Below, one piece after another: positions 1-36,713 of a DNA stretch of 36,713 nucleotides. How positions within the stretch are numbered: position 1 is the stretch's first letter; each line of letters opens with the position of its first letter. The stretch comes from Clostridiaceae bacterium. Its GTDB lineage: Bacteria; Bacillota; Clostridia; Acetivibrionales; DUMC01. Made by a program: the position numbers and the translations under genes. The stretch is taken from positions 1 to 36,713 of the forward strand of contig DUMC01000191.1 of assembly GCA_012840075.1 (NCBI GenBank), read 5' to 3'. The notes under the pieces are model-generated. The model saw only the letters and a program-made list of their open reading frames with translations. It made no database searches and was not told the DNA's origin.

Positions 1-142
1 ATGATATATAATACATTTCGGTTTCACTTTGTGCAGAAATACTGGTGCGTCTTGGAACTAAGTCCAATGTATTACTGGAAAACTATTTACAAATAGCACC
101 TATGTCATTTGTACAAAACTTAGGTAACTAATTTTAATAATT
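1..142. other. Left edge, no gene called
   Basis: No complete gene is visible. One + frame stays open from 12 to a TAA at 129-131 and ends just before the strong hairpin at 143-183. It could therefore be the tail of a gene entering from the left. That frame also has a stop at 9-11, so any such gene would have to be broken or frameshifted. I do not recognise the roughly 39 residues. The stretch 184-374 is AT-rich leader of the next gene. Confidence 0.3.
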
Positions 143-183
143 AAAACTTACTTGATTTAACAAAAATAAATCAAGTAAGTTTT
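143..183. terminator. Strong hairpin terminator
   Basis: A perfect 16-bp stem (143-158 pairing with 168-183) encloses a 9-base loop. The arms begin AAAA and end TTTT, so it could act on either strand. It would end transcription from whatever lies to the left and insulate the regulator gene at 375. Confidence 0.75.
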
Positions 184-374
184 ATATAAAAAACTGATGC
201 ACTTAAAACAGTACTAAAACAGTACTTAAGAGAATACAATAAGAAAATACAAAAAACATAAAATATTTTCAATACCAAGCTTTCACATAATAGTATCATT
301 AACTTAGGTGTAATGCTTAGGTAACATAACATATAAAATTACAAATTCTTCAAGAGGGTTCAAAGGGTAACGTT

Positions 375-1673
375 ATGGGTAATTATTACTACGCTGACAA
401 TGCCGAATTTAATGAATTTAATATTGAAAGAGCTGTCAAAGCAGTCGATGCTTATAGTAAGTCTACAGGTATCGGATGTATCATAATTGACAAAAAAGGC
501 GTTACTCTTTATAGCAATGTTAAGGATAATAATGTATGTGAAATAATAAAGCATGCTGAAGGGCTTCAAGGAATTCAGATGTGTGCCCATGCGCATTTAT
601 ATGGCAGCTACCAAGCAGAAAGATTTGGTGGAAAATATGTATTTTTCTGTCCCATAGGATTAGTACATTGGGTTTCCTCCATTATTCAAGATGACATGTT
701 AAAGGGTGCAATCGTAGCAGGTCCGGTGCAAATGGTAGAACCTGAGGAATTTCTTATTGAAGATTTGCTTGTTAAGAGAAATATCAAACCGGAATATTTA
801 TCAGCAGCAAAGGAGGCTCTAAAGACTTTACCTGTTATTAATCCCGAAAAGGTGAACAGTTTGTCAGATCTGCTGGCTATGGTAGCTTCATATGTTTCGG
901 ATATCCAACCTTCAAAATACTTCGAAAAAAATGATATCCTTGAACAGCAATCAAGTATATCCGAATATATACATTATTTTAAAAATACAGAAGAGGATAG
1001 TGACAGTTTACCCGTATATCCTCTACAAAAAGAAAAGGAACTTTTAAAACTTATTGCTCTCGGTGATAAAGCCGGTTCACAAAAAATTCTTAACGAGATA
1101 TTCGGATATATATTTTTTTCAACAGGCGGTAAATTTGAAGTAATTAAAGCCAGGGTACTGGAGTTAATAGTTCTGTTATCCCGAGCCGCTCTTGAAGGAG
1201 GAGCCGATGTAGAGCAAATTTTCGGCCTTAATTATAAGTATTTGAATGAAATACATAACTTCAAAAATGTAGAAGAGTTAACTTATTGGCTTTCAAACAT
1301 AATGAACAGATTTACGGACTGTGTATTTGTACTCAAAGGAGTAAAACATGTTGATGTAATATATCGAGCCGTTGAATATGTCAGAAGGAATTATATGAAA
1401 AAAATAACCCTGGAAGAAGTAGCTTCTCATGTTTTCCTGAGCCCCTCCTATTTCAGTAAGATCTTTAAAGAGGAGATGAAGGAAAACTTCAATAACTATT
1501 TAAACCGTGTAAGAATTGAAATGAGCAAGAAGCTTCTTTTAGACAGTAACATGTCCTTGATTGACATATCAAACAACGTGGGATATGAAGACCAAAGCTA
1601 TTTTTCAAAAGTATTTAAAAAACTGGTTGGCATAAGCCCGGGAAAATACCGGGAAAGCAGAGGTAAAATTTAG
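375..1673 (+). CDS. PocR-domain AraC-type transcription regulator
   Basis: This 432-residue protein appears to be a one-component regulator. Residues about 15-180 look like a PocR ligand-binding domain, with conserved-looking cysteines in MCAHAHLYG and FFCPIGLVHW. Residues about 330-430 form an AraC/XylS double helix-turn-helix, with LEEVASHVFLSPSYFSKIF as the first helix pair and a typical GYEDQSYFSKVFKK second motif. The ATG follows AAAGGG with a 7-base gap. PocR domains are known from cobalamin and propanediol regulators and are proposed to sense small organic ligands. The next gene on the same strand encodes a corrinoid protein, so control of that gene is the natural inference. The ligand is unknown. 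Confidence 0.85.
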   Translation: MGNYYYADNAEFNEFNIERAVKAVDAYSKSTGIGCIIIDKKGVTLYSNVKDNNVCEIIKHAEGLQGIQMCAHAHLYGSYQAERFGGKYVFFCPIGLVHWVSSIIQDDMLKGAIVAGPVQMVEPEEFLIEDLLVKRNIKPEYLSAAKEALKTLPVINPEKVNSLSDLLAMVASYVSDIQPSKYFEKNDILEQQSSISEYIHYFKNTEEDSDSLPVYPLQKEKELLKLIALGDKAGSQKILNEIFGYIFFSTGGKFEVIKARVLELIVLLSRAALEGGADVEQIFGLNYKYLNEIHNFKNVEELTYWLSNIMNRFTDCVFVLKGVKHVDVIYRAVEYVRRNYMKKITLEEVASHVFLSPSYFSKIFKEEMKENFNNYLNRVRIEMSKKLLLDSNMSLIDISNNVGYEDQSYFSKVFKKLVGISPGKYRESRGKI

Positions 1674-1929
1674 AGATGTAAAGATTTATAAACGAGATTT
1701 ATAATAGGCATGAAATTAAGTAAAATGCTAATTGGATAAAAATTAATTAAAATTAATCTAATTATGTAAATGATTAATTAATACTAATGATGCAAATTAT
1801 TAATAACTAGACAAATTATTTATAAAAAATAATAATATAAATAAAATAAATAAATTAAGTAAAATTAAACAAATTATTTAAAAACAAAAGTAAAAATTAA
1901 ATGTAAAAATTTTACAGGAGGAATTAGTT

Positions 1930-2562
1930 ATGAGCATTTTAAATGAAATTTCCCAAAATCTTCAACAAGGTAAAGCAAAAGTAGTAAAGGAACTAGTACA
2001 AAAAGCAATTGACGAAGGCTTTGAGGTAAAACAAATTCTTGAAGAAGGCCTGCTTGCCGGTATGAGCGTTATTGGTGAAAAATTCAAAAATAATGAAGTT
2101 TATGTACCGGACGTACTTATTGCAGCAAGAGCCATGAATGCAGGAATGGAAATTCTGAAACCGCTCCTTGTTACAAGTGGAGTTAAAGCTAAAGGTACAG
2201 TTGTAATCGGTACAGTAAAAGGTGACCTTCATGATATAGGCAAGAACCTCGTAAGAATGATGATGGAAGGTCAAGGTCTTGAAGTTATTGATTTAGGAAT
2301 TGACGTACCTGCTGAAAAATTCGTAAGCTCAGCAATAGAACACAATGCAGGTATTATAGCATGCTCAGCATTGCTCACAACAACTATGGGCGAAATGAAA
2401 AATGTAGTTGAAGAAGCAAAGAAACAAGGCATCAGAGATAAAGTAACAATTATGGTTGGTGGAGCACCTGTCAATGAAAAATTCTGCGAATCAATAGGTG
2501 CCGATATTTACGCTCCTGATGCTGCATCAGCTGCAGAAGAAGCCGTAAAAGTATTTGCATAA
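1930..2562 (+). CDS. Stand-alone corrinoid (B12-binding) methyl carrier protein
   Basis: The 210-residue protein has the two-part layout of methyltransferase corrinoid proteins (MtaC/MtbC/MttC type). A helical cap covers residues about 1-88 and a Rossmann-like B12 domain covers about 90-210. The cobalt-ligating signature GDLHDIGKN is at 98-106, with His101 as the expected lower ligand. SALLTT (146-151) and VGGAP (176-180) complete the cofactor pocket. The start has an ideal AGGAGG site. Such proteins carry a methyl group between a substrate methyltransferase and a corrinoid:folate or CoM methyltransferase, but neither partner is encoded here. The PocR-type regulator upstream is the only functional neighbour. 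The substrate cannot be assigned. Confidence 0.9.
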   Translation: MSILNEISQNLQQGKAKVVKELVQKAIDEGFEVKQILEEGLLAGMSVIGEKFKNNEVYVPDVLIAARAMNAGMEILKPLLVTSGVKAKGTVVIGTVKGDLHDIGKNLVRMMMEGQGLEVIDLGIDVPAEKFVSSAIEHNAGIIACSALLTTTMGEMKNVVEEAKKQGIRDKVTIMVGGAPVNEKFCESIGADIYAPDAASAAEEAVKVFA

Positions 2563-2746
2563 GTTTCCTTTATATTTTGTACTTAAATTATAGACTTTTA
2601 TGTTTTATTTAATTTCTTAAATATTATACAATTTTACCTTTAATCATATAGACTTTAAATTTTAGATATTGTTTATTAAGTTTAAATAATTAATTTAATA
2701 GGTTTAATATAATTAAAAAAGTTTAAGTCTATTCACAACACAAAAA

Positions 2747-2783
2747 AGAGTAGGAAAACGGGCGATTTACCCATTCCTACTCT
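2747..2783. terminator. Terminator between the corrinoid gene and rnjA
   Basis: A perfect 10-bp stem pairs AGAGTAGGAA (2747-2756) with TTCCTACTCT (2774-2783), and an inner GGG/CCC pairing extends it. On the - strand it is followed at once by TTTTTT, which suits RNase J, whose stop is 51 bases upstream. On the + strand the trailing T-run is shorter but usable, so it may work both ways. Confidence 0.85.
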
Positions 2784-2833
2784 ATGTTTTTCCCTTCAAA
2801 GCACCTTTATACTTCAACAATTCAAAAACATCT

Positions 2834-4501
2834 TTATACTTCCATAATTATCGGCAAAATCATCGGATTTCTCTTTGTTTTCTCATACAGAAACTCTCTT
2901 AAATCTTCTCTGATTATATTCTTTACAGTGGACCAGTCAGTTTTTTTCTTATTTTCACATTTCATAAGTGCATTTCTTGTAACTATGCGGGCTTCTTCCA
3001 TTAAATCTTCCGATTCTCTTACATATACAAAACCACGAGAAATTATGTCCGGACCTGCAACTAGATTTCCGGTTTCCCTTTCAATAGTTACAACAATTAC
3101 AATAAGACCATCTTGTGAAAGATGTTTTCTATCACGCAGCACTATGTTTCCTACATCTCCGACTCCAAGTCCGTCTACAAAAACTCTTCCTGCAGGAACC
3201 GTGCCGTTTAACTTACATCCGTCCTCCGTTATCTCCAATACCCTGCCGATTTCAGTAACAAATATGTTTTCCGGAGACATTCCAAGTTCACGTGCGAGAT
3301 TTGCATGCTGTCTTAAATGCCTGTATTCTCCGTGTATCGGCATGAAATACTTAGGTTTCAGCAGAGTATGGATTAGCTTAATTTCTTCTTTGCAAGCGTG
3401 GCCGGAAACATGGACATCCGCCAGTGATTCATAAATAACTTCCGCTCCCCTTTTGAAAAGCTCATTTATTACCCTGAAAATCAATTTTTCATTTCCCGGT
3501 ATTGGCGATGCAGAAATAATTACCAGGTCTCCCGGTATTATTTCAACTTTTTTATGCTCAGATGCAGCCATCCTGGATAATGCGGACATAGGTTCTCCTT
3601 GAGTTCCCGTGGTTATTATAACAATCCTGTTCAAAGGATATTCATCAATTTCATCTACGTCAATAAACGTACCTTCAGGTGCAGTTAAATAACCTAATTT
3701 GCTTGCTACATCAACTACGTTGATCAAACTTCTCCCACAAACCGCAACTTTTCTGTTGAATTGCACTGAGGCATTCACTATCTGTTGGATTCTATGGACA
3801 TTTGAAGCAAAAGTTGCAACAATTATTCTTCCTTTAGCTTTCATGAAAATTTCCTCGAAAGTATTGCCAACCGTCCTTTCGGACATTGTATAACCTTCAC
3901 GTTCAACATTGGTGCTATCGCACATGAGAAGAAGTACACCCTTCTTTCCCAGTTCTGCCAATCTTGCAAAATCCATAGGTTCCCCTTCTATAGGTGTATA
4001 ATCTATCTTGAAATCACCGGTATGAACAATAACTCCCAAAGGTGTCTCTATTGCCAAAGCTACAGAATCTGCAATACTATGGGTAGTTCTTAAGAACTCC
4101 ACCTTAAAGCATCCTATTTCGATAACTTGGCCTTGCTTAACCACGTTTAATTGAACCTGTTGCAACAATCCGTGCTCCGACAGTTTGTTCTCCAACAATG
4201 CCAGCGTCAACCTCGTTCCATAAACTGGAACATTTATATCTTTCAAAACATACGGAAGAGCCCCTATATGGTCCTCATGTCCATGTGTCAATACAATCCC
4301 TTTTATTTTCTCTTTATTCTTTGTAAGGTATGAAACATCCGGAATAACCAGGTCTATGCCAAGCATTTCATCTTCCGGAAAAGTAAGTCCGCAATCAATA
4401 ACCAGGATATCATCTTCATACTCAATTACTGTTATATTTTTGCCTATCTCCTGAACTCCACCTAAAGGTATAACTTTAAGTTTCTTTTTCTTTCTAGCCA
4501 C
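2834..4501 (-). CDS. rnj: Ribonuclease J
   Basis: This is a metallo-beta-lactamase/beta-CASP ribonuclease with both 5'-exo and endonuclease activity, involved in mRNA decay and rRNA maturation. The zinc site HGHEDH is at residues 73-78, and the later HTGDFKID, CDSTNV and HVSGHA motifs are all present. The length of 555 residues is normal for the family. I favour the GTG at 4499-4501 as start, because GGAGG lies seven bases upstream of it. The in-frame TTG two codons earlier is only one base from the same GGAGG and is too close. The gene stands alone, convergent with the corrinoid gene. Whether it is J1 or J2 cannot be told, as no paralogue is in view. Confidence 0.95.
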   Translation of the reverse strand: MARKKKKLKVIPLGGVQEIGKNITVIEYEDDILVIDCGLTFPEDEMLGIDLVIPDVSYLTKNKEKIKGIVLTHGHEDHIGALPYVLKDINVPVYGTRLTLALLENKLSEHGLLQQVQLNVVKQGQVIEIGCFKVEFLRTTHSIADSVALAIETPLGVIVHTGDFKIDYTPIEGEPMDFARLAELGKKGVLLLMCDSTNVEREGYTMSERTVGNTFEEIFMKAKGRIIVATFASNVHRIQQIVNASVQFNRKVAVCGRSLINVVDVASKLGYLTAPEGTFIDVDEIDEYPLNRIVIITTGTQGEPMSALSRMAASEHKKVEIIPGDLVIISASPIPGNEKLIFRVINELFKRGAEVIYESLADVHVSGHACKEEIKLIHTLLKPKYFMPIHGEYRHLRQHANLARELGMSPENIFVTEIGRVLEITEDGCKLNGTVPAGRVFVDGLGVGDVGNIVLRDRKHLSQDGLIVIVVTIERETGNLVAGPDIISRGFVYVRESEDLMEEARIVTRNALMKCENKKKTDWSTVKNIIREDLREFLYEKTKRNPMILPIIMEV

Positions 4502-5175
4502 GTCCAAACCTCCAATAACTTTTTCAATTTATTCTTTTACCGATTAGCAACAACTATTAATTAATTCAAATTTACCTTTAATTTCTATTTATAAACAAAA
4601 ATTATAAACAACCAAATGCATATAATTATTTATCATGTGTAATATTTTAACTAAATTTTATGCCCCTTAATCATTTGAAAACTACTTTAAAAAAATCCAT
4701 AAAAAAAAATGCTACTATTGCTTTATTTAGTTGTTATTAACTACAAAATACGATACTTTACGTTCACAATATAATTATTTGATTATAAAGTCAAGAAAAT
4801 ACAAGATACAAAAATAAAATGTACCATGTACTCTGATGCTATTTTAATTTTTAATAAATTTTATTCTTTTTATAATGAAATTCCCTATTTAATGTTATTA
4901 CTTAATTTTAATATTAAATCATTTACCTTGAACTGTCAAATATTTTCACATCAAAGGAAATCCGCCAATTGGCTTTAAATTTTTATAGATAAAAGTTAAC
5001 TTATTCTTCTTGTTAATGGCTAACCTGGAAAATATATGTTAATACTTAAAATATAACACATATATAGTTTGAACAAAAGAAAAATATCACCACACCAATA
5101 GGAACTTGTGGGACTATGAAATAATAAAAATATTTATGAGCGTTAATTTTGAAAATCCACGAGAGGAAGGTTTTA
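4502..5175. other. AT-rich gap without a recognisable gene
   Basis: This gap of about 670 bases separates divergent genes and must hold the promoters of rnj (-) and the zinc-ribbon gene (+). I see no convincing ORF, tRNA, riboswitch or strong hairpin. Only short palindromes such as GCCAATTGGC near 4968-4977 are present, and no function can be assigned to them. Confidence 0.5.
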
Positions 5176-5340
5176 ATGGCTGATATTATACATGTTTTTA
5201 ATAAAAAAACGGAATACTTCTGCCCTATATGCGGTTCTCCCATGTACATGGTTTATTGGAGGGATAAATCCAAAAGCTTTATGTGTATTAAATGTTTTTT
5301 CGGTTTTAACTATAAAGATAACAAAGACCAGGATGACTAA
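5176..5340 (+). CDS. Small zinc-ribbon protein
   Basis: The gene encodes 54 residues beginning MADIIHVF. The start is chosen because GAGAGGAAGG lies five bases before this ATG, whereas an ATG nine codons earlier lacks a ribosome site. Two CxxC knuckles, FCPICGS and MCIKCFF, lie about 25 residues apart and should bind one zinc ion. The tail is acidic and lysine-rich. There is no membrane segment or other domain. Tiny zinc ribbons of this kind are common in Firmicutes and mostly uncharacterised. A nucleic-acid or protein-binding role is possible but is not shown by the sequence. Confidence 0.65.
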   Translation: MADIIHVFNKKTEYFCPICGSPMYMVYWRDKSKSFMCIKCFFGFNYKDNKDQDD

Positions 5341-5400
5341 ATATAATAAATTTACGATATAATCTCCTATAATTGCTAAATATTACTAAAAGCAGACCTT

Positions 5401-5475
5401 AAAATTGATTCTTACCTATTGCTTGAAAACTGATTTTTACCTATTACTTAAAAATTGATTTTAACTATTGCCAAT
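5401..5475. repeat. Three 25-bp direct repeats at the tRNA-Gln promoter
   Basis: Units start at 5401, 5426 and 5451, each with the pattern AAAAyTGATT, then TTAC or TAAC, then CTATT. The third unit runs into the TTGCCA -35 box of the tRNA promoter. The first two carry the related TTGCTT and TTACTT at the equivalent point but no matching -10 box. Confidence 0.75.
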
Positions 5476-5496
5476 CAAAAAAAATGATGCTATAAT
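5468..5496 (+). promoter_or_regulatory. Vegetative promoter of tRNA-Gln
   Basis: TTGCCA (5468-5473) and TATAAT (5491-5496) are separated by exactly 17 bases. The tRNA begins 17 bases after the -10 box. This is a near-consensus sigma-A promoter. Confidence 0.85.
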
Positions 5497-5512
5497 ATAT
5501 GCGTTAAGTCGT

Positions 5513-5586
5513 TGCGGGATGGTGTAAGGGTAGCACGAATGACTCTGGATCATTCTGTGAGGGTTCAAATCCTTCTCCCGCAGCCA
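5513..5586 (+). tRNA. tRNA-Gln (anticodon CUG)
   Basis: The cloverleaf is complete. The acceptor stem TGCGGGA pairs with TCCCGCA. The anticodon stem AATGA/TCATT holds the loop CTCTGGA, whose bases 34-36 are CTG and read the glutamine codon CAG. The T arm contains GGTTCAAAT. The discriminator is G and CCA is encoded in the DNA. A strong promoter precedes it and a hairpin terminator follows, so it is a single-gene transcription unit. Confidence 0.95.
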
Positions 5587-5592
5587 GAAAAT

Positions 5593-5650
5593 AAGTCCGG
5601 AAAGGTAATCGAAGAGATTATCATTCCGGGCTTTATTTATTTTTAGGTTT
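5593..5650 (+). terminator. Terminator of tRNA-Gln
   Basis: A long hairpin pairs AAGTCCGGAA and GGTAATC (5593-5610) with GATTATC and TTCCGGGCTT (5616-5633), with minor internal mismatches. It is followed by a T-rich tract. It starts seven bases after the tRNA CCA end. Confidence 0.85.
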
Positions 5651-5825
5651 TTTTTCATAAATTTTTTGTTTTTTATTAAATCTATGTTTTTTTATTACTA
5701 AAATTTATTATTTTTTATTAAATCTTAAAAAAAATATGCAAGTTTCTCTTTATAATCCTGCATTTTTATTTCAAACTATGATTTTACAGCTTTTTGCAAG
5801 GATATCGTCTACTATTTAACAATGC

Positions 5826-5853
5826 TTGATTTTATGCCGATTTGTGGTATAAT
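5826..5853 (+). promoter_or_regulatory. Promoter of the 110-residue unknown gene
   Basis: TTGATT (5826-5831) is followed after 16 bases by TATAAT (5848-5853), and a TGG just before it makes an extended -10. The ATG of the gene is about 125 bases downstream, leaving a fairly long leader. Confidence 0.6.
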
Positions 5854-5977
5854 TATTTACACAATGTTTTAAATATAATACAAGTATTAGATTCTTGATG
5901 AATTTTTAACAATCTTAGCTTTCATTTTTTTCATGCAAATTCATCAGAATTCAACAGATTGTAAAGGAGGATATGAG

Positions 5978-6310
5978 ATGAAGGTATCGAATTTGTTAAT
6001 ATCGGGAGTACACATATCAGAAGATAACTACCATTACACAGGTCAGTTTACTTTAAGTGTGGGAAACAAATACTTAGATGTAGATATTACTGAATTAAAT
6101 GATAATAAGGTTATTGATACAATTAAGAAATATTTTAATCTGGAAGAATCTGTAGAAGTAATAAGACAATCACTGATTGACCGGCTGGTATTGAAAGCAG
6201 GTATACCATCAAAGAATGTACAAGGTGAAAATTATTTTGAAAATAAAGCTAAACTTTCAAATAAAGCCAAACTTTCAGCAAATGCTATAGACAGTCTTTC
6301 ATTGGCTTAG
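5978..6310 (+). CDS. Unknown 110-residue protein
   Basis: The protein starts MKVSNLLISGVHISEDNYHY at an ATG with an excellent AAAGGAGG site. An earlier in-frame ATG at 5933 has no ribosome site. I do not recognise the family. The first 60 residues alternate short hydrophobic and polar stretches and would suit a small beta-sheet domain (GQFTLSVGNKYLDVDIT). A helical part follows at about 55-75. The tail is lysine- and serine-rich and holds a short internal repeat, NKAKLSNKAKLSANA, whose DNA is also repeated. There is no signal peptide or membrane segment. Its own promoter and terminator indicate a single-gene unit. Confidence 0.65.
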   Translation: MKVSNLLISGVHISEDNYHYTGQFTLSVGNKYLDVDITELNDNKVIDTIKKYFNLEESVEVIRQSLIDRLVLKAGIPSKNVQGENYFENKAKLSNKAKLSANAIDSLSLA

Positions 6311-6316
6311 CTAAAA

Positions 6317-6378
6317 GAAGAAATATTGCCAAGAGGCTGTAAAGTACGTTCATTTAAGTCTCTTGGCAATATTTCTTC
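6317..6378. terminator. Bidirectional terminator of the unknown gene and ppdK
   Basis: A perfect 19-bp stem (6317-6335 with 6360-6378, core AAATATTGCCAAGAG) encloses a 24-base loop between two convergent genes. T-rich sequence follows on both strands, so it probably ends transcription from both sides. Confidence 0.85.
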
Positions 6379-6448
6379 ATGTTCATTTCTTATTTTTTCA
6401 CTATCATAATTCTTTATCTATGTTTCTTTGTAATAATTATTTCTTTAA

Positions 6449-9085
6449 TCAATTTTTGCTTTTATTCATAATTGCCGCTTGTGCAGCTGCCAGCCTTGCA
6501 ATTGGTACTCTGTAAGGTGAACAGGATACATAATCCAGTCCGATCTTGTGGAAGAATTCAATAGAATAAGGATCTCCACCGTGTTCGCCACATACTCCTA
6601 GTTTTAAGTTTTGCTTGCTACTCCTACCAAGTTCCACACCCATTTTAATTAACTTGCCTACTCCTTTTTGGTCAAGTCTTTCCGTAGGATCGAATTCAAA
6701 TATTTTCTTCTGATAATATTCGTCAAGTATCCTTCCTGCATCATCACGGCTGAGACCATAAGTCATCTGAGTCAAGTCATTGGTTCCGAATGAGAAGAAA
6801 TCCGCTTCTTCAGCTATTTCATCTGCAGTCAGCACAGCTCTTGGAATTTCCATCATGGTACCTACAAGATATTTAAGTTCAATACCTGCTTCTTTAATAA
6901 TTTTATCAGCAGTATTCATTATTATATCTTTTATATATTTCAATTCTTTTACTTCGCATACCAATGGTACCATAATCTCAGGAACCACTTTTATGCCTTT
7001 CTTGTTGACATTGATTGCAGCTTCTATTATTGCTCTTGTCTGCATTTCAGCTATTTCCGGATATATGATTGCAAGACGTACACCTCTTACACCCATCATC
7101 GGGTTAATTTCACGCTGTCTTTTGATTATGGCTTTAAGTTCTTCATATGTTATACATATTTTATCTGCCAATGCAATAATATCTTCTTCCGTCTCAGGCA
7201 TGAATTCATGCAAAGGTGGATCTAACAATCTTATAGTTACCGGATAGCCGTTCATGGCTGTAAAAATATCTTCAAAGTCCTGTCTTTGCAAAGGTAATAA
7301 TTTGTCAAGGGCAGCTTTTCTTTTTTCCGTTGTATCAGCCACTATCATTTCTCTGAAAATTGATATCCTGTCAGCTTCAAAGAACATATGCTCCGTGCGG
7401 CAAAGCCCTATTCCTTCAGCACCGAATTTTAATGCTTGAGCAGCATCTCTGGGTGTATCAGCATTTGTTCTTACTCTTAATTTTCTTACTTCATCCGCCC
7501 ATGCCATAATTGTAGCGAAATAACCAGTAAGCTCAGGTGCAATAGTTGGCAGTCTTTCACCGTAAACATTTCCTGTCGAACCGTCAAGAGATATCCAGTC
7601 GCCTTCTTTATACATATTGCCATTCTTATCAATGAAGTATTTAGCTTCAGTATCGATTTTTATTTCACTGCATCCGGCTACACAGCATTTACCCATACCT
7701 CTTGCAACTACTGCTGCATGAGAAGTCATTCCGCCTCTTCCTGTAAGTATCCCCTGGGCAGCATTCATACCTTCTATATCTTCAGGAGAAGTTTCAAGTC
7801 TTACAAGTATTACATGTGTTTCTCCGTTATTGACGGCATTTGCGGCGTCTTTAGCATTAAAATATATTTTACCTGTTGCTGCTCCCGGAGAAGCGGGCAG
7901 CCCTTTAGCAATGGGTTTGGCTTTCTTCAATGCAGCCGGATCAAATGTTGGATGTAAAAGGGAATTCAATTGATTAGGATCTATCTTCATAAGAGCCTCT
8001 TCTTTTGTAACCATACCCTCATTTACCAGGTCTACTGCAATTTTAATAGCTGCTGCAGCCGTCCTCTTGCCGTTTCTTGTTTGAAGCATGAAAAGTTTGC
8101 CTTTTTCTATGGTAAATTCCATGTCCTGCATGTCTTTGTAGTGTTTTTCAAGTATATCGGCAATTTTTACGAATTGGTCATATACTTCAGGATTGATGTC
8201 TTTTAACAGGTCAATAGAATGTGGTGTTCTGATTCCTGCTACTACATCCTCTCCCTGAGCATTCATTAAGAATTCACCGTAAAGCTTCTTTTCTCCTGTA
8301 GAAGGATTTCTTGTGAAAGCAACACCGGTTCCTGAATCATCGCCCATATTACCAAATACCATTTCCTGAACATTGACTGCTGTACCCCAATCACCGGGTA
8401 TATTGTTCAGACGCCTGTAGACTATTGCACGTGGATTATCCCATGAACGGAAGACGGCTTTTACGGCTTCCATAAGTTGCTCTTTTGGGTCTTGAGGAAA
8501 ATCTGTACCTTTTTCTGCTTTATACAGCTCTTTGAATTTTTTGACAATCTCTTTCAAATCATCTGCATCTAATTCCGTATCTTGCTGTACTCCTTTGCGC
8601 TCTTTTGCTTCATCCCATATCTTATCAAATTTTTCCTTTTCAATACCCATGACAACATCACTGAACATCTGGATAAAGCGCCTGTAACTGTCATATGCAA
8701 ATCGTGGGTTATTGGTGAGTCTAGCCAATCCTTCGGTTACCTCATCATTTAACCCAAGGTTCAATATCGTATCCATCATTCCCGGCATGGAAACTCTTGC
8801 ACCGGAGCGGACGGAAACTAACAGGGGGTTGCTGGGATCACCGAATTTCTTTCCTACAATTGCTTCGGTTTTTGTTAAAGCTTCAAAAATCTGATTTTGA
8901 ATTTCTTCTGCAATAATTTGTCCGTCTTTGTAATATCTCGTACAAGCTTCAGTAGTAACTGTAAAACCTCTCGGAACCGGTAAACCTATACTTGTCATCT
9001 CTGCAAGGTTGGCTCCTTTTCCTCCAAGGAGATCTCTCATTGAAGCATTTCCTTCACTAAACAAATATACGTACTTTTTACCCAT
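6449..9085 (-). CDS. ppdK: Pyruvate, phosphate dikinase
   Basis: PPDK interconverts pyruvate, ATP and phosphate with PEP, AMP and pyrophosphate in the cytoplasm. In anaerobic clostridia it links PEP and pyruvate in glycolysis or gluconeogenesis. The 878 residues match the usual length. The N-terminal ATP-grasp part begins with the GGKGANLAEM motif (21-30). The swivelling phosphohistidine domain carries GGMTSHAAVVAR with catalytic His456. The TIM-barrel domain ends with the catalytic-cysteine motif GVCGEHGGDP. The ATG has GGAGG six bases upstream. The gene follows glyS, as it does in many Firmicutes, but the PDRP kinase and CcpN-like genes sometimes found between them are absent. Its long upstream gap holds repeats and a palindrome that may control it. 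Confidence 0.98.
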   Translation of the reverse strand: MGKKYVYLFSEGNASMRDLLGGKGANLAEMTSIGLPVPRGFTVTTEACTRYYKDGQIIAEEIQNQIFEALTKTEAIVGKKFGDPSNPLLVSVRSGARVSMPGMMDTILNLGLNDEVTEGLARLTNNPRFAYDSYRRFIQMFSDVVMGIEKEKFDKIWDEAKERKGVQQDTELDADDLKEIVKKFKELYKAEKGTDFPQDPKEQLMEAVKAVFRSWDNPRAIVYRRLNNIPGDWGTAVNVQEMVFGNMGDDSGTGVAFTRNPSTGEKKLYGEFLMNAQGEDVVAGIRTPHSIDLLKDINPEVYDQFVKIADILEKHYKDMQDMEFTIEKGKLFMLQTRNGKRTAAAAIKIAVDLVNEGMVTKEEALMKIDPNQLNSLLHPTFDPAALKKAKPIAKGLPASPGAATGKIYFNAKDAANAVNNGETHVILVRLETSPEDIEGMNAAQGILTGRGGMTSHAAVVARGMGKCCVAGCSEIKIDTEAKYFIDKNGNMYKEGDWISLDGSTGNVYGERLPTIAPELTGYFATIMAWADEVRKLRVRTNADTPRDAAQALKFGAEGIGLCRTEHMFFEADRISIFREMIVADTTEKRKAALDKLLPLQRQDFEDIFTAMNGYPVTIRLLDPPLHEFMPETEEDIIALADKICITYEELKAIIKRQREINPMMGVRGVRLAIIYPEIAEMQTRAIIEAAINVNKKGIKVVPEIMVPLVCEVKELKYIKDIIMNTADKIIKEAGIELKYLVGTMMEIPRAVLTADEIAEEADFFSFGTNDLTQMTYGLSRDDAGRILDEYYQKKIFEFDPTERLDQKGVGKLIKMGVELGRSSKQNLKLGVCGEHGGDPYSIEFFHKIGLDYVSCSPYRVPIARLAAAQAAIMNKSKN

Positions 9086-9100
9086 AAACTACCTCCATAT

Positions 9101-9167
9101 ATTTAGTTTTGTATTTTAGTTATGTGTTTAGTTTTATGTTTAGTTTTATGTCTAGTTTTAGATTTTA
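9101..9167. repeat. Iterated TTTAGTTTTATG repeats in the ppdK leader
   Basis: About five degenerate copies of a roughly 12-bp unit (TTTAGTTTTATG and variants) lie directly before the ppdK ribosome site. In the mRNA they read as an A-rich, unstructured leader. Their function is unknown; simple slippage is the plainest explanation. Confidence 0.6.
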
Positions 9168-9257
9168 GCCTTTTATTTTTGTTTTTATAATTAAGTTTTA
9201 ACAAGATATTAAATAAAATACATCATTTATAATTTATAAAATGTCTTTAACTAAAGT

Positions 9258-9330
9258 TACACATATCTTGAAAATTATACATATGCTGAAAATATACACA
9301 TCCTGGAAATTATACATATGCTGGAAATTT
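9258..9330. repeat. Four 17-20 bp iterated repeats upstream of ppdK
   Basis: Units start at 9258, 9278, 9295 and 9313, each like TACAyATGCTGGAAATTA. On the ppdK strand they read TAATTTCCAGCATATGTA. Spacings of 20, 17 and 18 bp are close to two helical turns, as in tandem operators. Several copies contain a TGTATAAT-like -10 sequence. The array ends exactly where a palindrome begins. Confidence 0.7.
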
Positions 9331-9346
9331 TGTATACTGTATACAA
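9330..9346. promoter_or_regulatory. Operator-like palindrome upstream of ppdK
   Basis: TTGTATAC-T-GTATACAA is a perfect 17-bp palindrome with two GTATAC cores. It resembles half-sites of GntR-family operators (GT near the outside, AC near the centre). It lies about 245 bases before the ppdK start and adjoins the iterated repeats. No matching regulator gene is in the window. Confidence 0.5.
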
Positions 9347-9470
9347 TTAGTTTGTCTGCAATTTCCTACTTTTCTTTATAATCGTCTGCTACTATCAACC
9401 AATAAATAATGAATAATTACAGTTTATATATAAAACAGTTCTAATATGAAACAATTCTAACATTAAACAA

Positions 9471-9494
9471 TGCTATGGTTAAACAACCATAGCA
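9471..9494 (-). terminator. Probable glyS terminator hairpin
   Basis: A perfect 10-bp stem, TGCTATGGTT with AACCATAGCA, encloses an AAAC tetraloop about 70 bases beyond the glyS stop. The trailing sequence on the - strand is only moderately T-rich, so termination may be partial. Confidence 0.5.
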
Positions 9495-9562
9495 CTTAAT
9501 AACATTCTGTAATCCATCGCACTGCAACGGTGCATTGCAGGCAAAACATTGTAGTTGGCATG

Positions 9563-10978
9563 CTAGAATGAAAACTTGTCTCTAAAATAGTCCACAAGCT
9601 GATTTATCTTAATTCTTACCTGCTGCATGGTATCTCTGTCTCTTATAGTAACACACTCATCGTTTAATGAGTCAAAATCAAAGGTTAAGCAATAAGGTGT
9701 TCCTATTTCATCCTGCCTTCTGTATCTTTTGCCTATACTTCCTGTTTCATCATATTCGCAGTTATAATATTTCATTAAATTCTCATATATCTTGAATGCA
9801 TGTTCTCCAAGCTTTTTGGATAAAGGTAACACAGCAATTTTTACCGGTGCAATAGCAGGATGGAAATGCAATACTGTTCTCACATCACCTTCTGCAATTT
9901 CTTCTTCATCGTATGCTTCGCAAAGAAAAGCAAGAGTTACCCTATCTACTCCGACAGAAGGTTCTACGCAATAAGGTACGTATTTTTCATTAGTTTCAGG
10001 GTCGAAATATGACAAATCTTCTCCTGAATGTTCCATATGTTGCTTCAAATCATAATCCGTTCTGTCGGCAATACCCCATAATTCTCCCCAGCCAAAGGGG
10101 AACAAGTATTCAATATCCGTTGTTGCATTACTGTAAAAAGCCAGCTCTTCCTTGCTGTGGTCTCTAAATCTAAGATTTTCCTTACTTATTCCAAGGCTGA
10201 CCAACCAGTTGTAGCAAAATTCTCTCCAATAACTAAACCACTCCAGATCCGTACCAGGCTTACAGAAAAATTCCAATTCCATTTGTTCAAATTCTCTCGT
10301 CCTGAATATAAAATTTCCGGGAGTAATTTCATTTCTAAAAGCTTTTCCTATTTGGCACACACCAAAAGGAAGCTTGCGTCTTGTAGTCCTTTGGACATTC
10401 TTGAAATTTACAAAAATACCTTGCGCCGTTTCAGGTCTTAGATATATCTCTGCCTTGGAATCTTCAATAACCCCTTGATATGTTTTAAACATCATATTAA
10501 ATTTTCTTATATCTGTAAAATTATGGGCTCCGCATTCCGGACAAGTAACATTATTTTCTTTTATATATTTAAGCAAAGCTTCATTATTCATTCCATCAAC
10601 ACTTACACTCATTCCTTTGCTAGCTGCCCACTCTTCTATCATTTTATCTGCTCTAAAACGTGATTTGCAGGATTTGCAATCAATAAGGGGATCATTGAAA
10701 CCTGCAACATGTCCTGAAGCAACCCAAACTTGAGGATTCATCAATATGGCACAATCCAAACCAACATTATATATGCTCTCTCTAACAAATTTCTGCCACC
10801 AAGCAGCCTTCACGTTATTTTTCAGTTCCACACCTAAAGGGCCATAATCCCAGGAATTTGCTAATCCCCCATAAATTTCTGAACCTGGAAATACAAAACC
10901 TCTATTTTTTGCTAGAGCTACTATTTTTTCCATGGTTTTAACAGTTTTATTGGTTTTACCGGTAATATTGACTTCCAC
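9563..10978 (-). CDS. glyS: Glycyl-tRNA synthetase (single-chain alpha2 type)
   Basis: This class II enzyme charges tRNA-Gly. Its 471 residues are typical of the homodimeric bacterial/archaeal type rather than the alpha-beta GlyQS form. The [19 protein letters not shown] region is at about 42-60. The zinc-binding-like cysteines CKSC and CPEC, the motif 2 region [21 protein letters not shown], and the C-terminal anticodon domain are all visible. The chosen GTG start has AGGTAGG upstream. An ATG 15 codons later has no ribosome site and would leave a bare start at MEKIVALAK. Only 21 bases separate it from rpoZ, so it reads as the last gene of yicC-remA-gmk-rpoZ-glyS. I see no T-box leader. Confidence 0.96.
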
Positions 10979-10999
10979 TACACCTATACCTACCTTTCA

Positions 11000-11206
11000 T
11001 CATTTTATGCCGCTTTTTGTTCTGATAAATTTTATCTTATTATCATCTATTTCATGTATTGCAATTGTTACTGATTTTTGTGAATCACAATTGACAAGTT
11101 TCGGGGCTCCGTCCGTTAACTGTCTTGCTCTTTTTGCAGTCATAACTGCAAGCGTATATTTGCTGTCCGCATGCTTCATTAACGAACTAATAGAAGGATA
11201 TATCAC
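11000..11206 (-). CDS. rpoZ: RNA polymerase omega subunit
   Basis: Omega helps fold and assemble the beta' subunit of RNA polymerase. The short sequence YPSISSLMKHADSKYTLAV followed by TAKRARQL is the family signature. I place the start at the GTG giving 68 residues (VIYPSI...). The only strong ribosome site, AAAGGAGG, is 11 bases from this GTG but just two bases from an in-frame TTG three codons earlier. The TTG reading would give 71 residues and cannot be excluded. The gene lies between gmk and glyS in a compact operon, and gmk-rpoZ linkage is classic. Confidence 0.93.
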   Translation of the reverse strand: MIYPSISSLMKHADSKYTLAVMTAKRARQLTDGAPKLVNCDSQKSVTIAIHEIDDNKIKFIRTKSGIK

Positions 11207-11233
11207 TAAAGTCAATGCCTCCTTTATTTTACT

Positions 11234-11866
11234 TCATGATTTTGCTTTATGGAATTTGATTTTTTCCAGAATATCACTATTTCTACTTGTTTTAAATTTT
11301 TCGGCAGTTATAATGCATTTTATAGCATTTGCCGTTTCATCAACATTTTCATTAACTACAACATAATCGTAATTTTTTATGTATTCAAGTTCTTCCACTG
11401 CCCTGTCAAGCCTTCTTTCAATTACATCAGGGCTTTCTGTCCCCCTGCCTTCTATTCTTCTTTTTAATTCTTCAAGAGACGGTGGTGCAATAAAAATTGT
11501 CACACTCTCAGGATAAGCTTCTTTTATTTTTAATGCACCAATTACTTCTTTTTCCAATATCACATCAAAACCTTCTTCCAAGGAACTTTCCAGCTGTTCC
11601 TTGGGAGTGCCGTAAAAATTCCCGCAATATTCCACCCATTCTATTAATTTATTATGCTTTATCATTTCCATAAACTCGTCTCTTGTCCTGAAAAAATAGC
11701 TCTGCCCTTCCTTTTCACCAATTCTTGGACTTCTTGTAGTGACAGATGGTAGAATATTAATCCGGGAATTACTACCGCAAAGCGATTTAATCACTGTTCC
11801 TTTTCCGGCTCCTGAAGGACCTGATATTATAATCAACAGTCCCTTCAGGTTATAAGGTGAAATCAT
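11234..11866 (-). CDS. gmk: Guanylate kinase
   Basis: This enzyme phosphorylates GMP or dGMP to GDP/dGDP with ATP, an essential step in nucleotide salvage and synthesis. The P-loop GPSGAGKG is at residues 16-23. The GMP-binding region follows, with SVTTRSPRIGEKEGQSYFF, and then the YGTPKEQLE segment. The 210 residues match the family. The ATG has AGGAG seven bases upstream. Neighbours remA upstream and rpoZ downstream repeat the order common in Firmicutes. Confidence 0.97.
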   Translation of the reverse strand: MISPYNLKGLLIIISGPSGAGKGTVIKSLCGSNSRINILPSVTTRSPRIGEKEGQSYFFRTRDEFMEMIKHNKLIEWVEYCGNFYGTPKEQLESSLEEGFDVILEKEVIGALKIKEAYPESVTIFIAPPSLEELKRRIEGRGTESPDVIERRLDRAVEELEYIKNYDYVVVNENVDETANAIKCIITAEKFKTSRNSDILEKIKFHKAKS

Positions 11867-11937
11867 TCTGTTTCTCCTTTCTGCTTACACCTTTTTACTC
11901 CGTTTTTTATTTCATTCTTCTTTATTCTTCTTATCCT

Positions 11938-12228
11938 CTATTCTTCTTCTCCTTCAAGCTCAGTCTCATCCTGACTTACATCTATAAAATTACCTTTCTG
12001 GCTCAGCCTGTGAGCTACGGTTTCAGGTTGGACAGCAGAAAGAATAATATGGTCACTGTCAGTGATGATCACTGCACGTGTTCTCCTACCATAAGTTGCA
12101 TCAATTAACATTCCTCTGTCCCTTGCTTCCTGAATGATTCTTTTTATAGGTGCTGACTCAGGACTTACTATAGCTATTAATCTATCTGCCGATACGATAT
12201 TGCCAAAACCTATATTTATTAATTTCAC
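11938..12228 (-). CDS. remA: RemA-family DNA-binding regulator (DUF370)
   Basis: The 96-residue protein starts [20 protein letters not shown], the signature of the RemA/YlzA family. In Bacillus subtilis RemA is a ring-forming DNA-binding activator of biofilm matrix and osmoprotection genes. The conserved [24 protein letters not shown] block is intact. The C-terminal 20 residues are acidic ([10 protein letters not shown]) and slightly longer than usual. The start is a GTG with GGGAGG nine bases upstream. The yicC-remA-gmk order is conserved across Firmicutes. The target genes in this organism are not known. Confidence 0.93.
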
Positions 12229-12257
12229 TAATGTATCCTCCCTTTTAATTTTTCAAT

Positions 12258-12341
12258 AATTATTATCTGAATTATTACCTGCTTAAATTATTATTTGAAT
12301 TACTATCTGCATAAATTATTATCTAAATATTATCTAAATTA
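12258..12341. repeat. 28-bp tandem repeat between yicC and remA
   Basis: Two clear 28-bp units (12258-12285 and 12286-12313) share AATTATTATyTGAATTA, then CTATCTGC or TTACCTGC. A third, degenerate unit follows. The array fills most of the gap between yicC and remA. No promoter-like or protein-binding motif can be named in it. Confidence 0.7.
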
Positions 12342-12378
12342 TTTTCTTCCTATTTTTTAGACAATTATTTGAAGGCAA

Positions 12379-13257
12379 CTATTCAATATTTTGAACTTGT
12401 TCCCTCATCTTTTCTATTTCACCTTTAATTTTTAAAACCTCTTTTATTATATCCAGATCATTTGCTTTTGAACCAATTGTGTTGGCTTCTCTTATCATCT
12501 CTTGTATTAGAAAATCCAGTTTTCTTCCTACCGGTTCTTCCATTTCAAGGGTTGCCGTAAGTTGATTAAGATGGCTGTCTAATCTGACAAGTTCTTCATC
12601 AATGCTGCATCTGTCTGCAAATAAGGCAACCTCCGTTGCTATCCTGGTTTCATCTACGGATGCCTGGTCCAGCAGTTCACTAATACGGCTTTGAAGTTTC
12701 TGCCTGTATTCGTGAACAACATTTGGAGCCCGTTGCTTTATTACTTCCAGGCTTTCTTTAATAATTTCCTTTTTGATCAGCAAGTCATTTTTTAATTTTA
12801 ACCCTTCATTCTCCCTCATTTGTATAAGTGCATTAAGTGAAGTTTCTAAGGCTCTTTTTAATACATTCCAAATCTTTTCTTCATCCTCTTGTGCACTTTC
12901 CACCTTAATTACTTCAGGGAATTTTGCTACTAATGAAACTGTTATGTCATCTATTAAGTTATAATCATCCCTAAGTTTCTGTAGAACATCTATATACGCT
13001 TTAGCCAGTGCATCATCAACAGTTATGTTTTTATGCGTATCAGCCATGTTCTCATATGAAATATATACATCTATCTTACCTCGGTATAAATAATTACTAA
13101 TAACACTGCGTACTTTGTCTTCTAAAAAGGTTAACTGTTTTGGCATTCTTATGGATACATCACTGTATCTATGATTAACTGCTCTTATCTCAACCTCAAA
13201 TAAAATCCCTTCTTCTTGCGCTTCTCCTCTTCCATAACCCGTCATGCTTCTTATCAT
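12379..13257 (-). CDS. yicC: YicC/YloC-family endoribonuclease
   Basis: The N-terminus MIRSMTGYGRGE and the C-terminal block KLDFLIQEMIREANTIGSKA identify the YicC/YloC family (DUF1732 at the C-terminus). Members form hexamers that cleave RNA; the E. coli protein is linked to sRNA turnover. The 292 residues are standard. The ATG has GAGGT eight bases upstream. It is the first gene of the group leading to remA, gmk, rpoZ and glyS, with a repeat-filled gap of 150 bases before remA. Confidence 0.94.
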   Translation of the reverse strand: MIRSMTGYGRGEAQEEGILFEVEIRAVNHRYSDVSIRMPKQLTFLEDKVRSVISNYLYRGKIDVYISYENMADTHKNITVDDALAKAYIDVLQKLRDDYNLIDDITVSLVAKFPEVIKVESAQEDEEKIWNVLKRALETSLNALIQMRENEGLKLKNDLLIKKEIIKESLEVIKQRAPNVVHEYRQKLQSRISELLDQASVDETRIATEVALFADRCSIDEELVRLDSHLNQLTATLEMEEPVGRKLDFLIQEMIREANTIGSKANDLDIIKEVLKIKGEIEKMREQVQNIE

Positions 13258-13651
13258 GTTATTTTACCTCGTTTACATCTGCATTATTTCTACATTATTC
13301 CCACATTTTGCTTTTAATAAATTCCCCTAAATTCACTATCATCATTTTGATTTTAGGTCAATTAAATTTAATAAGTATTTCAAAAAAACTTAAATATTAA
13401 AGTATAAATATTAATATTAATAATTATAAATGATAATGAATATGCAAACAAAAATATAAATTTAAATTTCCTCTTGTTACTACTATTTTTATTACCTTGA
13501 TAGAATTTATTATAACATAATATTATCCATTTTAAAGAGTATTTTTTAAATTTTCTTCTGTTTTCTTACATATACTCTAATTTACTATGAAATTTCGTTA
13601 TGAGAAAAGGTAAATTTTTATGAATTTATAATTTAATATTTCAATTCGGCT
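13258..13651. other. AT-rich gap upstream of yicC
   Basis: About 390 bases separate yicC from the end of rsmE. The yicC promoter and rsmE termination site should lie here, but I find no convincing -35/-10 pair or strong hairpin. No ORF, T-box or other riboswitch motif is visible. Confidence 0.5.
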
Positions 13652-14434
13652 TTATTCGGCAAATTCCATAGCTTCTAGTTCGTACATAATTATTGACAGC
13701 ACGGCCAATGCTGCAGTTTCTGTTCTTAAAACCCTCGGACCTAGGGTAATCGGTATTAAGCCTGCTTTTGTTCCCGCTTCGACTTCTTTTTCGCTAAAAC
13801 CACCTTCCGGTCCTATAAAAATTGCAATTTCAGCTTTTTTATAACCCAGCATTTTCTTTTTGAAGTCAGCTAGCACGTAACGCAAAGTAAAATCCTTTTC
13901 TCTTTCATATGGTATCATGGAAAGGTGAAATTTATTCGCTTTTTCTATAACTTCACTGAACATAAGAGGCAATTCGACTTGAGGAATTATTCCTCGGTTG
14001 CACTGCTTTGCTGCTTCTAATGCTATTCTTTGCCACCTTTCTCTTTTTTTTATTTTATCCTTGCCATCTCCCAGTCTTACAACTGTCCTTTCAGTGACCA
14101 CAGGCACTATGCTTTTAACTCCTAGCTCGACACATTTTTGAATTATAAAATCCATTTTCTCTCCCTTTGCAATACTTTGAAAAAGAGTAACGCTTGCTAA
14201 TGGTTCTGTATTGTTTTCCTGCTTGTGCAATATGGTCGTTATTATCCTGTTAGCTTCAAATGCATCGATTCGCACGGTAAAATCGTTTTTTTCACCGTCA
14301 CATAAAATCAGGGTTTCTCCCACTTTGCATCTTAGAACGGTTTTTATGTGGTTGTAGTCATCTCCTGTTATTATAATTTTATCACCTGTGTTATCACCGT
14401 AAATATTATTTTTTTCTACAAAGAATCTGGACAT
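13652..14434 (-). CDS. rsmE: 16S rRNA m3U1498 methyltransferase
   Basis: RsmE methylates N3 of U1498 in 16S rRNA using S-adenosylmethionine. The protein has an N-terminal PUA-like domain (GDDYNHIKTVLRCKVGE, about 24-40) and a C-terminal SPOUT trefoil-knot domain. The knot motifs are IGPEGGFS (207-214) and LGPRVLRTETA (231-241). The 260 residues are normal. Its ATG lies 19 bases inside the end of prmA, so the two genes are translationally coupled. The prmA-rsmE pair downstream of dnaJ is a common Firmicutes arrangement. Confidence 0.96.
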   Translation of the reverse strand: MSRFFVEKNNIYGDNTGDKIIITGDDYNHIKTVLRCKVGETLILCDGEKNDFTVRIDAFEANRIITTILHKQENNTEPLASVTLFQSIAKGEKMDFIIQKCVELGVKSIVPVVTERTVVRLGDGKDKIKKRERWQRIALEAAKQCNRGIIPQVELPLMFSEVIEKANKFHLSMIPYEREKDFTLRYVLADFKKKMLGYKKAEIAIFIGPEGGFSEKEVEAGTKAGLIPITLGPRVLRTETAALAVLSIIMYELEAMEFAE

Positions 14435-15594
14435 TTAAATACGATTGCCACCCACTCTCCGTCTTCTTTCACTTCAATACATTCGAATTTTTTCTTTAAA
14501 TATCTCTCAATTACCATCTCTTTCTTACTTTTAATTATGCCGGATGTTATAAATAATCCGCCGGGCTTAAGGTGATGCAAAATATCGTCGGCCAAATCAA
14601 TTATTACGCCTGCAATTATGTTTGCTACTATCAAGTCTGCTTTACATTTCAAATCAGCCTTATCGTTTCCGTAAGACTCTTCTATATCCTTTTTCAATGT
14701 TCCATGTAGGGCAATAACTTTGTCTATCACTCCATTGTGTTTGCAGTTATCTAAAGTAACTTTTACGGCTTCCTTATCAACATCCAATGCCAAAATCTTC
14801 GTTGCCCCAAGCTTTGCAGCTATCAACGTAAGTATTCCGGAACCTGACCCGACATCGATGATTTTATCCCCTTCATGGGTATATTTTTCTAGCAAATTTG
14901 CACACATTCTGGTTGTTTCATGAGTGCCTGTGCCGAATGCCATCCCCGGGTCCATTTCAATTACTATTTTTCCTTCCTTGTTATCATAGTCCTCCCAGGT
15001 TGGCTTTATCACAATTTTTTCCGTTATGTTAAAAGGCTTATAATATTTTTTCCAACTATTAGCCCAATCTTCATCATTAACTTCCGAATATTCAACTTTT
15101 ATATCTCCTACATCAAGATATTCGGATATTTCTTTTAGTTTTTCTTGAATTAACTGCATGAGTTCAGATAAATTTTCGCTTGCAGGAAAATAGGATTTTA
15201 AAATTACAGTGTCCTTTTCCATATTGCTGATTTCCTGAAGCAATTTTTCGTCAATACATTCATCATAATACTCATAATATTCATCGAAATATTTACCAAT
15301 TTTACCGGCATATTCATCGGTATGTTCATCAGTATATTCATTAATATATTCAGCAGTATATTCAGCATATTCATTTCCGGTTCCGGAAAGCTCGTTATTT
15401 TCCGTTGAAACATCATTCTGCACTTCATTATGCGGTGAAACATCATTTGTACTTAAACTATGATAAGCTATTTTTTCCATAATATCAAGAGGGTCATGCA
15501 CAACTACTCCACCGGAACCCATTGATATTAACATATTTGAAATAGCATCATAAGCATCTCTTTTGGTTTTTATCACAATTTCGGTCCATTTCAT
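14416..15594 (-). CDS. prmA: Ribosomal protein L11 methyltransferase with a repeat-rich insert
   Basis: PrmA trimethylates ribosomal protein L11. The N-terminal substrate-recognition domain (KWTEIVIKT...DPLD) is split by an extra segment at about residues 44-122. The class I methyltransferase domain follows, with EMDPGMAFGTGTHETT, the SAM motif DVGSGSGILTLIAAKLG and the NIIAGVI catalytic loop. The total of 392 residues is about 70-80 longer than typical PrmA. The insert is acidic and tyrosine-rich, with EY, TAEY, INEY, TDEH and TDEY units in a row, and is encoded by a short tandem DNA repeat. All catalytic motifs are intact, so activity is probably kept. The ATG has AAAGGA about 11 bases upstream. 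Confidence 0.95.
   Translation of the reverse strand: MKWTEIVIKTKRDAYDAISNMLISMGSGGVVVHDPLDIMEKIAYHSLSTNDVSPHNEVQNDVSTENNELSGTGNEYAEYTAEYINEYTDEHTDEYAGKIGKYFDEYYEYYDECIDEKLLQEISNMEKDTVILKSYFPASENLSELMQLIQEKLKEISEYLDVGDIKVEYSEVNDEDWANSWKKYYKPFNITEKIVIKPTWEDYDNKEGKIVIEMDPGMAFGTGTHETTRMCANLLEKYTHEGDKIIDVGSGSGILTLIAAKLGATKILALDVDKEAVKVTLDNCKHNGVIDKVIALHGTLKKDIEESYGNDKADLKCKADLIVANIIAGVIIDLADDILHHLKPGGLFITSGIIKSKKEMVIERYLKKKFECIEVKEDGEWVAIVFKCPDSL
15265..15375. repeat. Tandem repeat inside prmA coding region
   Basis: Roughly 12-bp units (TATTCATCAGTA and variants) are iterated here and encode the four-residue xxEY pattern of PrmA residues 74-110. The reading frame is preserved because the unit length is a multiple of three. 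Copies differ by point changes, so the array is not recent. Confidence 0.75.
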
Positions 15595-15670
15595 AATTTT
15601 AAGTTTCCTTTCAAATATTTGTATGCGAATTACCGGAAGGTACTAGCTAGTATTCATAATTTATTTTTTT

Positions 15671-15750
15671 GTATTTAGGTTGTTTTTAGTATTTAAGTTG
15701 TTTTTGATATTTAAGTTATTTAGGTTGTTTTTAGGCATTTTAAGTTGCTT
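15671..15750. repeat. 18-bp tandem repeat upstream of prmA
   Basis: Units GTATTTAGGTTGTTTTTA (15671-15688) and GTATTTAAGTTGTTTTTG (15689-15706) are followed by two degenerate copies. They lie in the gap between dnaJ and prmA. No function is evident. Confidence 0.65.
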
Positions 15751-15826
15751 ACTTACATTTTATATTTTATATTATTTCCTTCCTTCTAGCGTTTTAAGCT
15801 AATTTTCCGGATTTTGGGAATAAGAT

Positions 15827-15935
15827 ATTATAATTTAGTAGTATTTCCTGCATTATAGTTTAGTAATATTTCCTGCATCAAAGTTTAGCAGCATTTCTTG
15901 CGTCATAGTCTACATAATTTAATAGTTTTTCTTGC
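15827..15935. repeat. 25-bp tandem repeat between dnaJ and prmA
   Basis: Three units of exactly 25 bp begin at 15827, 15852 and 15877 and end in ATTTCCTGC or ATTTCTTGC. A fourth, 34-bp copy has a 9-base insertion. This array differs in sequence from the 18-bp array just before it and the 27-bp repeats just after it. Confidence 0.8.
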
Positions 15936-15983
15936 ATCAGCAGGAAAGTAAAAGTCAATTATCCAAGCCTAATTTCATTGTTT

Positions 15984-16034
15984 GAGAGGGTGTGTGATTT
16001 TCACCCCGGATCCCGTAATTTTGAGGGATGTGCC
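15984..16034. repeat. GAGAGGGTGTGTG repeat-like element
   Basis: GAGAGGGTGTGTG followed by TTTTCACCCC can form a short GGGTG/CACCC hairpin, and GGGATGTGCC follows. The opening resembles the GAGAGGGGTGTGTCCCC element next to hemW (21835-21850). It is probably a diverged member of the same repeat family. Confidence 0.4.
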
Positions 16035-16048
16035 TTTTCAATTTGCTT

Positions 16049-16129
16049 TAGACAGAAGAACCGTCCCCTTGTCTAGACAGAAGAACCGTCCCCTTGTCTA
16101 CATAGACAGAAGAACCGTCCCCTTGTCTA
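16049..16129. repeat. Three copies of a 27-bp REP-like element at the dnaJ stop codon
   Basis: Three identical 27-bp copies lie at 16049-16075, 16074-16100 and 16103-16129. Each has inverted ends TAGACA/TGTCTA around GAAGAACCGTCCCCT. On the dnaJ strand each reads TAGACAAGGGGACGG and onward. The first three bases of the nearest copy are the TAG stop codon of dnaJ. The same core recurs at 33999-34165. Confidence 0.9.
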
Positions 16130-17299
16130 CAACCCCAGGGCATCTTTCATTTTGTCAAAAAAGCTTTTCCTTTGTTCATAAACTTCATCGCCGCTGATGG
16201 CTGCAAATTCACGAAGAATGGCTTTTTGCTTTTCATTTAATTTTCTCGGCACTTCTATATTCACTTTAAAGTACAGGTCACCTCTGCCACCACCCCTGAT
16301 GTATGGTATTCCCTTGCCTTTTATTTTAAATACGGTACCTGTTTGTGTTCCTTCAGGGATATTGTATAGCATTTTTCCTTCCAGGGTCGGAACTTCTATT
16401 TCGGCACCAAGCGCGCCTTGGACAAATGTTATGGGTATCTCACACATTATGTCGTTGCCTTTTCTTTTGAATATGCTATGGGGTTTTACACTAATATCTA
16501 TATATAAATCTCCGGGAGGTCCGCCTCTTAAACCGGGCTCTCCTTCACCTCTCAGAGATATTGTTTGTCCATCATCAATTCCGGCAGGAATCTTTACCTT
16601 TATTTTTACGTTCTTTTTAACTCTTCCGCTCCCTTTACAAACTTCACAAGGGTGAGTAATAACTTTTCCTTCCCCTTTGCAAACATCACAAGTTTGTATG
16701 CTTACAAAGCTTCCAAGAGCCGTACTGCGTCTATATTGTACTTGTCCTGTACCATTACAATGCTTACAGGTTTCAGGATTTGTTCCCGGCTTTGAACCAC
16801 TGCCTTTACATGTATTACAAACTTCAGTTCTGGATATGGGTATTTCTTTTTCCGTTCCAAATGCAGCTTCTTCAAAGGATATTTCCAGTCTATATCTCAA
16901 ATCAGACCCACGTTGTGGTCCCTTTCTTCCCCTGGAACTTCGGCTGCTGAAGCCTGAACCACCAAACGGTCCGTCAAAATCAAAAATTGTCTCAAATATA
17001 TCACTAAAACCACCAAAACCGAAATCGCCAAATCCTCCAAAACCACCGAAACCGCTGTCAAAACCACCCTGTTCGAAAGCCGAATGTCCAAATCGGTCAT
17101 ATTTTGCTTTCTTTTCCGGGTCGCTAAGTATTTCATAAGCTTCATTAATTTCTTTAAATTTTGCTTCTGCGTCTTTATTTCCCGGATTAACATCAGGATG
17201 ATATTTTTTAGCAAGTTTTCTATATGCTTTTTTTATTTCTTCTTCGGTAGCGTCCCTTGATACACCCAGAATTTCGTAGTAATCCTTTTTATCTGCCAT
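16127..17299 (-). CDS. dnaJ: Chaperone DnaJ (Hsp40)
   Basis: DnaJ delivers unfolded proteins to DnaK and stimulates its ATPase. In order, the protein has a J domain with HPD at residues 34-36, a Gly/Phe-rich linker, four CxxCxGxG zinc modules ([32 protein letters not shown]), and the C-terminal substrate domains. I start at [10 protein letters not shown] (390 residues); upstream in-frame codons add a non-homologous basic leader, and an AAGGAG lies about 12 bases before this ATG. The stop codon TAG is formed by a repeat element, but the protein end (KDALGL) looks normal. A terminator separates it from dnaK, so it may be expressed partly on its own. Confidence 0.97.
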
Positions 17300-17424
17300 T
17301 CGACTTATCATCTCCTTGTTACCCTTTCGGTTGCCCAAGATATTATAGCAAAATAATTGAAAGTTTACAATTATAAAAGATATTTGGGTGTATTTAAATT
17401 TTTGCAGACTATTTTATTGTGCTC

Positions 17425-17459
17425 AAAAAAGGGCGGAGATACTTTTTCCGCCCTTTTTT
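17425..17459. terminator. Bidirectional terminator between dnaK and dnaJ
   Basis: AAAAAAGGGCGGA pairs with TCCGCCCTTTTTT (13-bp stem, 9-base loop), with A and T runs at the two ends. It is a textbook Rho-independent terminator on both strands. It falls between dnaK and dnaJ, which are usually co-transcribed, so read-through or a separate dnaJ promoter is implied. Confidence 0.9.
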
Positions 17460-17579
17460 TAATATTCTTTATTACTCATGCTCAAAACAAGATAAAAACA
17501 CCGTTAGTTAAAGTTATCTCGAGTATGATCCTTTATGCAGTATCGATATATTGTTGCTTAAATTTTATTATTGCTGTTT

Positions 17580-19469
<1,890 letters not shown>

Positions 19470-19696
19470 TTATAACATCATATATTTATATTAAACTTCA
19501 TTGTATAAAATAAATTTATATAAAATCTATGCTTATTAAAAATATATAAAAATTTCATATTATTTAAAATATTTAGATATATTTAAAACATTTAGATAAA
19601 ATTTATACTTGCTTATAAACAACTTAATATATTAAATAATACTAATACACTTCACATTATAAATATTTCCATAAATTAAGTACTTAAAAAATTTTT

Positions 19697-20398
19697 TTAA
19701 TTTGCAACTTTGACCATGCTATGCCTTATAACTTTATCCTTTAAAATATATCCTTTTTGAAATACTTCAATAATTTCGTTTTCACCGTACCTTTCATCTT
19801 TTACATGCATGACTGCATTATGCAGATTCGGATCAAACTTTTTACCCATTGATTCTATTTCAGTAACATCAAGCCTTTTCAAAATATCTTTAAACTGCCT
19901 GTAAACCATTTCAATTCCTTCTTTTATAACCTTGCTGCCTCCATCTTTTTCAGCAGCATCCAAAGCTCTTTCCAGGTTATCTGCGACGGGAATGAAAGCC
20001 GCCACCACTTCACAGGTGACATCTTTACTTAACTGTTCTTTTTCTCTTTGAGTTCTCTTTTTGTAGTTATCATATTCCGCAGCCACTCTTTTTAACATAT
20101 CCAGATACTCATCGCACTTAGCTTCTGCTTCCTGAAGCTTCTTTTTTAACGTTTCAATTTCATTTATCAACTTTTGATTTTCATTTTCTAAAGAATTCTC
20201 TACTCCTTTTGAAGAATCATTTTCTTCTCCTTCGGAAGAACATTCGGATGAATTTTCAGGCGAACATTCTGTTGAGCTTTCAGGTGAACATTCCGGTGAA
20301 TGTTCGTAAGAACACTCCTCTTGTTTTAAATTTTCAGCTTCTGTGGATAACCTATCTTTTTCTTTTGCATTTTTATCAGTGAGCTTTTTATCCTCCAT
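19697..20398 (-). CDS. grpE: Nucleotide exchange factor GrpE with a cysteine-repeat N-terminus
   Basis: GrpE releases ADP from DnaK. The core is ordinary: a long coiled coil (about 65-115), then the dimer and beta domains ending KVIRHSMVKVAN. The N-terminal region is unusual. Cysteines fall exactly at residues 29, 37, 45 and 53, in an acidic octapeptide repeat of the form ECSPExSS. GrpE tails are normally disordered and acidic, but regular cysteines are not expected. The ATG has only a weak ribosome site (AGAG), and an inverted-repeat element ends nine bases upstream. Translation may rely on coupling with hrcA or on another site. The protein has 233 residues. Confidence 0.95.
   Translation of the reverse strand: MEDKKLTDKNAKEKDRLSTEAENLKQEECSYEHSPECSPESSTECSPENSSECSSEGEENDSSKGVENSLENENQKLINEIETLKKKLQEAEAKCDEYLDMLKRVAAEYDNYKKRTQREKEQLSKDVTCEVVAAFIPVADNLERALDAAEKDGGSKVIKEGIEMVYRQFKDILKRLDVTEIESMGKKFDPNLHNAVMHVKDERYGENEIIEVFQKGYILKDKVIRHSMVKVAN
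20225..20320. repeat. 24-bp tandem repeat inside grpE
   Basis: Four degenerate 24-bp units around GAACATTC encode the octapeptide repeat of the GrpE N-terminus (residues 27-58). Each unit carries one cysteine codon at the same place. Copies have diverged mostly at other positions. Confidence 0.75.
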
Positions 20399-20407
20399 AC
20401 TACTCTA

Positions 20408-20531
20408 GGTTCAGCTTGACTAAAATAATTAGCAATACAATTAGTTAAAGAATTAACCAATTTACTTTTATTTCAACCTTGGTTTGCAAAAAATAATTGT
20501 ATTAACTAATTGTTTTAGTCTAAACTGAACC
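20408..20531. repeat. Inverted-repeat element between hrcA and grpE
   Basis: The arms GGTTCAG...GACTAAAA...AATTAGTTAA and TTAACTAATT...TTTTAGTC...CTGAACC are imperfect inverted copies of about 30-40 bases, with a 12-base insertion in the left arm. The 124-bp element nearly fills the gap. It could be a MITE remnant or a long hairpin in the operon mRNA that sets grpE expression. Confidence 0.65.
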
Positions 20532-20564
20532 TTTGTTCACTCTCCTTTCAATATTTTGTCATTA

Positions 20565-21623
20565 TCATTGGCCTTCTACATCATCTCCAAGTAAATTGCT
20601 TAATTCCCTATTTATTACCTTTCTAATATGATTAAGCGATGCTATTACCTTCGGATAATGCATTCTTCTTGGACCTATAACTCCTATGGAACCTATTATT
20701 TCACAATCAATACTGTAGGTGGCCGTTATCAAGGAAAAATCTTTCAATTCGTCTACCTCATTTTCTATCCCGATTCTCACTTTTATCTCTTCGCCCTGTG
20801 GGCTGTTGAACATCATCGAAGCTAATATATCCTTTGCATTTAGAATGCTTAAAAATTTCTTGGCACGCATCATATCCTGAAATTCCGGAAAGTTAAATAT
20901 ATTTGCAGTTCCGTCAAGGAACACTTCAGCACTGGCAATCTGATTAATACAATCTTCCACACCGTTAATTATAGGATCTATAATGTGCCTGTCTCTTGTC
21001 ATTATTCTCTGCGCATCAAATCTCAAACTCTCTATATTAACCATTTCCAATGTGATTCCTGTTAACCTGTCGCTCAGATAATTTGCAATCACCACTAATG
21101 AATCCAAACTTACACCGGCCCCTATTTTTACCAAACTATTCTTAGCTATTCCTGCATTAGTAAATATTACAATCAATACTTTATCATCTTCAACAAGTAT
21201 AAGCTTTATGGCCTTTATGATACTTCTATTCATTTGGGGTGTTATTGCCAGTGATGTATATTTTGTAATCTCGGAGATAACTGCAGAAGCCTGCTTTAAT
21301 AACTGTTCAATTTCACTAATCCTTGATCTCAAACTATCTTCTATGCAATCAATTTCATCAGCAGTAAGTTGCCTTTTTGTCATTAGTTGATCAACATAAA
21401 CTCTGTATCCCTTATCAGAAGGAACTCTGCCGGCTGATGTATGAGGTTGCTCAAGCAATCCCATTTCTTCAAGGTCTGCCATTTCATTCCTTATTGTAGC
21501 CGAACTAAGACCGATCTCGTGTCTACGGGCAACAGACCTTGACCCTACAGGTTCTGCAGTGTTGATGTAGTCGTCAACGATGGCTTTCAGTATTTTTCTT
21601 TTTCTGTCATCCAACAACAACAT
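20565..21623 (-). CDS. hrcA: Heat-inducible transcription repressor HrcA
   Basis: HrcA binds CIRCE operators and represses class I heat-shock genes. The N-terminal winged helix contains SRSVARRHEIGLSSATIRNEMADLEEMG. A GAF-like central region and the C-terminal dimer region (GSIGVIGPRRMHY) follow. I start at the ATG giving 352 residues (MLLLDDRKRKIL), which has GAGAGG eight bases upstream. An in-frame GTG eight codons earlier lies inside the CIRCE operator and is unlikely. Position at the head of hrcA-grpE-dnaK-dnaJ is canonical, so it represses its own operon. Confidence 0.97.
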   Translation of the reverse strand: MLLLDDRKRKILKAIVDDYINTAEPVGSRSVARRHEIGLSSATIRNEMADLEEMGLLEQPHTSAGRVPSDKGYRVYVDQLMTKRQLTADEIDCIEDSLRSRISEIEQLLKQASAVISEITKYTSLAITPQMNRSIIKAIKLILVEDDKVLIVIFTNAGIAKNSLVKIGAGVSLDSLVVIANYLSDRLTGITLEMVNIESLRFDAQRIMTRDRHIIDPIINGVEDCINQIASAEVFLDGTANIFNFPEFQDMMRAKKFLSILNAKDILASMMFNSPQGEEIKVRIGIENEVDELKDFSLITATYSIDCEIIGSIGVIGPRRMHYPKVIASLNHIRKVINRELSNLLGDDVEGQ

Positions 21624-21640
21624 CACTAACACCTCTCTTG

Positions 21641-21667
21641 TTAGCACTCAACTTAGTTGAGTGCTAA
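21641..21667. promoter_or_regulatory. CIRCE operator
   Basis: TTAGCACTC, nine bases, then GAGTGCTAA is a perfect match to the CIRCE consensus. It sits just downstream of the predicted -10 box and 17 bases before the hrcA start, where bound HrcA would block transcription. Confidence 0.97.
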
Positions 21668-21677
21668 ATATATATTT

Positions 21678-21706
21678 AAAATATCACCAATAGTCCGTTT
21701 TGTCAA
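21678..21706 (-). promoter_or_regulatory. Sigma-A promoter of the hrcA operon
   Basis: On the - strand, TTGACA (21706-21701) is followed after 17 bases by TATTTT (21683-21678). The CIRCE operator begins ten bases further on, the usual geometry for HrcA control. Confidence 0.8.
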
Positions 21707-21716
21707 GAGGTTTTTA

Positions 21717-21855
21717 CGGTGTATCCCCTTACCCTTCAAAAGAGGACATTCCTCATTACATGGGGACATTCCTCTACCCTATAGGAATTACCTGTAACTC
21801 GGAGAGGTGTGTCCACATGCAACCCTCTTGCTCGAGAGGGGTGTGTCCCCTTACC
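21717..21855. repeat. REP-like GGGGACACACC element between hrcA promoter and hemW
   Basis: On the hemW strand the element opens with GGTAAGGGGACACACC, in the first base after the hemW stop. It closes with a second copy, GGTAAGGGGATACACC. Between them lie GGACACACCTCTCC, GAGGAATGTCCCC and GAGGAATGTCC motifs. It is a different repeat family from the GACGGTTCT elements, but shares GGGGAC and the position against a stop codon. Confidence 0.75.
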
Positions 21856-23094
21856 TTATATAAACTCCACAAAAACCTGATTAGCCAAATCCAGCCCTAT
21901 ATCGGTCAATTTTAAATACCCATTTTGTATGCTTATTAATCCTCTTTTTATCAAGTTTTCTATTTTTTTACCATACAAATCAAACAAATCTTTTTCAAAC
22001 TTTTGATTGAATTCATCTATTCTAATTCCCTTAGTCAATCTTAACCCCAGAATCATATACTCACTGATATTGTCCTGTAGCGCCAACACTTCAATGTTCT
22101 TTTTGGGTATTCTGCCATTACTTATTTGAGATATATATCTTTCCGGAACTTCCTCATTATTATACCTTGTTCTTTCAAAGTATGAATGGGCCCCTGCTCC
22201 TATCCCTATATACGGTTCCAGATTCCAATATATAAGATTATGTCTGCTTTCAAAACCCGGTTTTGAAAAATTGGATATTTCATAATGGATAAATCCTTTA
22301 TTTTTTAGCGTTGCTATAGTACTGTGATACATTTCTCTATCTATATCTTCATCGGGATATTCTACCTCTCCGTTCCTTATTTTTTTATCTAGCGCGGTGC
22401 CTTCTTCGACTTTCAAGCTATAACATGACAAATGAGTAATTCTCATCTTCGTTACATTATCAAGAGTCTCAAACCAATCCTTTAAAGATTGTCCCGGCAG
22501 CCCAAAAATAAGATCTACATTTATGTTGTTGAAACCTACTTTTTTTGCTGCTAAAAGATTTTCTACAAATTCCTCGCATGTATGCACCCTTCCGAGTTCC
22601 ACAAGCAGCCTGTCCTGCCATGCTTGAAGCCCTATACTAAGTCTGTTTATACCTGAATCTTTATATTCAACAAGTTTTTCCTGTGACAAGGTCCCGGGAT
22701 TTGCTTCGATTGTGATTTCAGCATTTTCTTCTACATCAAAAACCTTTCTGCACTTCTTCAAAACTTTCGTTATATATTCAGAGGGGAGATAAGACGGTGT
22801 CCCACCTCCTATATAAATCGATTTCACCCTGTACTTATTTTTATTAACAATGTTGTCATAATATTCAATTTCTTTTTCCAAAGCCTCGCAATATTCAGGT
22901 ATTATATCATTTTTCGATGCATAGGAGTTAAAATCGCAGTAATAGCACTTAGATTTGCAAAAGGGTATGTGAATGTACAATCCCAACTCTTTAGCATCCT
23001 TCTCATTCTTCTCATTTATATTAGCCGGCTCATAGATATTGTCTTTCATTTCGGTTTCATTCATCTTTTGGCACGCCGTCCTTTTGAATGTCAT
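21856..23094 (-). CDS. hemW: HemW-like radical SAM protein
   Basis: HemW is a haem-binding radical SAM protein thought to help insert haem; it was long misannotated as coproporphyrinogen dehydrogenase. The iron-sulfur cysteines CKSKCYYC are at residues 46-53 (CxxxCxxC, followed by DFNSY). The HNLIYWN motif, used to separate HemW from true HemN, is present. The N-terminus before LGLYIHIPFC is about 36 residues and probably overlong. The first ATG, 10 bases after lepA, lacks a good ribosome site, and an ATG at codon 11 is a possible alternative. lepA-hemW-hrcA is the standard order. The stop is followed at once by a repeat element. Confidence 0.93.
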   Translation of the reverse strand: MTFKRTACQKMNETEMKDNIYEPANINEKNEKDAKELGLYIHIPFCKSKCYYCDFNSYASKNDIIPEYCEALEKEIEYYDNIVNKNKYRVKSIYIGGGTPSYLPSEYITKVLKKCRKVFDVEENAEITIEANPGTLSQEKLVEYKDSGINRLSIGLQAWQDRLLVELGRVHTCEEFVENLLAAKKVGFNNINVDLIFGLPGQSLKDWFETLDNVTKMRITHLSCYSLKVEEGTALDKKIRNGEVEYPDEDIDREMYHSTIATLKNKGFIHYEISNFSKPGFESRHNLIYWNLEPYIGIGAGAHSYFERTRYNNEEVPERYISQISNGRIPKKNIEVLALQDNISEYMILGLRLTKGIRIDEFNQKFEKDLFDLYGKKIENLIKRGLISIQNGYLKLTDIGLDLANQVFVEFI

Positions 23095-23104
23095 CTTGAT
23101 ATAA

Positions 23105-24916
23105 TTACGTATCCAGCTTCAATACGCTCATAAACGCCTCTTGAGGGATTTCTACCGTACCTACCTGTCTCATTCGGCGTTTTCCTTCTTTTTGTTTCTC
23201 CAACAATTTCTTCTTACGGGTTACATCTCCGCCGTAGCACTTTGCCAAAACGTCTTTTCTGTACGCTTTTACGGTTTCTCGTGCGATTATCTTTCCTCCT
23301 ATGCTTGCCTGTATAGGGATTTCAAACTGATGTCTCGGGATTACTTCCTTTAACTTTTCTGCCATTTTTCTTGCCCTAGGATAAGCTTTTTCTTTGTGGA
23401 TTATAAATGATAATGCATCGACTACTTCTCCGTTTATCAATATATCTAGCTTAACAAGGTCTGATTTCTTGTAACCAACCAGTTCATAATCAAAAGACGC
23501 ATAGCCTCTGGAACGGGATTTAAGGGCATCAAAAAAGTCATATATTATTTCATTTAACGGCATTTCGTAGTGTATCATTACCCTGCTTTCATCTATATAT
23601 TCCATATTTTTCATTACCCCGCGTCTTTCCTGGCAAAGTTCCATTATATTTCCCACGTATTCGGTTGGTGTCATAATTGTAGCATTTACTACCGGCTCTT
23701 CCATTGATTCAATTTCAGTTGGCGGAGGCATATTAGTTGGATTATCTATATATATCACTTCACCGTTTGTCTTAGTTATCCTATAAATAACGCTCGGAGC
23801 AGTGGTTACCAGGTCTAAATCATATTCTCTTTCTAATCTTTCCTGGACAATTTCCATGTGAAGCAATCCTAAAAAACCGCATCTGAATCCTGACCCCAGG
23901 GCAACTGAATTTTCAGGTTCAAAAGTTAATGCTGCATCATTAAGCTGCAGTTTTTCAAGAGCATCTCTTAAATCCCCATACTTTGAACCGTCAGCCGGAT
24001 ATATTCCGCAAAATACCATGGAATTGGCTTTTTTATACCCCGGTAGTGGTTCTTTTGCAGGATTATCTGCTAGAGTTATCGTATCACCAACTCTTGCATC
24101 CCTTACGTTTTTTATACTGGCAGCAATATAGCCAACCTCACCTGCAACCAGCTCATCGCATTGAAATAAGGTATCAGGTCTTAAATATCCCACTTCAGTT
24201 ACTATAAACTCCTTACCGGAGTTCATCATTCTTATTTTGTCTTCTTTTCTCACTTTGCCGTCTTTAATTCTGACAAAAGTAATTACACCCTTATAATTGT
24301 CATAATATGAATCAAAAATCAGAGCCCTCAAAGGTGCATCTTCATTTCCATTGGGAGGAGGAATTCTATTTACAATTTCTTCCAAAACTGCTTCTATATT
24401 AATTTTATTTTTTGCAGAGATTAAAGGAGCGTTTTCCGCTTCAATTCCTATAACATCCTCTATTTCCTTCTTTACATGTTCCGGCTGTGCACTTGGCAAA
24501 TCAATTTTATTAATAATAGGTACTATTTCCAGATTATGCTCAAGAGCAAGATAAACATTGGCCAATGTTTGTGCTTCTATACCTTGCGCAGCATCTACAA
24601 CCAGCAATGCACCTTCGCATGCAGCAAGGCTTCTGGAAACTTCATAATTAAAGTCCACATGTCCCGGAGTATCAATTAAGTTAAAAATATATTCTTCGCC
24701 ATCCGTGTGTTTATGAACCATCCTTACAGCCCTGGCTTTTATTGTAATACCGCGCTCCCTTTCAATATCCATGTTGTCCAGAACCTGGTCCTGCATTTCT
24801 CTTTCCGTTAACAATCCCGTATATTCTATTAATCTGTCTGCAAGTGTAGATTTTCCGTGATCTATATGAGCAATTATGCAAAAATTTCTAATCTTTTTCC
24901 TACGTTCTCCTGCCAT
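23105..24916 (-). CDS. lepA: Translation factor LepA (EF4)
   Basis: LepA is a ribosome-associated GTPase involved in translation initiation and ribosome assembly. GTPase motifs are AHIDHGKST (16-24), the switch [10 protein letters not shown] and NKIDLP. EF-G-like domains and the LepA-specific C-terminal domain (ending [15 protein letters not shown]) follow. I start at [12 protein letters not shown] (603 residues), since AAAGGAAG lies about eight bases upstream. The ATG nine codons earlier has no ribosome site. The upstream neighbour, 25352-33349, is a transport island rather than spoIIP. Confidence 0.98.
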
Positions 24917-25351
24917 TCGTTGCTTCCTTTCATAAAAAGTCATTTTTATAATTTTTTATAACTTTCTAATTATATAATGATTATTTTAATTGTATAATGA
25001 TTTATTTTCTATTTTTATATTTTGTTTTACATATTAAAGTTTATATAATAAAATGAATGAATTTGCAAAACAATTACCATACTTTTCAATAAATCCAAAA
25101 AAAATAAAACCATTAATAGGTTTTATTTCTTCAATTGTACTTATTATAACATAATTTAATATTTCATTGAATATATTTAATGAACTTTGGATCAAATATT
25201 ACTTTCATGATACTCTTCACACATTATTCAATTATATTATATTTTTTATGTTTAGGAATATCAATATTATAAGTTTCCCCATTTTAATAAATTGAAAACT
25301 GCCTAATTCTATTCAAATGACTTTTGGTTATATACCCCTAAAATTTATCTG
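24917..25351. other. AT-rich gap between the transport island and lepA
   Basis: About 435 bases hold the terminator of the island (25102-25128) and must hold the lepA promoter. TATAATGATT occurs twice in tandem near 24970-25000. I see no ORF or known leader structure. Confidence 0.5.
25102..25128 (-). terminator. Terminator of the transport island
   Basis: AAATAAAACC pairs with GGTTTTATTT (10-bp stem, 7-base loop). On the - strand it is followed by a run of T. It lies about 220 bases past the stop of the beta-propeller gene. The stem is AT-rich and therefore weak. Confidence 0.55.
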
Positions 25352-26515
25352 TTAAGTACATTTTACTATATCTCCGATATCAAGAATGTACATTTGTCTT
25401 TCACCCGAATGAACTGAATCAATGCAAACCTTATTACCTGCTCTATTCCATCTTGGATGCAGATCACATCTAAGCTCACCATGAAATTCAGGCGGGGAAT
25501 AAAAATATCCAATATCATACCTTATATTATTTTCAATATCAAACAATATTAGCGGCCGCATACCTTTTGCATCAGGATACTCATCGGTAAGGATCCATCT
25601 GCCATCCGGCGATACGGTGCAATGTCCGTTTCGATCTAATACACCTTCTCCAATAATTTTTATATCGTCAGTAATATCCTCAATAATATAGTAAGCATTG
25701 CCTTTGTAACCTCTAGCCCATATCAAAATATGGTTATTGTCATACCAGATAAAATGAGAACCATCTAAAATATCGGATACAAAAATGTTTTCTCCATTTA
25801 TATCAGCCGTGCAAAGTCTTGTATAGAAAGATTTTTTGTCTTCTGTATTCCATCTATGTAAAAATATGAATCTTTCATTTGTAGGATTGAAAAGTAGATG
25901 GTTAAACCAGTGAATCGCATCATCCATATTGTCTTGGTGCTTAATAGCTACTATCTCATCCAGACTTATGATCAACTTGTGGTCACCGCTTTCCAAATCC
26001 ATAATATATATACCATCATCATCCGGATGCTTTTGTTCTATCCTCCAATCCCGTAAGCCATTATAACCATAACCGGGACGAGTGATTGCAAGCCTTGAAA
26101 AATTTAAGCTAAGAGCTTTTTTCCCGTCGTTTGATAAAGTATAAATCGGTCTGGGAAGAACCTTTCTTTTTCCGGTTTCCACATCAATTATTATTGATAC
26201 AAAGCGATCACCAATTCTATCATTATGTATAACCCTTGTTTTACTGCCAGGTATCCACTGGAACATAGTTCCTTGCTGCCAGCACCATGCTTTCGAAGAA
26301 GATAGAGGAATGAACTCATAGTCTCTTTGTGTATCAATCATTCCTAGAATAATTTGGTCATCTCCGCCCGGGGACCGATCAATAAAGTCTACCTCATTAG
26401 ATAAGATGTATCGATCCGTTTCATCCCATTGATGTTTATCATAGTAACCAAAAAAATGATGTTTCGGTCCTCTTGTTATCTGGATAGGCTCTATGGATTT
26501 AATTATTTTATTCAT
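25352..26515 (-). CDS. Putative beta-propeller protein of a sugar-uptake operon
   Basis: This 387-residue protein has no signal peptide and looks like a seven-bladed beta-propeller. WD40-like (PD40) blades end in motifs such as SPDGRWILTDEYP and HPRWNRAGNKVCID. Distinctive conserved-looking segments are GPKHHFFGYYDKHQWD (16-31), IHWFNHLLFNP (201-211), FLHRW (218-222), GHCTVSPDG (297-305) and LHPRW (352-356). Histidines 202, 206, 220, 298 and 353 could form a metal or catalytic site. Length and fold recall oligogalacturonate lyase (PL22), but I cannot confirm that family. As the last gene after a solute-binding protein and two permeases, it may act on the imported oligosaccharide in the cytoplasm. 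The ATG has AGGAGAGAG upstream. Confidence 0.6.
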   Translation of the reverse strand: MNKIIKSIEPIQITRGPKHHFFGYYDKHQWDETDRYILSNEVDFIDRSPGGDDQIILGMIDTQRDYEFIPLSSSKAWCWQQGTMFQWIPGSKTRVIHNDRIGDRFVSIIIDVETGKRKVLPRPIYTLSNDGKKALSLNFSRLAITRPGYGYNGLRDWRIEQKHPDDDGIYIMDLESGDHKLIISLDEIVAIKHQDNMDDAIHWFNHLLFNPTNERFIFLHRWNTEDKKSFYTRLCTADINGENIFVSDILDGSHFIWYDNNHILIWARGYKGNAYYIIEDITDDIKIIGEGVLDRNGHCTVSPDGRWILTDEYPDAKGMRPLILFDIENNIRYDIGYFYSPPEFHGELRCDLHPRWNRAGNKVCIDSVHSGERQMYILDIGDIVKCT

Positions 26516-26569
26516 CCTATCTCTCTCCTTTGCTTAGCAATATATTTTTTACTTATAAAAATGATTCCT

Positions 26570-27445
26570 TTATCCCTTCAGTGAGCCAATCATAACCCCT
26601 CTAACAAAATACTTTTGTACAAATGGAAATATAATCAATAGCGGTGCAACTGACAAAACGATTACCCCATATTTAACACCTAGTTTTGCCAATGAAGTAT
26701 CTCCTAAATCACTAGATGTTTCAACCTGAACACGGTTTTGTATTAATATTTCCCTTAACACAAGCTGCAATGGATAAAGATTACGGTCTTTAAGATAAAT
26801 TAATGCATTAAAGAAAGAATTCCAATGTCCCGAACCATAAAATAATCCGATAACCGCTATTATGGAGGTGGATAAAGGAAGTACTACACTGAAAAAATAT
26901 CTAAATTCCCCTGCTCCGTCAACCTCTGCTGCATCATGCAGATCATTTGGAATATTAATTTCAAGATATGATCTTGTAATAAATAAATTCCATTGCGATA
27001 CCGCTACTGGCAACAACAAAGCCCATCTTGTGTTAAGTATTCCCAAATCGCGAACCAATAGATAATTAGGGATCATCCCTGCATTAATAAACATAGTAAG
27101 TACTATAAAGAAAATAATCGCCCTGCGCCCAATCAATTCAGGACGAGTCAAAGCATATGCCGCAGTAATGGTAAATGTTATATTTATAAGTGTCCCAACC
27201 AAAGTATAAAATATGCTGTTAACGTATCCGGTCCAAATAGAACTGTATTTGAAAATAATTTTATAAATAGCCAGAGTAAATTCTTTAGGAAATATTAATA
27301 TTGGATTAGCAGCCACAGCTACAGGAGAACTAAACGATGCCGAAAAAACATAAACAAATGGAAATAAAAACATAACTGCCAATAGGATGAAAATGATTTT
27401 TATTATAATCTGAAAAAAGTCATTACGCTTATTAATTGAAGCCAT
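26570..27445 (-). CDS. CUT1 sugar ABC transporter permease (LplC/YtcP type)
   Basis: This is an integral membrane permease of 291 residues with six predicted helices. The first follows FFQIIIKIIFILLAVMFLFPFVYVF. The EAA loop that docks the ATPase reads AAEVDGAGEFRYFFSVVLPLS. The C-terminus FVQKYFVRGVMIGSLKG is typical of the second permease in this subfamily. I start at the ATG with AGGTG upstream; a GTG three codons earlier is the alternative. It pairs with the permease encoded just upstream. No ATPase gene is present, so a shared MsmX-like ATPase encoded elsewhere is inferred. Confidence 0.93.
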   Translation of the reverse strand: MASINKRNDFFQIIIKIIFILLAVMFLFPFVYVFSASFSSPVAVAANPILIFPKEFTLAIYKIIFKYSSIWTGYVNSIFYTLVGTLINITFTITAAYALTRPELIGRRAIIFFIVLTMFINAGMIPNYLLVRDLGILNTRWALLLPVAVSQWNLFITRSYLEINIPNDLHDAAEVDGAGEFRYFFSVVLPLSTSIIAVIGLFYGSGHWNSFFNALIYLKDRNLYPLQLVLREILIQNRVQVETSSDLGDTSLAKLGVKYGVIVLSVAPLLIIFPFVQKYFVRGVMIGSLKG

Positions 27446-27474
27446 CGATATCACCTACTCATAATTAGAATTTA

Positions 27475-28413
27475 TCACCATAATGATTCCCCACTAGCTT
27501 TTTTAGATACACTATTAAATATGACCAGTAATAATAGATTAATAATAGAGTTAAACAACCCTACAGCCGTAGCAAAACTGTATTGCTGATCTACTAATCC
27601 CGAACGATATACATATGTGCTTATAATATCAGCAGTTTGATAAGTATTTGGAGTATACAATAAAAATACTTTCTCAAATCCCACATTCATTATATTTCCT
27701 AAATTTAACAGCAACAATGTAATAATAGTTGGAAGTATACTTGGTAAACTTATCCTTATCATTTTCTGCCATCTATTCGCCCCGTCAATATCTGCAGCCT
27801 CATATAGAAATGGATCAATGGCTCTTATTGAAGCATAATATATAATTGAATTCCAACCCATTTGCTGCCATATTCCGGAACCAACATATATGGTCCTAAA
27901 CCACTCTGGTTTTCTAAGAAAATCTATTGTATTACCAGTCAACGCTTTTATAACTGCATTAACAAAACCTGTACTCGGAGATAAAAAGTTAACAATTAAA
28001 CCACAAATTATTACGGTCGATATAAAATGAGGAACATAACTTATCGATTGTATAACAGAACGGAATTTTTCTGACTTCAGCTCATTCAAAAACAACGCAA
28101 ATATTATTGGAATGGGAAAACCAAATAGAATGCTATAAAAACTCAATAGAAAAGTATTTCTCACTAATCTAAAGAAATAGATTGAATTAAAAAAGCTTTG
28201 AAAGTGTTTGAATCCTACCCATGGACTGTCCTTATACCCAATAAAAGGATTATATTCCTTAAATGCAATCTGCAGTCCATATATAGGTACATAGCGAAAT
28301 ATTAAAAAATAGAGGATAGTCGGCATCAATAAAAGATATAATGCTATGTTCTTTTTTATGATTCTTCTGCTTGACGAATTCATCAATGATTTTTTGCGCA
28401 TTTCATATGCCAC
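27475..28413 (-). CDS. CUT1 sugar ABC transporter permease (LplB type)
   Basis: This 312-residue membrane permease belongs to the LplB family of complex-carbohydrate importers. After a basic cytoplasmic leader, the first helix is IALYLLLMPTILYFLIF. FRYVPIYGLQIAFKEYNPF is a family hallmark. The EAA loop reads YEAADIDGANRWQKMIRISLPSILP. It starts at GTG with GGAGG nine bases upstream. It lies between the solute-binding protein and the partner permease in one operon. Confidence 0.95.
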   Translation of the reverse strand: MAYEMRKKSLMNSSSRRIIKKNIALYLLLMPTILYFLIFRYVPIYGLQIAFKEYNPFIGYKDSPWVGFKHFQSFFNSIYFFRLVRNTFLLSFYSILFGFPIPIIFALFLNELKSEKFRSVIQSISYVPHFISTVIICGLIVNFLSPSTGFVNAVIKALTGNTIDFLRKPEWFRTIYVGSGIWQQMGWNSIIYYASIRAIDPFLYEAADIDGANRWQKMIRISLPSILPTIITLLLLNLGNIMNVGFEKVFLLYTPNTYQTADIISTYVYRSGLVDQQYSFATAVGLFNSIINLLLLVIFNSVSKKASGESLW

Positions 28414-28501
28414 TTACCCTCACCTCCATATAAACAATTTGATAGAAGAGCCATAGAACTATGTTCTACGGATCTTCTATCATAACCGGCACTTATTACG
28501 A

Positions 28502-29875
28502 TTATTTACCACTTGCTGTCTTGAATCTCTGGTAAGCTGCATTATAAAGATCAATCAATTCATTAACTCCAATCGCATCAAATCCTTTGAGAAAACTATC
28601 ATACTCGTCGAAAGATTTTTCCCCCATAATAAATGCATGTATATTTTCATCTACATATGTATCTATATCCCGGGTTAATTCCTGTACTCGTTTCAACTCC
28701 TCATCTGTAAAATGCAACACCGGTGGCTTTTTATCTCCACCATACTTAACTGCTATTTCATTACCGAGTAATGCCTGATGATCTGTTAAAGTTGCAAGAT
28801 AATGTTCAGGCATTAAAACAGTCGCCCAGGTGCTCACGCTGCCTACATAATTATTCAAAAAATCCAATAATGTTAGGGTAGGATGATTTAATACTTCTTC
28901 AGTATATACTGGTTTTCCGTCTTTCATGACATAAGTTTCGCCTTCTCTTCCGAAATCAACAAGCAACCTTCCCTCTTCACTATATAGATAGTCTATCATT
29001 TTAGTGATTTCAACTGCATATTTGGATTTGACGGTAATTACAGCACCACATGTAGGATCAATTTCATTATGCCTACCTAATATATTTCTTTCTCCTGTCG
29101 GTCCCTGTGGTGGTTTCATAGCAACAAATCCAGGATTTTTCCCGGCAGCCTCCAATAACCTATTAAATTTGGTCAAATATCCGGCATTTGAACCGAATGT
29201 ACATGCACCTATTTCTTGCACCGCTCTTGCTATTCCTTCATCTGTCCATCCGCTATTAATACTGAGATATTCCCTATCCAGCAATCCCTCTGAATAAAGC
29301 TTATTTAAATACATTAAAGCATCCTTATAGCGTGGGTCAATTGGACCATATTTAATTTCACCGTTTTCCACAAAGAAATCATTCTGATGTCCCGTTCCTC
29401 TGCTTCCCACGCCAAATGCCCAAATAAGAGGTCTAGGATCTAAAAATAGGGGGTATTTTTCAGGATACTTTTCTTTTATTGCCTTAAATACGTTATATAA
29501 ATCATCTGTAGTTTCAGGAATTTTCATACCTATTTGTGCTTCATATTCCTCTGAACTTACATGTTCCCAAACGACCTTAACACCTGTCCTAGCAACCTGT
29601 TCTTGCCAGAGTATTTGATCATTCCAGCTTTGTATTTCCGGTGCATCCGGTGACGGTACAAAATTAACCCAACCCCTAACGACAACAATATCTTTTCTTT
29701 CTACAGGTTCGGAACCTTTTTCATCTTTAGCATCTTCCCTTGTTGTTCCTGAAGGTTGGGTTTGGGTTTCGGTACTGCTTGCTTTATCACCTGTCCTCTG
29801 GCTGCATGATGTTAAAAATATACAAAAAACTAACGTAATAACAATGAAAGCATTAAATACAGCCCTCTTACCCAT
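28502..29875 (-). CDS. Sugar-binding lipoprotein of the ABC importer, probably internally deleted
   Basis: A lipoprotein signal peptide ends at LTSC, with Cys24 as the lipid-anchored residue, and a Thr/Ser/Glu-rich linker follows. The mature part matches the LplA-like family of extracellular solute-binding proteins. At residue about 116, VSSEEYEAQIG runs straight into MKIPETTDDLYNVFKAIKEK. In this family I would expect about 80-110 residues between those blocks, including the LMIASGDLPD-like segment and the first lobe. The protein is 457 residues against roughly 530-560 normally. The frame is open throughout, so it is an in-frame deletion and not a frameshift. Substrate binding may be lost or changed. 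The ATG has GGGAGG upstream. Confidence 0.85.
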   Translation of the reverse strand: MGKRAVFNAFIVITLVFCIFLTSCSQRTGDKASSTETQTQPSGTTREDAKDEKGSEPVERKDIVVVRGWVNFVPSPDAPEIQSWNDQILWQEQVARTGVKVVWEHVSSEEYEAQIGMKIPETTDDLYNVFKAIKEKYPEKYPLFLDPRPLIWAFGVGSRGTGHQNDFFVENGEIKYGPIDPRYKDALMYLNKLYSEGLLDREYLSINSGWTDEGIARAVQEIGACTFGSNAGYLTKFNRLLEAAGKNPGFVAMKPPQGPTGERNILGRHNEIDPTCGAVITVKSKYAVEITKMIDYLYSEEGRLLVDFGREGETYVMKDGKPVYTEEVLNHPTLTLLDFLNNYVGSVSTWATVLMPEHYLATLTDHQALLGNEIAVKYGGDKKPPVLHFTDEELKRVQELTRDIDTYVDENIHAFIMGEKSFDEYDSFLKGFDAIGVNELIDLYNAAYQRFKTASGK

Positions 29876-29923
29876 AACAACTCCTCCCTTTAATGAAATA
29901 TCTCTTAATATTTATCTTACGTG

Positions 29924-29978
29924 ATCATACTAATAAATTCATGGACTATTTTCAGGAAAAATCTTTAATATTTTCAGG
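29924..29978 (-). promoter_or_regulatory. Predicted activator site and promoter of the transporter genes
   Basis: Two identical 10-bp sequences, TATTTTCAGG, lie at 29947-29956 and 29969-29978 (22 bp apart, two helical turns). On the - strand the nearer one overlaps a weak -35 (AAAATA), and TATGAT (29929-29924) follows after 17 bases. Paired direct sites overlapping a poor -35 are typical of AraC-type activators. The YesN-type regulator encoded upstream is the obvious candidate. Confidence 0.6.
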
Positions 29979-29996
29979 TAAGAAGGTCTTAAAGCT

Positions 29997-31796
29997 TTAT
30001 TTAATTTTAGGTATTGTTACCTTAACACAGGTTCCTTCATTAACCTTGCTTTGAATTTCAACACCATATTCTGAACCGAAAATCAGTTTTATCCTCTGAT
30101 TAACATTCCTAATACCAATGCTACCTCTTTCTATGATATAATGATTTTTGTGACTAAAGTCATCAGCATTAATCATTTCCTTTAATTTGTTTAACTGTTC
30201 ATCTTTCATGCCTTTTCCATTATCAATTACCATAATAACTATTTGTTCACTATTACTTTGTATAACAATTTCTATAACTTTATCATCTTCTTTATCCTCG
30301 AATCCATGATAAATGGAGTTTTCAACCAGGGGTTGCAATATAAAACGGATTATTTTGCATTCCAATATATCTTCATCTAACTTTTTTATAATTTTAAATT
30401 CATTGTTATAACGTACATTCTGCAAGAATAAGTAATTGTCAACATGCATCAATTCATCTTTTATCATAACTAACTCACTGATATCTTTAATACTATAACG
30501 GAATATGTCTGCTAGTGCATAGGTCATGTCCATAATTTCTTGTGCTTGGTATACCTGCGCATAATAATTTATAGAATTCAAAGTATTGTATAAAAAGTGC
30601 GGGTTAATTTGTGCATGGAGGGTTTTTAGCTCAGCTTCCCGTTTTTCAATATTAACAATATAATTTTTTCGTATCATTTCTTTTAACTCCACAATCATCT
30701 TGTTAAGGACATTGGCTAAATGATTAAACTCTTTATAGCTCTTTATATCTAGTTTAGCATCTAACATTCCTTTTTCTATCTTAGATGCAAATTGTTCCAT
30801 TTTATATAAAGGTTTCAGTATGGTCCTTGCCAAATATCCGGATAATATAAGCGACAAGACCAACGAAACAATTACAAATATATAAGTAATATTATTAATA
30901 TTCTTTATCTCTTTTAGTATTTCCGAATAAGATAGTAAATTTATATAAGTCCATCCGACAAGAGATGATTTAAAAGCTTTTAACATATATTTTTCGCCAT
31001 CAATTTCTATAACATCTCGTTCATTATAAAAATCCTCTACATTGATTTGATTTAGTACACTATTTCTCGAGGGATTTGTAGAGAATATAATCTGTCCTTT
31101 TTCATCCAGGATGATAAATATACCCTTTTGCTCTCCTACTATTTTATTAACACTTTTTGTAATACTATTAAGATCAATCACAATAAACAGCAATCCAAGA
31201 TCTCTTGTTCTTATAGTATTTATGATCATTCTTCCTATTATTACTACCTTTTTATTCTTTACCCTTTCGGTGATGTTAAACCATTTTTCCGCATCCTCCA
31301 CCGAAATTGTCAAACTATACAATCCGTTTAATGTCTTTTCAAAAACTTCGCTTTTTGTTAGATCCAAACCTGATTTTATCGGTATCAATCCCTGTCTTAT
31401 ATAATATTCACCATTTTTATCTGAGAATAAAATACTCAGAATATCTCGATTATACTGAATCGACCCTCTCCATAAATAAAACGGAGCTAATATTTTTTCT
31501 TTGTAGTATTCATATGTCCAATTTGAATGACCATCCCATAAGTAATTTAATTGGTTTAACAAGGAATGTATCTCCGGATGATAGATTTGTAGCGTAATTT
31601 GCTCAAATTCTCTAAGATAACTTTCAATTTTTTCATTAACAGAAGTTATGATTAATTCTTCATACTGTATGGCTTTTTGCTCCAAAACATGTGAAAAATA
31701 AAAATGTGCGCATCCAAATAGAACACCTATAATTAATGTGATAACGACCATATATGATATAAACAACCAAAACTTTATACTTTCTGTACATTTCAC
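29997..31796 (-). CDS. YesM-type sensor histidine kinase
   Basis: This is a membrane kinase of 599 residues. Helix one is at about 10-34, followed by an extracellular sensing region to about 300, helix two at about 303-322, and a HAMP domain (KPLYKMEQFASKIEKG). The His_kinase motif INPHFLYNTLNSINYY carries the phospho-accepting His400. The ATPase has LQPLVENSIYHGF (N box), VIDNGKGM and GSIGIRNVNQRI. The start is a GTG inside the stop of the response regulator (GTGA overlap, four bases), with AGGAAGGG upstream, so the two are translationally coupled. It probably senses an extracellular carbohydrate or the loaded binding protein. Confidence 0.96.
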   Translation of the reverse strand: MKCTESIKFWLFISYMVVITLIIGVLFGCAHFYFSHVLEQKAIQYEELIITSVNEKIESYLREFEQITLQIYHPEIHSLLNQLNYLWDGHSNWTYEYYKEKILAPFYLWRGSIQYNRDILSILFSDKNGEYYIRQGLIPIKSGLDLTKSEVFEKTLNGLYSLTISVEDAEKWFNITERVKNKKVVIIGRMIINTIRTRDLGLLFIVIDLNSITKSVNKIVGEQKGIFIILDEKGQIIFSTNPSRNSVLNQINVEDFYNERDVIEIDGEKYMLKAFKSSLVGWTYINLLSYSEILKEIKNINNITYIFVIVSLVLSLILSGYLARTILKPLYKMEQFASKIEKGMLDAKLDIKSYKEFNHLANVLNKMIVELKEMIRKNYIVNIEKREAELKTLHAQINPHFLYNTLNSINYYAQVYQAQEIMDMTYALADIFRYSIKDISELVMIKDELMHVDNYLFLQNVRYNNEFKIIKKLDEDILECKIIRFILQPLVENSIYHGFEDKEDDKVIEIVIQSNSEQIVIMVIDNGKGMKDEQLNKLKEMINADDFSHKNHYIIERGSIGIRNVNQRIKLIFGSEYGVEIQSKVNEGTCVKVTIPKIK

Positions 31797-33349
31797 AGTA
31801 ATCCCTTCCTGTACCTGGCAGGGGACATTCCGGTGTATTTTTTAAAAACCCTGCTAAAATAGTTTGAATCTTCGTAACCTACTTTAAGAGCTACATCCGT
31901 TATTTTTGCATTCTCTACTCTTAATAAGGATTTGGCTTTTTCAATTCGTATCTCAGTTAAATAATCTAGATATGTTTTCCCAGTAACTTTTTTGAATACT
32001 TCGCAAAAATAAGTTGGACTCATATTTGCTATAGAGGAAATATAATCCAGAGATAAATCTTCAGAAAAGTGAATATTAATGTACTCTATGACTTTCTGTA
32101 TTCTTTTACCAGAATCTGAAGATTTGCTTAAGTTTATTTTTACTAAAATCTTTTCAATCTGACGAACCAGCCACTCTATTATTTCTTCTAAATTGTTAGA
32201 ACATGATATGATACTCTCTAATTCCTTAAGTGGTTGTTCATATATCCCATATTCATTAAATAATTGTTGAATGGTTGTTAATAAAATTCTTAGTATGTAC
32301 TCTAATTCTTCATAACGCTTAAAATGAATAGAATTGATATAATCCTTTAATAATATAGTAGATTTATAATCTCCAAGCAAAACATAGTCAAATAAGTCTG
32401 ATATATTAACTTGGTATTTAGTTCTTGATATGATGCTATTATTTTGTAATTCTATCGTCAATTTATCGTATTGTACTATCTTGTCAATTAAAGATGGATC
32501 AACAAGATGATGTCTAGCTGCTATAGTTGCTTCTACATATCTTTGATTCAACTGACATAAGTCTGAAAATACATGACTTGCTCCTATACATATTTTTAAA
32601 CCTATACCAGCAAAATATTGCCGTATATTTTTTAGAATTATGCTAACATCAAATTGTTCTGTTACATTACCTATTAACACAAATTCTATATCTGATATTT
32701 GAATATATAAAGCTTCATATTTTTTATAAGAAAATTTTTGCAAAATTAAATCTACACATTTATTTAATTCTACTAATCTATCAACCTGTTTATTATCTTC
32801 ACTGTTTTCTGGTATTCTTAATACAGAACAAAAATAAAGTGGATTAGACATATAGCTTTTTATTTTATCATATCTTATTTTTCTTTCCGTTATTTGATTG
32901 TTGTCAAACAACAATTCTTTTATAATTCCTTGGATTTTGATCCGATCCATATTTATCTTTTGATAATTTTCATTTTCTAATTCATCAATAACTTTTTCCA
33001 ATGCTGCATAAAGTTCGGATGCCTTTACCGGCTTAAGAACATAATCAAATGCTTTTACTTGAAATGCTTTTTTACAATACTCAAAATCGCTATATCCGCT
33101 AATCATTACAGCTTTCACCAAAGGATTATAATACTTCTGCACATGTTCAATAAGTTCAAAACCATCCATTCCTGGCATTTTGATATCTACAAGCATAATA
33201 TCCGGAACATTCTCAGAAAACTTTTGTAAGGCTTCTCTGCCAGATCTGGCTGTTATAATATTGAATTGATGTTTATCGTACTTAGATAAGAAATTTTTCA
33301 CACATTTAATGGACAGTATTTCATCATCAATTATTGCTAATGTATACAT
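31793..33349 (-). CDS. YesN-type response regulator with AraC DNA-binding domain
   Basis: The 518-residue protein has a receiver domain (1-120) with acidic residues D8 and D9, phosphorylation site D55 (MLVDIKMPG) and K106. A long middle region follows, and an AraC/XylS helix-turn-helix pair occupies about 415-517 (YISSIANMSPTYFCEVFKK and VGYEDSNYFSRVFKKYTGMSP). It is first in the island and overlaps the kinase gene by four bases. It should activate the downstream transporter genes, and a paired direct repeat before the lipoprotein gene fits as its site. The ATG is preceded by AAAAGGTG. Confidence 0.96.
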   Translation of the reverse strand: MYTLAIIDDEILSIKCVKNFLSKYDKHQFNIITARSGREALQKFSENVPDIMLVDIKMPGMDGFELIEHVQKYYNPLVKAVMISGYSDFEYCKKAFQVKAFDYVLKPVKASELYAALEKVIDELENENYQKINMDRIKIQGIIKELLFDNNQITERKIRYDKIKSYMSNPLYFCSVLRIPENSEDNKQVDRLVELNKCVDLILQKFSYKKYEALYIQISDIEFVLIGNVTEQFDVSIILKNIRQYFAGIGLKICIGASHVFSDLCQLNQRYVEATIAARHHLVDPSLIDKIVQYDKLTIELQNNSIISRTKYQVNISDLFDYVLLGDYKSTILLKDYINSIHFKRYEELEYILRILLTTIQQLFNEYGIYEQPLKELESIISCSNNLEEIIEWLVRQIEKILVKINLSKSSDSGKRIQKVIEYINIHFSEDLSLDYISSIANMSPTYFCEVFKKVTGKTYLDYLTEIRIEKAKSLLRVENAKITDVALKVGYEDSNYFSRVFKKYTGMSPARYRKGLL

Positions 33350-33764
33350 CAGAGAATCACCTTTTACTATAAATATAACGATAAAATAATATAAAAATTA
33401 ACCATCTGCTGCAATACCCTGAATAATCTGTGAACATTAACCTTATGAGTTATAATACTAATCATATGTTCAGATATGTTAATGTCTAAAAACTGTTTTA
33501 AAAGACATTTTTTAATATACTAGTAGCTAATTAAATTCTGTGCTTGCATGTACAATTTTACACTAAAACACTATATGTTTCAAGATAAAGAATACGCATG
33601 AGGTGTATAAAATATATGACCTATATATTGTAACACTGCCATCTTCTTTATAATATTTTATAATATTAGGTATACTTTTCACATATATGAATTAATATTC
33701 TAGTAGATTAAGTTAGAAATACCCAATTTTATTTACATTTATTCCTATTTAACATCTTTATTTT
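33350..33764. other. AT-rich gap at the island's upstream end
   Basis: About 415 bases must carry the regulator-kinase promoter. I find no gene, strong hairpin or clear -35/-10 pair. TCTAGTAG-like words near 33520 and 33700 recur, but mean little in such AT-rich DNA. Confidence 0.45.
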
Positions 33765-33956
33765 TTATGATGCATATGTCTCTTCAATTATATCTTCCCT
33801 ATTATTACTTTCATATTTAGTTCGAAGGGCTGCTATATATTTGGCTCCATCGATACTCCATCTCATCTCCGATAGCTTCATCTTTTGTTGTATTACTGTT
33901 TTGTGTGTTTTTTCTATTGCTCCGCTTCCCATATAATATCCTTTTTCCTTAAACAT
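33765..33956 (-). pseudogene. C-terminal remnant of a transposase
   Basis: Sixty-three residues resemble the extreme C-terminus of IS transposases. YYMGSGAIEKTHKTVIQQ provides a catalytic-type glutamate context, and MRWSIDGAKYIAALRTKYES follows. I recall this pattern from ISKra4- and ISLre2-like transposases and cannot decide between them. Reading upstream, the frame closes a few codons before MFKEKG, just short of the repeat cluster, so everything N-terminal is gone. It marks a past insertion at the border of the transport island. Confidence 0.6.
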
Positions 33957-33998
33957 CTTATAATCCCGACTTTAGTGGTTATCATCATAAACTTTAGT

Positions 33999-34165
33999 GA
34001 GACATGGGGACGGTTCTCTTGTCTGGGTGAGACATGGGGACGGTTCTCTTGTCTGTTTCTCTGAGTCAGACAGGAGGACAGACAAGGGCTAAGACATGGG
34101 CAGACATGGGGACGGTTCTTTTGTCTGTCCCCCTGAGTCAGACAAAAGAACCGTCCCCATGTCTA
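33999..34165. repeat. Cluster of REP-like GGGGACGGTTCT elements
   Basis: Copies read GAGACATGGGGACGGTTCTC and onward at 33999-34024 and 34029-34054. A degraded stretch follows. A third copy (34102-34127) and an inverted fourth copy (34139-34164) form a perfect 26-bp stem with an 11-base loop. The last base, 34165, touches the stop codon of the next gene. The core matches the elements at the dnaJ stop, with GACAT in place of GACAA. Confidence 0.9.
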
Positions 34166-34441
34166 TTAATTCAAAACGCTCTTTACCTGGTCAACAATTT
34201 TTGCTATAAAGTCCGAACTTGGCTTTAATTTATAGTTTAATATATTAATTTCAAATTTAGAGTTCTCATTTTCAAATGAAAAAACTTTGACTTTTGCATT
34301 GCTGGCCATAAGTTTGTTTATTGAATAGTCAGCAGCTATTACACCTGCTATGGTCAATATTAAGGACAAAAAAATGACTCTTCTGCACTTCCTTTTATAT
34401 TTTTTAATGCTTCTGTATCTTTCGCTTCTGCTCATCCTCAT
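34166..34441 (-). CDS. Small membrane-anchored protein of unknown function
   Basis: The protein has 91 residues. The first 22 are strongly basic (MRMSRSERYRSIKKYKRKCRR), then one hydrophobic helix (VIFLSLILTIAGVIAADYSI), then about 45 residues outside the membrane with alternating polar and hydrophobic residues. By the positive-inside rule the C-terminus faces outward. It lies downstream of spoIIP on the same strand, with 272 bases between, and may belong to the sporulation neighbourhood. I do not recognise the family. The ribosome site is weak (AAGAG), and an ATG two codons on is the alternative start. The stop is directly followed by a REP-like element. Confidence 0.65.
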   Translation of the reverse strand: MRMSRSERYRSIKKYKRKCRRVIFLSLILTIAGVIAADYSINKLMASNAKVKVFSFENENSKFEINILNYKLKPSSDFIAKIVDQVKSVLN

Positions 34442-34713
34442 ATTAATCTCTTAACCACCATTTCCTCAGAATCTTTATGTAAAAATTAAATGCGCGTCAA
34501 ATCCAGCCGCTTTAAATAATTTAAATAAGGTTTTGCCTTACTCCTTCCTGTCATTAGGTTATTATCCCCAAAGTTTATTATTTAATTCTATAAATTGTAT
34601 TTTAATTAATTAAACCCAGAACCTTTAGCAAAAAACGATTTACGGATAGTACATGAATGAGTAAAAGATTATGCAATAAATTATAAAATTGTATAATAAT
34701 CTTACTTATAATA

Positions 34714-36444
34714 TTATTTAATAACCTCACTAATTGCCCTAGCTAAATATTTCGTGCTCTCAATACATTCACTTAGTAAGTTGCCCTCTCCCCCTATTTC
34801 AACTATTAATGAACCGGAGGTAAAATGCTGGTTATACCTGTTATTACTTAAGTAAATGTGCCTTGCTATTCCCGGATTTTTGCTGTTAAGATTTTCCTGA
34901 AGCTTCAAAGCCAGTTTAAAATTTTCTTTCCAGTTTGGATGGTTAGTGCCTATGACGAACATAATTTGGGCTACATTTTTGCCGTCAATCTGTTTAACTA
35001 CTCTCAACTTAGGTTGGTCTTTCGATAGTCCGTCCCTGTGAATATCAAGAATAACTTTTATTGAGGGATAGCTTTTTAAATATCTTTCAATGGTATCATA
35101 AGCATTAATATAAGATTTATTATGGTCAGGAATATCATGTTCCGTTCCGTTATGAATTACATCAAATCCAAATCTTTTCAACTGCTCTGACAATTCATGT
35201 CCTACTCTTATTACATTTTCCTGAGGATTTCTGGAAAAAATAGGTGCGCCTCTTACATTTACATCCTCCAGTTTTTTTACAAAACTCTCGGAGGAATGGG
35301 TATGAAGGATTAAAATCTGCGGTCCTTTATCATCAAGTTTAAAATTTAGCGGCTCCTTTAAAAGCTTATTTATTTCACTGTCCGAAACTCTATAGTTTGT
35401 CATGTTCATTATGTTTATCTTCTGACCGCTCGAAATATTTTCCTTTGGCTCTTCTAATTTTTCTTCCTCTCCTTCATAATAGTAGTAGCTTATTATACCA
35501 TCCTCAACTTCTTCTATATTGTCACCCCGCCCATTCTTTACCTGTTTGTTACCCCTGGATGCCAAGTCTTCGCCCGTATCATAATCTGTGCTATTCTCTT
35601 CGCTTTTTCCGCTTTCGCCTGACTTACCGGAATTGTTCAAAGAGCCGGTTTCTTCATCATATTTGTAAAAACCATCTTCTTTATTATCTACCCAGTGTTC
35701 CCCAGCCAGAGACGGTATATACTCTTTTTCATAGTAAGTATACAAAAACGGAGATTGAGCGTTTAATATGGTTATCGGTATGCCTATATCAAAGCCAAAT
35801 ATATTTTTTATTAAAGCTTTAAGCTGCATAGATATCGGATTGCCTATATTACCGCTATTGTACGTAATATTTATAATTGGCAAAACATTGTTAAAGACTT
35901 CTTTAAATATCCGGGCTTCAGTATTTTTGATTAAATGGCCCAAACCATTTAAAAGAGAAAAATTGGCATTAGACAGCACAAAATTAACGGTATATAGGAT
36001 TATTGCACTTATTAGCAAATAAAGAATTGATTTTTTTAAGAGCCTGCTTTTATTAGTTCTATTGGAAAAGTAAAAATATGCATATTTGTAGGATGATCTG
36101 CCGTACGATTTTTTGTAATATCTGCTATAAGCTGATTTACTATATCTTTTTTTAATTGGTCGTTCATATGTATAATCGGATGCTGCTGTTTGAGCCCAAT
36201 TGTTTAAGAGTTCGTGCGTAGCATCAGATAAGCGGTCTGTTCTGACTGACAACCTATTTGTCCTATCAGACATTCTATCAATCAATTGATCCGCACCTAA
36301 AGAAGGTTCTCGTGAATTGAGATTTTTACTTAGGGATGTTCTTCTTCGGGATGTTCTTCTTCGAATAATAAATCTTTTTCTGAAGTTCTTAAATATTCTT
36401 TCTTTTAATGTCTTATGTGTTTTTATTTTAATTTTCCGTGCCAT
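34714..36444 (-). CDS. spoIIP: Stage II sporulation protein P with a long basic N-terminus
   Basis: SpoIIP cuts septal peptidoglycan (amidase and endopeptidase) during forespore engulfment, together with SpoIID and SpoIIM. The catalytic domain contains LILHTHSSESF (His381, His383, Glu386) and VILDIHRDG (His469), followed by the family C-terminal motifs. The single membrane helix is at about 139-157. In most SpoIIP proteins it is close to the N-terminus. Here about 135 strongly basic residues precede it, including a duplicated RRRTS, a DRxxRLS-type repeat (58-76) and a Tyr/Lys/Ser-rich part (92-125). Between helix and catalytic domain lies an acidic Ser/Gly/Glu linker. The ATG has GAGG upstream. 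Confidence 0.95.
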   Translation of the reverse strand: MARKIKIKTHKTLKERIFKNFRKRFIIRRRTSRRRTSLSKNLNSREPSLGADQLIDRMSDRTNRLSVRTDRLSDATHELLNNWAQTAASDYTYERPIKKRYSKSAYSRYYKKSYGRSSYKYAYFYFSNRTNKSRLLKKSILYLLISAIILYTVNFVLSNANFSLLNGLGHLIKNTEARIFKEVFNNVLPIINITYNSGNIGNPISMQLKALIKNIFGFDIGIPITILNAQSPFLYTYYEKEYIPSLAGEHWVDNKEDGFYKYDEETGSLNNSGKSGESGKSEENSTDYDTGEDLASRGNKQVKNGRGDNIEEVEDGIISYYYYEGEEEKLEEPKENISSGQKINIMNMTNYRVSDSEINKLLKEPLNFKLDDKGPQILILHTHSSESFVKKLEDVNVRGAPIFSRNPQENVIRVGHELSEQLKRFGFDVIHNGTEHDIPDHNKSYINAYDTIERYLKSYPSIKVILDIHRDGLSKDQPKLRVVKQIDGKNVAQIMFVIGTNHPNWKENFKLALKLQENLNSKNPGIARHIYLSNNRYNQHFTSGSLIVEIGGEGNLLSECIESTKYLARAISEVIK

Positions 36445-36466
36445 TTATCCTCACCTGTAGTAATAA

Positions 36467-36532
36467 AATTTAATATTAAGAAACTCATGTATTAACCATG
36501 AGCTTAATAATTTTGTTTCTTAACATTAAATT
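36467..36532. terminator. Inverted repeat in the spoIIP leader, possible lepB terminator
   Basis: Arms at 36467-36484 and 36515-36532 pair over 18 bases with one mismatch (core TTAAGAAAC/GTTTCTTAA). An inner CTCATG/CATGAG hairpin sits between them. It lies between the signal peptidase gene and spoIIP. The following T-run is poor, so it could be a weak terminator or a leader structure of spoIIP. Confidence 0.45.
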
Positions 36533-36605
36533 ATTATTCTCAGGTTAAGGATATTATGACAACAAATATATAACGAATTTATTACATGATAATTTAATTG
36601 TAAAG

Positions 36606-36713
36606 CTAATGTTCTTGTTTAGATCTGTTCCTCAAAGGATAATACCTTATAAGCACCCTGCCTGTTATCTTACTAATGTGAATAGGACCAAAACTCCTGC
36701 TATCATAGCTTGC
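36606..36713 (-). CDS. lepB: Signal peptidase I, C-terminal end (partial)
   Basis: The - strand enters from the right edge with an open frame of 35 codons ending in TAG at 36606-36608. It reads ASYDSRSFGPIHISK, then ITGRVLIRYYPLRNRSKQ. The DSRSFGP segment is the conserved box E of type I signal peptidases, and GRVLIRYYPL is the usual strand leading to the C-terminus. The serine-lysine catalytic dyad lies outside the window. This membrane protease removes signal peptides from exported proteins. It would be upstream of spoIIP on the same strand, separated by about 160 bases. Confidence 0.85.
   Translation of the reverse strand, partial: ASYDSRSFGPIHISKITGRVLIRYYPLRNRSKQEH

Follow-up and report, generated by a model that had tools for sequence, protein, structure and literature searches.

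The window, a stretch of 36,713 nucleotides from a draft clostridial genome, carries a sugar-transport operon at 24943-34166, all genes of which described here lie on the reverse strand. An AraC-type response regulator (31793-33349; Response_reg and HTH_18) is followed by a sensor histidine kinase (29997-31796), which combines His_kinase and HATPase_c domains with a cache-like sensor that matches dCache_1 below the Pfam cut-off. Next come the gene under study, a short form of a solute-binding lipoprotein of the AlgQ/Smon0123/LplA type (28502-29875; 457 aa), and two ABC permeases of family PF00528, one of 312 aa (27475-28413) that is intact and has full-length paralogue matches, and one of 294 aa (26570-27454). 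The open frames and full domain matches of the permeases, the kinase and the regulator agree with the original prediction that the rest of the operon is healthy. The operon ends with a 387-aa protein (25352-26515) without a Pfam or NCBIfam match, which is matched in 7 of the order's 58 genomes, its own included; it contains the motif HHFFGYYDK and is presumably similar to propeller-like, unnamed proteins encoded in polysaccharide loci. The operon is flanked by lepA and a small gene adjoining spoIIP. Because a genome of a sister genus (G002; locus L193) has spoIIP, a small gene of similar size and lepA side by side, the whole operon is an insertion relative to that genome; in another genome (G001; L194), no SpoIIP match was found upstream of lepA within the stretch compared. 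Beside the operon, an ISKra4-family transposase has left a remnant of 63 aa (33765-33956), corresponding to the last 51 residues of the family model. Two tandem arrays of 29-30 bp units (33997-34055 and 16049-16131) both contain the word GGGGACGGTTCT, on the one strand in one array and on the other strand in the other, and are possibly a dispersed repeat of this genome.

What is unusual about the binding protein? Its frame is uninterrupted over 457 codons, as had been claimed, and its ATG start is preceded by a ribosome-binding site (GGGAGGAG); the product has a signal peptide with a sequence, LTSC, that by inspection is lipobox-like. The Pfam match to SBP_bac_1 (PF01547) reaches 42.4 bits against a gathering cut-off of 26, covers only positions 124-305 of the 307 in the profile and begins at protein residue 115. 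An alignment with 31 homologues opens a single large gap after residue 109, where every homologue has 87-112 additional residues (median 95). A wider set was built from 131 homologous ORFs of the same genome, the order, plasmids and the genome_contigs collection, of which 120 were aligned after removal of nine at locus or contig ends and two duplicates. Of these 120, many of which are closely related to one another or paralogous and so do not amount to a count of independent lineages, 119 carry 84-112 residues at the gap (median 96); in a further alignment (A3), 88-105 residues are present in all 74 sequences. The one exception (L127; JASGMM010000001.1) is a frameshifted binding-protein gene with the segment in another frame, and hence none of the 120 homologues has lost it as the window gene has. 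The L127 frameshift sits directly after the equivalent of the segment, around GIKE, and splits the gene into two frames. Likewise, the phmmer matches to the eight strongest PDB relatives begin at query residues 99-111 as against chain residues 127-166. The original prediction of a large in-frame loss from the N-lobe is thus borne out by the homologue alignments, and its placement near residue 116 and its size of 80-110 residues are right within alignment error: the gap moves between residues 107 and 109 depending on the alignment, and the true breakpoint falls within about residues 104-117 (junction at codons ~107-117; 29525-29557). Judged from these alignments, an in-frame loss of about 96 codons, seen in one genome, looks real.

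Which part of the protein is affected? In a full-length relative from Paenibacillus contaminans (L070), the segment aligns with residues 90-188. The model of that relative (mean pLDDT 90.4) places a helix (92-105), a strand (111-115), several helices and a second strand (171-175) there, together with most of a strand (184-189) that runs into the first kept helix. On the evidence of this model, the window protein lacks the greater part of the first N-lobe subdomain, with three strands, several helices and the first crossover strand. The retained N-terminal part (29555-29875) would comprise the signal peptide, a linker and the first N-lobe strand-helix-strand (strands 64-69 and 99-104 and helix 88-97 in the model of the short protein), and the retained C-terminal part (28502-29554) the C1, N2 and C2 regions.

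Among solved structures, the nearest relatives are 5XS8, a family-1 protein of 505 aa, the alginate-binding proteins AlgQ1 and AlgQ2 of Sphingomonas sp. A1, and Smon0123 of Streptobacillus moniliformis (5GUB, 5GX8). Relatives from Paenibacillus and Clostridia, which we take to be of the LplA type, are likewise encoded beside two permeases and share about 26-36% identity with the window protein, but all those compared have the segment. AlgQ1 and AlgQ2 resemble the window protein in sequence from residue ~107 (E 4e-26 to 2e-24) and, as modelled, in the overall fold of its retained parts (Z about 24), whereas the window protein lacks the EF-hand-like calcium loop (DPNGNGKxDE) and about 96 residues from the first N-lobe subdomain. 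Judged by this pattern, the loop is also missing from 46 of 120 relatives and therefore does not define the wider family. Similarity to the seventh cluster of binding proteins (AlgQ/Smon0123/FusA-type) is evident in both sequence (phmmer E 4e-27 to 2e-24) and fold (Z 22.7-24.6 for AlgQ1, AlgQ2 and Smon0123, among the matches listed), but the large size with a complete N1-C1-N2-C2 arrangement is not found, about 96 N1 residues being absent. Smon0123 matches from residue 100 (E 5e-26; Z 23.8), and a profile alignment, with numbering anchored on the calcium ligands Asp189-Glu198, equates the segment that the window protein lacks with about residues 64-160. In the published Smon0123 structures, Tyr146 contacts the sugar, and Asn97 forms a hydrogen bond with the C2 subdomain only when substrate is bound (PMC5717064). 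In the alignment both positions fall inside the missing stretch; the other contacts given in that study (His36; Arg204 onwards) lie outside it.

The retained sequence shows no sign of long decay. Of 35 columns in the C-terminal part with conservation in 80% or more of 116 relatives (four of the 120 rows having been left out as disrupted or over-long), the window protein keeps 31, and 32 of the 116 relatives keep fewer. Among 117 proteins, its root-to-tip distance ranks only 97th largest, which gives no indication of acceleration; the window protein does sit on a rather long terminal branch (16th longest), and it ranks 20th lowest in mean identity to the rest of the set. Since the remaining sequence is without visible decay, the deletion is probably recent on the time scale of the family.

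How might the loss affect the protein? The structural modelling that had been suggested as a check placed the remainder on the AlgQ fold, superposing it on AlgQ1 with a Z of 24.6 and an rmsd of 3.6 over 374 residues. The model has a mean pLDDT of 78.7 and a pTM of 0.72; residues 106-116 fall below a pLDDT of 50, and the junction is accordingly predicted to be disordered. AlphaFold supplied with an alignment of intact relatives tends toward the family fold, and the AlgQ-like superposition is therefore weak evidence of folding. We envision a scenario whereby an ordinary two-lobed sugar-binding lipoprotein gene underwent one in-frame deletion of about 96 codons, and whereby the short protein would still be made and exported. 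With about 96 residues lost, however, the protein would probably be unable to close on its sugar: the normal closing cleft should not form once the first crossover strand and the bulk of the first N-lobe subdomain are gone, so that the importer would be unfed or barely fed. The earlier expectation that importer function is lost or altered is supported in this structural sense, and we consider it reasonably probable that the deletion disables or severely changes the binding protein within an operon that is otherwise intact.

Alternatively, the short form may be a reduced but working binding protein. It would still dock on the permeases, and might recognise a different ligand or take part in signalling. 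The intact frame, ribosome-binding site and lipobox, the intact operon including its two-component system, and the AlgQ-like arrangement kept in the model are all in line with this notion, and the conserved remainder also fits a protein in use. We nevertheless regard it as unlikely, given that other short forms are absent among the 120 homologues, that the crossover strand and a position known in Smon0123 to contact sugar are gone, and that the junction is predicted to be disordered; docking of a working half-N-lobe protein on the permeases, or signalling by it to the adjacent sensor kinase, is a decidedly unlikely proposition. If the short form did work, the family could function without the first crossover strand, and a dispensable part of a Venus-flytrap binding protein would have been revealed; otherwise the deletion matters little.

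How might a disabling deletion have arisen? Recombination between GMKI-like short repeats, said to stand on both sides of the gap in many family members, finds no support. A loose version of the word occurs on both sides in 26 of 117 homologues (three disrupted ones of the 120 being left out), and the upstream form [IL]GMK[IL] in none of them. At the DNA level, the longest in-frame word common to the two flanks averages 5.5 nt in these 117, no longer than expected by chance (5.3 nt for flanks of different genes and 5.7 nt when a randomly chosen window in the same gene is compared), and it reaches 10 nt in a single homologue. Chance microhomology at the ancestral breakpoint may have been involved. 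Conceivably, the gene could instead be a chimera whose N-terminal piece and body stem from two binding-protein genes joined in frame, in a genome with over 30 paralogues and with a transposase remnant adjoining the operon. Neither piece is close to any paralogue, however, and third-position GC is similar on both sides of the junction (0.28 in the N-terminal and 0.265 in the C-terminal piece) and so gives no hint that genes differing in composition were spliced together; a chimeric origin thus appears highly improbable.

A further explanation is that the organism has the segment and that about 288 bases were skipped in assembly or consensus calling. The draft consists of 193 contigs, contains a large paralogue family and has many transporter genes with frameshifts or stops, which would all be compatible with such an error. 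Yet the skip would be in frame and structurally in register, and the flanks in homologues lack long common words that could confuse an assembler. Moreover, the 201 bases of junction DNA are unique in the genome, the longest perfect match elsewhere among those listed being 19 bases, which makes mis-joining to a paralogue unlikely. Of 38 matches to the segment in the genome, most lie in full-length frames. The shorter frames inspected either adjoin a contig end or belong to genes disrupted at another point, and no orphan copy could be assigned to the window gene, although a copy of the gene's own segment may have escaped notice. On balance, we think an artefact rather unlikely.

The preferred reading, a genuine disabling deletion, finds a parallel in the same genome (G000), where at least eight other genes for binding proteins show damage that does not lie at a contig end. 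They include frameshifted genes on contigs C38 and C144, genes with in-frame stops on C92, C93 and C145, one with both a frameshift and an in-frame stop on C172 (near 20.6 kb), a 5' truncated gene on the same contig (near 7.9 kb) and a remnant on C114 (damaged-gene loci: L009, L014, L174, L175, L184, L185 and L188-L190). Among permease paralogues, 3 of 49 matches contain stops and further frames are short; since several of these are broken too, evidence for a special decay of binding proteins is lacking. The damaged transporter genes may reflect either pseudogene formation or draft error. In a genome with many other damaged transporter genes, the window gene looks like one more ordinary case, and it usefully illustrates how an in-frame lesion would get past gene callers as an intact transporter gene.

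The segment loss, in a known type of binding protein, is ordinary as biology and most likely disabling. In the titles and abstract openings searched, no report was found of binding proteins, or of LplA proteins, with a truncation or an internal deletion. Besides the gene itself, no relative above 36% identity was detected in 3 genomes of the family, 58 of the order, 391 (sampled) of the class or 398 of the phylum, each set including the own genome, at E cut-offs of 1e-40, 1e-35, 1e-48 and 1e-48, respectively, which leave weaker matches aside; the genus-level search covered the own genome only. Viral contigs contained no relative of the binding protein, and none was found when genome_contigs was searched with just the protein; when an alignment was used as query, the best 80 of 424 relatives were kept. 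On plasmids, 99 records matched, every one below 60% identity. Rhizobial plasmid proteins among them appeared as continuous matches from query residue 55, and where annotated proved to be encoded by a full-length 1569-base gene that carries the segment.
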